Shown here piece by piece: positions 1 through 52,578 of a stretch of 52,578 nt of DNA (its first letter is position 1; every line of letters starts with the position of its first letter). The notes beneath the pieces are model-generated. The model was not told where the DNA came from and did not search any database. It was given only the letters and a program-made list of their open reading frames with translations. Source of the stretch: Candidatus Coproplasma stercoravium (GTDB taxonomy: Bacteria > Bacillota > Clostridia > Christensenellales > Borkfalkiaceae). The position numbers were made by a program, and so were the translations under genes. The stretch is from NCBI GenBank assembly GCA_018713165.1, contig DVFR01000048.1, positions 1 through 52,578 of the forward strand. Reading direction: 5' to 3'.

Positions 1-455
1 ACTATGATCTTAAACTCTGGGGAATATTTAGGTGAATTACCCTTCTTTTTGGACATAGCTGTTTTACCTCTATTTCATTATACTTGGTTTCCTACTTGCT
101 TGTCCAATCTTTGGGGTACTATTCACTTTGCGTGCCGAAGTGAGATGAGTGAGGACATATGTCATTGTCCGAACGGTGCCCGAGCAGTGCGGTTTATTTA
201 CCGCACGCACTGCGAGAAGCAAGCGAATGGTGAGCGGTTTGCGCGAGGACTTATGAGAAGCGGACTATAATACGCAAACCAAACAGCGGACATCCACTGT
301 TTGCCGGGGCGCGCCGCCAAAGGCGCAACTCCTGTTTTGGTATGTGTGGGCAAACGCATAAGGCAAGGCGTTTGCGGTGACCGAGGGCGGCGGGTTGCTC
401 TCCTTACGCCGCACGAGAGGCAAGCATGAGGGAGCCATATTTTCAGTGCGCCGCG
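1..455. other. Gene-poor edge with hairpins
   Basis: No coding region is convincing here: the open frames on both strands have odd composition, no ribosome-binding site and no recognisable motif. The DNA contains several short perfect hairpins, including GTGCGGT/ACCGCAC at 187-206 (loop TTATTT) and CAAACGC/GCGTTTG near 352-376. It could hold a structured RNA or the worn remains of a repeat. I do not recognise tmRNA, RNase P, SRP or 6S signatures in it. Confidence 0.4.
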
Positions 456-484
456 TTGACTTATCATGGAATTTGTATTATAAT
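456..484 (+). promoter_or_regulatory. Sigma-A promoter for small Cys-rich gene
   Basis: TTGACT (456-461) and TATAAT (479-484) are separated by exactly 17 bp. The box lies 30 bp before the start codon of the downstream small gene, leaving a short leader with a GGGGA ribosome-binding site. Confidence 0.75.
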
Positions 485-514
485 AAATTCAACCTGGCTT
501 GCGGGGAATGAATT

Positions 515-700
515 ATGGCTGAAAAAAATGAAAAATGCTGCATGAACTGCGATTATTCGCGTTACTCACCCGAATATTGGCACGACCATTACCTTATTCA
601 GGCTCGGCTTTACTGTGCGCGCCCCACGATGAACGAAGCCGCCGTAAAGGCCGACGGATGCTGTGAATATTTCGTTCATACCGAAGAGGAAGATAAGTAA
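515..700 (+). CDS. Small Cys-rich protein (61 aa), unknown
   Basis: I do not recognise this 61-residue protein. It has six cysteines, in CCxxC near the N-terminus, a single Cys at about residue 34, and CC near residue 49, a pattern compatible with zinc or another metal. There is no signal peptide or membrane segment; the C-terminus is acidic. Coding status is supported by a consensus sigma-A promoter 30 bp upstream, a GGGGA ribosome-binding site about 8 bp before ATG, and a shared terminator downstream. Its neighbours, rubredoxin and an HMA-domain protein, also bind metal through cysteines, which suggests but does not prove a related role. Confidence 0.7.
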   Translation: MAEKNEKCCMNCDYSRYSPEYWHDHYLIQARLYCARPTMNEAAVKADGCCEYFVHTEEEDK

Positions 701-742
701 AGTGCAATAAACAATTCGCAAAGTTTATATTTTTTTACGAAA

Positions 743-771
743 AAATGGGCGCACATGAAGTGCGCCCATTT
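743..771. terminator. Bidirectional terminator hairpin
   Basis: A perfect 12-bp stem (743-754 with 760-771) with a 5-nt loop sits between two convergent genes. A/T runs flank both sides, so it can end transcription of the Cys-rich gene (+) and of rubredoxin (-). Confidence 0.8.
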
Positions 772-794
772 ACGTTTAATGCGTTTTTACCATC

Positions 795-953
795 TTATTC
801 CTTAACGCTGAACTGGTCTTTGCCTACAAAGCAAAGAGGGCATTCGAAGTCGTCGGGCAAATCTTCCCACTTCGTTCCGGGCGCTATGCCGTATTCGGGC
901 GCGCCTTCGTCCTCGTTATATTCCCAGCCGCATACATCGCATACGTAAGTCAT
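795..953 (-). CDS. Rubredoxin
   Basis: This short gene encodes a 52-residue rubredoxin, a one-iron electron carrier typical of anaerobes, where it often passes electrons to oxygen- or peroxide-reducing enzymes. It begins [17 protein letters not shown] and has both Cys pairs: CDVCGW at residues 5-10 and CPLCFVG at 39-45, which bind the iron. The aromatic positions expected around them (Y, W, F) are present and the length fits the family. The start is fixed by GGAGG 8 bp upstream. A TTGACA-17-TATAAT promoter drives it from a region shared with the divergent HMA gene. The protein is cytoplasmic. Confidence 0.95.
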
Positions 954-994
954 TGTTTTGTCCTCCTGATAATTTCTTATTGAGATATATTCTT

Positions 995-1023
995 ATTATA
1001 ATCGATATATCTTGAATTGTCAA
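995..1023 (-). promoter_or_regulatory. Rubredoxin promoter
   Basis: Reading leftward, TTGACA (1018-1023) and TATAAT (995-1000) are separated by 17 bp, a full-consensus sigma-A promoter. It fires towards the rubredoxin start at 953. Confidence 0.85.
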
Positions 1024-1041
1024 TACAATAGATAAAAATAA

Positions 1042-1061
1042 TGAATAAACATTCTTATTCA
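1042..1061. promoter_or_regulatory. Candidate operator palindrome
   Basis: TGAATAA-N6-TTATTCA is a perfect 7+7 inverted repeat between the two divergent promoters of rubredoxin and the HMA gene. Its position just upstream of the rubredoxin -35 box suits a regulator. The regulator is unknown; the A/T-rich shape is loosely like Fur/PerR-family operators but is not a match. Confidence 0.4.
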
Positions 1062-1104
1062 CACTCTCATTAGTCGTCAAATAAATTAATCGCGGTTAAT
1101 TTTA

Positions 1105-1133
1105 TTGACTTGTCTGAAAAATTCATATACAAT
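1105..1133 (+). promoter_or_regulatory. Promoter of HMA gene
   Basis: TTGACT (1105-1110) and TACAAT (1128-1133) with a 17-bp spacer. The HMA gene starts 32 bp further on. Confidence 0.75.
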
Positions 1134-1165
1134 ATTGTTATAAAAAAGACAGTCAGGTGGTGTTT

Positions 1166-1423
1166 ATGATAAAGATTATCGTTGAAGTTGAAGGCATGCA
1201 TTGCGGAATGTGCGAAACGCACGTAAACGACGTGGTGCGCAGGGTGGGAGGAGTTAAAAAAGTTACCTCGTCCCATTCAAAGGGTGTAACCGAAGTTATC
1301 GCAGAGGACAACGCGGATACAGAGGCAATCAAAGCCGCTGTCGCGGCGCAGGGGTACGGCGTCGGCGAAATGTCGGTTGAGCCGTATGAAAAGCGCGGAA
1401 TCTTTTCAAGACATAAAAAATAA
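1166..1423 (+). CDS. Heavy-metal-associated (HMA) domain protein
   Basis: An 85-residue protein consisting of one HMA fold. GMHCGMC at residues 10-16 carries the CxxC pair that binds a soft metal such as Cu(I). The rest keeps the beta-alpha-beta spacing of the family, with a hydrophobic IKAAVAAQGY helix near the C-terminus and a short basic tail. Such proteins act as cytoplasmic copper chaperones or stand alone beside copper-responsive genes; no CopA or CsoR is visible here. I chose ATG 1166 over an upstream GTG because AGGTGG lies 5 bp before it. A hairpin terminator follows. Confidence 0.85.
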   Translation: MIKIIVEVEGMHCGMCETHVNDVVRRVGGVKKVTSSHSKGVTEVIAEDNADTEAIKAAVAAQGYGVGEMSVEPYEKRGIFSRHKK

Positions 1424-1433
1424 CGGTACGGTT

Positions 1434-1466
1434 GCCGCGGGCGTAATTGATGCGCCCGCGGCATTT
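1434..1466 (+). terminator. Terminator after HMA gene
   Basis: A perfect 10-bp GC-rich stem (1434-1443 with 1453-1462) and 9-nt loop start 10 bp after the HMA stop. The T-tract behind it is weak (ATTTCT). Confidence 0.6.
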
Positions 1467-1579
1467 CTCTGTGCGGCTTGTTATCGGCTCTTCGGCGCGC
1501 AATCATGCCGTAAGCTGTTTCAACGACGGGCATACAAGTAAATTTTTAACAATTTGTTGCAAAAAAATCAAATTGAGTC

Positions 1580-1608
1580 TTGAAAAATGAATATTTATAT
1601 GGTAGAAT
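1580..1608 (+). promoter_or_regulatory. Promoter of glgCDA operon
   Basis: TTGAAA (1580-1585) and TAGAAT (1603-1608) with a 17-bp spacer are the best sigma-A match before glgC. They predict a leader of roughly 130 nt. Confidence 0.6.
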
Positions 1609-1656
1609 AAATAAGGTGTAATAATCTGTTCGGTCAATCTGAACCCGCCTCAGGGG

Positions 1657-1702
1657 CAGAGCTGCGGAAAGTTTGCTTAAAAAGCAAAAAAACGCCGCTC
1701 TG
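1657..1702 (+). promoter_or_regulatory. Structured leader of glgC mRNA
   Basis: Within the glgC leader, CAGA (1657-1660) and GCGG (1664-1667) can pair with CCGC and TCTG at 1695-1702. Inside them TTTGCTT/AAGCAAA (1672-1678 with 1682-1688) forms a second helix. It is followed by an A/T-rich run before the GGGGGA ribosome-binding site. It may be an attenuator or a mRNA-stabilising fold; I do not recognise a riboswitch class. The rest of 1470-1743 shows only the promoter. Confidence 0.4.
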
Positions 1703-1743
1703 TTTAAAATATAAACAAAAAATTTTTTTGGGGGACTTAAATT

Positions 1744-2946
1744 ATGCTAAGAAAAAAAGAGTGCGTAGCTATGCTGCTTGCAGGCGGACAAGGCAGCCGT
1801 CTTTATGCTCTTACCAGCAACATAGCTAAACCTGCCGTATCTTTCGGCGCGAAGTACAGAATTATAGACTTTCCTCTGTCTAACTGTATAAATTCGGGCA
1901 TAGATACCGTCGGCGTTCTCACACAGTATCAACCTCTCGTTCTGAACGAATATGTCGGCAACGGCCAGCCTTGGGACCTCGACAGAACTTTCGGCGGGGT
2001 GCACATTCTTTCGCCCTACGAGGCAAAGAAATCTACTTCGTGGTATAAGGGCACGGCGAACGCCATATACCAGAATATCCGTTTTATGAAGATGTACGAC
2101 CCCGACTACGTGCTTATTCTGTCGGGCGACCATATATATAAAATGGATTACGACAAGATGCTCAAGGCGCACAAAGAGGCGGGTGCGGCCTGCACAATCG
2201 CCTGCATGGAAGTGCCTTTGAAGGAAGCTTCGCGCTTCGGCATTCTGAACACCAATCCCGACGGCACGATTTACGAATTTGAGGAAAAGCCTGCAAAGCC
2301 CAAGAGCAACCTTGCCTCCATGGGCATATACATATTCAGCGCGGACAAGCTCTATAAATATCTCGAGCTCGACGAGGAAGACCCCAAGTCGGAAAACGAC
2401 TTCGGCAAGAACGTGCTTCCCACAATGCTCAACGCGGGCGAGAAGATGTTCTCTTACCGTTTCGAAGGATACTGGAAGGACGTAGGCACCATAAGCTCGC
2501 TCTTAGAGGCCAATATGGACCTTCTGGGCGTAACCCCCAAATTTGACCTTGACGACCAGGACCACGTAATTCATTCGAGAAGCCCGCTTTCGCCTCCCGC
2601 GTATGTCGAAGGCGACGTTCTGAACAGCCTTGTGGCTAACGGCTGCGAGATAGAGGGCAAGATTGTAAACTCCGTAATAGGCACGAACTGCGTCGTTGAA
2701 GAGGGCGCCACCGTTTGCGACAGCGTGCTGATGGGCAACATCACCGTTAAGAAGGGCGCTAAAATTAACTATTCCATAATCGACGAAGAAGTTACCATCT
2801 GCGAAAACGCAACGATAGGCGCCGAAAAGGAAGAAGCCTCCAAGGTTGAAAGCAAGACCTCGGGCATAACGGTGCTCGGCAGGGGCATTACCGTAAAGAA
2901 AGGCGGCAAAGTTGCCGCGGGCGAAATTGTCGATAAGGACGTATAA
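1744..2946 (+). CDS. glgC: Glucose-1-phosphate adenylyltransferase, catalytic subunit
   Basis: GlgC makes ADP-glucose from glucose-1-phosphate and ATP, the committed step of bacterial glycogen synthesis. The 400-residue protein has the nucleotidyltransferase signature LAGGQGSRL near residue 12, the [15 protein letters not shown] segment, the metal-binding Asp in [15 protein letters not shown], and YWKDVGT. A left-handed beta-helix of hexapeptide repeats follows from about residue 290. GGGGGA precedes ATG 1744. It heads a glgC-glgD-glgA run and lies 15 bp before glgD, which fits the GlgCD heteromer known in Bacillota, where GlgC carries catalysis. Confidence 0.95.
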
Positions 2947-2961
2947 GGGAGGAAATGAATC

Positions 2962-4068
2962 ATGGCTTCTACGGTTGGCGTTATTTTTTCAAGCATAAAC
3001 GATGAAAACGTGCCCGAACTCACCAGAGTAAGGTCGATGGGTTCGGTGCCCTACGGCGGCAGATACCGCCTTATAGACTTCGCGCTCTCAAATATGGTTA
3101 ACTCAGGCATAACCACTGTGGGCGTTATAACCAAACAGAATTACCAGTCCCTCATGGACCATCTCGGAACGGGCAAAGACTGGGACCTTGCAAGAAAAGA
3201 GGGCGGACTCATTCTTCTGCCGCCTTACAGCGACGAATCTGAAACGCTCTATAAGGGCAGGCTCGAAGCGTTGAAAGGCGCTACGTCCTTCCTCAAAAAG
3301 TGCAAACAGGACTATGTCGTCCTTTCCGACAGCGATTCCGTTTATAAACTCGATTACAGCGACGTTATAAAGGCGCACGAGGAGAAGAATGCCGACCTCA
3401 CGCTCGTATATCACGAGCACGAAGTTTCGAAGTCGCATTACTACGTAACCTTCGAAACGGAAAAGGACGGCAGAATAAACGAGCTCTGCATCAATCCTCT
3501 CACCGGCGGCGTTAAAAAGAATTACATAAACGTAATGGTTGCCCGCACTTCGTTCCTCCTCAATCTCATTCAGGATGCAATCCAGCGCGGCTATACGAGT
3601 TTCGGAAGAGATATCCTCGTTCCCGGCGTAAAGAATATGAGATTGTACGGCTATAAGCTCGAGGGCTACTATGCCAATATCGATTCCCTCGAAGCTTACT
3701 TCAATGCCAATCTCGACCTCCTCAAAAAGGACGTAAGGCAGGAAATTTTCGGCGACAGAGACGTTTATACTAAGGTAAACGACAGCGCTCCCGCAAAATT
3801 CACCGATAACGCCGTAGTTAAAAACTCGCTCATCTCCGACGGCTGCCTCATAGAGGGTACCGTTGAAAACTGCATACTTTTCCGCGGAGTAAAGATAGGC
3901 AAGGGCGCGGTAGTTAAAAACTGTATTCTTATGACAGATAACTATGTCGGCCACGACTGCAATCTCGCGTATGTTGTCAGCGATAAAAATACCATAATCA
4001 GAGACAACAGAGTGCTTGCCGGCTGTGAAATCAAGCCCTACTTCATAGGCAAGGGTTCGCTCATTTAA
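2962..4068 (+). CDS. glgD: GlgD, regulatory subunit of ADP-glucose pyrophosphorylase
   Basis: A 368-residue paralogue of GlgC with the same two-domain plan but a decayed active site. The Gly-rich PPi loop is absent: where GlgC has AGGQGSRL this protein has SSINDENVPEL, and the catalytic SGDHIY segment has become SDSDSVY. In Bacillota GlgD associates with GlgC and raises its activity rather than catalysing alone. The fold is still evident from PYGGRYRLIDFALSNMVNSG at residues 30-50 and a C-terminal hexapeptide-repeat helix. GGGAGG precedes the ATG. It is almost certainly co-transcribed with glgC and glgA. Confidence 0.93.
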   Translation: MASTVGVIFSSINDENVPELTRVRSMGSVPYGGRYRLIDFALSNMVNSGITTVGVITKQNYQSLMDHLGTGKDWDLARKEGGLILLPPYSDESETLYKGRLEALKGATSFLKKCKQDYVVLSDSDSVYKLDYSDVIKAHEEKNADLTLVYHEHEVSKSHYYVTFETEKDGRINELCINPLTGGVKKNYINVMVARTSFLLNLIQDAIQRGYTSFGRDILVPGVKNMRLYGYKLEGYYANIDSLEAYFNANLDLLKKDVRQEIFGDRDVYTKVNDSAPAKFTDNAVVKNSLISDGCLIEGTVENCILFRGVKIGKGAVVKNCILMTDNYVGHDCNLAYVVSDKNTIIRDNRVLAGCEIKPYFIGKGSLI

Positions 4069-4104
4069 ACTGATTTTTTTACGGCAGATAAAGTGGAGAA
4101 AGAT

Positions 4105-5679
4105 ATGGCAACTGAAAATATTAACGAAAAAAAGACCGCTACGGCGAGAAGGGGAGGCGTGCGCATTGCATCGGCAACCCACACCCGCCGCAGGGCGGTT
4201 GCCGCAAAGACGGTAAAGGAGGCTGAAGTGCCCGCACAGGCAGAACCCGTCGCAATGAGCGACAAGAAAAAAATATTATTCGTGGCGTCGGAGTGCACGC
4301 CATTCATTCAGACAGGCGGCCTTGCCGAAGTTATCGGCTCGCTTTCGAAGGCGCTCGCCGCAACAGGAAAATTTGACGTACGCGTTGTCGTTCCCATGTA
4401 TTCCGACATAAAATGGGAATATAAACAGCAGTTCAATTACATCGGCAACATTTACGTTCCCCTCGCGTGGAGGAACCAGTACTGCGGAATTTTCACATAT
4501 GAAAAGGACGGGGTTACTTTCTATTTCCTCGACAACGAGTTCTATTTCAAACGTCCCGGCTGCTACGGCTACTTCGACGACGGAGAAAGATTTGCGTTCT
4601 TCTCGCGCAGCGTGCTCGAGATAATGCCTTTCATAAATTTCTATCCCGACGTCATGCACTGCCACGACTGGCAGGCAGCGCTTGCTGCAATCTATCTTAA
4701 AACCAACTATTGCTTCAAGAAAGAATACCAGTTCATAAGGGCGCTGTTTACCATACACAACATAGAGTACCAGGGAATCTATTCCATGGATATTTTAAGC
4801 GACCTCTTCGATATTTACGGAACTTATGCGGGGCTTGTGGAATACAATAACTGCATAAACCTCATGAAAGGTGCCATCGAGTGCTGCGAAAGATTCTCTA
4901 CCGTAAGCCCCACCTATGCCGAAGAGATTAAAAATCCTTATTTTGCCCACGGACTTGACCCGATAATCCGCAAAAACGAGTTCAAGCTCTGCGGCATACT
5001 CAACGGCATCGACGATATGGGTTACAACCCTCAGTACGACAAGCACATTTACGCGCCCTATTCGGCTGACGATTTCGCTGGCAAGAAGGTGTGCAAGTCG
5101 GAACTTCAGCGTCTCCTCGGGCTGTACGACAGCGCCGATACGCCCATTGTAGCCATGATTTCCCGCCTTGCCTCGCACAAGGGCCTCGACCTCGTGACGA
5201 CGGTTATAGACGAAATTCTTCAGGACGACGTCCAGTTTGTCATTCTCGGCACGGGCGAATCGCACTTCGAAGGTTGGTTTGCCGACCTTGCAAGGCGCTA
5301 TCCCGGAAAGGTCAGCGCAAACATTATGTTCAACGGCGACCTCTCCCGCAAGATATATTCCGGCTCGGATATCTTCCTCATGCCTTCCAAGTCGGAGCCC
5401 TGCGGCCTCTCGCAGATGATTGCATGCCGTTACGGCACGATACCCGTCGTAAGGGAGACGGGCGGACTTAAAGACAGTATCAAACCGCTCGAAAACGGCT
5501 ATACTTTCACCAACTACAACGCACACGACATGATGTACGTCGTGCGCGAGGCGATAGCCGATTATAAAAATAAGGAAGAGTGGTCAAAACTTATGTATAG
5601 GGCTGCAACAACCGATTTCAGCTGGAATCATTCGGCGAAACAGTACGAAGCGCTGTATATGGATATGCTCAAATATTAA
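4105..5679 (+). CDS. glgA: Glycogen synthase with N-terminal extension
   Basis: GT5-family glycogen synthase, which adds glucose from ADP-glucose to the growing alpha-1,4 glucan. The GT-B fold is clear, with HDWQAALAA, TIHNIEYQG, FNGDLSRKIYSGSDIF and the C-terminal EPCGL...GGLKDS nucleotide-sugar site. Two things are odd. The enzyme core begins at about residue 51 (MSDKKKILFVASE), preceded by 50 residues rich in Ala, Arg and Lys. The KTGGL motif, whose Lys contacts ADP-glucose in the E. coli enzyme, reads QTGGL (Q69). I chose ATG 4105 because GGAG lies 6 bp before it; the internal Met 51 has no such site. It ends the glgCDA run. Confidence 0.93.
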   Translation: MATENINEKKTATARRGGVRIASATHTRRRAVAAKTVKEAEVPAQAEPVAMSDKKKILFVASECTPFIQTGGLAEVIGSLSKALAATGKFDVRVVVPMYSDIKWEYKQQFNYIGNIYVPLAWRNQYCGIFTYEKDGVTFYFLDNEFYFKRPGCYGYFDDGERFAFFSRSVLEIMPFINFYPDVMHCHDWQAALAAIYLKTNYCFKKEYQFIRALFTIHNIEYQGIYSMDILSDLFDIYGTYAGLVEYNNCINLMKGAIECCERFSTVSPTYAEEIKNPYFAHGLDPIIRKNEFKLCGILNGIDDMGYNPQYDKHIYAPYSADDFAGKKVCKSELQRLLGLYDSADTPIVAMISRLASHKGLDLVTTVIDEILQDDVQFVILGTGESHFEGWFADLARRYPGKVSANIMFNGDLSRKIYSGSDIFLMPSKSEPCGLSQMIACRYGTIPVVRETGGLKDSIKPLENGYTFTNYNAHDMMYVVREAIADYKNKEEWSKLMYRAATTDFSWNHSAKQYEALYMDMLKY

Positions 5680-5711
5680 CATACAAATATCCGTTTAAGC
5701 GCGCAAAGAGT

Positions 5712-5740
5712 TTGCATTTATAATAAAAAGTAGTTATAAT
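5712..5740 (+). promoter_or_regulatory. Promoter of glgP
   Basis: TTGCAT (5712-5717) and TATAAT (5735-5740) with a 17-bp spacer. Predicted initiation is near 5747, exactly where a 14-bp hairpin begins, about 93 nt before the glgP start. Confidence 0.75.
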
Positions 5741-5746
5741 AAAACC

Positions 5747-5780
5747 GCAAAGACCTTTCTATAAGCAGAAAGGTCTTTGC
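5747..5780 (+). promoter_or_regulatory. 14-bp hairpin at predicted 5' end of glgP mRNA
   Basis: A perfect 14-bp stem (5747-5760 with 5767-5780), loop ATAAGC. No T-run follows on the plus strand, so it is a poor terminator for glgA. Because it starts where glgP transcription is predicted to start, it may be a 5' mRNA-stabilising hairpin. It could instead mark the processed 3' end of glgCDA. Confidence 0.55.
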
Positions 5781-5839
5781 ACGGTAAATATCGCGGATAA
5801 TTTTATTATTTACAGGAAGAAGGAGAATAAGGTTAAAGA

Positions 5840-8281
5840 ATGAGCAACACAGCAGTAACCGAAAAGGAAGTAAAGGAAGCCATTAAGGGCAAACTTTCGC
5901 GCTATTTCGGCGTGAGCCCTACCGAAGCTACGGAAGAACAGATGTACAAAGCCGTAGTTATGAGCGTAAGGGATATTTTGCTCGAAAAGAGGCAGCAGTT
6001 CTATAAAAAAGTAAAGGCAAAGCGTGCAAAACGCGTTTATTACCTCTGCATGGAATTCCTTCTCGGAAGGTCGCTTAAAAACAGCATTTACAATCTGAGC
6101 GCAACCGACGTTTACAAAAAGGTGGTTTCATCGTACGGTTTCGACCTTGAAAATCTCTATGAACTCGAGCCCGACGCAGGCCTCGGCAACGGGGGTCTGG
6201 GCAGGCTTGCCGCTTGCTTTATGGACGCGCTCGCAACGGGCAATTACCCCGCGATGGGACATTCGCTCCGCTACGAATACGGTCTGTTCAAGCAGAAGAT
6301 TGTCGACGGCTGGCAGATTGAGCTCCCCGACGTGTGGCTTCCGGGCGGCGAAGTATGGCTTACGAACAGGAGCGACAAATCGTTCATTGTAAGATTCGAC
6401 GGCCAGATTCAGGAAAAGTGGACCAAGTACGGCATGCAGACCGAGTATGTCAACTGCACCGAAATCGAGGCGACGGCCTACGACATGATGGTTTCGGGCA
6501 AAGACAGCGAGGCCGTGTCGGTGCTCAGGCTCTGGAAAGCCAAGCCCGTTCAGGACTTCAACATGAAGCTCTTCTCGCAGGGTGAATATTATCAGGCGAT
6601 GAGCGAAGATAACGATGCCGACCTCATAACAAAAGTTCTTTACCCTGCCGACAATCACGAGGGCGGAAAATCTCTGCGCCTTAAACAGCAGTATTTCCTC
6701 TGCTCGGCTGCAATTCAGAATATTGTAGCCGACCACAAGCGCAGGTACGGCGACCTTAAAGACCTGCCCAAACTTGCGGCGATTCACCTCAACGACACGC
6801 ACCCCGCAATGGCAATTCCCGAACTTATGAGGGTGCTGATTGACGATAACTATTTCAGTTGGGAGGACGCGTGGGCTATAACCACGGCGACATGCGCATA
6901 TACCAACCATACAGTGCTTGCCGAGGCGCTTGAGACCTGGTCGGAAGACCTTGTCCGCAGGAAAGTTCCCCGCATACATTCAATAATACAGGAAATTAAC
7001 AGGCGCATGTGCGAAGACCTCTGGAAGAAATATCCCGGGGAATGGAACAAAATTTCGCGCATGGCGATAATTGAATATGATAAGGTAAAGATGGCTAATC
7101 TGTCGGTTTACGGCGGACACAGCGTAAACGGCGTTTCGGCGCTGCACAGCGAGATAATCAAGGAGTCGATATTCAAAGATTTCTACGACTATCAGCCCGA
7201 AAAATTCACCAACGTGACCAACGGAATTGCCCACAGGCGCTGGCTCTGCCAGTCGAACCCCGAACTTTGCGACCTGCTCAACCAGTGCATAGGCGACGGG
7301 TACGTTCACAACGCGGCAGTTCTTTCCGAGTTCAAAAAATTCCAGAACGATGCATCCGTTTTAAAGCGCCTCGGCGAAATCAAGTCCATCAAAAAACACC
7401 AGTTTGCCGAATATGCTTACAAAAAGCAGGGCATTATAATCGACCCCGAATCGCTCTTCGACGTTCAGGCTAAGCGACTTCACGAATACAAACGCCAGCT
7501 TCTCAACGTGCTCAACATCATCGATACTTATATCGACCTCAAAGAGAATCCCGAGCTCAACGTTCAGCCCAAGACATATATCTTCGGCGCGAAGGCCGCG
7601 CAGGGCTATCAGATGGCGAAGAATATTATAAAGCTCATCAATTTCCTCGCCGAAGATATCAGAAAGAACAAAAAAGTAAACGAAAAACTCAACGTCGTTT
7701 ATATGGAAGACTACAACGTCACCATGTCTGAAAAGCTCATGCCTGCCTCGGAAATATCCGAACAGATTTCGCTTGCGGGCAAAGAGGCAAGCGGCACCGG
7801 CAACATGAAGTTTATGATAAACGGTGCGCTCACCGTCGGAACGCTCGACGGCGCAAACGTAGAAATGGCTGAAGCTGTCGGCAACGACAATATCTTTATC
7901 TTCGGTCTTAAATCGAACGAGGTTGACGACATCTGGAAGTCCGGTTACAGTTCTAACAAATATTACAACGAATCTCCCAAGCTCCGCAAGATAATCGAGG
8001 CTCTCATCGTCGGATTCAACGAGCGGTCGTTCTCCGACATTGCCGCTTATCTTACGACTGGCACAGTCGGAGCGCCGATTGCCGACCCGTATATGTGCAT
8101 GGCTGATTTCGAATCGTACAGACAGACACAGCATGATATTTCCAAACTGTATTCGACCGATAAGAAGAAGTGGAATAAGATGTCGCTGATTAACATTGCT
8201 TCGTCGGGAATCTTCTCCGCAGACAGAAGCATCAAAGATTATGCCGACAATATCTGGAATCTCAAATCGTTAAAAGGTTAA
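5840..8281 (+). CDS. glgP: Glycogen phosphorylase
   Basis: An 813-residue GT35 phosphorylase that releases glucose-1-phosphate from glycogen using phosphate and pyridoxal phosphate. The PLP-site motif EASGTGNMKF is intact, with the Schiff-base Lys at residue 657. Other family blocks are GNGGLGRLAACFMDALAT near residue 115, HLNDTHPA, TNGIAHRRWL, and VQAKRLHEYKRQLLN. Length is normal for the bacterial family. The gene has its own promoter, so breakdown can be controlled apart from glgCDA. AAGGAG and a nearer AAGG precede the ATG. A strong terminator closes the unit. No branching enzyme gene is seen in the window. Confidence 0.96.
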   Translation: MSNTAVTEKEVKEAIKGKLSRYFGVSPTEATEEQMYKAVVMSVRDILLEKRQQFYKKVKAKRAKRVYYLCMEFLLGRSLKNSIYNLSATDVYKKVVSSYGFDLENLYELEPDAGLGNGGLGRLAACFMDALATGNYPAMGHSLRYEYGLFKQKIVDGWQIELPDVWLPGGEVWLTNRSDKSFIVRFDGQIQEKWTKYGMQTEYVNCTEIEATAYDMMVSGKDSEAVSVLRLWKAKPVQDFNMKLFSQGEYYQAMSEDNDADLITKVLYPADNHEGGKSLRLKQQYFLCSAAIQNIVADHKRRYGDLKDLPKLAAIHLNDTHPAMAIPELMRVLIDDNYFSWEDAWAITTATCAYTNHTVLAEALETWSEDLVRRKVPRIHSIIQEINRRMCEDLWKKYPGEWNKISRMAIIEYDKVKMANLSVYGGHSVNGVSALHSEIIKESIFKDFYDYQPEKFTNVTNGIAHRRWLCQSNPELCDLLNQCIGDGYVHNAAVLSEFKKFQNDASVLKRLGEIKSIKKHQFAEYAYKKQGIIIDPESLFDVQAKRLHEYKRQLLNVLNIIDTYIDLKENPELNVQPKTYIFGAKAAQGYQMAKNIIKLINFLAEDIRKNKKVNEKLNVVYMEDYNVTMSEKLMPASEISEQISLAGKEASGTGNMKFMINGALTVGTLDGANVEMAEAVGNDNIFIFGLKSNEVDDIWKSGYSSNKYYNESPKLRKIIEALIVGFNERSFSDIAAYLTTGTVGAPIADPYMCMADFESYRQTQHDISKLYSTDKKKWNKMSLINIASSGIFSADRSIKDYADNIWNLKSLKG

Positions 8282-8289
8282 ATAAAGAA

Positions 8290-8325
8290 GGCGGCGCCTG
8301 AAATCAAGGCGCCGCCAAATTTTTC
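8290..8325 (+). terminator. Terminator of glgP
   Basis: A perfect 10-bp stem GGCGGCGCCT/AGGCGCCGCC (8290-8299 with 8307-8316), 7-nt loop, followed by AAATTTTT, 8 bp after the glgP stop. Confidence 0.9.
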
Positions 8326-8329
8326 AGTG

Positions 8330-9350
8330 TTCAAAAGTGTTTATACGGCCTAAAATGCGATGTACTATGTCAGACATAATAGACTTTCGCGGTAAGCTAT
8401 GTTTACCATAACGGCATACGAACAGTTTTAGTAGGGCTAATCAGGTTCAGGCAGCTATAAAACGCCGAAAACAGACCCAAAATTAATATTATGTTCGGTG
8501 CCAAACTTTTTTTGATTTGAGCTTTTAGCCGATTTCCGCCGCATTTTTGGGTAACTGCGTACGAGGAACGGCTTTGCAAAGAATAGTTTTGATATAACTT
8601 ATTGGTTCGGCTTGGTTCGGCTTTCGTATCGTAAAAACGCTAAACGCACGCCGAATTAAAGTCCGTCCAAATCTCTGTTCGGTAACGCGATAAAAATCGG
8701 TTTCAGATTATCTGTTGCAAAACTGTTGCAAAACGCCTGCAAGGCAAGGTGACTTTTGTCCACTCAGCAGAATTTATGCGAACATTCCCTTAAATAAATT
8801 TTTCGATTCTGTCTCAGAGGCTTTAAATCGGTTTTTTAAGACAGTGTTTTGATGGGCAACCGACAAGGTACTGACAATGTACTTGTATGAGTCAATGCGT
8901 TTTCACGTAAATGTCGGACGCATAGCTAAGCGACGAAACGCCGTAAGCCGTAATCCGTAAGATGTTCTTTATTAAAACTGCAATAAAACCGGCAGTCGAC
9001 TGCTTTGCATATTTTATCTGTTTTTTACCTTAAAACTTCGTAAAAGCTGTGTTTTACGAACAGTTGCATATTATCCCTTTTACGCAAAGTCCCGCATAGA
9101 GAAGCTTATAGGATAACACCTTTTTTGAGTGAGAGCTTTTTATCTGCTTTCATTCTGTAATAAAACAACTTTACGATTTGTTCGCTATTTGTTTTTACGC
9201 CTAAATTTTACTATAAAGTTGCCCATTTGTTTTCACTTGTGCAGCTCAGTGCGGCAAAAACGGCAAAGCAAATTGTTCCTGCGTTTCCCGACCCCTCCTG
9301 TCGCCCGTCAATTCATTTAAATTTTTGCCATATAACACTTCGTAAAATGT
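8330..9350. other. About 1 kb without a recognisable gene
   Basis: Stops interrupt all frames and I see no protein motif. Visible features are a tandem TTGGTTCGGC repeat near 8601-8622, repeated GTTGCAAAAC near 8713-8733, and a perfect 9-bp hairpin TTCGTAAAA/TTTTACGAA (9037-9045 with 9052-9060). TTATCC and GGATAA near 9074 and 9112 may also pair. It could be a decayed coding region, a recombination site for the adjacent recombinase, or an unrecognised RNA. Confidence 0.4.
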
Positions 9351-9379
9351 TTGACATTATTCCTCTTCGGGCGTATAAT
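9351..9379 (+). promoter_or_regulatory. Promoter of tyrosine recombinase, leaderless
   Basis: TTGACA (9351-9356) and TATAAT (9374-9379), 17-bp spacer, full consensus. The ATG at 9387 is only 8 bp past the -10 box, so initiation should fall on or next to the start codon, giving a leaderless mRNA. Confidence 0.8.
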
Positions 9380-9386
9380 TCTTTGT

Positions 9387-10445
9387 ATGAAAAGTTCCAA
9401 CTACTACATTCAGAGAAACAATAAAAATATCGAAACTATCAAACGGCTGCTGCGCGACGACCTCCCCGCATTTTGCTTCGATTATTTCGTCGCGATAGAA
9501 AATCAGACGAGCTCTCTCACCCGCCTCAACTATGCGCACGACCTCAAAATTTTCTTCTATTATATGCAGGAAAGGCTCTATCGCGGCAAAAAACAGATAC
9601 GCGATTTTACGCTCGACGACCTCGAAGCCGTAACAAATACCGATATAGAATATTTTCTATCTTTCCTTTCAAACTACAATTACGGCGGACGGCAGCATAA
9701 CTGCAACGAACGCGCCAAGGCGCGCAAACTCTCTTCCGTAAGGGCTCTTTTTAAGCACTTTTTTAATAAAGGACTGATTTCAGTCGATAATTCCGCCAAG
9801 GTTGCAACGCCGAAACTGCACGAAAAGCCTATCATCCGCCTCGAACAGAACGAAGTTTATAACATAATCGACACCGTCGAAAGCGGCAACGGGCTTTCCC
9901 CCCACCAGATGGCGTATCACGAAAAAAATAAAGTGCGAGACAGCGCGATTTTGATGCTCTTCCTCGGCACAGGTATCCGTATAAGCGAGCTTGTCGGGCT
10001 CAACAACGAGGATTTGAACTTCGACAACAACTCCTTCATCGTCACGCGAAAGGGCGGCAACAAGTCGATTTTATACTTCGACAGCGACGTTGCCGGCGCA
10101 CTCATGCGCTATATCGACCAGAAAGACGAACAGCAGACGCAGAGCCTCGAAGATTCAAACGCTCTCTTCCTCTCCAATAAAAAACGCCGCATCACCGTGC
10201 GCGCCGTCGAAAATCTCGTGCAGAAATACGCCAAAATCGTTTCCCCGCTCAAAAAGATTTCGCCGCACAAACTGCGCAGTACATACGGCACCCAGCTCTA
10301 CAAGGCGACGGGAGATATTTACGTCGTTGCCGATATTCTCGGACATAAAGACGTAAACACCACGCGCAAGCACTATGCCGCAATAAGCGACGATACCCGC
10401 CGCGCCGTTGTGGGTAAAGTTAAATTGAAGCCCGACAGCGAATAA
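9387..10445 (+). CDS. Tyrosine recombinase, XerC/D-like
   Basis: A 352-residue lambda-integrase-family recombinase that breaks and joins DNA through a 3'-phosphotyrosine. The N-terminal SAM-like core-binding domain spans about residues 25-140. The catalytic set is complete: Arg198 (GTGIRIS), Lys222 (RKGG), His294/Arg297 (HKLR), His320 (LGHKD) and Tyr330 (KHYAAI). The frame extends 12 codons upstream, but those overlap a perfect promoter; I take ATG 9387, with no leader or ribosome-binding site. hflX follows after 8 bp, so the two are co-transcribed. A housekeeping Xer role or a domesticated integrase are both possible. Confidence 0.88.
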   Translation: MKSSNYYIQRNNKNIETIKRLLRDDLPAFCFDYFVAIENQTSSLTRLNYAHDLKIFFYYMQERLYRGKKQIRDFTLDDLEAVTNTDIEYFLSFLSNYNYGGRQHNCNERAKARKLSSVRALFKHFFNKGLISVDNSAKVATPKLHEKPIIRLEQNEVYNIIDTVESGNGLSPHQMAYHEKNKVRDSAILMLFLGTGIRISELVGLNNEDLNFDNNSFIVTRKGGNKSILYFDSDVAGALMRYIDQKDEQQTQSLEDSNALFLSNKKRRITVRAVENLVQKYAKIVSPLKKISPHKLRSTYGTQLYKATGDIYVVADILGHKDVNTTRKHYAAISDDTRRAVVGKVKLKPDSE

Positions 10446-10453
10446 ATCTTTTT

Positions 10454-11674
10454 ATGGAAAATATCGAAAAAGTTTATATAATTCAGCCCAAACTCAACGA
10501 AAATTACAGAGCTCTGCACGACGAGGCTGTCGCGCTGATTGAAAGCGCGGGCGCGGCATACTGCGGCTCCACTTACCAGACGATAAAAAAAATCAATCCC
10601 GCAACCTATTTCGGCACGGGCAAACTCGCACACATTCGCGAGCTTTTAAGCGGTTTGGACGATATAACGATACTCTTTAACGGCTCGCTCTCCCCCTCCC
10701 AGACTCTGAACATTTCGGCGGCGCTTGACGACAGAAAGGTAATCGACCGCACCACCCTCATTCTCGACATATTCGCTTCGAGGGCGACTTCTAGCGAGGG
10801 CAATATTCAGGTAGAGCTTGCCCAACTGAAATATATCTACCCGCGCCTCAAAGGCAAGGGCGCGGCGCTGTCACGGCTCGGCGGCGGAATAGGCTCCCGC
10901 GGCCCTGGCGAAACGCAACTTGAAACCGACAGGCGCCATATAAGGACGAGAATCAGATACCTCGAAGCCCGCCTTGAAGAGACAGAGCGCCGCCGCGAAC
11001 TGACTGTTAAAAGGCGCGCAAAGAACAATATAAAGACGATAGCCCTCGTCGGCTACACCAATACGGGCAAATCTACGCTTATGAACAGACTGACGGGTGC
11101 GGGAGTCCTTGAAAAGGACGCGCTGTTTGCCACGCTCGACCCCACCGCGCGCAAGGTTAAAATAGACGGCATGGAATATCTTCTCGTAGATACAGTCGGA
11201 TTTTTGCAGGACCTGCCGCACGACCTTGTGGAGGCGTTCAAATCTACGCTTGAAAGCGCGCTGAACTGCGACCTGGCGCTCGTTGTGTGCGACGCGACGG
11301 GCGACTACGATATGCAGTTCAAAACCACGCAGGAGACTTTGGAAGAACTCGGATTCGACCGCCCCTACCTCAAAGTGCTCAACAAATGCGAAAACATTGA
11401 AGATTTAACGCCGTTTTCCGATTTTGTATGCATTTCGGCTAAATACGGAATGGGCATTGACGAACTCGAGAAGAAAATAAGCGAAAAATTCAAAGACGGC
11501 TATGCCGATTGCACCCTCGTGGTGCCGTATCCCGAAATCTCTGCTTTTTCAGGTTTTGCAAACCTATTCACTGAAAAATCGCGCAAGTACGACGAAAACG
11601 GGTTGAATATCGATTGTACGGTCGAAAAAATATATATCCCCAAACTCAAAAGATACATTAAAAGCATTGAATAA
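10454..11674 (+). CDS. hflX: Ribosome-associated GTPase HflX
   Basis: HflX binds the 50S subunit and can split stalled ribosomes under stress. The 406-residue protein has the family-specific glycine-rich segment LGGGIGSRGPGETQLE near residue 140, followed by a helical linker. The GTPase domain has P-loop GYTNTGKST near residue 201, G3 DTVGF, and G4 as NKCE rather than the usual NKxD; G5 is CISAK. Length is typical. It follows the recombinase by 8 bp with no clear ribosome-binding site, so translation may be coupled. A long shared terminator closes the unit. Confidence 0.95.
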   Translation: MENIEKVYIIQPKLNENYRALHDEAVALIESAGAAYCGSTYQTIKKINPATYFGTGKLAHIRELLSGLDDITILFNGSLSPSQTLNISAALDDRKVIDRTTLILDIFASRATSSEGNIQVELAQLKYIYPRLKGKGAALSRLGGGIGSRGPGETQLETDRRHIRTRIRYLEARLEETERRRELTVKRRAKNNIKTIALVGYTNTGKSTLMNRLTGAGVLEKDALFATLDPTARKVKIDGMEYLLVDTVGFLQDLPHDLVEAFKSTLESALNCDLALVVCDATGDYDMQFKTTQETLEELGFDRPYLKVLNKCENIEDLTPFSDFVCISAKYGMGIDELEKKISEKFKDGYADCTLVVPYPEISAFSGFANLFTEKSRKYDENGLNIDCTVEKIYIPKLKRYIKSIE

Positions 11675-11689
11675 GCTTTATAAGAAAAG

Positions 11690-11727
11690 ACCGTCGGCGC
11701 GCAGAAATTTTTCTGCGCGCCGACGGT
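11690..11727. terminator. Bidirectional terminator, hflX / Cys-rich gene
   Basis: A perfect 17-bp stem (11690-11706 with 11711-11727), loop ATTT, between convergent genes. It can end hflX (+) and the small Cys-rich gene (-). Confidence 0.88.
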
Positions 11728-11743
11728 GAATTTACTTCTGAAT

Positions 11744-11941
11744 TTACTTCTTGTTATTGCCGTCAAGTCCGACGATGCCGTCTATTTTAATTGCGGCGTA
11801 ATCTCTTATATCGAGGCATTTGCCGCAGTTGTCGCAAATTTTATTCGGGTCGAGGTCGCACGTTTCGCACTCCATGCAGCCGATGCACTCCCTGTCGTAC
11901 AACACGCACATCTGCCCGTGCGGTCTTTTTTCTTCTGCCAT
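11744..11941 (-). CDS. Small Cys-rich metal-binding protein (65 aa)
   Basis: Not assigned to a named family. The centre reads CIGCMECETCDLD and then CDNCGKCLD, giving seven cysteines in CxxC-like spacing, plus one Cys near the N-terminus. This suits a zinc ribbon or an iron-sulfur site. There is no signal peptide. The ATG at 11941 is preceded by GGAGG with 5-bp spacing, and an upstream GTG would overlap that site. A promoter (TTGAAT-16-TATAAT) lies 40 bp upstream and is divergent from lexA, with the LexA box between them, so SOS control is possible. Confidence 0.75.
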   Translation of the reverse strand: MAEEKRPHGQMCVLYDRECIGCMECETCDLDPNKICDNCGKCLDIRDYAAIKIDGIVGLDGNNKK

Positions 11942-11980
11942 ACACACCTCCGCCAGCCGTTACGGCTCTGTTTCCATATT

Positions 11981-12008
11981 ATTATACACCATAATTTTTA
12001 AAATTCAA
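11981..12008 (-). promoter_or_regulatory. Promoter of small Cys-rich gene
   Basis: Reading leftward, TTGAAT (12003-12008) and TATAAT (11981-11986) with a 16-bp spacer. It diverges from the lexA promoter. Confidence 0.6.
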
Positions 12009-12020
12009 GCAAAAATCTAT

Positions 12021-12059
12021 GAACATTTGTTTGCAATTTTATTTTTATTGTGTTATAAT
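12021..12059 (+). promoter_or_regulatory. lexA promoter with LexA (SOS) box
   Basis: TTGCAA (12031-12036) and TATAAT (12054-12059) are 17 bp apart. GAACATTTGTTT at 12021-12032 matches the Gram-positive LexA box GAAC-N4-GTTY and overlaps the -35 element, as expected for autorepression. Confidence 0.75.
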
Positions 12060-12078
12060 ACATTCAGGAGATAAAATT

Positions 12079-12669
12079 ATGAAGTCAAACGAAAAATATA
12101 ACGCCGTATACGAATTTATCAAGCGCTATATATCTGAAAACGGTTTTTCGCCATCGGTTCGCGAAATATGCGCAAACTGCGGAATCAAATCGACGGCCAC
12201 TGCCTATCAGTATATGAACAGACTCAGCGAACAGGGGCTTATTAATAAAGTTGGCAACAAAAAACGCGCCGTATCGCTTAAAAATTTCGGCGGACAGAGC
12301 GTAAGCGTTCCGCTCGTCGGCACCGTTGCCGCAGGTCAGCCCATATTCGCCGAAGAAAATTACGAGGCGTTCTATTCCCTCCCTTCCGAATTTTTCGGCT
12401 CGGACGATATGTTCATGCTTACCGTAAAAGGCGACTCCATGATAAAAATCGGCATGCTCGACGGCGATAAAATAGTCGTAAAAAAGCAGAACACTGCCGA
12501 TAACGGAGATATAGTTGTCGCCCTCGTAGACGACAGCGCGACGGTAAAGCGCTTTTACAAGCGTGACGGAAAATTCATTCTCCATCCCGAAAACGACGAC
12601 ATGAGCGACTTCGTCTTTGACGACGTCTCAGTGCTCGGCAAAGTTGTCGGGCTAATGCGCAACATTTAA
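12079..12669 (+). CDS. lexA: LexA repressor
   Basis: LexA represses SOS genes and cleaves itself when RecA filaments form on damaged DNA. This 196-residue protein has the N-terminal winged helix (FSPSVREICANCGI...STATAYQYMNRL, residues 23-49). The cleavage site is Ala85-Gly86 in GTVAAGQP, with catalytic Ser120 (VKGDSMI) and Lys157 (ATVKRF). AGGAG lies just before ATG 12079; the frame's upstream extension overlaps the promoter. The promoter carries a LexA box, so it should be self-regulated. A terminator follows. Confidence 0.96.
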   Translation: MKSNEKYNAVYEFIKRYISENGFSPSVREICANCGIKSTATAYQYMNRLSEQGLINKVGNKKRAVSLKNFGGQSVSVPLVGTVAAGQPIFAEENYEAFYSLPSEFFGSDDMFMLTVKGDSMIKIGMLDGDKIVVKKQNTADNGDIVVALVDDSATVKRFYKRDGKFILHPENDDMSDFVFDDVSVLGKVVGLMRNI

Positions 12670-12704
12670 CTTTGCAATTTACTTTTATAAGTGCCATTAT
12701 TGAA

Positions 12705-12747
12705 GAAAGAGCACGCACAATTTTGTGCGCGCTCTTTCGCTTTTTTT
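12705..12747 (+). terminator. Terminator of lexA
   Basis: GAAAGAGC (12705-12712) pairs with GCTCTTTC (12731-12738), with further inner pairs, then T7 at 12741-12747. Confidence 0.85.
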
Positions 12748-12755
12748 ATCAAAAA

Positions 12756-13457
12756 TTATATAGATTTGAGATATGCCACTTCTGCGGGGGAAAGTTTGCG
12801 GAATGCGCCCCTGTCGAGCCCGCGGAGCGAAAGTTCGCCCACTTTGGTGCGTTTGAGGAGAGTGACCTCTTTGCCTATAGCGGCAAACATCTTGCGTATT
12901 TCTCGGTTTTTGCCCTCGCGGAGAGTAATTTCAACCCTCGTAAAATCTCTGTTTGTTTCGATTATGTGCGCGCGGCACTTCTTCGTCACGTAGCCGCCCT
13001 CTATTTCGATTCCGCTGCGTATGGGGTTCAAATCCGCCTCGGTGAGCCTGCCTTCGACCTTTACGACGTAAGTTTTGGGCACTTCGTTCGAAGGGTGCGT
13101 GAGGTGCTGCGCAAGTTCGCCGTCGGTGGTTAAGATAAGCAGCCCCTCGCTGTCGTAGTCGAGCCTGCCAACGGGGTAAACCCTGCCTACGCTGCTGCCA
13201 AGGATATCCATAACAGTTTTTCTGCCTTTATCGTCCGACACGGTACAGAGATAACCCTTCGGTTTGTGCAGAATATAGTATTCGTTTTTCTTTAAGGTGA
13301 CGACCTTTCCGTCCACTTTTATAACGTCGCCCTCTTCCACGTCTGCGCCGACGTCCGCAGGTCTGCCGTTTACCGTAACGCGTCCATCGGCGACGAGTTT
13401 GTCGCAGTCGCGCCTGCTCGCAACGCCGCATTGGGCGAGATATTTGTTGATTCTCAT
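12756..13457 (-). CDS. rluB: 23S rRNA pseudouridine synthase, RluB/RsuA family
   Basis: A 233-residue enzyme that isomerises uridine to pseudouridine in rRNA; in Bacillota this family member acts on 23S rRNA. The N-terminal S4 RNA-binding domain covers MRINKYLAQCGVASRR through about residue 60. The catalytic block GRLDYDSEGLLILT at about 117-130 contains the essential Asp, and KTYVVKVEG and GKNREIRKMF follow. It lies 23 bp downstream of a carboxypeptidase in the ytfI-ytfJ-dac-rluB order usual in Clostridia. The stop is close to the lexA terminator, so the two transcripts converge. Confidence 0.93.
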   Translation of the reverse strand: MRINKYLAQCGVASRRDCDKLVADGRVTVNGRPADVGADVEEGDVIKVDGKVVTLKKNEYYILHKPKGYLCTVSDDKGRKTVMDILGSSVGRVYPVGRLDYDSEGLLILTTDGELAQHLTHPSNEVPKTYVVKVEGRLTEADLNPIRSGIEIEGGYVTKKCRAHIIETNRDFTRVEITLREGKNREIRKMFAAIGKEVTLLKRTKVGELSLRGLDRGAFRKLSPAEVAYLKSI

Positions 13458-13480
13458 AAGTTATAGCCTTTTTTATCTTT

Positions 13481-14500
13481 TTAGACTATACTATATAAAT
13501 TTGCCGTAAAAATCAAGCTATTTTCCGAGTAAATTTGCAATTTTCCGCAAACGCCGTCATCGCCCGTGCGCAAAGCTTCGCATCTGTACGTAACCGTGCC
13601 GTCTTTTTTAACGACTAATTTCAGACTTTCGGAAATACGGCAGGGAATACCTTCGCACATGAAAATCTTTTCGGGCGATAAAGCGGCAAGTTCATAGTTT
13701 TCAAAGGCGCCGTCGAGCAGAGAAAAGCTCTTTCCGTACATATCGGGCTCGTTTAAAACGACGCACACCACCTCCATTTCTCCGCGCATTGCCGAAGAGA
13801 CGAGGCAACGCCCCGCCTTTATGGTATAGCCCGTTTTAATGCCCGTTGCACCGTCGTAATCGTAAAGAGTTTTGTTTTTATTCGCATAGCTTCTGTATTT
13901 GCCGTGCCAGCTCTTCGTGCTTACCACCTGTCTGAAAAGCGCATTGTCCATTGCCGCGCACGCTATGGTGCATAAATCACGCGCCGTTGTATAATGGTTG
14001 TCGTCGGGGAGCCCGCTCGGGTTAACGAAATTTGTATCAACTGCACCCAGTTCGCGGGCGCGCGCGTTCATCTTTTTTGCAAATTCGTCTATGCTGCCGC
14101 TGTGAATTATGGCGAGGGAAGCCGCCGCGTCGTTGCCCGAACGCAGCATAAGCCCGTATAAGAGGTCGCGCACGTCGATATTCTCTCCCCTCTTTAAATA
14201 TATGCTCGACCCCTCTTCGCCTACGGCTTCGTCAGGCACTGTTACGACCTTGTCGGGGTCACAGTCCTCGCATATGATAAGAGCGGTCATAATCTTAGTC
14301 GTGCTCGCCATCGGCAGCTTTTCGTCGGCGTTGTTTTCGCTGAGTACGGTGCGCGTCTGTCTCTCCATCGAAATGCTCGCCGAAATCCCCGCCGCGGCAT
14401 ATGCCGCGGCGGGTTTAATAAATGCAAACGATAAGGCCGTTATAAAGGCAAATGCGGCGGCAAAAAAACAGAAAACGCCGCGCAAGGTTGCTTTACGCAT
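13481..14500 (-). CDS. D-alanyl-D-alanine carboxypeptidase (S11)
   Basis: A 339-residue low-molecular-mass penicillin-binding protein that trims the terminal D-Ala from peptidoglycan stem peptides outside the membrane. It has an N-terminal signal peptide (hydrophobic residues 8-35), then the three active-site motifs: STTK (Ser nucleophile, about residue 66), SGN in LRSGNDAAAS, and KTG in GIKTGYT. A C-terminal beta-rich domain is short. The gene overlaps the end of the ytfJ-like gene by 8 bp, so they are translated together. That context suggests a spore-cortex role (DacB/DacF-like), but the family assignment is firmer than the role. Confidence 0.9.
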   Translation of the reverse strand: MRKATLRGVFCFFAAAFAFITALSFAFIKPAAAYAAAGISASISMERQTRTVLSENNADEKLPMASTTKIMTALIICEDCDPDKVVTVPDEAVGEEGSSIYLKRGENIDVRDLLYGLMLRSGNDAAASLAIIHSGSIDEFAKKMNARARELGAVDTNFVNPSGLPDDNHYTTARDLCTIACAAMDNALFRQVVSTKSWHGKYRSYANKNKTLYDYDGATGIKTGYTIKAGRCLVSSAMRGEMEVVCVVLNEPDMYGKSFSLLDGAFENYELAALSPEKIFMCEGIPCRISESLKLVVKKDGTVTYRCEALRTGDDGVCGKLQIYSENSLIFTANLYSIV

Positions 14501-14861
14501 TGTCGGTTATGGAGTGCACCAAATCTCCCGTCTTTTCAATCAGCGTATCTATGGCGGCGTCCTCCATTTTAAGCAGTCTGCACCCCTTGCCGTCGTCAAT
14601 CAAAAAGCCCTTGGGTTTAACGGTTACAACCGTTCCGTTGCCGCCGGCAATCTTGAAGCCGTCGGCCTGCTTATATGTCTTTATATCCCCGTATTCCCCG
14701 CCGCCGTTCAGATTGACGACGGTAACCGAAGAGAGCGGAATTACCTGCGTGCCGCTAACGGTAATTATCGATTCGCCTACAACGGTGTTTGCGTCGGCTA
14801 CCTTTTCGAGCGCCTTGGGCGGCTGGTCGAAATTATTTTCTCTTTTTTCCTTAATTTTCAT
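14493..14861 (-). CDS. ytfJ: YtfJ/GerW-family sporulation protein
   Basis: A 122-residue protein of the YtfJ (GerW) family, needed in Bacillus for efficient lysozyme-triggered spore germination; its biochemical role is not known. Family features are the central NTVVGESIITVSGTQVIPLS segment, a Gly-rich NLNGGGEYG, and GNGTVVTVKPKGFLI. There is no signal peptide. It overlaps the upstream DUF2953 gene by 11 bp and the downstream carboxypeptidase by 8 bp, so the three are tightly coupled. This ytfI-ytfJ pair usually follows scpB in Clostridia, and here an IS200-type element lies between. Confidence 0.85.
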   Translation of the reverse strand: MKIKEKRENNFDQPPKALEKVADANTVVGESIITVSGTQVIPLSSVTVVNLNGGGEYGDIKTYKQADGFKIAGGNGTVVTVKPKGFLIDDGKGCRLLKMEDAAIDTLIEKTGDLVHSITDNA

Positions 14862-15366
14862 TTATTCTCTCCAATAAAAGTATAAAAAGAATCTTTATCG
14901 CGACTAAAAGATTTACCACGCTGACGACTTTGGCGCCGTATTTTATGTGGTCGTGCTCGGCATTGAGAACGACGTAGTTTTTCAGTTTGCACGAACTGCC
15001 TTTTTTTGAAATATAGCTGTATAGCGGGAAGGTTGCGGCGCTCTGCAAAAGCGCGGCGTACGCACCCTTTTCGCTTTCCATGCCGAAGTCGGATAACTGT
15101 ATTATTTTAAAGATGCACAGATTGTCGAAGGCGATTTTTCCGTCGCGCAGGGCAAGCGCGGGCTTCATTTTTGCGTCTTTGCCGTTTATCATAAGCCTGC
15201 CGTCCTCCTCCGTGTTTACGTTTAAAAACCTTATTACGCGGTAGAGGCAGAAGTTTGCCGAGGCATACTTTTTTTCCGTGTCGGCATAGGCATAAATGCT
15301 TACGTACACAGGCAGAACGCTGAAAAAAAACAGCGAGGTCACGCCGTACACAATCAGATTTTCCAC
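14851..15366 (-). CDS. DUF2953-like membrane protein (YtfI-like)
   Basis: A 171-residue protein with one hydrophobic segment at residues 5-28 and another near the C-terminus (150-166). Its middle part carries short conserved-looking stretches (IIQLSDFGMES, CKLKNYVVLNAEHDHIKYG). Position immediately before ytfJ is where YtfI/DUF2953 proteins sit, and the topology fits. It starts with GTG (15366) and has no obvious ribosome-binding site; TAATAT lies about 5 bp before the GTG, so it could be leaderless. The IS200-type element ends less than 60 bp upstream and may have altered its expression. Confidence 0.6.
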   Translation of the reverse strand: MENLIVYGVTSLFFFSVLPVYVSIYAYADTEKKYASANFCLYRVIRFLNVNTEEDGRLMINGKDAKMKPALALRDGKIAFDNLCIFKIIQLSDFGMESEKGAYAALLQSAATFPLYSYISKKGSSCKLKNYVVLNAEHDHIKYGAKVVSVVNLLVAIKILFILLLERINEN

Positions 15367-15520
15367 ACAAATATTATTTGTAACGTTTGTGTAATTATGC
15401 AGATGTTAACAATTCAAAACCACCAGTTAAACTGGTGGTTTGCACATACCCTAGAAGGGTTTATTGCCGGCGTACCCGTCAACGGGTATCGAAATTTGGC
15501 AACGCATCACTTATCTCGGG

Positions 15521-15548
15521 CAGCCGCTATGTTGCGGCTGTCTTTTTT
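15521..15548 (+). terminator. Terminator inside the IS200 element
   Basis: CAGCCGC/GCGGCTG (15521-15527 with 15534-15540) followed by T6 on the plus strand. It would block plus-strand transcription entering the element and antisense to tnpA. Confidence 0.7.
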
Positions 15549-15551
15549 GCC

Positions 15552-16019
15552 TTATTTATTCTTTATACCCGTAAACGGGTCTATGTATTCGCTCATGCTT
15601 ATCTGGTCGTGCATATGGTCGTCTTCTAACTGTTTCTTTATATATTCGCTTATTACTCGCTCGTTTCGTCCGACAGTATCCACATAATACCCTCTGCACC
15701 AAAAACTGCGACTTCCGTATTTGTATTTCAAATTTGCATGTCTGTCAAATATCATTAAGGTACTTTTACCCTTGAGATATCCCATAAACTGTGCTATACT
15801 TAAATACGGTGGTATACTTACAAGCATATGTATATGGTCTGGGCAAGCCTCTGCTTCCAATATCTCTACTTTCTTTTCGTTGCATAGCTTGCGTATTATT
15901 TCGCCTATATCTTTTTTTATCTGCCCATATATATATTTGCGCCTGTATTTCGGTGCGAATACTATGTGATATTCGCACCGGTACGTTGAGTGTGCTGTGT
16001 GTTTTATTTCATTTTTCAT
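15552..16019 (-). CDS. tnpA: IS200-type transposase TnpA
   Basis: A 155-residue Y1 HUH transposase that cuts and rejoins single-stranded DNA hairpins. The metal-binding motif HIHMLVSIPP is intact, and the catalytic Tyr lies in GYYVDTVG near residue 127. Length is normal for the family. GGAGG lies 9 bp upstream of ATG 16019; an upstream in-frame start lacks a ribosome-binding site. That GGAGG is part of an 11-bp inverted repeat (16022-16032 with 16080-16090), which should hide it in the mRNA. A further 11-bp hairpin (15951-15961 with 15970-15980) lies within the first 70 nt of coding sequence. Confidence 0.95.
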   Translation of the reverse strand: MKNEIKHTAHSTYRCEYHIVFAPKYRRKYIYGQIKKDIGEIIRKLCNEKKVEILEAEACPDHIHMLVSIPPYLSIAQFMGYLKGKSTLMIFDRHANLKYKYGSRSFWCRGYYVDTVGRNERVISEYIKKQLEDDHMHDQISMSEYIDPFTGIKNK

Positions 16020-16021
16020 GG

Positions 16022-16090
16022 TAAAAACCTCCTTGCATTTTAAGTGATGCGGTCGCCAAACCTTCACTTATTTTAACACGGAGGTTTTTA
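16022..16090 (-). promoter_or_regulatory. tnpA leader hairpin sequestering the RBS
   Basis: In the tnpA mRNA, TAAAAACCTCC (16090-16080) is fully complementary to GGAGGTTTTTA (16032-16022), which contains the Shine-Dalgarno site. An inner AAGTGA/TCACTT helix closes the loop. IS200-type transposases are known to be kept silent by leader folds of this kind. Confidence 0.85.
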
Positions 16091-16157
16091 TTTACTAAAG
16101 TATTTTTTTATTGTCCCCCAGTAGAACTGGGGGTTTATTCATGCTAAAGCGCCAAAC

Positions 16158-16183
16158 AAAAAAAAACGGCGCAAATTGCGCCG
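16158..16183 (-). terminator. Terminator of lysA-scp operon
   Basis: CGGCGC/GCGCCG within 16167-16183, followed leftward by nine A on the plus strand (T9 in the transcript). It lies 19 bp after the scpB stop. Confidence 0.88.
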
Positions 16184-16201
16184 CTTTTTAAATAATCAGT
16201 T

Positions 16202-16933
16202 TCAGTCGTCGTCTTTTATCTTTATAACGTCGTCGTCATCGCCGAGGAAATCGGGGAGTTCGTAGCCGTCTTCAACGACGGGCGATTTTTCTTTCTTCTC
16301 CTCCTTCTTTTGGGCGGGCTTGTTCTCGCTGTCCTCGTCGGGGTTGTAGACGTCCTTTTTATAGAGGTAGTTTGCGTCCTCTTCGTCCTCGTCGCCGAAC
16401 GCCTTGTTATTGAGCTCGGCAATCTGCGCCATGAGCTCGTCGTAGTCGGGCAGTTCGTCGATAGAGTTGAGTTTGAACCTCTTTAAAAAGTTATCGGTGG
16501 TCGCATAGAGTATGGGCTTGCCGACGGTGTCTTTCCTGCCGCAGGGATAAATCATGCCAAGGTCTAAGAGCGTTTGTATGGCATAGTCGCCGCTTACCTG
16601 CCTTATGTCCTCGAGCTCCGACTTTGTTATCGGCTGTTTGTATGCGATAATAGCCGCACATTCCAGAATGGTGCGCGTAAATTCCTTTTCCTTTATCGGC
16701 GTTATAACCGCCTGCACCTGCTCTTTATACTTTGGGTTTGAGGCAAACTGGAGTTTGCCGTTGAACGCCAGAATGTTTATGCCGCAGTCTTCCGAATAGG
16801 TCTGTTTGAGTTCGTCGACGCAGGCGTTTACCTCTTTTAAGGAACAGCCCAGCTTTTCGACTATGTATTTGACGGGCACAGGCTCGCCCGAGGCAAAAAC
16901 TATCGCCTCAATTATATTCGTCAAAGGTTTCAC
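16202..16933 (-). CDS. scpB: Segregation and condensation protein B
   Basis: ScpB dimerises and binds the kleisin ScpA to form, with SMC, the bacterial condensin that loads near oriC and organises the chromosome. The 243-residue protein has two winged-helix domains (about residues 5-80 and 90-165); TILECAAIIAYKQPITKSELEDIRQ is cut here as TILECAAIIAYKQPI and is the most conserved part. The last 60 residues are a low-complexity acidic and Lys-rich tail, longer than in many ScpB proteins. The gene overlaps the end of scpA by 26 bp. Confidence 0.95.
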   Translation of the reverse strand: MKPLTNIIEAIVFASGEPVPVKYIVEKLGCSLKEVNACVDELKQTYSEDCGINILAFNGKLQFASNPKYKEQVQAVITPIKEKEFTRTILECAAIIAYKQPITKSELEDIRQVSGDYAIQTLLDLGMIYPCGRKDTVGKPILYATTDNFLKRFKLNSIDELPDYDELMAQIAELNNKAFGDEDEEDANYLYKKDVYNPDEDSENKPAQKKEEKKEKSPVVEDGYELPDFLGDDDDVIKIKDDD

Positions 16934-17825
16934 TTGAATCGTCCTTTAAATCCCACTCGGGATTGAGTTTTATATCTATTTCGCCGAAAACGCCCGTCTG
17001 CTCGACCATTATGTACTGGTGTTTGAGCATTTCGAGCATTGCCTGGAAAGTGGTTATTATTTCGCTCTTTGAATAAGTCGTAAACAGTTCCTCAAACTTC
17101 ACCGCTCCGCGCGATAAAAGCGTTTCCTTTATAAACGTTACCTTTTCTTCAACGGTAAACGTATCTTTTGGAATTTCGCGGATATTGGTCTTTTCGCGCG
17201 CGAGGCTCTCGTTTTTGAGCATCAGCTTGGCAAAGGCCTCCAACAGCGCGCTCACGGTAAAGTCTTTATAAACAATCTTTACCTTGCTGAACTCCTTATC
17301 TATGCCCTTGTAATAGTAGCCCACAGTTTCAAGCTCTTTAAGTTTGGGGGTTTCCTCCTTGATAAGCTCGTATTCGCGCTGTTTGAGCTGCTCGATAAAC
17401 GCCTGCTGTTCGGCGAGAAGGTCCTCGTCCTCTTCGGGCATATCGACGGGAGGAAGCATGCTCTTCGATTTTATGTAAATAATCTGCGCCGCAATCTGCA
17501 GGTACTCGCTCTCTTTGTCGACGTCGCGGGAGGGCTGCGTTTTCATATATTCGATATAGTCGAGAAACTGCTCGGTAACCTTGGATACAAAGACGTCCTC
17601 GATATTTATCTTTGCAATGTTTATGAGGTGGAGCAACAGGTCGAGCGGGCCTTCGAAGTCGTCGAGTACGGTAGTATAGTCGACGTCAGACTCGAAGTCG
17701 CCGTATTTTTCGGCAATATTTTCCTTAACCTCGACCTCTGCGTTCTCATTTGTTTTTTCGTCCCCGCCTTCTGCAATCTCCGCGGGGGCAACGTCTTCTT
17801 TATCCAAAGTCTGGTTTTCTGTCAT
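16908..17825 (-). CDS. scpA: Segregation and condensation protein A
   Basis: ScpA is the kleisin that bridges SMC heads. The 305-residue protein begins with a 50-residue acidic, low-complexity lead before the kleisin N-domain (DFEGPLDLLLHLINIAKINI, about residues 56-75). Conserved stretches YLQIAAQIIYIKSKSMLP and the C-terminal winged helix ending in EIDIKLNPEW follow. ATG 17825 follows GGGGAC and overlaps the M50 protease stop by 4 bp (ATGA), which marks translational coupling; a GTG 15 bp upstream would overlap the ribosome-binding site. Confidence 0.94.
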   Translation of the reverse strand: MTENQTLDKEDVAPAEIAEGGDEKTNENAEVEVKENIAEKYGDFESDVDYTTVLDDFEGPLDLLLHLINIAKINIEDVFVSKVTEQFLDYIEYMKTQPSRDVDKESEYLQIAAQIIYIKSKSMLPPVDMPEEDEDLLAEQQAFIEQLKQREYELIKEETPKLKELETVGYYYKGIDKEFSKVKIVYKDFTVSALLEAFAKLMLKNESLAREKTNIREIPKDTFTVEEKVTFIKETLLSRGAVKFEELFTTYSKSEIITTFQAMLEMLKHQYIMVEQTGVFGEIDIKLNPEWDLKDDSSETFDEYN

Positions 17826-18493
17826 AATATAAGTCCCCACAGCGCAGTGATTGGCCGGCCGATTATATCGGTCGCAAACTGCATAATATAGCCGAGCACG
17901 TCGAAATAGTCAAATACGGGCAAAAAACGTGCGGCAACGCCGCAAATAAAACTTTCAGCGACGAGCAGCAAAAGAATCATCCTGCCGTATTTACCCAAAA
18001 ACTGCCTCACCTTGTTCCACGGTTTTGTCACCGATTCAAGAACCCTGAACCCGTCGAGCGGATACAGCGGCAGAAGGTTGAACACGGCAATGCTTAAATT
18101 ATAGACGAATACGAGATACAAAAACATCTGCAATAAAAACGAGCCGTAATTATAGCTGAGGCGCATGCTTAAAACATACAGCGGATAAAAGAGCAGCGCC
18201 ATTATATAATTGGTAACCACGCCGGCAACCGCCGTAGTGAACAGCCCGAGTTTATAGTGTTTGAAGTTTGCCGAGTTTATGGGCACAGGTTTTGCCCAGC
18301 CGAAACCGACGAGGGCACACAAAACGAAACCTATAGGGTCAAAGTGTTTTATCGGGTTGAGCGTAAGCCTGCCGTTGAGTTTCGGCGTCGGGTCGCCGTT
18401 GGCGTATGCAACCGCCGCGTGAGCGAATTCATGCGGTACGAATACGAAAAATATCGCCAGCACCGACGCTAAATAATAAATAAGAGTCGTCAT
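17822..18493 (-). CDS. Site-2-type (M50) zinc metalloprotease
   Basis: A 223-residue intramembrane metalloprotease. It carries the zinc motif HEFAH (about residue 21) in the first membrane helix and the third ligand in PLYPLDGFRVLE (about residue 146). Five to six hydrophobic segments are visible. M50 proteins of this short class lie next to scpA in many Bacillota (YwhC/YdiL-like), and substrates are generally unknown. It overlaps scpA by 4 bp and lies 20 bp after lysA. Confidence 0.9.
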   Translation of the reverse strand: MTTLIYYLASVLAIFFVFVPHEFAHAAVAYANGDPTPKLNGRLTLNPIKHFDPIGFVLCALVGFGWAKPVPINSANFKHYKLGLFTTAVAGVVTNYIMALLFYPLYVLSMRLSYNYGSFLLQMFLYLVFVYNLSIAVFNLLPLYPLDGFRVLESVTKPWNKVRQFLGKYGRMILLLLVAESFICGVAARFLPVFDYFDVLGYIMQFATDIIGRPITALWGLIL

Positions 18494-18513
18494 TTAAAAT
18501 TGCTGCTATAAAT

Positions 18514-19839
18514 TTATTTGAGATAGTCGGGTACGACGTCGTTGCGTATGAGGTCGTCGTACGTCTGGGGTTTTACTATGTATTCCGCCTTGCCGTCCTT
18601 TACGAGCACTGCGGGCGGAATAAAGTTGCGGTTGTAGTTGCTCGCCATGGAATAATTATATGCGCCCGTGGAGAGCACAGCCACGATATCGCCCCTCTTC
18701 GCTTCGGGAAGGGGCACGTCGACGGCGATAAGGTCGCCGCTTTCGCAGCATTTGCCTGCAATCGTAACCTTTTCGGTGCACTTTTCGCCCGCGCGGCCAG
18801 CAAGCAAAACCGTATATTTCGACTGGTACAGCGCATAGCGCGGGTTATCGAACATACCGCCGTCTATAGCGACGTATTTTTTAACTCCGGGGATATCCTT
18901 TATCGCACCCACCGTGTAGAGCGTGATTCCCGCTTCACCAACAATCGACCTGCCGGGCTCGATTACGAGGAAGGGTTCTCTGAGCCCAAGTTCGGCAGCC
19001 TTATTTTTTACTGCCGAGATAAGAGCTTCGAGGTAACCCGCATACCCCTCCACGCTGATTTTTGCGTCCTCATCGGTGTACCATATGCCGAAGCCGCCGC
19101 CGATATTGAGCGTGTCGGCCTCAAAAGCAAGGTCGGCCTTTATCTTTGCAATAAAGTCCATAGCCTTCTGCGCGGCGAGCACGAACGACTGTTTTTCAAA
19201 TATCTGCGAGCCGATGTGGCAGTGATAGCCTCTGAGATTGAGGTTGGGCTTTTTGAGAATGTATCCCGTCATCTTTTCGGCAGTGCCGTCGGATATGGAG
19301 AAGCCGAACTTCGAATCGGTGCGCGCCGTCTGCACGAATGCGTGCGTGTGCGCCTCTACACCCGGGTTGATTCTGATAAGCACGTCCTGCACGATGCCTG
19401 CGTTCTCTGCGATGGAATCGAGAATGTCTGCCTCGTCGTACGAATCGACCACGACCGTTCCAACCCCCGCTTTTACGGCAAATTCAAGTTCGCGCACGAG
19501 CTTGTTGTTGCCGTGCATGTATATTTTGTTTGCGGGGAACCCCGCCTTTACGGCAGTATAAAGTTCGCCGCCCGAAACGACGTCGACGCCGATGTTTTCC
19601 TGTGCGGCAATTTTATATACCGCCATGCACGAAAACGCCTTGGATGCATACAGAACGAGCCCGTTGCCGCCGTACTCCCTTTCGAGAGTGTCGCGGTAGA
19701 CGCGCATCATCGCGCGGATATATTTTTCGTCAAACGCATAGAGCGGCGTGCCGAAATCTTTTGCGAGGTCTACGGTATCGTATCCCCCAATCTCGAGGTG
19801 GCCTTTTGCGTTTATTTTAAGCGTTTCTCTTTCGTTCAT
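18514..19839 (-). CDS. lysA: Diaminopimelate decarboxylase
   Basis: The last enzyme of lysine synthesis, converting meso-diaminopimelate to L-lysine with pyridoxal phosphate. In the 441 residues, the Schiff-base Lys lies in YASKAFSC (about residue 67). HCHIGSQI, GGGFGIWY, EPGRSIVGEAG and CESGD mark the barrel and substrate sites. Length fits LysA. A TTGACT-17-TAAAAT promoter lies 35 bp upstream, and the ribosome-binding site is weak (AGGGT). It heads the lysA-M50-scpA-scpB transcript, a common Clostridia arrangement. Confidence 0.96.
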   Translation of the reverse strand: MNERETLKINAKGHLEIGGYDTVDLAKDFGTPLYAFDEKYIRAMMRVYRDTLEREYGGNGLVLYASKAFSCMAVYKIAAQENIGVDVVSGGELYTAVKAGFPANKIYMHGNNKLVRELEFAVKAGVGTVVVDSYDEADILDSIAENAGIVQDVLIRINPGVEAHTHAFVQTARTDSKFGFSISDGTAEKMTGYILKKPNLNLRGYHCHIGSQIFEKQSFVLAAQKAMDFIAKIKADLAFEADTLNIGGGFGIWYTDEDAKISVEGYAGYLEALISAVKNKAAELGLREPFLVIEPGRSIVGEAGITLYTVGAIKDIPGVKKYVAIDGGMFDNPRYALYQSKYTVLLAGRAGEKCTEKVTIAGKCCESGDLIAVDVPLPEAKRGDIVAVLSTGAYNYSMASNYNRNFIPPAVLVKDGKAEYIVKPQTYDDLIRNDVVPDYLK

Positions 19840-19874
19840 ATAATCGTACCCTGAAAAATTTTATTATATACTTT

Positions 19875-19903
19875 ATTTTAGCAAAATACATTCCGTTAGT
19901 CAA
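19875..19903 (-). promoter_or_regulatory. Promoter of lysA operon
   Basis: Reading leftward, TTGACT (19898-19903) and TAAAAT (19875-19880), 17-bp spacer. Confidence 0.75.
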
Positions 19904-19936
19904 TTAAATGTTTACTTTTTTGTCCGCCATATGCGT

Positions 19937-19965
19937 ACGCGCGTGCGCAAAAAGCGCACGCGCGT
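19937..19965 (-). terminator. Hairpin after dacF-like gene
   Basis: A perfect 12-bp GC-rich stem (19937-19948 with 19954-19965) around five A, between the carboxypeptidase stop at 20008 and the lysA promoter. The T-tract beyond it is poor, so it is a weak or non-canonical terminator. Confidence 0.5.
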
Positions 19966-20007
19966 GATAAAAATCTGCCGATACCGCCAATTTTAATAAG
20001 AAAACCG

Positions 20008-21165
20008 TTACAGCGACCAGCCGTCGGAAACCTCCTTAAGACGGTCGAGATAATTGGCCTTTTTAACGTCTTCTGCGGAAACGACGTTCACGGTTTTATA
20101 CAAAACGCCGTTTTTGAACACCTCAATACGCCCCACGGGCTGCCCCTTCGCAACGGGCGCCTTTACGCCGTCTGCAATAATTCTGAACGTCGCCTCCGGC
20201 TCCTCTCCGCGCTTGCAGAACAGATAAACATCCTCTGCGGGCATAACCTGGAATTCGGCTTTTTTGCCGCCCTTTACGGCAAAATCGTCGTTTAAAGTTA
20301 TCGTTTTGTCGAGAATTATTTTATTTTTATAGTTTGCGAAGCCGTAATCGAACATCTCCGACACGCTTTTGAATCTGTGTTCGCTCGAATCGGCGCCGAG
20401 CACGACGGATACAAACCTTAAATTTTCGCGCTTGGCCGTCGCCGCGAGGCAGAAGCCCGCCTCGTTGGTAAAACCCGTCTTGCCTCCGTCGCATCCGTTA
20501 TAACTGCGTATAAGCTTATTCGTATTGGTCATCGAAGTCGTTCTCCCGCCCTCATGCGCAAAGTCCTCCAGCCAGATGCGGCTGTAATCGAAATACTCCG
20601 CGTGTTTTATGAGGTTGGCAAACATCACCGCAACGTCGGCCGCACATGAATACTGCGTATCTTTGGGAAGTCCCGTGCAGTTTGCAAACAGGGTGTTATC
20701 CATTCCAAGTTCTGCGGCCTTCTCGTTCATTCTGGCGACGAATACGTCTTCGCTGCCCGAAATTTTTTCGGCAACGGCGACGCAACTGTCGTTTGCCGAG
20801 CACACGACTATGCTCTTTACAAGCTCGGAAAGCGGGTATGAGTGCCCGTTTTCCAAAAATATCTGCGAACCGCCCATTCCCGAGGCGTTTTCGCTTATAT
20901 AAACTTTTTCGTCCAGAGATAACGCTCCGCTCTCCACCGCATCGAGGCAGAGCGTGAGCGTCATGACCTTGCACACGCTCGCTATCGGCATGCGGACGTG
21001 CTCGTTATCCTTATATACGCACTCCCCCGAATCGTAGTCAATGAGGCAGGCAGATTTGCAGCCTTCGGTTAAAGCAGTCTGCCGTTCGACCTTTGCAAAG
21101 CCAAAGGAACAGAACGCGCCTGCCGCCGCAGTGAAAGCGCACAACAAACAAAGTAACTTCTTCAT
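20008..21165 (-). CDS. D-alanyl-D-alanine carboxypeptidase (DacF-like)
   Basis: A 385-residue secreted S11 carboxypeptidase, the second in this window. A signal peptide covers residues 1-24. The active-site motifs are SVCK (about residue 63; Cys at the third position is unusual but allowed in SxxK), SAN (VVCSANDSC), and KTG (GGKTGFT). A PBP5-type C-terminal domain fills about 280-370. In Bacillus the paralogue DacF lies near lysA and sporulation genes, as here, so a forespore role is plausible. I see no ribosome-binding site; TATACT ends 6 bp before the ATG, suggesting a leaderless start. Confidence 0.9.
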   Translation of the reverse strand: MKKLLCLLCAFTAAAGAFCSFGFAKVERQTALTEGCKSACLIDYDSGECVYKDNEHVRMPIASVCKVMTLTLCLDAVESGALSLDEKVYISENASGMGGSQIFLENGHSYPLSELVKSIVVCSANDSCVAVAEKISGSEDVFVARMNEKAAELGMDNTLFANCTGLPKDTQYSCAADVAVMFANLIKHAEYFDYSRIWLEDFAHEGGRTTSMTNTNKLIRSYNGCDGGKTGFTNEAGFCLAATAKRENLRFVSVVLGADSSEHRFKSVSEMFDYGFANYKNKIILDKTITLNDDFAVKGGKKAEFQVMPAEDVYLFCKRGEEPEATFRIIADGVKAPVAKGQPVGRIEVFKNGVLYKTVNVVSAEDVKKANYLDRLKEVSDGWSL

Positions 21166-21218
21166 ACAAACAGTATAGGAAATAATTTATAAATTATTCC
21201 GGCGCCGTTTATAGCTTT

Positions 21219-21761
21219 TTATACAACCGCAACTACAAGCCTGAACAGCACATTAAGGAAAATGCATTCGCAAAGCACCGAAACAAAAGCAAACGCTATC
21301 GGAATAAAGAATGCGTAACGCTTGTTGAAACGGCTGCAGGTTTCGGTTAAAATTATCTCCAATACCACGGAAGAGAGCGCCGACGGTATGAACACGAACA
21401 CTGCGGCGAGTACTCCGCCGAAAGCCGACACGGAGATTATAAGCACGCAGTAGACCGACGAAAGCAGGCACTTGAAAAACAGAATTCCTGCCGCTATGAA
21501 CCTGAATCCGGTGCAATAGGCAATCAGAAAGAACGCGTACAGATAAATAAGTTCATAAAAAAATCTCGGCAGAAGCAGCGACCCGTTGCGGAAGTTAAAC
21601 ACATAGTAAACGTATTCGGATGCGTAATTCTGCATATACGGACTTGTTTGCGTGGTTTTACAAAGTACTATGCCAAGTATAATCGATGTGATAATCGCGA
21701 TTATGTAGGCAATCAGGTATCTTTTATCGAGCTTTATGCGAGAAATGTCGAAAGTCCTCAT
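21219..21761 (-). CDS. Polytopic membrane protein, possibly SpoIIM-like
   Basis: A 180-residue protein with five or six hydrophobic segments. I do not recognise it firmly. Its location between spoIVB and a dacF-like gene, and a GGVLAAVFVFIPSALSS segment resembling the conserved C-terminal part of SpoIIM, hint at a divergent stage II sporulation protein M. SpoIIM acts in peptidoglycan degradation during engulfment. Length is a little short. The start codon lies inside a 13-bp perfect hairpin (21753-21781), and there is no clear ribosome-binding site. It could equally be an unrelated membrane protein. Confidence 0.55.
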   Translation of the reverse strand: MRTFDISRIKLDKRYLIAYIIAIITSIILGIVLCKTTQTSPYMQNYASEYVYYVFNFRNGSLLLPRFFYELIYLYAFFLIAYCTGFRFIAAGILFFKCLLSSVYCVLIISVSAFGGVLAAVFVFIPSALSSVVLEIILTETCSRFNKRYAFFIPIAFAFVSVLCECIFLNVLFRLVVAVV

Positions 21762-21781
21762 ATAAAAATTATATGAGGACT
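21753..21781 (-). promoter_or_regulatory. Hairpin enclosing start codon of membrane gene
   Basis: AGTCCTCATATAA/TTATATGAGGACT (21753-21765 with 21769-21781) is a perfect 13-bp stem with a 3-nt loop. The ATG at 21761-21759 is inside it. It contains TATAAT 6 bp before the ATG, so it may also be a promoter -10 box. Confidence 0.55.
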
Positions 21782-21803
21782 ACCGCTTGATAAAGAACAG
21801 ATT

Positions 21804-22820
21804 TCAGTATTGCGCGAGCATATTTTCAATCGATATGCCGAATCCGCGCGTGGGGTCGTTTATAAATACATGTGTTACCGCGCCTATCAGCTTGCCGTTC
21901 TGCACTATAGGACTTCCGCTCATTCCCTGCACTATCCCTCCCGTTTTGGACAGAAGGTCTTTATCATCTATCTTAATAACAAAGTTGCGGTTGTCCTTGT
22001 TTCCCTTGTCTACCTTGACGATAGAAATTTCGTAACTCTCTCTCTTGTTTGCCGAAACGGTTGAATAAATCTCGGCCTTGCCGGGCGTTACGTCGTCAAT
22101 GTCTCCCGCTTCGATGCGCGTAAGTCCGCTCAAATCGTAATTTTCGTCGAGTCTGCCGTACACGCCGCAATCCGAATTAAGTTCTGCCGTGCCGATTGCC
22201 TTGCTGCTTTGGAACGCGCCCTTAAGTTCGCCGGGAGTTCCGCGCACGCCGCGCTTAACGTCGTATATTATGCAGCCGTACAACGTTCCGCCGTTTATCT
22301 TCGTCACGCAGCCCGCAGTATCCGTTACGGGGTGCCCCAAAGAAGCAAACGAATTGTCGGTTTTGTTTATATAAGTCACCGTTCCCACGCCGCTCAGACT
22401 GTCGCGCACGAGGACGCCGACGCGCATTTTACCGTTCGTAAGGTCTTTTACGGGCGTCAGCGTCAGGCAGATTTCCTCGTCGCCGCGCATTACGGTAATC
22501 TCGGCGCGTTTCAGATTTGCCGATAAAATTTCCGTCACCTGGTCGCTCGAAGTGACCTCCGTTCCGTTTATGTTCTTTATTACGTCGCCCGTTTTAAGCC
22601 CGCCGCTCCGCGCCGGGCAAACAGGGCCGCTCTCCGTCATCACGTCGCACATTCCTACGACTTCGACCGTCGTCGTATTCAAAACGAAGCCTGCGGGGAA
22701 ACCGCCGAGATACAGTTCGGCCGCTTCGGCGGGCGCGGCGCCCGTCAACGCGCAAATAAAGCACATTACCGCAAACAGAATAATAAAAAGCTTGTAAATT
22801 GTCTTTCTCTTGCTCGCCAT
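21804..22820 (-). CDS. spoIVB: SpoIVB signalling serine peptidase
   Basis: SpoIVB is made in the forespore and crosses into the intermembrane space, where it cleaves SpoIVFA to release sigma-K activation in the mother cell. The 338-residue protein has an N-terminal membrane anchor (about 9-30) and a PDZ domain with RSGGLKTGDVIKNING around residues 70-90. The SpoIVB peptidase domain follows, with SLGHPV (catalytic His) and GIVQGMSGSPIVQNGK (catalytic Ser). I prefer ATG 22820 because the signal anchor starts there; a 20-residue longer form is open. It follows recN, as in Bacillus, but spo0A does not follow it here. Confidence 0.92.
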   Translation of the reverse strand: MASKRKTIYKLFIILFAVMCFICALTGAAPAEAAELYLGGFPAGFVLNTTTVEVVGMCDVMTESGPVCPARSGGLKTGDVIKNINGTEVTSSDQVTEILSANLKRAEITVMRGDEEICLTLTPVKDLTNGKMRVGVLVRDSLSGVGTVTYINKTDNSFASLGHPVTDTAGCVTKINGGTLYGCIIYDVKRGVRGTPGELKGAFQSSKAIGTAELNSDCGVYGRLDENYDLSGLTRIEAGDIDDVTPGKAEIYSTVSANKRESYEISIVKVDKGNKDNRNFVIKIDDKDLLSKTGGIVQGMSGSPIVQNGKLIGAVTHVFINDPTRGFGISIENMLAQY

Positions 22821-22890
22821 AAAAATATTTTGCGCGGCTTTTTGCTTTATATACGAAAAAGTATTAATGCGGCACTGCAATAATTTTACA

Positions 22891-22925
22891 GATAAAGAAA
22901 GACGCGTTCGAAAATTGGACGCGCC
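22891..22925 (-). terminator. Terminator of nadK-argR-recN
   Basis: An imperfect 9-bp GC stem with G-U pairs at 22901-22925, followed leftward by a T-rich tail (TTTCTTTATC), 22 bp after the recN stop. Confidence 0.65.
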
Positions 22926-22946
22926 TTAAAATCAGATATAAAACAG

Positions 22947-24623
22947 TTATTTATATTGTGCAATCAGCTCCGCGGCATGCCTGCGCGCAGCCTCGGTATC
23001 GCCGCCGCCCGTAAGGCGGATTATTTCGCCAATCTTTTCGTCGCCGACGAGCTCGCGCACGCTGGTTGTGGTAACTCCGCCGTGTTCCGCCTTTGAAATG
23101 AGAAAATTCTTATCGCCCGCCGCGCAAATCTGCGGCAGGTGCGAAACGGCAATCACCTGCGTATTCTTCGAAATGGCGACAAATTTTTCGGCTACGCTCC
23201 TGGCCGTCACGCCGCTTATTCCCGCGTCTATCTCGTCAAAAACGTATGTGGAGATTCCGTTTACGTCTTTAAGGCAGGTTTTCATCGCAAGCATAAAACG
23301 GCTGAGCTCGCCGCCGCTTATAACCTTGTTCATAGGTTTAAGCGGCTCGCCTGCATTTGCGGAAAACATGAACTGCACTTTGTCAGACCCGTTTGCGCTG
23401 CTAAGGTCGGCGGTATTTTCGTCGTATCCCGCAAATTCAACGCTGAACCGTGCGCCTGAGATATTCAGACTTTTCAGCTCACCGACGACGGCTTTACAAA
23501 ATTTTTCGGCATGTTCGCGTCTTATTGCGGTAAGTTTTTTACATTCGGCGTAAATTTTTCCGTTCAATTCGGCAATTTCCGCGGTAAGTTTGCCCGCAAT
23601 CTCGTCGCAGTCGGAGAGAAGGTCGTATTCAGCCCCCGCCTTTTCCCTGAATTCAAGTATCGCTTCTACCGTGGCGCCGTACTTCTTTTTAAGACTGCGT
23701 ATGAGGTCGAGCCGGTCTTCCACCCGCCTTGCCTCCTGCTCGTCGAAGTCCAGCCCGTCCTCCATATCGGAGAGCGTGTCGGCAATGTCCTGAATTTCAG
23801 CCGCTGCGGCTTCCAGCCTGTCCGCCACCGAGGAATAGTCGTCGCCGAACTCCGAAACGCCCGCCATCAGCCTGCGCGCAACGGAGATTCCGTCGCTGCT
23901 GCCGCCGTCGCCGTTGAGTGCGGCAAGCGCGCCGCCCACCGCCGAGGCAATGCGCTCGGTATTGTCGATTATTCTGCGCTTTGCAATCAGCTCGTCCTCT
24001 TCCGTCGCCGAAAGCGCCGCGTCGTCTATCTCTTTAATCTGGTAAGAAAGCAAATCGAGCCTGCGCGCGCGTTCGGCCTCGTCGCCGCCGAGCCGCCTGA
24101 GTTTTTCGGCGCATTCGCGCTTGTTCGATATGTATGAAGAGAGCTTCTCCTTTATCGGCAGAATCTCGTTGCCGCAAAGTCCGTCGATAACCGAAAGCTG
24201 GTTGCTCTCGCTCAAAAGGGCAAAGTGTTCGCTCTGCCCGTAGACGTCCACGAGATGCTGGGAAACCGTTTTAAGCATTCCCGCAGTAACAGTATTGCCG
24301 TTGAGCTTTATGCTCCCCTTTCCTTCGGTATTATATTTTCTGGTGATAATGAGCTCGCCGTCGCTCTCTATATCGAGCTCCTCGAGCGCCTTTGCCGCCG
24401 CAGAGCCCGGCGCAACGGAAAATTCGCCGCGGACAGACGCCTCGGCCGCTCCGTAGCGAATCATATTTTTGTCAGCCTTGCTGCCGAGCACAAAATTGAG
24501 CGAATCCAGAATTACCGACTTGCCCGAGCCCGTTTCACCCGAAAGAATATTCAGGTTTGCGCCGAATTCTATGTCTGCGCTCTCTATAAGCGCAATATTT
24601 TTTATCGCCAGTCTTTCAAGCAT
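22947..24623 (-). CDS. recN: DNA repair protein RecN
   Basis: An SMC-like ATPase that acts early in double-strand break repair. The 558-residue protein has the Walker A loop GETGSGKS near residue 30, a long central coiled coil (about 150-350), the ABC signature VISGGELSRFMLAMK, and Walker B YVFDEIDAGISG. The length is normal. It lies 8 bp after argR in the nadK-argR-recN unit, the usual Bacillota order. I see no LexA box in front of it, since it is inside the operon. Confidence 0.96.
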   Translation of the reverse strand: MLERLAIKNIALIESADIEFGANLNILSGETGSGKSVILDSLNFVLGSKADKNMIRYGAAEASVRGEFSVAPGSAAAKALEELDIESDGELIITRKYNTEGKGSIKLNGNTVTAGMLKTVSQHLVDVYGQSEHFALLSESNQLSVIDGLCGNEILPIKEKLSSYISNKRECAEKLRRLGGDEAERARRLDLLSYQIKEIDDAALSATEEDELIAKRRIIDNTERIASAVGGALAALNGDGGSSDGISVARRLMAGVSEFGDDYSSVADRLEAAAAEIQDIADTLSDMEDGLDFDEQEARRVEDRLDLIRSLKKKYGATVEAILEFREKAGAEYDLLSDCDEIAGKLTAEIAELNGKIYAECKKLTAIRREHAEKFCKAVVGELKSLNISGARFSVEFAGYDENTADLSSANGSDKVQFMFSANAGEPLKPMNKVISGGELSRFMLAMKTCLKDVNGISTYVFDEIDAGISGVTARSVAEKFVAISKNTQVIAVSHLPQICAAGDKNFLISKAEHGGVTTTSVRELVGDEKIGEIIRLTGGGDTEAARRHAAELIAQYK

Positions 24624-24631
24624 AATTCAAA

Positions 24632-25084
24632 TTACAAAAGGTATTCTTTGAGTTTGTCTACAACGGCGGGCGTATGCTCGTTGCTGTCTACAATGACGAG
24701 CACGGTATCATCGCCGGCCACGCAACCGATTATGTCTTCTATCTGCAACGCATCGACGAACGAGCCGCCGCTCTGACCGTTGCCGCGCATAGTTTTAATA
24801 ACTATGAGATTGTTTGCATAATTTATGCTGAGTACGCATTCGCGGAAGAGATTGAGCATTCTCGGACTTAGCTCTTCCTGCGTCGCCTCAAGGCTTGCAT
24901 ACTTGTATTTTTTGATGGAACCTGCAACTTTATATAGTTTCAAATCTTTTATATCGCGCGAAACCGTTGCCTGGGTGACGTTGAAATTGAGCTTTACGAG
25001 CTCGTTGCACAGCTCTTCCTGCGTTTCAATCTCGTTTTTTGAAATAATTTCGAGTATTTTGGCTTGCCTTGCGTTTCTGTACAC
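24632..25084 (-). CDS. argR: Arginine repressor ArgR/AhrC
   Basis: A 150-residue regulator that binds arginine as a hexamer and controls arginine genes. The N-terminal winged helix (residues 1-70) has TQATVSRDIKDLKLYKV as its recognition segment. The C-terminal arginine-binding and oligomerisation domain has CVAGDDTVLVIV near residue 125. It abuts the nadK stop with no gap and lies directly before recN. This block order (argR-recN) is ancestral in Bacillota and does not mean a functional link. Confidence 0.95.
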   Translation of the reverse strand: MYRNARQAKILEIISKNEIETQEELCNELVKLNFNVTQATVSRDIKDLKLYKVAGSIKKYKYASLEATQEELSPRMLNLFRECVLSINYANNLIVIKTMRGNGQSGGSFVDALQIEDIIGCVAGDDTVLVIVDSNEHTPAVVDKLKEYLL

Positions 25085-25897
25085 TTATCTGCTCCATTTG
25101 CTGAGTTTAGACAGCAATTTATCAAAGAAATTAACTTTATCCGAAACGATAAATTCGGTATAATACTCCGACTTGGTGATTCTTGCTTCAACGAAAGATT
25201 CAAATTCGCCGACGACGATTCCGTCGACCGACACGTTGACAGACGTGTTTTCCTTATTATAATAGACCTTAAGCTCCGATTTATCGGAATACACAATCGG
25301 GCGGGAATGAAGGGAATGCGCGCACAGCGGCGTGAGTATGAACGCATTTATATCGGGCGTGAGAACGGAACCGCCCGCCGCCAAAGAATATGCCGTCGAA
25401 CCCGTAGGCGTGCTCACAATCAGCCCGTCGGATAAATAATTATCGACAAGCGACCCGTCGATTGTGGCTGAAATATTTATAGTATTGCTGTATTTGTTGC
25501 CGTAGGTGCTGCGCTGAATGACGAAATCGTTGAGCGCGAGATACTTCTTTCCCCCGACCTCAACGGAAAGCATTATGCGTTTTTCGGTGGAATAACCGCC
25601 GCTGCAAAGAAGGTCGACCGCCTCGTCGAGCTTATCCTGCTCGAATTCGGCGAGAAATCCCATATGCCCGTAATTTATGCCCATTATTTTAACGCCGCGA
25701 CGGGCGCATTCGGCGGCTACCATAAGGATAGTGCCGTCTCCGCCGAGCACCATAAGGATATCGACCCCGTCCAAATCGTCCGGCGAGCAGACAGCCGAGC
25801 ATGAAATGCCGAAGGAGGCAAGTTTCTCCTTTATCCTGCCGATAAGTTTTAAATTATCGGGCAGATAGTTCTTGTTGAAATAAATCCCCACTTTCAT
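25085..25897 (-). CDS. nadK: NAD kinase
   Basis: NadK phosphorylates NAD+ to NADP+. In the 270-residue protein the GGDGT motif lies in VLGGDGTILMVA (about residues 47-58). NE/D-type substrate residues lie in ALNDFVIQR, and the Gly-rich STPTGSTAYSLAAGG (about 160-174) follows; these are the two family signatures. I set the start at ATG 25897 (MKVGIYFNKN), the usual beginning of family members. A near-consensus promoter ends only 9 bp before this ATG, so the mRNA is probably leaderless; no ribosome-binding site is present. Confidence 0.95.
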   Translation of the reverse strand: MKVGIYFNKNYLPDNLKLIGRIKEKLASFGISCSAVCSPDDLDGVDILMVLGGDGTILMVAAECARRGVKIMGINYGHMGFLAEFEQDKLDEAVDLLCSGGYSTEKRIMLSVEVGGKKYLALNDFVIQRSTYGNKYSNTINISATIDGSLVDNYLSDGLIVSTPTGSTAYSLAAGGSVLTPDINAFILTPLCAHSLHSRPIVYSDKSELKVYYNKENTSVNVSVDGIVVGEFESFVEARITKSEYYTEFIVSDKVNFFDKLLSKLSKWSR

Positions 25898-25906
25898 AAC
25901 GCAATC

Positions 25907-25935
25907 ATTATACAGCATTTTATGCAAATATGCAA
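25907..25935 (-). promoter_or_regulatory. Promoter of nadK-argR-recN, leaderless
   Basis: Reading leftward, TTGCAT (25930-25935) and TATAAT (25907-25912), 17-bp spacer. The nadK ATG is 9 bp past the -10 box, which predicts a 5' leader of 0-3 nt. Confidence 0.75.
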
Positions 25936-25937
25936 TA

Positions 25938-25969
25938 AAGTCCGCAGATATTTTTTAATCTGCGGACTT
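25938..25969 (-). terminator. Terminator of dxs-tlyA transcript
   Basis: A perfect 12-bp stem AAGTCCGCAGAT/ATCTGCGGACTT (25938-25949 with 25958-25969), 8-nt A/T loop. It lies just upstream of the nadK promoter and could work in both directions. Confidence 0.85.
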
Positions 25970-25989
25970 TTTTATGACACTTAGCATTT

Positions 25990-26745
25990 TTACAGTTTTA
26001 CGCCCTTTATCAGCCCGTCAAAAGGCAACGGAGCGCCTTCCTTTTCAAGCTGCACGACGTATTCAAGATTTTTGCCCTTTATCTCGGGCGCGTTCGTCAG
26101 CGCCACGGGCGCGAGAGAACATTTTACGGCAAAGTCGTAAATCTTTTTTATAATCTGCCTGTGTTTGTCGGCGCCGCGCACGATACCGTTTTTGCCTACC
26201 GACCTGCTCTCGCATTCAAACTGCGGTTTTATGAGCGCAAGCACGCTTTTTGCGTGACATAGTACTTCGCTAACGGCCTCTAATATATATGTGAGCGATA
26301 TAAAGCTGACGTCGATGGTTATCCCGTCGAGCTCCTCCGCAAAAAGGTCTTTGCTTAAGTTTCGGGCATTGAAATTATCGATAACGACTATATTTTTGCC
26401 GAGCAGGCTCTTATCGAGCTGACTTTCGCCGACATCTATGCAATACACTTTCTTTGCCCCCGCCTTTAAAAGGCAGTCGGTGAATCCTCCCGTGCTCGCT
26501 CCGATATCGGCAAAAATCTTACCTTCCGGAGAATACCCGAAATCCGACAGCGCCTTAGCGAGTTTATAGCCACCGGCCGAAACGAACGACTGTCCGCTAT
26601 CCGAAACGGCTATATCGTCATCGGGCTTTACAGTATATGAAGCCGGCTGAACTTTTCCGTTAACCGTAACGCAGCCGCGCTCAATCGCGGCCGCCGCCCT
26701 GCTGCGCGAACCGAATTTTTCTGCAAGAAATTTATCCAGCCTCAT
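25990..26745 (-). CDS. tlyA: TlyA-family rRNA 2'-O-methyltransferase
   Basis: A 251-residue protein with an N-terminal S4 RNA-binding domain (MRLDKFLAEKFGSRSRAA to about residue 60) and a Rossmann methyltransferase. The SAM-binding loop is IFADIGASTGGFTDCLL at about 78-94. KxD-K-type catalytic residues of the RrmJ/TlyA class are visible in KALSDF, TIDVSF and LIKPQFE. TlyA proteins methylate cytidines in 16S and 23S rRNA and have also been called hemolysins. The start overlaps the dxs stop by 4 bp, so the two are coupled. Confidence 0.93.
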   Translation of the reverse strand: MRLDKFLAEKFGSRSRAAAAIERGCVTVNGKVQPASYTVKPDDDIAVSDSGQSFVSAGGYKLAKALSDFGYSPEGKIFADIGASTGGFTDCLLKAGAKKVYCIDVGESQLDKSLLGKNIVVIDNFNARNLSKDLFAEELDGITIDVSFISLTYILEAVSEVLCHAKSVLALIKPQFECESRSVGKNGIVRGADKHRQIIKKIYDFAVKCSLAPVALTNAPEIKGKNLEYVVQLEKEGAPLPFDGLIKGVKL

Positions 26746-28472
26746 TTCAGCCCCGCAACGTATGCGGCAATATCGGCTACATTCAGGCCGTAGTCGTCCA
26801 TAAGTTCGCCGACGCCGCCGTGTTCGATGAATTTATCGCAATAGGCAAAGTTCTTTACGCGCCTGTCGCTGTCGGAAAACCTCACGGCGATGAGCGAACC
26901 GAATCCGCCAGCAAGAACATTGTCCTCAACGGTAACTATGTATTTCTCTTTTAACGAAGCAAGCATCCCGTCGTCGAGAGGTTTAACAAACCTCGCGTTT
27001 ATAATCTTTGCAAAAACGCCGCTCTCCGCTGCGATATCGGCCGCCCGCACGGCGCGTCGGATGGCACGCTCGCCGCAGGCAAGTATTGCAACTTTGTCGT
27101 CGCCTTCGCGCAGAACTTCCCACTTTCCGGCCTCTATTTCGGTCGTTTTTCCGAATGTGTGCACACCGTTGCGGGGATAGCGGATTGCGAGCGGGGAATT
27201 ATATGCGGCGCTGAATTCGAGCATTGCCGCAAATTCATTCTTATCCTTCGGCACCGCTATCGTAAGGTTTGGTATCATCGAAAGGTACGACAGGTCGAAC
27301 ACGCCCTGGTGCGTTTCGCCGTCCGCGCCGGATATTCCCGCGCGGTCGACGCAAAAAGTTACCGGCAGATTCTGCCCGCACACGTCGGTCACTATCTCGT
27401 CGAAGGAACGCTGCAAAAAAGTTGAATATACCGCAAAGTATGGTTTAAAGCCCTGCGTCGCCATTGCCGCGCATAAAACCGCGGCGTGTTCCTCGCAGAT
27501 GCCGACGTCGAACGAGCGTTCGGGATAGCGTGAAAAAAACCCGGAAAGCCCCAGACTTCCCGTCATCGCCGCCGTTACGGCAACTATTTTATCATTATTC
27601 CGGGCAAGTTCGCAAAGTTTTTCCCCGAGAATCTGCGAATATTCGACCGAGGCGGCTATCGGCTTTCTGTCGCCTATGCCGTGGGTGGCTTCGGGATTAT
27701 CCTCGCAGAAACTGTACCCCTTGCCCTTTTTGGTCATAACGTGCATTATGACCGAACCGTGTTTGAGCTTTTCCCTGACGAGTTTAAGTTCATTTATCAT
27801 CTCGTTAACGTCGTTTCCGTTGTAAACGCCGTCGTATTCGAGTCCGAAACGCTCAAAAATGCCCGCCCTGCGATTTTTATGATATCTTTCCTCAACGTCG
27901 TTTTTAAGCGCTTCGAGGTATTCGTGCATGCTCCCGACCGTGGGCGATATAGACATTCCGTTGTCGTTGAGTATAACGAGAATGTTGGTATCGAGCTGTT
28001 TCAGACTGACGAGCGCCTCATAGACGAGCCCGTTATTGAACGAACCGTCGCCGATAACGGCGATTACGTTAAAGTTCCTGCCCGCAAGGTCGCGCGCCTT
28101 GGCTATGCCGAGAGCTGCTGAAATCGACGTGCCCGCATGCCCTGTGTTGTAGCAGTCGTACGCGCTCTCTTCCCTCTTTGGAAAGCCCGAAAGCCCGCCG
28201 CGGCGGCGCAGTGCGGCAAAGCCGCTCTCTCTTCCCGTAAGCATTTTATGCGCGTAACACTGGTGTCCGACGTCGAAAATGAGCTTATCTTCGGGAAAAT
28301 CAAACACATAATGCAGGGCGACGGTGAGCTCCACCATGCCCAGATTGGACGAGAGATGCCCGCCGTTTTCCATTACCGATTTAATTATCTTTTTGCGGAG
28401 CTCTTCGCAAAGTGCTTCAAGCTGTTCGCCGTTCATGGCTTTGAGCTGTGCGCCCGTTATGTTATCGAACAT
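26742..28472 (-). CDS. dxs: 1-deoxy-D-xylulose-5-phosphate synthase
   Basis: Dxs joins pyruvate and glyceraldehyde-3-phosphate to start the MEP isoprenoid pathway; IspH and IspA of the same pathway are also in this window. At 576 residues it is shorter than the usual 610-640. The N-terminal thiamine-diphosphate fold has HQCYAHKMLTGR, HAGTSISAALG, and GDGSFNNGLVYEAL (metal-diphosphate motif). The transketolase-central domain has FDVGICEEHA (catalytic Glu) and RAGISGADGETHQG. AAGGAA precedes ATG. It lies 19 bp after the oapA-like gene. Confidence 0.96.
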   Translation of the reverse strand: MFDNITGAQLKAMNGEQLEALCEELRKKIIKSVMENGGHLSSNLGMVELTVALHYVFDFPEDKLIFDVGHQCYAHKMLTGRESGFAALRRRGGLSGFPKREESAYDCYNTGHAGTSISAALGIAKARDLAGRNFNVIAVIGDGSFNNGLVYEALVSLKQLDTNILVILNDNGMSISPTVGSMHEYLEALKNDVEERYHKNRRAGIFERFGLEYDGVYNGNDVNEMINELKLVREKLKHGSVIMHVMTKKGKGYSFCEDNPEATHGIGDRKPIAASVEYSQILGEKLCELARNNDKIVAVTAAMTGSLGLSGFFSRYPERSFDVGICEEHAAVLCAAMATQGFKPYFAVYSTFLQRSFDEIVTDVCGQNLPVTFCVDRAGISGADGETHQGVFDLSYLSMIPNLTIAVPKDKNEFAAMLEFSAAYNSPLAIRYPRNGVHTFGKTTEIEAGKWEVLREGDDKVAILACGERAIRRAVRAADIAAESGVFAKIINARFVKPLDDGMLASLKEKYIVTVEDNVLAGGFGSLIAVRFSDSDRRVKNFAYCDKFIEHGGVGELMDDYGLNVADIAAYVAGLK

Positions 28473-28491
28473 TAACTTTCCTTATAACAAA

Positions 28492-29220
28492 TCACTTTTC
28501 CTTCACGAAGAAGGTTGTAAACCGCGCGAATCCGAACGCAATTTTGCTGTTATATTTTATAGATATAGGTTTGCCGAACGCCTTGCCGCCGACGGTGAGC
28601 GCGCCTATCACCGCGCTTATGAGTATGGAAATAACCATGCCCTCTATCAAATCGTTCACCACAAAGTAGCCCGCAAGCACAGCGCCCGCAGAACCGCTTA
28701 TAATGCCGCATATATCGCCGATTACGTCGGAAAAGATGCTCGCAATCTTTTCGGAGTGTTTGCAAAACGTTACGGCGCGCTTCGCTCCCCTTATCTTTCT
28801 CGACGCCATGGCGTTGAACCCGTCGACGTCGCACGAAACTACGGCGTTGGCTATAATGTCGCAGCCGACGTTTAAAACGAGCAGCACCGCCAGCACTATT
28901 ATACATACGTAAACGGGGCTGTCGTTTACGGCAATTTCGGTGAGAAAGCTGAAAAGTACGCTTAAAAAGAACGAAAGAACGAGGATTGTAAGCCCCCAGC
29001 TAAGCCATACGGGCACTTTCTTTTTCTTCTTTCCCCTGTGTTTTTTTGCGTTTTTGTTTCGGGCTTCTCCCGCCTTATCCTTCGTTTCGCGCGTTTCCAC
29101 CCGATTATCTTCGCCGCCATGCGAAGAATTGCTTCCGCCTGCCGCGCCGCCGTCTTTCACGCTTTGTAAAGGCACAGCTTCGTTTTGGCCCGCCGGGTTG
29201 GCCTCATTACCATTTTTCAT
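28492..29220 (-). CDS. oapA: OapA-like OLE-RNA-associated membrane protein
   Basis: A 242-residue membrane protein. Residues 1-70 are hydrophilic, with a GKKKKK patch at 63-68. Four hydrophobic helices follow (about 71-95, 102-128, 171-189, 191-212). The loop between helices 2 and 3 has RKIR (141-144) and DVIGD (165-169), matching the RxxR and DxxxD motifs I recall for OapA, the dimeric membrane partner of OLE RNA. The gene lies immediately downstream of an OLE-like RNA and upstream of dxs, as in alkaliphilic Bacillus. Automated annotation sometimes labels such proteins as Mg/Co transporters (CorB). The ribosome-binding site is weak (GGAAA). The long basic N-terminus looks unusual. Confidence 0.78.
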   Translation of the reverse strand: MKNGNEANPAGQNEAVPLQSVKDGGAAGGSNSSHGGEDNRVETRETKDKAGEARNKNAKKHRGKKKKKVPVWLSWGLTILVLSFFLSVLFSFLTEIAVNDSPVYVCIIVLAVLLVLNVGCDIIANAVVSCDVDGFNAMASRKIRGAKRAVTFCKHSEKIASIFSDVIGDICGIISGSAGAVLAGYFVVNDLIEGMVISILISAVIGALTVGGKAFGKPISIKYNSKIAFGFARFTTFFVKEK

Positions 29221-29234
29221 ACTATTTTCCGTTT

Positions 29235-29265
29235 AAATAAAATACGCACAAATATCTTGTGCGTA
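29235..29265 (-). terminator. Terminator at end of OLE-like RNA
   Basis: A 9-bp stem (29243-29251 with 29257-29265), 5-nt loop, followed leftward by ATTTTATTT. It ends only about 15 bp before the oapA start, so oapA expression requires readthrough or an internal promoter. Confidence 0.75.
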
Positions 29266-29834
29266 AAAAAGTGAATATAGAGTGGCTTATATTAAATAAA
29301 CTTTGCGGCTTTAGGTTCGGTAGGATTTCCCCCGCGCCCACTTCCCGTCACCGAAGAAGCAGTTTCCTTTTAAGAGCGCAGACGCACAGTCTCCACATGC
29401 GCAACCGAATCGCCACTGAGTCCACACCGTAATCTCTAATACGTTGACAGTCTAGAAGCTTTCCTTGACAGCTGATGCAGGGTTTATCCTCTTTTGCAAA
29501 ACCAATTTCAAACAGCGATAGCGCATCCGGCGTGGCCGCGCCAAAAGCGCTTTGTTCTGTTATCCGCTGATTTCACTCAAGGCAGGCTACTCTGTGCCGA
29601 GCTTGCGCCCGGCGACAGGTGTATCCGCAAAACAAATTGCGGCCTCCGCGGTAAATGGGTTGGCTGTCATATGCCGTTATGCAGTTCCCATAAACCTTTA
29701 CTCCCAGCACCCACCCGCTTTTGGGCAAAGCAAGCAGATACCAGAAACTTCATAGATATGCCCTACGACGGTCTTTTAACCCCGCCTTCACTTCTGCAAC
29801 ACCTGACTAGAATACTGCGCCACTGAATATTACT
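29238..29834 (-). ncRNA. ole: OLE RNA (ornate, large, extremophilic)
   Basis: An approximately 0.6-kb stretch without a credible ORF on either strand. It has its own sigma-A promoter (29841-29869), with initiation predicted near 29834, and ends at a T-tailed hairpin. Near its ends, AGTGGC (29824-29819) pairs with GCCACT (29286-29281), a closing helix. GC-rich blocks inside suggest extensive structure. OLE RNAs are about 600 nt, lie beside isoprenoid genes between ispA and dxs, and are followed by oapA; all of this holds here. OLE binds the membrane through OapA and is linked to stress and Mg2+ responses in Bacillus halodurans. I could not run a covariance model, so identity rests on context, size and partner. 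Confidence 0.8.
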
Positions 29835-29840
29835 ATTAAT

Positions 29841-29869
29841 ATATTAACATACCGCGCAAAAAATGTCAA
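29841..29869 (-). promoter_or_regulatory. Promoter of OLE-like RNA
   Basis: Reading leftward, TTGACA (29864-29869) and TAATAT (29841-29846), 17-bp spacer, beginning 10 bp after the ispA stop. There is no coding start within 600 bp. Confidence 0.85.
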
Positions 29870-29879
29870 ATAAATTTTT

Positions 29880-30758
29880 TTATCCTTCGCGGTAACGCAC
29901 GAACGACACGACGTCCTTGAAAAACCTCGTATCCCCGTCGATTCCTTCGAGCATTTTAAGGCATCTGTCGAACATTATATCGGCATAAACACGGCACTGT
30001 TCGGCGCCGTAGAAAGTGACGTAGGTAAGTTTGTTCTCCTCCTTGTCCTTTCCCGAAGTTTTGCCGAGGTGCTCGAAATTGCCCTCCTCGTCGAGTATGT
30101 CGTCCACGAGCTGGAAGAGCCTGCCGAGGTCCTCGCCGAACTGACGGAGTTCGAGAAAATTTTTGCCCCCCGCGAGTATTGCGGGCACGGCGACGGCGGC
30201 GGAGATGAGTTTACCCGTTTTGTTTGCGACTATAAAGTCGAGCATGTCGCCGTCTTTTATGCCCTTTTCGGCACAATAAAGGTCGGCAGACTGCCCCGCA
30301 ATCATACCCGTTACTCCTGCGCAGCCGCACATGAATTTTGCGGCGTCGGCAAAGAGCTTGCCGTCGGCACAGCGCTCGAACAGAATGTAATACGCCGTAT
30401 TCAGCAACCCGTCGCCCGCAAGGACGGCATTGCCCGCCCCGAACATCTTATGGTTTGAGGGCCTGCCGCGCCTGAAATCGTCGTTGTCCATCTCGGGAAG
30501 GTCGTCGTGAATGAGCGAATACGTGTGTATCAGCTCCAGCGCGAGAGCGTAGTCCTCCACGCCGCAATTCTGCGCGCCGACGAGGTCGGCCGCCGCGAGC
30601 ATGAGAACGGGGCGGACGCGCTTGCCGCCGCTCTTCAAACTATATTTTAAACTATCGTCCAGAATCTGCGGGCGGCAGGTAAGTTCTTCATAAAACCTTT
30701 TCAGCCGTACCTCGAACGCGGAAAGATATTCCCCGTATTTTTCCTTGAATGAATACAA
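29880..30758 (-). CDS. ispA: Polyprenyl (farnesyl/geranyl) diphosphate synthase
   Basis: A 292-residue trans-prenyltransferase that condenses isopentenyl diphosphate with allylic diphosphates. The first aspartate-rich motif is HDDLPEMDNDDFRRGRP (Asp 85, 86 and 91), and the second is LVDDILDEEG near residue 217. GGKRVRP and KTGKLI are also present. Length suits a short-chain IspA-type enzyme. It begins 6 bp after folD. Exonuclease VII genes usually lie between folD and ispA in Bacillota and are missing here. The OLE-RNA promoter starts directly after its stop. Confidence 0.95.
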   Translation of the reverse strand: MYSFKEKYGEYLSAFEVRLKRFYEELTCRPQILDDSLKYSLKSGGKRVRPVLMLAAADLVGAQNCGVEDYALALELIHTYSLIHDDLPEMDNDDFRRGRPSNHKMFGAGNAVLAGDGLLNTAYYILFERCADGKLFADAAKFMCGCAGVTGMIAGQSADLYCAEKGIKDGDMLDFIVANKTGKLISAAVAVPAILAGGKNFLELRQFGEDLGRLFQLVDDILDEEGNFEHLGKTSGKDKEENKLTYVTFYGAEQCRVYADIMFDRCLKMLEGIDGDTRFFKDVVSFVRYREG

Positions 30759-30764
30759 ATTAAA

Positions 30765-31610
30765 TCAGCTCCTCGTCGCGGAAAGATATGTATTGTACAT
30801 CAGCATCGTGATGGTCATCGGCCCTACGCCGCCGGGCACGGGCGTTATATACGAGCACTTTTCTTTTACGTTTTCAAAATCGACGTCGCCGCAGAGCTTG
30901 CCGTTTTCGTCGCGGTTCATTCCCACGTCGATGACGACGGCTCCTTCCTTTATCATATCGGCGGTGATATATTTCGCCCTGCCAATCGCCGCAACCACGA
31001 TATCCGCCCCGAGGCATTTTTCTTTAAGGTCGCGCGTTTTGCTGTGGCAGAGCGTAACCGTGGCGTTTGCGTTGGTAAGCAGCATAGCCATGGGCTTGCC
31101 CACGATATTTGAACGCCCGATAACGACGGCGTTTTTTCTGGAAAGCGAAATGTTTTCGCTCTCGAACATCTTCATTACGCCGTTCGGCGTGCACGCCACG
31201 AGGCAGGGTTCGCCCATACAGAGTTTTCCCATATTTTCGGCGGAAAAACCGTCGACGTCCTTTGAAAACGGGATGAGCGAGAGTATTTTATCGGCGTCGA
31301 GATGAGCGGGAAGAGGAAGCTGGACGAGAATGCCGTTTATCTTGTTGTCAACGGCAAGGCTTCTCACAAGCTCTTCCACCCTCGCCTGGGGCGTATCTTT
31401 GTCAAGACGGTAGGCATATGACTTTATCCCCACCTCATCGCAAGCCTTTATCTTATTGCGCACATAGACTTGCGACGCGGGGTCCTCGCCCACGAGAATG
31501 ACGGCAAGTCCTATCTCCCTGCCATTCTCCTCCTTGTACGCCGCTACTTTTGCGGCTATATCGGCGCGCATGGCCTGCGCAAGTTTTTTTCCGTCGATAA
31601 GTTTATACAT
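30765..31610 (-). CDS. folD: Bifunctional methylene-THF dehydrogenase/cyclohydrolase
   Basis: FolD interconverts 5,10-methylene-, methenyl- and 10-formyl-tetrahydrofolate. The 281-residue protein has the catalytic Lys in [14 protein letters not shown] (about residue 56), [18 protein letters not shown], the NADP-binding [16 protein letters not shown] (about 165-180), and [13 protein letters not shown] near the C-terminus. ATG 31610 follows GGGAGG with 8-bp spacing; the longer upstream frame has no such site. It lies between nusB and ispA. Confidence 0.96.
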
Positions 31611-31669
31611 TGTTGCAACCTCCCTTGCCGCAGATAAGGCTGTCCCGCCCCGTGCGGGGCGCACAAAAA

Positions 31670-32068
31670 TCAACCCTTCCCGGCTATCACAGACGAAAGA
31701 ATGCCGCTTATGAACGACGCCGACTTTTCGGAAGAATAGCGCGAGGCGATATTTGCAGCCTCGCTCACCGCAACCTTGTCGGGAACGTCGTCGCAGTACA
31801 GAATTTCCGCAACCGCGATAAAGAGAATGCTCTTATCGGCGGGAAAAATTCTCGTTTCGGGGAAGGCCATCGATTTATTGTCGATTACTTCCGAGATTTC
31901 GGTCGAATGCTTTTCGATGAGCGATAAAATTCTGTCGCAGTATTTAACGTCGTCCTCGTTGAGTTCGCCTGCCTTGTACATGCCGTTTTTAAAGCTCTTG
32001 TCCACGGGGCGCACGAACTGCGAGGAAAATAAAATTTTGAATAAGGTTTCTCTTGCCTTTGCTCTCAT
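31670..32068 (-). CDS. nusB: Transcription antitermination factor NusB
   Basis: NusB joins NusE (S10) on boxA RNA in rRNA antitermination complexes. The 132-residue, mainly helical protein begins [19 protein letters not shown] and has [19 protein letters not shown] near the C-terminus, matching the family. ATG 32068 follows CAGGT; an in-frame TTG 12 bp earlier is less likely. The asp23-nusB-folD order is conserved in Bacillota. A hairpin between asp23 and nusB suggests partial separation of the two transcripts. Confidence 0.93.
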
Positions 32069-32085
32069 AAGTACCTGCAAAAAGT

Positions 32086-32127
32086 AAAATATTCCCTTTG
32101 CTGAATTTAGGACAAAGGGAATATTTT
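32086..32127 (-). terminator. Hairpin between asp23 and nusB
   Basis: A 15-bp perfect stem (32086-32100 with 32113-32127) with a 12-nt loop, and TACTTTTT beyond it leftward. It lies only a few bases after the asp23 stop and should attenuate readthrough into nusB. Confidence 0.75.
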
Positions 32128-32130
32128 TGA

Positions 32131-32463
32131 TTACGCTAAGTTATCAGGGAAATCCACGTCCTGAATATGCACGTTAATTTTATCCACTTTGAATTTCGTC
32201 ATGGATTCTACGTTGTGCTTGATTGACTGCTGAATGCGGAAGGCGAGCGACGCCACGTTGTAGCCGTAGTCTACTTTAACGCTTACGTCGGCAACGATGC
32301 CGTTCTTTTCGAATTCGAGCTTAACGCCCTTGTTTTTCGTGTTAAGAAGCGATACTCCGTCGACTTCATTGATGGCAAGCGCAACGATGCCGTCGACAAT
32401 GCCCGAATCGTATGTTATTTTGCCCTTCTGATTCTGCGTAGGGTCGTGCCTGAGATGTGCCAT
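32131..32463 (-). CDS. Asp23/Gls24-family envelope stress protein
   Basis: A 110-residue Asp23-family protein (YqhY-like). Family features are ITYDSGIVDGIVALAINEVDGV at residues 17-38, here abbreviated as GIVDGIVALAINEVDGV, VKVDYGYNVASLAFRIQQS and VHIQDVDFP near the C-terminus. YqhY-type members lie before nusB in Bacillota and are linked to lipid metabolism there, often beside accBC, which is absent here. I chose ATG 32463 because GGAG has 8-bp spacing to it; an ATG 6 bp upstream is too close. It has its own TTGCAA-17-TATAAT promoter. Confidence 0.9.
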   Translation of the reverse strand: MAHLRHDPTQNQKGKITYDSGIVDGIVALAINEVDGVSLLNTKNKGVKLEFEKNGIVADVSVKVDYGYNVASLAFRIQQSIKHNVESMTKFKVDKINVHIQDVDFPDNLA

Positions 32464-32484
32464 AGTCATTTCTCCTGTATTATG

Positions 32485-32513
32485 ATTATAGCACATACTG
32501 CCGCGTTTTGCAA
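32485..32513 (-). promoter_or_regulatory. Promoter of asp23 gene
   Basis: Reading leftward, TTGCAA (32508-32513) and TATAAT (32485-32490), 17-bp spacer. It separates vegetative asp23-nusB-folD transcription from the sporulation operon upstream. Confidence 0.75.
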
Positions 32514-32523
32514 CAGGCTTTTA

Positions 32524-33009
32524 TCAAATTTCCGAATAAACGGGCATAATAATTATGTTTCCCGCCGCAACGCCTGCCTCGTTTCTGAGCATATCGTATA
32601 TCGAGAGCGCCGTGTCCATGGTAAGTTCGTCGGAATTGATGAATACGTTTACGTTTTCGGACTCGACTCCGATAGATACCACCGCATCGGAAAAGCCGAG
32701 CGATTTAATCATCGTTTCGAGCTGAAGCTCCTGCTCCATAACTTCGACGATTTGCATCTTCATGGCAACCGCGTCGGCATACTCTTCGCTGGTTTCGTCG
32801 TAGAGCGCGATGATGCTGTCGAGCTGAACGAGTTCTTCGCTCCTCGTCGTCGTGCGTTCGGAGCGGTAGGTTGCAAAGTAGTTTGCAGTCGCGGTAACGT
32901 CGTCGCCCGAGGCGGCGGTGTTCTGCGCAAGCAGAACGTTCAGCACTGCGGTGAGCGCCAGCAGGAATACGAGAGACGACATTACGATAATTTTCTTTTT
33001 CTTTGACAT
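32524..33009 (-). CDS. spoIIIAH: Stage III sporulation protein AH
   Basis: SpoIIIAH in the mother-cell membrane binds forespore SpoIIQ across the intermembrane space, part of the feeding-tube channel. The 161-residue protein has one N-terminal membrane helix (about residues 6-26), a Thr/Ser/Arg-rich stalk, a coiled-coil stretch (about 60-110) and a C-terminal ring-building (EscJ/YscJ-like) domain. AAGGAG precedes ATG 33009, with 6-bp spacing. It is the last gene of the operon. Confidence 0.92.
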   Translation of the reverse strand: MSKKKKIIVMSSLVFLLALTAVLNVLLAQNTAASGDDVTATANYFATYRSERTTTRSEELVQLDSIIALYDETSEEYADAVAMKMQIVEVMEQELQLETMIKSLGFSDAVVSIGVESENVNVFINSDELTMDTALSIYDMLRNEAGVAAGNIIIMPVYSEI

Positions 33010-33019
33010 AAATTTCTCC

Positions 33020-33370
33020 TTACATTGAATATATCGCAATAATATTTTTATTTATATTAAGCGCCGTGGAAACGGCGTTCAATATATCGTTTCTTACCAC
33101 TATCCGGTCGGCGCCGTCGCAAACGATGACCACTCCGGCGATAACCCCTTCCTCCTCGGTGACCATAACCTCAACCGTCCCCACCCCGTCCATGCTCTCC
33201 AAAAGCGCGGTAAGACGAAGCTCGGTGTCGGACTTTGCAGCGTCGGAGAAAGCGCCCGTACTTTCGCTGCCGCCGAAAAACAGAAACACCGCAAGAATTA
33301 AAAGCGCGATTAAAAGGACGACCAGAATTATCTTTTTCTTTTCTTTGAACCATTCGCTAAGCGCTTTCAT
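33020..33370 (-). CDS. spoIIIAG: Stage III sporulation protein AG
   Basis: A 116-residue version of SpoIIIAG, which forms a large ring in the channel complex. It has a short basic N-terminus, one membrane helix (residues 13-33), and a ring-building-motif domain (TELRLTALLESMDGVGTVEV to the end). It is much shorter than the Bacillus protein (about 230), mainly because the middle insertion is absent. It overlaps spoIIIAF by 14 bp. Confidence 0.9.
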   Translation of the reverse strand: MKALSEWFKEKKKIILVVLLIALLILAVFLFFGGSESTGAFSDAAKSDTELRLTALLESMDGVGTVEVMVTEEEGVIAGVVIVCDGADRIVVRNDILNAVSTALNINKNIIAIYSM

Positions 33371-33785
33371 ATACAGTTATATTTATATAGTCGGCTTTCT
33401 CCAAATATTCATAAATTTTATCCGCCAAATCGCCATACGACCCGATAAGACAAACTTCCACGCTTTTCGCATAAAATCCATCGTCGCCGTAGGCTATCTC
33501 GACCGTGCAGTCAGACTGCGCGGAGAACTCCTCCTTTATGCACTCCTCGAGCGCGGCGCTCTGGTTTTCGGAGTATACATTACAGATGTATTCGTAATCC
33601 ACCATATCGTCGAACTGTTCGTCTGAAATTGAGAACAGGTTGGCGAGCGGCGATATAAGAATGCCGATGCACACTATCCGGAGGACGAACGTTATCGTTT
33701 TATTGAGTTTTCCCTGCGGTATGATGAACGATACCACGACGGAGAGAAACACCGCGCCGCAGGCGGTAACCAGATATGCCGTCAT
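33357..33785 (-). CDS. spoIIIAF: Stage III sporulation protein AF
   Basis: A 142-residue protein with two N-terminal membrane helices (about 5-24 and 32-51) joined by a short loop, then a soluble C-terminal alpha/beta domain of the ring-building type. This topology and the position between AE and AG identify it. It overlaps spoIIIAE by 4 bp and spoIIIAG by 14 bp. It is a component of the mother-cell channel complex. Confidence 0.9.
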   Translation of the reverse strand: MTAYLVTACGAVFLSVVVSFIIPQGKLNKTITFVLRIVCIGILISPLANLFSISDEQFDDMVDYEYICNVYSENQSAALEECIKEEFSAQSDCTVEIAYGDDGFYAKSVEVCLIGSYGDLADKIYEYLEKADYINITVYESA

Positions 33786-34984
33786 ATAAAACTGTTCGCC
33801 GAATTAATCATCAGCATTATTACGAGAAGATACATAAAACCTACGGTTAAAAGCCCAGCGATGAAATACTCGGTGTCGGAAGACAGGTCGGAAAAGAGCG
33901 AATAGAGCTCGTTTTCCCCCGCCGCCTGAACGATTGCGCCCACAACCTTTAACAGAATGGAAAAGGCGATGAGGAGAATCAGCGGCGAGGCAATCTGCAT
34001 TATGAGAAGTACTATGCCGCACACACCGACGGAATTTTTTATCAGCAGCCCCGCCGCAGTGAGGAGGTCGAACCCTCCCGATAAAAATCCACCTACAATC
34101 GGCACTGAGTTGCCTATTATGTATTTTGTCGCCTTGAATATCACTCCGTCGAAGAGCGAAGTCGCCGAACTCTGCACGGTTAAAAATACGCTGAACACCG
34201 TTACCGTAATGCCGAGCGTCCACTTCATTATGCTCTTTAACAGCTTGGATATCCCCGTGAAGGAAATCTGCGGGTTTATCTTCGACATAAAGTTGAGCAC
34301 CGCCGCCGCTATCGCCGCAGGGAATATGAAACCGTTTATTATTTCCACCGCCCCGCCCGAAAGAAATACCGCCGAGGGCTGGTAAATTGCCGCCGAGCCC
34401 GTCCCGCCCGTAAGCACGGTTAAAGTCACGAGCAGGGGCGTTATGATTTCCATCTGCTTCTGCAGTGCCGTTACGCTATTTATACATTCCCCCACGACCT
34501 CAACGAGCGCCGTGGACACGATTACCACAATCAGCGAATAGCAGGCAAGCTTTACGATGCGCGAAGTCGACTTTCCGAGCACGTTACCCTCCGCGCTCGA
34601 AAATATCGCGCACAAAAGGGCTATCGCCGCAACTTCGGCAAACGCAGGCAACAGAGATACTACGTCGGAAAACACAACTGAGAGAATTTCGGTTATATAA
34701 CTTCCGTAGTCGGTGCCTATATTGCCGTTTATCAGATAGCGTATAATCTCCCCGGCATTGTCGCCGAAATTAAAGAGATAGCTGTCGGAATTTTCGTCGA
34801 GATATTTCTGCAACTGGGAAAGGTCGAGCCCGCCGAGCACTTCCTCGATATTCTGCGCGAGCTCCTGCTCCCCGTCGCTCTCCTCGGCGGCCGCGCTGAG
34901 CGCGGGCAGCCCGAACACTATGAGAAAAAAACAGACGACGGCAAAGACAACGGCGACTCTGCGCTTTGAAAAAGCAAATTTCAT
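33782..34984 (-). CDS. spoIIIAE: Stage III sporulation protein AE
   Basis: The largest membrane subunit of the SpoIIIA complex. The 400-residue protein has a signal-peptide-like N-terminus (about 9-32), a hydrophilic part, and then eight or so membrane helices. Typical segments are SKINPQISFTGISKLLKS, KYIIGNSVPIVGGFLSGGFD, and KNSVGVCGIVLL. ATG 34984 overlaps the AD stop (ATGA), so translation is coupled; a longer frame would reach into spoIIIAD. Confidence 0.93.
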   Translation of the reverse strand: MKFAFSKRRVAVVFAVVCFFLIVFGLPALSAAAEESDGEQELAQNIEEVLGGLDLSQLQKYLDENSDSYLFNFGDNAGEIIRYLINGNIGTDYGSYITEILSVVFSDVVSLLPAFAEVAAIALLCAIFSSAEGNVLGKSTSRIVKLACYSLIVVIVSTALVEVVGECINSVTALQKQMEIITPLLVTLTVLTGGTGSAAIYQPSAVFLSGGAVEIINGFIFPAAIAAAVLNFMSKINPQISFTGISKLLKSIMKWTLGITVTVFSVFLTVQSSATSLFDGVIFKATKYIIGNSVPIVGGFLSGGFDLLTAAGLLIKNSVGVCGIVLLIMQIASPLILLIAFSILLKVVGAIVQAAGENELYSLFSDLSSDTEYFIAGLLTVGFMYLLVIMLMINSANSFI

Positions 34985-35373
34985 ACAAGACCTATGAGCG
35001 ACATGATGACGTCGTACAGACTTTTGAGTATCGGAACCGATACGAGGAAGATTACAATCCTTCCGCACATTATGAGCTTGTCCGCAAGGCTTTCAAATCC
35101 CAAATCTTTTACCGACGCCGCCGTCAGCTCGACGATATAGCCTATGCCGATGATTTTAAAAATAACCCGAATAACCGAATTGCTTATCCCCGTCTGCTCG
35201 GAAAATTCGCGCAGCAGCTCGAAGCTCTGCGAAACGTAGTCGAACGCATACAAAATCATCAGAACTCCGCCCGCCGCAATGCACAGCGGCGTGAGTTCAG
35301 ACTTATGTGCTTTTAAAATAAGCGCGCTCACCGCAGTTACAGCGGCAATGGCGCATAACCTGAGAATTACCAT
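34981..35373 (-). CDS. spoIIIAD: Stage III sporulation protein AD
   Basis: A 130-residue membrane protein with four hydrophobic segments and the conserved FKIIGIGYIVELTAASVKD stretch near the middle. This length and sequence are typical of SpoIIIAD. It overlaps spoIIIAC by one base (TGATG) and spoIIIAE by four. It belongs to the export-like inner-membrane part of the channel. Confidence 0.94.
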   Translation of the reverse strand: MVILRLCAIAAVTAVSALILKAHKSELTPLCIAAGGVLMILYAFDYVSQSFELLREFSEQTGISNSVIRVIFKIIGIGYIVELTAASVKDLGFESLADKLIMCGRIVIFLVSVPILKSLYDVIMSLIGLV

Positions 35374-35570
35374 CAGAACAGATTAAACAGCTCGCGAACC
35401 TGCTCGAACAGGTCGGCAATCATCGATATCACCGCGGCGAGTACAATTATCAGCCCGACGAGGCTGACAATAGTGGCAATGTCGTCCCTGTCAGACTTTT
35501 TGAGCACCTGACAGATTATCGTCACGATTATGCCTACCGCGGCTATTTTAAAGATTATGCTAATATCCAT
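35373..35570 (-). CDS. spoIIIAC: Stage III sporulation protein AC
   Basis: A 65-residue protein with two membrane helices (about 4-22 and 35-54) around KKSDRDDIATIV. It matches SpoIIIAC in size and layout. It directly abuts the spoIIIAB stop and shares one base with spoIIIAD. Confidence 0.93.
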   Translation of the reverse strand: MDISIIFKIAAVGIIVTIICQVLKKSDRDDIATIVSLVGLIIVLAAVISMIADLFEQVRELFNLF

Positions 35571-35996
35571 TTACGCAAGAAGAACGGCAATCAGCACGCC
35601 GAGCATTAAAAAAATTTTGACGTACAGAGAGCTGTATTTTTTATAATCGGCAAAACTTTCATCCTTGTGTTTCTTGATATAAGCTTTGCGCTCGTTGAGA
35701 TAGTCAATCTGCGAGGACGCGTCGGTGGAGCCGAGGTTTGAGGCATAATTTTTTAAAAATTTGCCGTCGGCGCCCTTTAAAACGGGCTTACCCGCCAGAA
35801 CTTCGCCCATATATTTAAACCCGCCGCACAACGATTTCATGTCTTCCCTTCCGAATTTTAAATTCAAAAGCAACAGCTCGTTATATTCGTACAGTTCCGA
35901 ATATACCGCCGCCCTCTTCTTTTTTTCCGCCGAAAGCAGAACGCCCGCAAACGTCGTCAGCACGATTATCGCTATAAGGATTAAAACTTTTATCAT
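35571..35996 (-). CDS. spoIIIAB: Stage III sporulation protein AB
   Basis: A 141-residue protein with membrane helices at both ends (about 1-22 and 122-141) and a helical middle, similar to type II/IV secretion membrane subunits. The usual Bacillus length is about 170. The first 116 bp overlap the end of spoIIIAA in another frame, a very long overlap for this operon. No ribosome-binding site is visible, so expression probably depends on translation of spoIIIAA. Confidence 0.88.
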   Translation of the reverse strand: MIKVLILIAIIVLTTFAGVLLSAEKKKRAAVYSELYEYNELLLLNLKFGREDMKSLCGGFKYMGEVLAGKPVLKGADGKFLKNYASNLGSTDASSQIDYLNERKAYIKKHKDESFADYKKYSSLYVKIFLMLGVLIAVLLA

Positions 35997-36825
35997 AGAT
36001 TTCAGGTTTTAAGTTAATGCCGTTGAGTTTTACGTACCGGTCGAACGGCAACGTCTGCAAATATGCGCGTTCGCACACGTGCGACGAGGCTAATACGTCT
36101 ATCCCGCAGTCGCGCGCGAACTTCACCGCCGCGCAGTCGCTCTCCCCGTACAGCTCGTCCGTAACGATGAGTTCGGGTTTCATTGCCCTTATCGCGCTCT
36201 TTACCGACGGAAGCTTGTCGCAGCTTTTAACGATATCCACCGTTTCTCCCAAATCGTAGCTTTCCCCCGCACCGCCTATCTCGTTACGCGCGTCGAGCAC
36301 CAGCACGTTTATTCTGTATTCGCGCGAAATGCGCGCCGTCAAATCGCGGAGCATGGTCGTCTTGCCGCACCCGGGGCGGGAAAAGAGCAGAACGCTGGTT
36401 ATTCCGTCTTTGAACAGCGCCGAATACACGGCGTTTGAACAGCCCTCCGCCCTGTGCGGTATCCTGATATTGAGCGAAGTCGCGCGGGCGATGGTCTTAA
36501 CGTCCCCGTTTTCCGTGACGTACTCGCCGGCAACGCCTATGCGCACCCCTCCGCCCACCGTTATAAAACCCTGTTTGAGCTCCTCGGCATAGCTGTAAAC
36601 GCAGCCGCTCATGGCCTTAAAAAGTATGTCCGCAACGTCGCCGCATAAAATTGCGCCGTTGCGCCTCTCGGTCACTCCGCCTGCGCCTAAATATTTATAT
36701 TCGCCGCGGTACTCGATAATTACAGGCTGTCCCCTTCTCAATCTTATTTCTGTAAGGTAGTTTAAATTGAGATTGTTTACCGCGGCAAGTATTCCGCCCG
36801 GCAGAAAAGTGAGTTCCATAATCAT
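35881..36825 (-). CDS. spoIIIAA: Stage III sporulation protein AA (ATPase)
   Basis: The cytoplasmic ATPase of the mother-cell-to-forespore channel, related to secretion ATPases. The 314-residue protein has the Walker A loop SRPGCGKTT (about 149-157), Walker B PELIVTDELY, and conserved SGCVYSYAEELKQGFITVGG (about 73-92). The last 38 codons overlap spoIIIAB and read as Gly- and charge-rich, unlike a conserved domain. Either ATG 36825 or ATG 36819 can start it, and neither has a clear ribosome-binding site. It heads the operon; in Bacillus sigma-E drives it, but I could not fix such a promoter here. Confidence 0.93.
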   Translation of the reverse strand: MIMELTFLPGGILAAVNNLNLNYLTEIRLRRGQPVIIEYRGEYKYLGAGGVTERRNGAILCGDVADILFKAMSGCVYSYAEELKQGFITVGGGVRIGVAGEYVTENGDVKTIARATSLNIRIPHRAEGCSNAVYSALFKDGITSVLLFSRPGCGKTTMLRDLTARISREYRINVLVLDARNEIGGAGESYDLGETVDIVKSCDKLPSVKSAIRAMKPELIVTDELYGESDCAAVKFARDCGIDVLASSHVCERAYLQTLPFDRYVKLNGINLKPEIYDKSFNPYSDNRADDVCGRSAFGGKKEEGGGIFGTVRI

Positions 36826-36892
36826 AATTTATTAATGAAAGCATAAAAAAAGAACGGCAAGTCACGCCGCGCCAAAAATTTTTACAAAAGAA

Positions 36893-36921
36893 GCCGCGCG
36901 CCGGAACTTCCGGCGCGCGGC
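36893..36921 (-). terminator. Terminator of htpG
   Basis: A perfect 12-bp stem (36893-36904 with 36910-36921), 5-nt loop, followed leftward by TTCTTTTG, 18 bp after the htpG stop. Confidence 0.8.
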
Positions 36922-36939
36922 AAATTTTAAAGCTAAATG

Positions 36940-38796
36940 TTATTTTACGAAATCCCCGAGCATTTTGAGGTCGTTTTCGATGAGTTTGTTCTGTTCGTCG
37001 TTATCGAGCTTTTTATAGGAGAGCAGTGCAAGAAGATAAATCTGGTAAGCGGCAAATTTCTGCTTTTCCTCGTCGGCGTCCTTTAACTTTTCAACGACGG
37101 GGTTGGCAAGGTTTACCACGAGCGTCTTTGCGGGCTCTCCTTCCGACATGCCGTAAATCTGACCCATCTCGGAATAGCGGCGCATTATCTCGTCCACGTT
37201 TATCACAGCGGGTATCGAGCGGTTTTTGAGCCTTTCGGTTTTTATCGTGAGCTTTTCGTCGCCGATTGCCTGCTTGAATATATCTGCAATCACGCTGTCC
37301 TCGGCGGCGCCTTCTTCGCGCAGAGCGCCGTCGACATCGGCGTCGATGCGTGCAAATTTAACTTTGTCGGGCATCTTATATTCGAGGAACGTTATAAAGT
37401 GCGGGTCGATATACGAATTGTCGCATACCATGGCGTTGAGCCCCGCCTCTTTGAACATTCTTATATACTGCGCCTGGCGGAGTTCGTCGGAAACATAGTA
37501 GACGGTTTTAATTTCAGGCTTCTTTCCCTCTTCTTTCTTATCAGCGTTCCCGCCGCCTTCCGCCGTTTCGCCGCTTTCTGCATTTTCGTGCTCGCCTATA
37601 TATTCGTTGAGGCTGCGGTATTTGCCGTCGAGGTCTTTATAGATTATTATATCCTTGACTTTATCATAGAAATCGTTGTCCTTTATGCAGCCGAATTTGA
37701 TAAAGTTTGCAATGTCGTTCCAGCACTCCTCGTATTTGGGTCTGTCGTTTTTGAAGAGCGATATGAGCTTATCGGCAACCTTTTTGGTTATGTGCTTGGA
37801 TATCTTCTGCACTTCCCTGTCGTTCTGCAAAAAGCTGCGGGAAACGTTGAGAGGAATGTCGGGGCAGTCGATGACGCCGTTTAAGAGCATGAGGAACTCG
37901 GGAATGACTTCCTTTATGTTATCGGCAATGAACACCTGGTTGCAGTAGAGCTTTACCATGCCGCGCTCAAGCTCGAGCTTGTTGCGCGTTTTGGGGAAAT
38001 AGAGTATACCTTTGAGTCTGAAAGGATAGTCCATGTTGAGGTGCACCCAGAAGAGCGGCTCGTTGAAATCCATGAACGTATCCGTGTAGAACTTTTTATA
38101 CTCCTCGTCGGTGCAATCCTTGGGATTCTTCGTATAAAGCGGCGCCGTATCGTTAAGGGGCTTATCGTTGCCGTCGCCCTTATAGGAAAGGTAAATATTG
38201 TAGGGCATGAACGAGCAGTACTTTCTTATCAGGGTGCGGATAACGCTCTCGTCGAGGAACTCCTTCTCCCCGTCGGAAATATGCATTACGATTTTCGTGC
38301 CGCGCCCCTCTTTGCCGCACTCCTCAATCGAATAGGTCGAGTTGCCGTCGGACTCCCAGTGCACGGCAGGTTCGCCCTTATACGACTTGGTGAAAATTTC
38401 GACGTTCTCCGAAACCATATACGCCGAATAGAAGCCGAGACCGAAGTGACCGATAATGCCGTCGCCGCCCGCCTTTTCATATTTGGAAAGGAAGTCGGAA
38501 GCGCCGGAGAATGCAATCTGGGTGATGTAGTTCTCCACCTCATCCTCAGTCATGCCTATGCCGTTATCTTCGACGGTGAGCGTTTTGGCGTCTTTATCGA
38601 CGGAAATTTTTACGCACAGCTCCGAGCCGTCGTCGTTAGCCTCGCCCATGTCGACGAGCTTTTTGAATTTTGTTATGGCATCGATGCCGTTGGCGACAAT
38701 CTCCCTGAGGAAAATATCCTTATCGGAGTAGAGCCACTTTTTTATAATCGGCATCATGTTTTCGCTTGAAATCTTTATGTTGCCTTCTCTTTTCAT
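36940..38796 (-). CDS. htpG: Molecular chaperone HtpG (Hsp90)
   Basis: A 618-residue bacterial Hsp90. The GHKL ATP-binding domain has LREIVANGIDAITK (usual E-x-x-SNASDA; here Ala-Asn-Gly-Ile-Asp), VEDNGIGMT, and GHFGLGFYSAYMV. A middle domain with the catalytic Arg in NVSRSFLQ and a C-terminal dimerisation domain complete it. GGAGG precedes ATG 38796. The frame stays open for 65 more codons upstream, but those lie across a palindromic insert and lack family sequence. No CIRCE element is seen in front of it. Confidence 0.96.
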   Translation of the reverse strand: MKREGNIKISSENMMPIIKKWLYSDKDIFLREIVANGIDAITKFKKLVDMGEANDDGSELCVKISVDKDAKTLTVEDNGIGMTEDEVENYITQIAFSGASDFLSKYEKAGGDGIIGHFGLGFYSAYMVSENVEIFTKSYKGEPAVHWESDGNSTYSIEECGKEGRGTKIVMHISDGEKEFLDESVIRTLIRKYCSFMPYNIYLSYKGDGNDKPLNDTAPLYTKNPKDCTDEEYKKFYTDTFMDFNEPLFWVHLNMDYPFRLKGILYFPKTRNKLELERGMVKLYCNQVFIADNIKEVIPEFLMLLNGVIDCPDIPLNVSRSFLQNDREVQKISKHITKKVADKLISLFKNDRPKYEECWNDIANFIKFGCIKDNDFYDKVKDIIIYKDLDGKYRSLNEYIGEHENAESGETAEGGGNADKKEEGKKPEIKTVYYVSDELRQAQYIRMFKEAGLNAMVCDNSYIDPHFITFLEYKMPDKVKFARIDADVDGALREEGAAEDSVIADIFKQAIGDEKLTIKTERLKNRSIPAVINVDEIMRRYSEMGQIYGMSEGEPAKTLVVNLANPVVEKLKDADEEKQKFAAYQIYLLALLSYKKLDNDEQNKLIENDLKMLGDFVK

Positions 38797-38817
38797 ACAA
38801 AGAATACCTCCGTAACA

Positions 38818-38950
38818 TAACCAAGTCAAAGTAATCAGAATCAGCTCTTTAAGGGTGCGTAGCAATTTAAAAGGCGCAGATTGTATATAACGCAATATAC
38901 GCTGTAATACGCGCCTTTTAAATCCGGTTCGGCTTATTTTGACTTGGTTA
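38818..38950. repeat. Palindromic MITE-like element
   Basis: A 133-bp unit bounded by perfect 13-bp inverted repeats, TAACCAAGTCAAA (38818-38830) and its complement (38938-38950). A second perfect 13-bp pair, ATTTAAAAGGCGC (38865-38877) and 38911-38923, nests inside, and GTATAT/ATATAC lies at the centre. ACA flanks both ends (38815-38817 and 38951-38953) as a possible target duplication. It carries no gene. It could be a non-autonomous mobile element or a large leader hairpin of htpG. Confidence 0.65.
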
Positions 38951-38989
38951 ACATTTATTTTATAACCCTTACCGCTCCGCGCTAAACTC

Positions 38990-39037
38990 ATATTATTCCG
39001 ATAAAAGTTGTTTTTTCACAGTTTTTTATGTGAAAAA
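38990..39037 (-). promoter_or_regulatory. Putative htpG promoter with operator palindrome
   Basis: TAATAT at 38990-38995 is a possible -10 box. TTTTTCACA-N8-TGTGAAAAA (39012-39020 with 39029-39037) would overlap the -35 region. The -35 itself is weak, so activation or repression at the palindrome is plausible. No known regulator matches clearly. Confidence 0.4.
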
Positions 39038-39069
39038 TCATGCCGTCAGCCAGCATACGTTTCAGATAC

Positions 39070-39098
39070 AAAAAAGGCTCCGCATGTTGTGCGGAGCC
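39070..39098 (-). terminator. Terminator of ispH-S1
   Basis: GGCTCCGCA/TGCGGAGCC (39076-39084 with 39090-39098), 5-nt loop, followed leftward by T6, 14 bp after the stop. Confidence 0.92.
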
Positions 39099-39111
39099 GA
39101 AATAATTTTGA

Positions 39112-41292
39112 TTACTTGTTCTTCTTTGCGTTTGCAAGGATATCGGCAAGCGAAGTGGAAACGGAAGCGCCCTCGCTCCAGCTGCTCATTTCGCCGTCGT
39201 CCCTTCTGGGAGCCCTGCGCCTTGCAGGTCTCTCTTCGCCCTCTTCGCGGGGAGCACGGGGTTTGCGCTCTGCTTCGGGAAGAAGAGCCTTTATGGAGAG
39301 GTTCATCTTCTTAGCAGCGGTGTCGAGAGCCATAATCTTGGCGTCGACTTCGTCGCCGACATTGAGAACGCTTGCAGGAGTTTCGATTCTCTCGTGGCTT
39401 ATCTGGGATACGTGAACGAGACCGTCGATACCTTTTTCAACTTCAACGAATGCGCCGAAAGGAACAATCCTTACGACTTTGCCGTGTACAACGTCGCCTA
39501 CGGCATACTTTTCAGCCGCAAGGTCCCAAGGCTGGGGCTGAAGCTGCTTGTAGCCGATAGAAACTTTCTTGTTCTCTTTGTCTACTTTAAGAACGAGGAA
39601 GTTATAGGTTTTGCCGATTTCAAGAACGTCGGTTACGTTCTCGACGGGCGTCCACGACAGGTCGGAGATGTGCGCAAGGCAATCGAAACCGTTGACGGAA
39701 ACGAACGCGCCGAAAGAGGTTACCCTTTCAACCTTGCCTTCAACCGTATCGCCTGCATTTATCGAAGAGAAGAAAGCCTCTTCCTTTGCGGCTTTTGCAG
39801 CCTCGCGGGCGTCTCTCTCTTCCTGGAGAATAACGCGCTGGGAAGCGATTATTTCCTTTCTTCTCGAATCTTTCTTAATCTCGAGCGCGCGGAGCCTTAA
39901 AGTTTTGCCTTCGTACTTGGAAAGGTCTTTAACATATCCGGGGCGGATTTCCTTTGCGGGCACGAATACCTGATAGGTACCCATATTTGCGGTGAGGCCG
40001 CCTTTGTTGAAGCCCGTGCAGGTTACGGTGAATTCCTTGCCCGCGGCAATCTCTGCGCTCATAGCTTCTTCTTCCTGAAGAAGTTTTATCATCTTCTGGG
40101 AAAGCTTTAAAGAGGGACGGAGTTCAACGACGAGCAGTTCAATCTGTTCGCCGACCTTTCCCGCGTAGTCGGCTGCGTTGTATTCTCCGCAATCAAGTTC
40201 GTCTTTGGAAAGCAGAATTTCCGACTTGGAGAAAGGAAGCAGAATTTTAAGCCCCTCGTCCGTTGCTTCGGATATGGTGGCCTTTACTATCTGACCTTTC
40301 TTGAACTTCGACTCGCTGTCTATCTTGGCAACTACTGCGTCCATGGGGTTGGAGGAAACTTCCTCTTTTACCTCTTCGGTTACAGCCGCGGGCGCCTGAA
40401 CTTCAGCCGCTTCGGCTACAACTTTTTCTTCTTCGGCAGACTCGGTTGCCTTAACTTCTGTGCTAACTTCTTCCATCTTTAAAAGAACCTCCCGGGTTTG
40501 GGCATCCGGGGTTGATGCCCCTGAAACGATACCTACATTTAAAAAATTTTTTAATACGGAGTAGTCGAAATCCGTCGCGTTTGCAAGCCTGAAAACATGC
40601 GCGCATTTCTTTGAAGCGACCTCGAACAGCTTATTCGTATTGCTGCTGTTTAGTCCGCCGATTACGAGAACCGCATCGCACTTTTCTGCAATTTCTTCGG
40701 CTTCCGACTGACGTCCTATAGTAGTATAACAAATAGTTTTGAAAACGGCAACTGTTTTTTCACGCTGTTTTTTTATATTTTCTATTATTTTTTCAAATTT
40801 TTCAACCGAAAAGGTCGTTTGGGACACTACACAGACGTCTTTCCCCCCAAGGTCGGGCAGAGGACTTTCCACCGAGCTTATAACATGGGCCGAATTGCCG
40901 CACCATCCCTGCAAACCCACTACTTCGGGATGCGTGGGTTCGCCGATAATAATTATTTCCTTTCCGAGCGCATGTTGTTCGCGCACGATGTTCTGGGTTT
41001 TGCGCACGAATTCGCAGGTACAGTCGAGCACCTTGATTCCGCGCCTTTCGCACTCGCCGTAAAAGCTCTCGGGAACGCCGTGCGAACGGAAAATGACGGT
41101 TGCTCCGTCGGGAACTTCGCCGAGGCTGCCGACAGACTTTACGCCCCTCTTTTCGATGCTCTCTATAACTTCCTTGTTATGGATTATTTCGCCCAGAACA
41201 AAAGTATTGCGGCCGTCTGCGTGCATTGCCGCGTCGACCGCGCGGCGCACACCCCTGCAGAAGCCGCTGTTTTTTGCAAGTATTACGTTCAT
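39112..41292 (-). CDS. ispH: IspH fused to ribosomal-protein-S1-like domains
   Basis: A 726-residue fusion. Residues 1-275 are HMB-PP reductase (IspH), the iron-sulfur enzyme that makes IPP and DMAPP at the end of the MEP pathway. The cluster cysteines are Cys12 (GFCRGV), Cys93 (DCTCEFV) and Cys188 (TICYTT), and substrate histidines are His38, His71 and His121. After an acidic linker (about 276-330), four S1 RNA-binding domains follow, two near-canonical with SFGAFVSV and PFGAFVEV. The tail is Arg-rich. Such fusions are known in Clostridia. ATG 41292 directly abuts the plsC stop, indicating coupling. Confidence 0.95.
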   Translation of the reverse strand: MNVILAKNSGFCRGVRRAVDAAMHADGRNTFVLGEIIHNKEVIESIEKRGVKSVGSLGEVPDGATVIFRSHGVPESFYGECERRGIKVLDCTCEFVRKTQNIVREQHALGKEIIIIGEPTHPEVVGLQGWCGNSAHVISSVESPLPDLGGKDVCVVSQTTFSVEKFEKIIENIKKQREKTVAVFKTICYTTIGRQSEAEEIAEKCDAVLVIGGLNSSNTNKLFEVASKKCAHVFRLANATDFDYSVLKNFLNVGIVSGASTPDAQTREVLLKMEEVSTEVKATESAEEEKVVAEAAEVQAPAAVTEEVKEEVSSNPMDAVVAKIDSESKFKKGQIVKATISEATDEGLKILLPFSKSEILLSKDELDCGEYNAADYAGKVGEQIELLVVELRPSLKLSQKMIKLLQEEEAMSAEIAAGKEFTVTCTGFNKGGLTANMGTYQVFVPAKEIRPGYVKDLSKYEGKTLRLRALEIKKDSRRKEIIASQRVILQEERDAREAAKAAKEEAFFSSINAGDTVEGKVERVTSFGAFVSVNGFDCLAHISDLSWTPVENVTDVLEIGKTYNFLVLKVDKENKKVSIGYKQLQPQPWDLAAEKYAVGDVVHGKVVRIVPFGAFVEVEKGIDGLVHVSQISHERIETPASVLNVGDEVDAKIMALDTAAKKMNLSIKALLPEAERKPRAPREEGEERPARRRAPRRDDGEMSSWSEGASVSTSLADILANAKKNK

Positions 41293-42015
41293 TTAGTCTT
41301 TTTTTGCCTTCTTTTTCTTCTTTTCCGCCTCTGCGGCTAAAAAGTCGGTGCGGGTTTTTACCATCATGTCGCGGAGGCGCTTTTCACAGTCGGCAATCTC
41401 CTCTTCGGTTATCTTTTTGCCGTAGTATTCGGGAAATTCCACGGGGGCGCCGAAAAATACGTGATTCTTTTTGAACAAGCCTGGTTTGCCCGACTGAACT
41501 ATGGGAATTATCGGCGTTCTTGTTTTAAGCGCAATCGCGGCAAATCCTCCCTTGAACGGGAGCATGTCGACGTTTTCTTTATTGCGCGTACCCTCGGGGA
41601 AAATGAGTATGTTCTCCCCGTTTTTGAGATATTTCATGGCCTGCATTATCGCCTTTACGTCGGAAGCAGAACTGTCGCGGCTCACGGGAATGCACCTGCA
41701 CTTTATGCAGAACCATTTCAGAAAGCCTCCGTTGTCCCAGAGTTCCTTTTTTGCCATGAAGTGAACAGGCTTATTTATCGCTGCGCAGGGATACATTACG
41801 TCGAGCATGCTGAAATGGTTGCACAGCATTATATAAGGTCTGTCTTCATACTTTTCGACTGCATTGTGCCTTTTGTAGGGCACGAATACCCTTAAAATTT
41901 TTTCGGCAAAACGGAGAAAGGCAAACCAGCGCACGAAAGCCCTGTCGGCCCGCTCCTGTTTTTTGCGCTCTTTTTCCTTGAGTTTATGTGTTTTTTCAGC
42001 GTTTTCTGTTTCCAT
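41293..42015 (-). CDS. plsC: 1-acyl-glycerol-3-phosphate acyltransferase
   Basis: PlsC adds the second acyl chain in phosphatidic acid synthesis at the inner face of the membrane. The 240-residue protein has the catalytic NHFSMLD (HxxxxD, about residues 71-77) and FPEGTRNKEN (about 148-157). Highly charged Lys/Glu tails lie at both ends. ATG 42015 lies 2 bp after the cmk stop; an in-frame TTG 6 bp upstream is unlikely. It sits between the kinase fusion and ispH-S1, a group common in Clostridia. Confidence 0.93.
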   Translation of the reverse strand: METENAEKTHKLKEKERKKQERADRAFVRWFAFLRFAEKILRVFVPYKRHNAVEKYEDRPYIMLCNHFSMLDVMYPCAAINKPVHFMAKKELWDNGGFLKWFCIKCRCIPVSRDSSASDVKAIMQAMKYLKNGENILIFPEGTRNKENVDMLPFKGGFAAIALKTRTPIIPIVQSGKPGLFKKNHVFFGAPVEFPEYYGKKITEEEIADCEKRLRDMMVKTRTDFLAAEAEKKKKKAKKD

Positions 42016-42017
42016 AC

Positions 42018-43025
42018 TCAAATTTTTTCCTGAATTTTATTCTTTATAAACCCGACCGCCTCTTCGGGGGTCATGGAAGAAGTATCGACGACTACGGCGT
42101 CCTCCGCACAGCGCAGCGGGGCAATCTCCCTCTCGCTGTCGCGCTTGTCGCGCTCGCGGATTTCTTTTACTATATTTTCGTAAGAGACATCGTATCCCTT
42201 CGCCCTGTCCTCGTCGTAGCGGCGCTTTGCGCGGACCTCGACCGACGCGGTCACATAAAATTTATGTTCGGTATTGGGCAGAACGTTCGTTCCGATATCT
42301 CTGCCGTCCATCACGCACGACATCATCGCAGCGATGCGGCGCTGCATTTCGACCATCTTCCGCCTTACGCAGCCGTATGCAGAAACTTTTGACGCAAGGC
42401 CGGATATTTCGGGACGGCGTATCTCCTCCGATACGTCCTTGCCGCCGAGCACGGTAATCTGCCTGCCGCCCGAATACTCTATTTTCAGGTCGATATCGTC
42501 CATAACCGCCTTTACGGCGCTCTCGTCCGACAAATCTATCCCCCTGTTTACGCATTCGAGCGCACAGGCGCGGTACATTGCGCCCGTATCGAGATACAGA
42601 ATATTTAACTCTCTGGCGAGGTTTTTGGCCGCGGTGCTCTTACCGCTCCCTGCGGGGCCGTCGAGCGCGATGACGAGCTTTTTGGTAATGTCGCGCCTTA
42701 AATTTGCTGCGCCGCGGAGATATACGGGCACAGGCTTTTTGTCCAATTCGGCGAGAATCATAACTCTTATGCAGAGTTTCAGCGCGCCCTCGATGGTCGG
42801 TTCGAGAGAAGAAAAGAGCGGACAGCCGCCGAATCCTGCCTCTCTCGCAGCTTTTGCGGGATAAAACGACGTTATGTCGGCAGTGTTCGAAAGCATTATG
42901 CAAACTATGTTTTCAATTTCGAGCCCGTTGGCGCTCTTTATTTCAATGAGAAGTTCTTTAACCGCTCCCCGTATATCCTCCGGGGTATCGGCGGAAATCG
43001 TCGTGGCTCCGCGTATGGCAATCAT
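42018..43025 (-). CDS. cmk: AroH-type chorismate mutase fused to cytidylate kinase
   Basis: A 335-residue two-domain protein. Residues 1-115 match AroH chorismate mutase (chorismate to prephenate). Residues equivalent to the Bacillus active site are kept: Arg5 (IRGATT), Glu75 (LEPTIEG), Arg87 (LCIRVM), Tyr102 (VYLR) and Arg110; the Cys75 equivalent is Ser72. Residues 116-335 are CMP kinase, with P-loop GPAGSGKST (123-131), LDTGAMYRA and MDGRDIGT. The join has no stop or linker decay. ATG 43025 follows GGAGGG; a TTG 15 bp upstream is less likely. Both domains look functional, in aromatic amino acid and pyrimidine metabolism respectively. Confidence 0.92.
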   Translation of the reverse strand: MIAIRGATTISADTPEDIRGAVKELLIEIKSANGLEIENIVCIMLSNTADITSFYPAKAAREAGFGGCPLFSSLEPTIEGALKLCIRVMILAELDKKPVPVYLRGAANLRRDITKKLVIALDGPAGSGKSTAAKNLARELNILYLDTGAMYRACALECVNRGIDLSDESAVKAVMDDIDLKIEYSGGRQITVLGGKDVSEEIRRPEISGLASKVSAYGCVRRKMVEMQRRIAAMMSCVMDGRDIGTNVLPNTEHKFYVTASVEVRAKRRYDEDRAKGYDVSYENIVKEIRERDKRDSEREIAPLRCAEDAVVVDTSSMTPEEAVGFIKNKIQEKI

Positions 43026-43107
43026 ATTTCCCTCCGCCAAAGATGAGTATTAAAATTAAGGTCCAAGAATCCGAAATTGCGAAAGCACTCCGGACTTTTC
43101 GCGCTTT

Positions 43108-44333
43108 TTAAACTTTTGCCGCGGCGCGCCCCGCGGCGTAGCCCGTCGAAAAGGCTATCTGCAGATTGAAGCCGCCCGTGAATGCGTCGCAGTCGAGCAC
43201 TTCCCCGCAGAAATAAAGCCCCTTTACAAGCTTGCTCTCCATGGTTTTCGGGTCAATCTCTTTGAGGTCGACCCCGCCGCTCGTAACGACGGCCTCTTCA
43301 AAGCCCCTGAGCGACAGAAAAAGCATATCAAAATTTTTAATATTTGTCAACAAGGCCAAACGTTCGCCGCGCGTTACGGAATTTACTTTTTTTTCGGGCG
43401 CGATTCCGCACCTTTGCAGCACGGGAAGAATCGCCGACGACGGCAGGAGAGCCTTTAAACAGTTGGAAACGTCCTTATTTTTTCGGCGGTAAAATCGCGC
43501 AATATGCGCGCGTCGAGCTGTTCGGGCGAAAGCGCGGGTTTGAAATCGAGAACGAGTTTTACATTTTCGTTCTTTTCGCGGTTTATCAGCGCGCTTGCCG
43601 TTAAAACAAGCGGCCCCGACGCACCGAAGTGCGTGAACTGCATTTCGCCGAAGAGCTCCTTCTTTAATTTTCCGCCGATATAAACCTTTAAACCTACGTT
43701 TTTGAGCGAAAGCCCCTGCATCCCTTTGAAATAATTTTCTTTAAGGTTTACGCCGCACAGCGAGGGCACGGGGACAATGACGTTATGTCCCGCCATGGCG
43801 GCAAATTTATACCCGTCGCCGTCGGAACCTGTCGAGGGATAACTCTTCCCGCCCGTGCAAACTATCACTTTATCGAAAAAATACTCACACTTTTCAGTAA
43901 TTATGCCACGCATAGTACTATTCAAAATGCTTATTTTAAGCACCTTTTCATCAAATCTGAATTCTACGCCCGCGTTTCGGCAATATTTTTCGAGGCACTT
44001 GGTAACGTCGCTCGCCTTGTCTGATTCGGGAAAAACTCTGTTCCCTCTCTCTGTTTTAAGTTTAAGGCCGCCCCGTTCGAGATACTCCATAAGCGAACGC
44101 GGCGGAAAGGTATATACGGCGCCCGTAAGAAATTTGCCTCCGCGGACGACGTGCGTAAGATATTCCTGCGGGTCGCAGTCGTTGGTTACGTTGCACCTGC
44201 CTTTACCGGTTATATATATTTTTTTGCCGCACTTTTCGTTTCTTTCGAATAAGGTCACGTCGGCGCCGCCTTCCGCTGCAGCATGCGCAGCCATAAGTCC
44301 GGCGGCTCCTCCGCCTATTACCGCAATTTTCAT
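43108..44333 (-). pseudogene. Frameshifted HI0933-family flavoprotein
   Basis: An NAD(P)/FAD-dependent oxidoreductase of the HI0933/BaiN-like family, interrupted by a single-base frameshift. The first part (292 codons, from ATG 44333) has the FAD dinucleotide-binding VIGGGAAGLMAAHAA and GKGRCNVTND. The second part continues in another frame with TSGGVDLKEIDPKTMES, GLYFCGEVLD and GFNLQIAFSTGYAAG, the conserved C-terminal FAD site. The frames join at a run of six A in the transcript (plus strand T6, 43478-43483); one additional A restores AEKNKDVSNCLKALLPSS. It may be a real mutation, a sequencing indel, or a slippage site. It is upstream of cmk. Confidence 0.85.
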
Positions 44334-44342
44334 CTTTACCTT

Positions 44343-44372
44343 AAAAAGCGGGAACGCGCTCCGCGCTCCCGC
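44343..44372 (-). terminator. Terminator of decarboxylase operon
   Basis: An 11-bp stem with one G-U pair (44348-44358 with 44362-44372), followed leftward by TTTTT, 17 bp after the oadA stop. Confidence 0.9.
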
Positions 44373-44388
44373 CGTTTATAATTATATT

Positions 44389-45828
44389 TTATACGGGATA
44401 AACCCCGTCGGCGTTTTTAGCCATGTCGTTGTCTACGCCCACCTCGCGCGCCTTGCGCCACTTGAAAAAGTTTGTGGAAACTTCGGGGAAGAGCGCATAG
44501 CTCAAAACGTCCTCTTCTTTTTCATAGAAGCCGTCTTTCTTCACCTCTTCGGTGAGCTTTTGCATCTCGTCCGACAAAAGGTCGGCGGGACGGCAGGTTA
44601 TACGCTCCTCGCCGTGCGCCGTGCACAACTTTAAAACTTCCTGCGATACTTCGCCCGGAACCTTGCCATACTTACCCAGAATAAGGTCTTTATACTGCGC
44701 GGTAAGCGTTTTGTATCTGCCCGAAAGCACGTTCCAGACGGCCTGCGTGCCGACTATCTGGCTCGACGGCGTAACGAGGGGCGGATATCCGCAGTCATTC
44801 CTTACGACAGGAACTTCTTTGAGGCACTCCATAAGTTTATCCTCCTTGCCCGCCGCTTTAAGCTGGCTTATGAGGTTGGAGAGCATACCGCCGGGCACCT
44901 GGTAAAGGAGCGTGTTTATGTCTATCTTTCTGACACGCGCAGAGAGATATCCATCCTTTTCAAGCCTTGCCGCAACCTTGTTGAAGTGGTTGACTATCGG
45001 CAGGAGCTTGATTATGTCTATGCCCGTATCGTACGGCGTGCCCTTTAAAGTTGCAACCAAAGGTTCGGTCGCGGGATTCGACGTACCGTTTCCGAGCGGC
45101 GAGAGGGCACAGTCTACGATGTCTGCCCCCGCCTGTATCGCCATCAGGTTTATCATGTCGCCCGTACCGGTAGTATTGTGCGTGTGCAGGTGCACTTTCG
45201 TTTCGGGTCTCAGCTCCTCCTTTATCTTCTTTACGACGTCGTACGCCGTAAAAGGAAGCAGCAGGTTTGCCATATCCTTTATGCAGATATTGTCGGCGCC
45301 CATATCTTCGAACGTTTTTGCAAGCTTTACGAAGTATTCCGTCGTATGTACGGGGCTGGTCGTATAGGATATCGCCGCTTCGCACACGCACTTGCCTTCG
45401 CCGTACTTCTTTATCGCCTTCATCGAAGTTTCGAGGTTTCTCGCGTCGTTGAGCGCGTCGAACACCCTTATCACGCCGATGCCGTTTTCGATTGCCTTTT
45501 CGACGAACTTTTCGACCACGTCGTCGGCATAATGACGGTAACCCAAAAGATTCTGCCCGCGCAAAAGCATCTGTATGGGCGTCTTTTTAAGGTATTTTTT
45601 CAGATTTCTCAGCCTATCCCACGGGTCCTCGCAGAGATATCTGAGGCAGCTGTCGAACGTGGCCCCGCCCCACGCCTCTAAGGAATAATAGCCTATCTCA
45701 TCGAGCTGTGAAAGAACGGGCTCCATTTCATCGAAACGCATTCTCGTTGCGGCGAGCGACTGGTGCGCGTCGCGCAGAATGGTATCGGTAATCATAACTT
45801 TATGCGGAGTTTTATTATTTTCAGACAT
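44389..45828 (-). CDS. oadA: Oxaloacetate decarboxylase alpha / pyruvate carboxylase B subunit
   Basis: A 479-residue carboxyltransferase of the 5S/OadA/PycB class, which moves CO2 between biotin and oxaloacetate/pyruvate. It has the TIM-barrel motifs DTILRDAHQSLAATRM (about 14-29), the ICIKDMANLL segment (Lys of the carboxylation site) and HLHTHNTTGTGD (metal-binding His residues). A helical domain ends the protein, and there is no biotin domain; the biotin carrier is a separate gene two genes upstream. AAGGAG precedes the ATG. It is the last gene of the operon. Confidence 0.92.
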   Translation of the reverse strand: MSENNKTPHKVMITDTILRDAHQSLAATRMRFDEMEPVLSQLDEIGYYSLEAWGGATFDSCLRYLCEDPWDRLRNLKKYLKKTPIQMLLRGQNLLGYRHYADDVVEKFVEKAIENGIGVIRVFDALNDARNLETSMKAIKKYGEGKCVCEAAISYTTSPVHTTEYFVKLAKTFEDMGADNICIKDMANLLLPFTAYDVVKKIKEELRPETKVHLHTHNTTGTGDMINLMAIQAGADIVDCALSPLGNGTSNPATEPLVATLKGTPYDTGIDIIKLLPIVNHFNKVAARLEKDGYLSARVRKIDINTLLYQVPGGMLSNLISQLKAAGKEDKLMECLKEVPVVRNDCGYPPLVTPSSQIVGTQAVWNVLSGRYKTLTAQYKDLILGKYGKVPGEVSQEVLKLCTAHGEERITCRPADLLSDEMQKLTEEVKKDGFYEKEEDVLSYALFPEVSTNFFKWRKAREVGVDNDMAKNADGVYPV

Positions 45829-45883
45829 TTTTTACTCCTTATAATTTATCGCAGCAAACGCCGCACCGTATTTACGCAGAGGT

Positions 45884-47143
45884 TCAAGCCGCCGCGCCGA
45901 CTGCTTCGAGCACGGCAGACACCGTTCCGACGTCGGCAAAAGCGGTAAAGCATGCAAGCAGGAAGCCTGCGGCGACAGCAGACGCGATTACGCCCGCAAC
46001 GTTCGGCCCCATGGCGTGCATCAAAAGGTGATTCTGCGGGTCGTACTCCCGCCCGACGTCCTCAGATATTCGCGCCGCCATCGGCACAGCCGACACGCCC
46101 GCAGAACCTATCAGAGGATTTATCTTGCCCTTTGTGAGCTTGCACATGAGCTTGGCGACGAGCAGGCCGCCTATCGTGCCGAACACGAACGATAAAAGTC
46201 CGAGGCCTATAATTTCGAGCGTTTCGAGCGCGAGGAACATTTCGCCCGTTGCCTTACAGCCGACGGAGATGCCTAAAAATACCGTAATGGTATTCATAAG
46301 CCCGTTCTGCACCTGCGAAGAGAGCCTTTCAACCACGCCCGATTCCCTGAACAGGTTGCCGAGCATGAGCATGCCTAAAAGCGCAATCGCCGAGGGCAGA
46401 ATTATGCCGACGACCAGAGTAACTATCAGCGGGAACAGCACCTTCTCGAGCTTGGATACCGTGCGCAGCTGCTCCATTTTAATGACGCGCTCTTTCCTGG
46501 TTGTCAGAAGGCGCATGAGCGGCTTCTGTATTATAGGAATGAGCGCCATGTACGAGTATGCCGCGATGGCTATCGCAGGCAGATATGATTCAGAAAGTAT
46601 CTTGGTTACGTATATCGCAGTAGGGCCGTCGGCGCCGCCAATCATCGCGATTGCAGCCGCTGCCGCAACTGAAAAGCCGAGAAGTATGGCGAGCACGAAC
46701 GCGACGAATATGCCTAGCTGGGCGCCCGCGCCTATTATCATGCTCTTGGGATTGGCTATCAGGGGGCCGAAATCGGTCATCGCGCCGATGCCGAGGAAAA
46801 TAAGCGGCGGATAAATTACCTTATCCACGCCGAAGTACAGATACCACAAAAGACCGCGGTTTTTGACGTCGTCATAATCATGACTTATCGCTTCCCCCGT
46901 TTCGGGGTCGGTCGGATAAGTGCCCCAGAGCTGTTCGGAAGCACCGGGAATGTTTATCAGAAACATACCGAAGGCTATCGGCAGCAGAAGAAGCGGCTCG
47001 AACTTCTTTACGATGGCGAGGTACATCAAAACGAACGAAATGAGCAGCATGACGTAGTTCTGCCAGTCGCCGTTCATAAACCCCATCTGCTCGTAGAGTC
47101 CGGAAAAAATACCGCCGACGTCTACCGCAAGCAAACTATGCAT
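45884..47143 (-). CDS. oadB: Na+-pumping decarboxylase beta subunit
   Basis: The integral membrane subunit (OadB/MmdB/GcdB family), which decarboxylates carboxybiotin and exports Na+. The 419-residue protein has about 10-12 membrane helices and the conserved GGADGPTAIYVT region with the Asp central to Na+ transport. It also has PLIFLGIGAMTDFGPLIANP and SAVPMAARI. GGAGG precedes the ATG. Its presence means the operon couples decarboxylation to a sodium gradient. It is placed between the biotin carrier and oadA. Confidence 0.95.
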   Translation of the reverse strand: MHSLLAVDVGGIFSGLYEQMGFMNGDWQNYVMLLISFVLMYLAIVKKFEPLLLLPIAFGMFLINIPGASEQLWGTYPTDPETGEAISHDYDDVKNRGLLWYLYFGVDKVIYPPLIFLGIGAMTDFGPLIANPKSMIIGAGAQLGIFVAFVLAILLGFSVAAAAAIAMIGGADGPTAIYVTKILSESYLPAIAIAAYSYMALIPIIQKPLMRLLTTRKERVIKMEQLRTVSKLEKVLFPLIVTLVVGIILPSAIALLGMLMLGNLFRESGVVERLSSQVQNGLMNTITVFLGISVGCKATGEMFLALETLEIIGLGLLSFVFGTIGGLLVAKLMCKLTKGKINPLIGSAGVSAVPMAARISEDVGREYDPQNHLLMHAMGPNVAGVIASAVAAGFLLACFTAFADVGTVSAVLEAVGAAA

Positions 47144-47156
47144 TTTTTACCTCCGC

Positions 47157-47510
47157 TCAGCTTATAACCGCGAGAACGGTGCCCGTTTCAACATTTGCGC
47201 CCTTTGCCACGGCAAATGTAACCGTGCCGTCGCAGGGTGAAGTTATGTCGTTGTCCATCTTCATGGCCTCCAGAACTATCACGGGCTGATTCTTTTTCAC
47301 TTTTGCTCCGTTTTCGACGAGCAGATTCTTTATCATGCCGGGGAAGGGCGAAAGCAGTTTTTCGCCGCCCTCGGGGACCGCCGCTTTAGCCGCTTTTTCG
47401 GGCGCGACAGTCTGTGCAGCGGGAACGGCTGCGGGCGCGTTCGTTCCCTCAACCTCTTCGACGCCTACCGAATAACTCTTTCCGTCTATCGTAACGATAA
47501 AATTGCGCAT
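47157..47510 (-). CDS. Biotin carboxyl carrier protein
   Basis: A 117-residue biotin carrier (gcdC/mmdC/1.3S-like). The biotinylated Lys lies in EAMKM at about residue 82. The N-terminal part (MRNFIVTIDGKSYSVGVEEV) and a short Ala/Pro-rich linker precede the lipoyl-like domain, with FPGMIKNLLV and CDGTVTFAVAKG as its hairpin strands. ATG 47510 follows AAGGAGAGG; the longer frame has no ribosome-binding site. It should serve both the MmdA-like and OadA carboxyltransferases encoded around it. Confidence 0.94.
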   Translation of the reverse strand: MRNFIVTIDGKSYSVGVEEVEGTNAPAAVPAAQTVAPEKAAKAAVPEGGEKLLSPFPGMIKNLLVENGAKVKKNQPVIVLEAMKMDNDITSPCDGTVTFAVAKGANVETGTVLAVIS

Positions 47511-47521
47511 ATCTCCTCTCC

Positions 47522-47863
47522 TTATAACCTTTTGATTCTCTTTACGACAAATTCGCACTGCGGCTTTTCTTCCGCATAATAAGCCATTACCGCGGCGACA
47601 ATCGCCGCCTTAACTTCGTCAGGAAGTTCGTCGTCCGCCGTGCCTTCGGAAGAAGGCGTTTGCTCATGTCCCGACGAGGGAAGTTTTATCTTTTCAACCT
47701 TTTTGATTATAAAGCTGACGAGATAAAGTATTCCAATCAACAGAGCAATTCCGGCAAAAACCACAACTATGCCTATGAGCGCGTAAATCAGGCTCTCGGC
47801 GGCGTTTTCGAAGTAATAACTGCCGTTGTCGCCCTGCACTATGTCCAAAAGCGCACTGTTCAT
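47522..47863 (-). CDS. oadG: Decarboxylase gamma subunit, OadG-like
   Basis: A 113-residue protein with one N-terminal membrane helix (about 24-53), a hydrophilic, Ser/Thr/Glu-rich linker and a C-terminal helix DEVKAAIVAAVMAYYAEE. This layout is typical of OadG/MmdD, the small subunit that assembles alpha or MmdA with the beta subunit. GAGGTG precedes the ATG. It lies between the carboxyltransferase and the biotin carrier. Confidence 0.85.
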   Translation of the reverse strand: MNSALLDIVQGDNGSYYFENAAESLIYALIGIVVVFAGIALLIGILYLVSFIIKKVEKIKLPSSGHEQTPSSEGTADDELPDEVKAAIVAAVMAYYAEEKPQCEFVVKRIKRL

Positions 47864-47874
47864 ATCCGCGCACC

Positions 47875-49245
47875 TCAGTTTACGAGCGTCTGCAGGCAGG
47901 AAACTATGTACTGCTTTGCAAACGCAGGTTCTATGATGTTGTCGATATATCCGTTCTTCGCGGCGTTAATCGGGTCGGAGTTTTCGTCGCCGTAACGCTC
48001 CGCAAGCGACTTTTTGTCGCCGCTTTCGCCGGCAAGCTCAATCTCCGCACCCTGAACCCCGTCGAAGAGCGCAACTCTGGCGTTTGCGAATGCAAGCGTA
48101 TAGTCGTAGCCCATATTTTTCGCCGCAAAGAGCGTGTACCCCAGCCCTACCGCTTTTCCGCTTATAACTGAGAGCTTTTTATCGCAGCAATCGAGCACGT
48201 TTATCAGCTCTGCGACTTCCTTTAAAACAAGGCTGTCGTGATTGTTCAGGCAGGGACACAGACCTATGCAGTTGACGAAGAATACAAGCGGCAATTCGCG
48301 GCAGCAGGCGAGTTCGGCAAAGTCCTTTATCTTCTTTACCTTTCGCGCGTTGAGCTTTACGCCCTCTTCGCCGTCGAAAATTACGGCCGCGCAGGCAACG
48401 CCGCCCATTCTGCCGAGTATGCATTTAACGTCGGGAGCGAAAGGCGCGCCAATCTCGGCATATCCGCCATTATCGAAGAGTTTTAAAATATTTTCAGCAG
48501 TGGGCGCGGAGTCGAGCTCCGCCACGGTTACGTTGAGTTCGTCGCTGTCGATAACCGCGGGCGATACCGCCGAGGCGACGGATATTATCTTTTCGCGCAC
48601 TTCGGCCATGGAACTTACTGAGAACGTCACGAGATTGGTTTTTGCAAGCCCCGCCTCTCCGCCTATCTCCTTTGCCGGGGAGTTTACGCCGCTCTTAGCC
48701 GCAATTACGAGCGGGCTGTTTGCGGCAAGCACGCTCTTATCCTTTATGAAGAAATTGAAATCGCAAATCCCCGCGAGAGCGGCAATCTGCCCGTAAACTT
48801 CGCCGTTTATTACGCAGAACTGGAGCACCGAACCTTTGAGCTGTGCGGCCTTCAACAGAACGCCGGCAAGCCCTTCGAGCACGTTTACTCCCTCGCCTAC
48901 GCGCACGCCCTTTGAATTGAGAATGTAAACGACGGGCGTGCCGCTCTTTTCCGCGCTCGAAAGGCACTTCATTATCTTATTGCAGTTGGCCTCCGAAACG
49001 CCTCCGCCGAGCACTTCGCCGTTCTGCGCGACGACGTAAAACGGGTATCCGTCTATCGTGACGAAACCTGCCACCACGCCCTCGCCGCAGGCGCCTTCGG
49101 GATAAAAGTCGCTCTTTGAAAAGCTGAAAGTGGAAAACTCTACAAAGCTGCCCTCATCACACAGCGCGGAGATATCGGCGCGGACGCCCTTGCCCGCCGC
49201 CTTAACGGCGTCGCGGCGCTCGCGCAGCTTTTTAATCTTATCCAT
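47875..49245 (-). CDS. MmdA/12S-like carboxyltransferase, divergent
   Basis: A 456-residue crotonase-fold carboxyltransferase of the MmdA/PccB/12S class, whose relatives transfer CO2 between biotin and acyl-CoA. Two halves are visible: the N-terminal one with GEGVVAGFVTIDGYPFYVVAQ and the C-terminal one with FDNGGYAEIG, GRMGGVACA and a final NAAKNGYIDNIIEP. It is shorter than typical MmdA (about 510), and several acyl-CoA loop sequences look divergent, so the substrate cannot be named. It is the first gene of the operon, with GGGAG before the ATG and a TTGATT-17-TAAAAT promoter. Confidence 0.85.
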   Translation of the reverse strand: MDKIKKLRERRDAVKAAGKGVRADISALCDEGSFVEFSTFSFSKSDFYPEGACGEGVVAGFVTIDGYPFYVVAQNGEVLGGGVSEANCNKIMKCLSSAEKSGTPVVYILNSKGVRVGEGVNVLEGLAGVLLKAAQLKGSVLQFCVINGEVYGQIAALAGICDFNFFIKDKSVLAANSPLVIAAKSGVNSPAKEIGGEAGLAKTNLVTFSVSSMAEVREKIISVASAVSPAVIDSDELNVTVAELDSAPTAENILKLFDNGGYAEIGAPFAPDVKCILGRMGGVACAAVIFDGEEGVKLNARKVKKIKDFAELACCRELPLVFFVNCIGLCPCLNNHDSLVLKEVAELINVLDCCDKKLSVISGKAVGLGYTLFAAKNMGYDYTLAFANARVALFDGVQGAEIELAGESGDKKSLAERYGDENSDPINAAKNGYIDNIIEPAFAKQYIVSCLQTLVN

Positions 49246-49283
49246 AAAAATCTCCCGTTGCGGAAAAAATCCGCTTCCCCTTT

Positions 49284-49312
49284 ATTTTATCAGAAAAGAA
49301 TTACAAAATCAA
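49284..49312 (-). promoter_or_regulatory. Promoter of decarboxylase operon
   Basis: Reading leftward, TTGATT (49307-49312) and TAAAAT (49284-49289), 17-bp spacer. A small GCGGA/TCCGC hairpin lies in the leader near 49260-49274. Confidence 0.65.
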
Positions 49313-49351
49313 CAAATTGATAATATTTTACTCAATCAAAATTAAAAAATC

Positions 49352-49386
49352 AAAAGCGGCAAAGGCTTATTTCCCTTACCGCTTTT
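49352..49386 (-). terminator. Terminator of VTT gene
   Basis: AAAAGCGG/CCGCTTTT (49352-49359 with 49379-49386) with an inner AAGG/CCTT pair and GATTTTTTAA beyond leftward. The VTT stop codon (49376-49378) lies inside the fold. Confidence 0.7.
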
Positions 49387-50323
49387 TATCCGCGTTCCTT
49401 TTGGTTTTCCTCAGCTTCAGCTTGAACTTGGTTTTTATAAATTTATCAATCTGGTCGGAGTATTTTATAACTATATAGAAGAGCGCCACCACTGCCGCAA
49501 TAATAAGCGCCCAGCACAAAAGCCCCCACCACGTCGTGAACGGGATAGACTCGAACGAGAGCGACGAAAGAGTGATTCCGAGTGCGCGGGTGATTATTAT
49601 CATGACTATGAAATACGGCCACGTCATCGACGAAAGCCCTGCGATAAAACAGAGTACGTCGTCGGGGAAGAGCGGCAGAAGAAACATTATAGAGAGAATC
49701 AGATAGTCCTTCCCCTTTATCTTTTTAAGCCACTTGTCGAGGTCTTCCTTGCCCACTATCCAGCATACCACGCGGTATCCGAGACACCTGCCGATGGCGA
49801 ATGCGACCACCGAACCTGCAAATATCCCTATAAAGCTGTAAAGCGAACACCACCAAGGGCCGAAAAGAGCCGTGCCTGCCATAACGGTGACCGTGCTGGG
49901 AATGGGCAAAACGACGACTTGCAGAAATTGCAGCAGTATGAACACGCAAACCGTTACGCCGTAACTTTTTGACTTGCTCAGAAATTCGCGCAGGCCCTCT
50001 ATGCTAGTCATCTCCTTTATAAAGCCCGTCGCGCATACGGCAAAGAAAATTCCGGCAAACAATACAAGACATACTACCACACATACGGCAAGACGGTAAA
50101 GCGTTTTAAAATCGAAGATATAAAATATGAGCGTACACAGCATGACGATGAACATCAGCCCCAGCGCAAGCGATATAAGAAGCGTGCGGTGGTCGTTTAT
50201 AAAACCTATGCTGTCGTAAAGCAGAGCAAAGACGATTAAAGCACAAGCCCCGGCACAGCCTGCGACGACCGCCGTTACGTTGATAATGTGTATTAAAATC
50301 GATTTTGTGCTTTCCTTCATCAT
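49376..50323 (-). CDS. VTT-domain (TVP38/DedA-like) membrane protein
   Basis: A 315-residue membrane protein. Three hydrophobic segments at about 13-35, 46-69 and 78-105 are followed by the VTT core at about 130-235, with GPWWCSLYSFIGIFAGSVVA, GRCLGYR, and a Pro-containing LPLFPDDVLCFIAG. A last helix and a Lys/Arg-rich tail end it. Bacterial VTT proteins are implicated in lipid scrambling or flipping, but substrates vary. Either Met 1 or Met 2 may start it; the ribosome-binding site is weak. It is a single-gene unit with its own terminator. Confidence 0.88.
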   Translation of the reverse strand: MMKESTKSILIHIINVTAVVAGCAGACALIVFALLYDSIGFINDHRTLLISLALGLMFIVMLCTLIFYIFDFKTLYRLAVCVVVCLVLFAGIFFAVCATGFIKEMTSIEGLREFLSKSKSYGVTVCVFILLQFLQVVVLPIPSTVTVMAGTALFGPWWCSLYSFIGIFAGSVVAFAIGRCLGYRVVCWIVGKEDLDKWLKKIKGKDYLILSIMFLLPLFPDDVLCFIAGLSSMTWPYFIVMIIITRALGITLSSLSFESIPFTTWWGLLCWALIIAAVVALFYIVIKYSDQIDKFIKTKFKLKLRKTKRNADKKR

Positions 50324-50484
50324 ATTTTCCGTTTTGCGTAATGGTTCAGCCGATACCTGCGGCCTTACATTATATCTTAATGTATGTACTTAAGCAGAAA
50401 ACCCTCTTATCGCCTTTATAAAGATATTATATTTAATTTGCGCTTATTTTATAATAACAAGGCAAAAATGCGGTGAAAAGCAGG

Positions 50485-50937
50485 CTACGCATCATTGCCG
50501 GAACGGTAATTTTTAATCGCGTCGGTGGCGAGCTTATCGCAGATATTGTTGTATTCGTTATCCGCATGCCCCTTTACTTTATTAAAATGCACGGTATGCA
50601 CCTGGGTGAGAACGAGCAGTTCCTGCCACAGGTCGGAATTCAGCACGGGTTTGCCGTCTGCCTTTTTCCAGCCCGACTTCTTCCAGCCGTATACCCAGCC
50701 CGAAGCAAAGGCGTTCACCGTGTATGCCGAATCGCTGTAAACGTCGACCTCGCACGGCTGGTTGAGGCACTTCAACCCTTCGATTACCGCGGTAATCTCC
50801 ATTCTGTTGTTGGTGGTTTCGGGTTCGGCGCCCGAGATGCGCTTTTCGAACCCGTTGTACATAAGCACGGCGCCCCAGCCGCCTATCCCCGGATTGCCCG
50901 AGCAGGCGCCGTCGGTAAACAGGGTAACTCTCTTCAT
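50485..50937 (-). CDS. rnhA: Ribonuclease HI
   Basis: RNase HI cleaves RNA in RNA-DNA hybrids. The 150-residue protein has the four catalytic carboxylates: Asp in LFTDGACSGNPG (about residue 9), Glu in TNNRMEITA, Asp in VYSDSAYTV, and the last Asp in NNICDKLA. The basic protrusion with GWKKSGWKKADGKPV is present, as is the His in KGHADN. Length matches the E. coli enzyme. It starts 2 bp after proC ends, so the two are co-transcribed. Confidence 0.95.
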   Translation of the reverse strand: MKRVTLFTDGACSGNPGIGGWGAVLMYNGFEKRISGAEPETTNNRMEITAVIEGLKCLNQPCEVDVYSDSAYTVNAFASGWVYGWKKSGWKKADGKPVLNSDLWQELLVLTQVHTVHFNKVKGHADNEYNNICDKLATDAIKNYRSGNDA

Positions 50938-50939
50938 GA

Positions 50940-51746
50940 TTATTCCGAGAGTTCCTTAGAACGCTTAGTGCAGGCCGTCACGGCTTCGTCAACTATTCCG
51001 CGGAAGTTCCTGTCTTCAAGTACCTTTACCGCCTCTATGGTCGTACCGCCCTTGCTGCATACGCGCTTTATGAGCTCGGGGACAGGCGAATCGCTGTTCT
51101 GCACCATTTCGGCAGAGCCGATAACCGTCTGCACGGCGAGAATTGTGGCTTCGTTTCTCGTAAGCCCCTGCTTTACGCCCGCATCGATAAGGCTGTCGAT
51201 AAACATGAACACATAGGCGGGCCCGCTGCCGCTTATGCCGGTCACGGCGTCCATCTTTTCTTCGCGCACGCTGAGTACGGTGCCGAGACAGTTTAATACG
51301 CCGCTTATAAACTCTATATCCTTCTGGTTGGAATTGAAATCGGTCATATCGACGCCTATCACCCCGCTGCCTATCGAACAGGGCAGGTTAGGCATACAGC
51401 GGGCAACGCGCACCCCCCTGCCGAGCGCCGCCTTTATCTTATCGCGCTTTACGCCCGCCATTATGGAGATTACGTTCTGTGGCGCGGCGCCGCCGAGACT
51501 TTCGGCGACTTCTGCAAAACTTTGCGGCTTTACGGCAATGAGAACATATTCGCTGTTTTCCGCGAGATATTTATTATTTTTCGTACACTTTGCACCGAGG
51601 TCGGCCGCCTTATCCAAACATTCGTCCGAAAGGTCGCTTACGACAATCTTTTTCCCGCGGAGGAACTCGGAACAGATTACCCCTTTAAGTATCGACTGCG
51701 CCATAAAGCCGCAGCCTATAATGCCCAATTTGAACAGTTTTTTCAT
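50940..51746 (-). CDS. proC: Pyrroline-5-carboxylate reductase
   Basis: ProC makes proline from pyrroline-5-carboxylate with NAD(P)H. The 268-residue protein has the Rossmann loop LGIIGCGFMAQSI (about 7-19), VLIAVKPQ, and the substrate signature GISGSGPAYVFMFIDSLIDA (about 165-184) continuing into GGTTIEAVK near the C-terminus. Length is typical. GGAGA precedes the ATG. It diverges from the tRNA-Trp gene and precedes rnhA. Confidence 0.96.
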   Translation of the reverse strand: MKKLFKLGIIGCGFMAQSILKGVICSEFLRGKKIVVSDLSDECLDKAADLGAKCTKNNKYLAENSEYVLIAVKPQSFAEVAESLGGAAPQNVISIMAGVKRDKIKAALGRGVRVARCMPNLPCSIGSGVIGVDMTDFNSNQKDIEFISGVLNCLGTVLSVREEKMDAVTGISGSGPAYVFMFIDSLIDAGVKQGLTRNEATILAVQTVIGSAEMVQNSDSPVPELIKRVCSKGGTTIEAVKVLEDRNFRGIVDEAVTACTKRSKELSE

Positions 51747-51765
51747 TTTATTTCTCCAAAAACAG

Positions 51766-51794
51766 TTGACTAAAAAGTGCTGATATTATATAAT
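51766..51794 (+). promoter_or_regulatory. Promoter of tRNA-Trp
   Basis: TTGACT (51766-51771) and TATAAT (51789-51794), 17-bp spacer. It lies 21 bp before the tRNA. Confidence 0.85.
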
Positions 51795-51815
51795 CATAAA
51801 TGTTGTTAAACTTTT

Positions 51816-51890
51816 AGGGGAGTGGCTCAACGGTAGAGTAGCGGTCTCCAAAACCGTAGGTTGCGTGTTCGAATCGCGTCTCCCCTGCCA
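51816..51890 (+). tRNA. trnW: tRNA-Trp (CCA)
   Basis: Acceptor stem AGGGGAG pairs with CTCCCCT, the D-arm contains GGCTCAACGGTAGAG, and the anticodon loop CTCCAAA has anticodon CCA (51848-51850). The T-arm contains GTTCGAATC and the 3' CCA is encoded. All four arms can be drawn. A strong terminator follows immediately, and a truncated integrase lies 250 bp downstream, which suggests use of the 3' end as an integration site. Confidence 0.97.
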
Positions 51891-51894
51891 CGGT

Positions 51895-51932
51895 GTCCCA
51901 ACCACAATATATTGTGGTTGGGACTTTGTTTT
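51895..51932 (+). terminator. Terminator of tRNA-Trp
   Basis: GTCCCAACCACAAT/ATTGTGGTTGGGAC (51895-51908 with 51911-51924), followed by TTTGTTTT. The stem is perfect except for the small loop. Confidence 0.9.
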
Positions 51933-51985
51933 ACCACAATATATTGACAGATGCCCCAAAGTGGCCCTAAAAGTGGCCCTAAAAA
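51901..51985 (+). repeat. Direct repeats beside tRNA-Trp
   Basis: ACCACAATATATTG occurs at 51901-51914 and 51933-51946. AAGTGGCCCTAAA is repeated in tandem within 51958-51985. Repeats of this kind beside a tRNA and integrase may be integrase-binding sites. From about 51990 to 52104 I see nothing else. Confidence 0.55.
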
Positions 51986-52104
51986 GTTTTTTCACGTGCT
52001 TTTTCTGATTAATTATACTATACTATATTTTAGCGAAAACAAAGAATAATGTCAAACGTTGCTATTCGCATTTTAATATTCATTCAATTTGTTTAGGATA
52101 AAAC

Positions 52105-52137
52105 AAAAGAGGAGGGTTTTTAAACTCCCCTCTTTTT
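52105..52137 (-). terminator. Terminator after integrase remnant
   Basis: AAAAGAGGAGGGTTT pairs with AAACTCCCCTCTTTT with two mismatches; T-rich sequence lies on both sides. Confidence 0.65.
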
Positions 52138-52369
52138 ACATTTCAAAATCCAAAGCATTGATAATTTGCTTTTGAACATTGGGCATTAAATGGCTGTAAG
52201 TATTCAGTGTTTGTGTTACATCGCTGTGTCCAAGCCTTTGAGAAACAATCAAAATATTTTGACCTTTATTTATTAAAAGCGATGCGTGTGAATGACGTAT
52301 ATCGTGTACGCGAATTCTTTTAACTCCTGCTTTATCTGCATATTGCTCCTTTTCTAAATAATTTATTTT
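52136..52369 (-). pseudogene. Truncated phage-type integrase (C-terminal remnant)
   Basis: A 77-residue fragment in one frame, with a stop before any start codon. It carries the end of a tyrosine integrase catalytic domain: HDIRHSHASLL (His-x-x-Arg), RLGHSDVTQTLNTYSHL (His and catalytic Tyr) and a typical C-terminal QKQIINALDFEM. The first 300 or so residues, including the first catalytic Arg, are missing. It points its C-terminus towards tRNA-Trp, the layout of integrative elements at tRNA genes. Confidence 0.85.
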
Positions 52370-52578
52370 TTACGAATACTAATCAAAATTTTCAGAATCA
52401 GTTGAATAATGCGTAAAATAGCAATGACAAACTGTAATACGTATTCAACCAGATAACTGCGGAAGATTTTTTTAACAGTGACCATTTCCTCGCCGGTCAA
52501 TTCGTTTTCCAGTATAACTTGCGCACGTTCCATTGCTTTCTTTTCCACGGGAATATTTAAAAGAGTTACAATAAATCC
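52363..52578 (-). CDS. Partial ORF, small membrane protein, unknown
   Basis: The frame is open to the window edge, so the start is not established; a GTG lies at 52548 and an ATG at 52533. The visible part has a charged N-terminal segment (ENELTGEEMVTVKKIF) and a hydrophobic C-terminal helix (VLQFVIAILRIIQLILKIL) ending in IRKK. I recognise no family. It overlaps the integrase remnant by 7 bp in another frame. It probably belongs to the integrated element. Confidence 0.4.
   Translation of the reverse strand, partial: GFIVTLLNIPVEKKAMERAQVILENELTGEEMVTVKKIFRSYLVEYVLQFVIAILRIIQLILKILISIRKK

Follow-up and report, generated by a model that had tools for sequence, protein, structure and literature searches.

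OapA, the membrane protein encoded just behind the OLE RNA gene, appears from its sequences to be self-sufficient and is probably an ion handler, and OLE would be a detachable regulator that docks on a basic segment of 15 residues. At least three lineages, including the broad family f6, carry oapA free of OLE; in these the docking segment decays and the DxxGD core stays invariant. This reading is held with moderate confidence. It is developed here from a window of 52,578 nucleotides, contig DVFR01000048.1 of Candidatus Coproplasma stercoravium, that holds both the RNA and the protein gene. OLE is among the largest and least understood structured bacterial RNAs.

The minus-strand feature at 29266-29839 is a full-length OLE RNA gene, an assignment regarded as virtually certain. 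An earlier note, made from the letters of the window, had called an OLE RNA here and proposed a covariance search of the minus strand; in that search the Rfam model RF01071, whose threshold is 50 bits, scores 414.7 and is covered over positions 1-616 (E 1.7e-118). The genome of the window has this one copy and 14 control genomes have none in the same search, which together with the E-value excludes chance. The extent proposed in the note, 29238..29834, was right as to the RNA and is corrected at its boundaries, and the placement between ispA and dxs stands for the ispA side; on the other side it is oapA that adjoins the gap, with dxs after it. The complementary ends (AGTGGC with GCCACT) pointed out in the note are paired in a consensus fold built from 14 Coproplasma OLE sequences, as columns 18-22 with 574-578, and the pair 22-574 is U-A in ten sequences and C-G in four. 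As the note had also held, no credible ORF is apparent: the listed frames of at least 60 aa inside the RNA are two, both antisense, of 110 and 67 aa. A conserved protein frame in place of an RNA is countered by compensatory change, as 59 of 173 predicted pairs are changed on both sides yet kept in at least one of the 14 Coproplasma sequences. The gap could otherwise be taken for an ordinary leader region, a riboswitch or a decayed gene, readings that the full-length match and the compensatory pairs contradict and that are given practically no weight.

The features of the locus are collected in Table 1. The sigma-A promoter described from the letters is recovered as a promoter-like site, TTGACA-17-TAATAT, whose -10 element is preceded by TG; among three promoter-like sites in 801 scanned bases, where shuffles lead one to expect 0.9, it has the most matches. 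The T-tailed hairpin was also correctly seen, immediately after the RNA's 3' end, but is weak evidence by itself because the consensus scan found one such hairpin with 1.1 expected. Elsewhere in the window, a tRNA gene lies at 51816-51887 (+; 63.9 bits).

Table 1. Features of the OLE-oapA locus (window positions; all on the minus strand)
Feature	Positions	Strand	Basis
ispA (polyprenyl synthetase), before RNA	29880..30758	-	PF00348, E 3.4e-49
Promoter-like site, extended -10	29841..29869	-	Consensus scan, 10/12 matches
OLE RNA, RF01071 positions 1-616	29266..29839	-	414.7 bits, compensatory pairs
J4a/5 kink-turn strand, AGUAAAGG	29695..29702	-	cmscan alignment; identical in 14/14 Coproplasma OLE
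J6/7 kink-turn strand, CCGCGGAGG	29643..29651	-	cmscan alignment; GGAG in 13/14 congeners, L029 deviates
Shortened hairpin at the P7 place (name inferred from position)	29622..29643	-	About 20 nt against about 45 in the model
L9.3 loop GGCC	29534..29537	-	GGCC in 14/14 congeners
P13 loop region GGUGAC	29347..29352	-	GG[UC]GAC in 14/14 congeners
T-tailed hairpin behind RNA	29243..29265	-	Consensus scan
oapA, OLE-associated protein A, 242 aa	28492..29220	-	45 nt behind RNA, DxxGD, CNNM/CorC structural matches
Basic segment of OapA (codons 133-147), predicted site of OLE docking	28780..28824	-	Conserved with OLE, decayed in orphans
oapA codons 165-169, DxxGD core motif (DVIGD)	28714..28728	-	D165, G168, D169 invariant
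dxs, after oapA	26742..28472	-	TIGR00204, 614.5 bits

Full-length OLE has been studied in Halalkalibacterium halodurans, and the cryo-EM work concerns the OLE of Clostridium acetobutylicum (PMC12286853). In the same paper and in PMC9723947 the J4a/5 and J6/7 strands have a kink-turn role; the former source describes L9.3 GGCC as the loop through which the OLE dimer makes a symmetric kissing contact, and the P13 GGUGAC loop is given as the OapB site in PMC11332333 and PMC9723947. The window RNA shares with the full-length class the whole model, the oapA gene behind it, both kink-turn strands, the L9.3 loop and the P13 loop. The L9.3 palindrome, the dimer contact, is kept in the window and in all 14 aligned sequences, so far as its letters go, and a dimer here is predicted. 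The window RNA differs from the full-length class in its shortened P7, in the missing hairpin of model positions 424-435 and in belonging to a genus without a detected L7Ae or OapC protein. OLE variant 1, of the TANB77 clade, is described in PMC11332333 as having shorter P7, P8 and P9 and often no P13 OapB site. With this variant the window RNA has in common a short P7, an uncultured host and no detected OapC; it departs from the variant in having an almost complete P8 and P9, in retaining the OapB site of P13 and in a host genome that encodes an OapB homologue. As P7 alone is short and the GGUGAC loop is retained, the window RNA lies between the two classes, a placement judged from features, the published bit-score classes resting on a different model. 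OLE in Coproplasma adds one more member to an established class, and the genome scan behind PMC11332333 may already include it.

The host genome measures 1.70 Mb in 49 contigs and is 94% complete. That it looked like a mesophilic or gut-type clostridial genome, as the note had put it, fits the named relatives: a scan with the window OapA returned ten named loci, three of them from MAGs of Candidatus Coproplasma, a genus of chicken-gut origin, and the other seven under general Clostridia titles only. OapB homologues are found in 54 of 61 genomes, including this one (G000:C13:2904-3077, found with a typed bait), where the candidate matches OapB 7k9b with an E-value of 1.4e-5. The partners OapC and OapB are not universal among OLE hosts (for OapC, PMC11332333). 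The L7Ae family (PF01248, which includes OapC) was detected in 0 of 37 Coproplasma genomes compared to 21 of 24 genomes of the other families of the order, and OapC-type proteins are likewise absent in G041 and G043. The kink-turn strands therefore persist in a genus without a detected L7Ae/OapC protein. Decay of the kink-turn after loss of OapC was considered in view of a genus-wide change of UUAA to UAAA in J4a/5; the change is no mark of OapC loss, because G055, which has an L7Ae protein, carries it too.

The protein encoded behind the RNA has the features expected of OapA: it is small, carries the DxxxD motif and is predicted to form four long helices, at residues 71-98, 103-129, 156-188 and 192-222. 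The model has a mean pLDDT of 76.7 and a pTM of 0.62, with low confidence for most of residues 1-54. DxxGD is invariant in 19 aligned relatives. The best Foldseek matches of the model are 7m1t, 7m1u and 7cff (probability 1.00, 0.99 and 0.91), although with E-values of 0.02 to 1.5, and these place it nearest to the MpfA/CorC/CorB Mg2+ transporters (CNNM, PF01595). CNNM matches at E <= 10 were obtained for 13 of the 19 OapA, the best at 1.4e-8. Unlike those transporters, the window protein has only 242 aa and matches no Pfam family at E <= 0.01; the MpfA architecture, a CNNM domain followed by CBS and CorC_HlyC, was not found in it, its CNNM match reaching only E 2.4. The DxxxD motif of OapA is absent from CNNM domains, according to PMC11332333. 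If the lysine-rich N-terminus lies inside, the segment that links long helices two and three of the model would face the cytoplasm. PMC12265935 locates OapA sites close to P2 and P4a of OLE and mentions a conserved cluster of positive charge, on the cytoplasmic side of OapA, that is thought to bind the RNA.

Among 61 genomes, OLE is present in 37, or 38 counting G015, and within Coproplasma in 21 of 37. Copies that could pass for degenerate or new forms, split in G009, G011, G016, G021 and G033 and partial in G022 and G054, are cut by contig ends, as is the copy of G015; eight contigs (L031-L037, L079) end inside OLE, and presence and absence calls in MAGs therefore need care. At 11 OLE-less Coproplasma loci (L060, L064-L073) oapA is gone as well, and ispA and dxs overlap or lie at most 9 nt apart; in G025 (L071) the two read as a single frame of 846 aa. 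Of the 23 OLE-less genomes, 17 have a strong CNNM match of MpfA type (E < 1e-30), as against 9 of 38 OLE-bearing ones (p 1.7e-4); for Coproplasma alone it is 10 of 16 against 5 of 21 (p 0.023), both p-values ignoring kinship; in the other families the counts are 7/7 and 4/17. MpfA is thus commoner where OLE is missing, with exceptions both ways, a small-scale repeat of the published anticorrelation across the phylum.

Some loci depart from the usual arrangement. The f14 genome G049 has OLE at G049:C57:15822-16443 and oapA at G049:C53:4171-4734, on separate contigs and apparently unlinked, and at L211 (G421) a gene of 504 aa separates OLE from oapA. The best dxs match of G006, G013, G014, G017, G024 and G035 has about 50% identity and does not adjoin oapA where OLE is present; another version of dxs may have served as a replacement in these genomes.

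Of 396 sampled genomes of the order, 236 match the OapA profile and 176 match OLE, with both in 174; OLE without a detected OapA was seen in two genomes (G077, G119). Nine weak OapA matches (E > 1e-11) were discounted as proteins of CNNM type; OapA (E < 1e-40) without any match to OLE is left in 53 genomes, namely 26 of f6, two of f8, 19 of f28 and six single cases. No f6 genome is among the OLE matches of this strict-filter search, whose list shows the matching genomes and leaves 140 without a match unlisted. Thirty-six orphan loci were read, comprising 24 of f6 (L175-L182, L184, L185, L188-L191, L193, L195-L197, L212-L217), two of f8 (L078, L171), two of f24 (L173, L174) and eight of f28 (L183, L186, L187, L192, L194, L198, L218, L219); a further 13 genomes with OapA and no OLE (two f6, 11 f28) are counted by search alone. 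Left out of the orphans were G137 (f14, where OLE and oapA are unlinked in the congener G049), G195 (partial oapA), and G141 and G327 (oapA near a contig end).

At the orphan loci, oapA stands too near the preceding gene to leave room for an OLE RNA. From the end of that gene to the conserved W75 codon, 35 of the 36 loci have 61-344 nt; the last, L187, has 479 nt, with a 79-aa frame in between. OLE-bearing loci have 679-1448 nt here in 37 of the 38 cases that could be measured, the exception being L211, in a set that leaves out five contig-end rows and two others without a measurable upstream gene. Complete OLE copies span 569-636 nt at 30 loci, and the shortest noted in the list of the order has 554 nt. 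With neighbour genes recognised by eye from their translations, oapA lies behind ispA in the f6, f8 and f24 orphans and beside other genes at five f28 loci; four OLE-bearing species of the same f24 genus carry the RNA between ispA and oapA. A DNA profile of 39 distant OLE found none in 37 orphan loci (two of one genome) versus 42 of 42 known OLE loci.

OLE and OapA have been called "almost completely mutually inclusive" and such that they "might never appear independently" in PMC11332333, and PMC9723947 likewise states that OapA occurs only with OLE. In the window the two do occur together; in 53 of the 396 genomes by search, and in 36 at sequence level, OapA stands without OLE, which runs against the mutual inclusiveness stated there. 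No published report of OapA without OLE was found in the open literature searched; older OapA papers may contain one.

The best tree of 81 OapA calls for five losses of OLE, whether the segment is included or left out. One shared origin for the whole set of orphans is rejected (p 2e-9); a single event is allowed for f6 with f8 (p 0.41) and for the two f24 species (p 0.16). As each of these may be one event, at least three losses of OLE are supported. The OapA trees were built with a quick method only, and f6 and f28 have long branches.

The orphan genes are under purifying selection where measured, with dN/dS group medians of 0.08, 0.13, 0.31, 0.10 and 0.23 from 13, 14, 3, 1 and 2 usable pairs, respectively; the median for Coproplasma oapA with OLE is 0.14 (eight pairs). 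Across 120 OapA (45 OLE-bearing, 36 orphan and 39 distant), D165, G168, D169, G176, K213 and K217 are invariant, as is D121 except for one unread residue. Change is localised in residues 133-147. In weighted frequencies, M138 falls from 95% with OLE to 15% in orphans, and a basic residue falls from 96% to 27% at position 141 and from 91% to 38% at position 142. The ratio of divergence in the segment to that in the rest of the protein is 0.72, 0.96 and 0.64 in the OLE-bearing groups compared to 2.91, 5.13, 1.06, 2.58, 2.13 and 2.48 in the orphan groups; the value of just 1.06, from the f6 genus g6, is a counter-case. Among windows of 15 residues the largest drop in similarity falls exactly on 133-147 (2.75), the best window that does not touch it reaching 0.60. 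Decay is partial in f8 and f24, and the protein is little changed in the two young f24 cases. Net charge before TM1, also considered as a mark of RNA loss, lies close to zero with and without OLE.

Both Coproplasma and 39 distant families conserve the segment. Across the phylum, OapA is present in 222 of 299 sampled genomes; of 40 distant loci, chosen at about one for each family, 39 have OLE within the same 3.1-4.3 kb locus as oapA. With a segment profile trained on 39 distant OapA, the 45 OLE-bearing proteins score 11.3 to 38.1 and the 36 orphans -55.3 to 19.0; two f24 orphans (13.4 and 19.0) score above the lowest OLE-bearing protein, L011 (11.3). The AUC of 0.998, against 0.857 for the best non-overlapping window and 0.575 for the median window, is a description and not a test of 81 independent cases, because the rows are related. 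One misfit is L246 (G480:C2:1769800-1774100), where oapA lies before dxs and the segment is intact, with a score of 40; no OLE was found in the 4.3-kb locus or in a further 1.6 Mb of the 3.17-Mb contig. Either OLE lies in the other half of this contig, or it was lost recently, or the rule fails there. The localised decay in orphans beside an invariant core suggests that OLE most likely docks on 133-147 and that the core is RNA-independent.

That the orphans carry an unlinked or very divergent OLE copy, or one lost in assembly, could be suspected from the frequency with which MAG contigs end inside OLE (the eight seen), from the unlinked pair in G049 and from the strict filters of the large runs. 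A repeat with laxer filters in 39 of the 53 orphan genomes (21 f6, two f8 and 16 f28, the f24 species having been searched genome-wide with strict filters only) yielded nothing over threshold and one chance match of 11.7 bits, whereas complete OLE of the order score above 340 bits; moreover, contigs are continuous across ispA-oapA in the loci read and the protein segment itself is decayed, so that a hidden OLE is very improbable. An orphan OapA might instead have gained a new function, which would make its retention uninformative on OapA beside OLE. The long branches of f6 and f28 and the five f28 loci with oapA beside other genes fit such a change, but the core residues stay the same whether or not OLE is present, the f6, f8 and f24 genes still stand behind ispA in the old operon and the two young f24 proteins have hardly altered; a new function is accordingly judged unlikely.

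A less improbable alternative, though still a minority view, is that segment 133-147 serves another partner lost along with OLE, whether a second protein, lipid head groups or OapA assembly, in which case decay would be a sign that the entire particle was lost, rather than pointing to the RNA contact. The higher frequency of MpfA-type proteins in OLE-less genomes shows that other parts of the system shift too, G041 and G043 lack OapC-type proteins as well, and the docking role of the segment is a prediction drawn from alignments. Against this, the segment is conserved in Coproplasma, where no L7Ae/OapC protein was detected, as well as in the 39 distant families, and it is basic, as might be expected in view of the positive cytoplasmic cluster on OapA thought to bind OLE (PMC12265935).

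Under the favoured reading, OLE would be transcribed from its own promoter, fold into its conserved structure and dimerise, presumably in Coproplasma as well. OapA, a membrane protein resembling CNNM/CorC whose gene comes next, would hold the RNA at the membrane, gripping it with the basic segment 133-147 between the second and third long helices. The core (D121, DxxGD at 165-169, K213 and K217) would work free of RNA, probably in divalent-ion handling, and OLE would give OapA an added accessory or regulatory layer, one that lineages may drop. In Coproplasma the particle would have to function without a detected L7Ae-type OapC. The mechanism as a whole, an OLE dimer held by the segment and a core independent of RNA, is judged somewhat probable.

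The Coproplasma case suggests that the OLE kink-turn is kept for RNA architecture and not for OapC alone. If OapA persists without OLE, natural proteins rather than knockouts could separate its RNA-dependent from its RNA-independent functions, and orphan OapA would be a natural test of OLE function by subtraction. The OLE-binding surface of OapA would then be testable with few substitutions, and DxxxD, the site of the published mutant OapA PM1, would probably be an element of the core or ion path and unrelated to the RNA.
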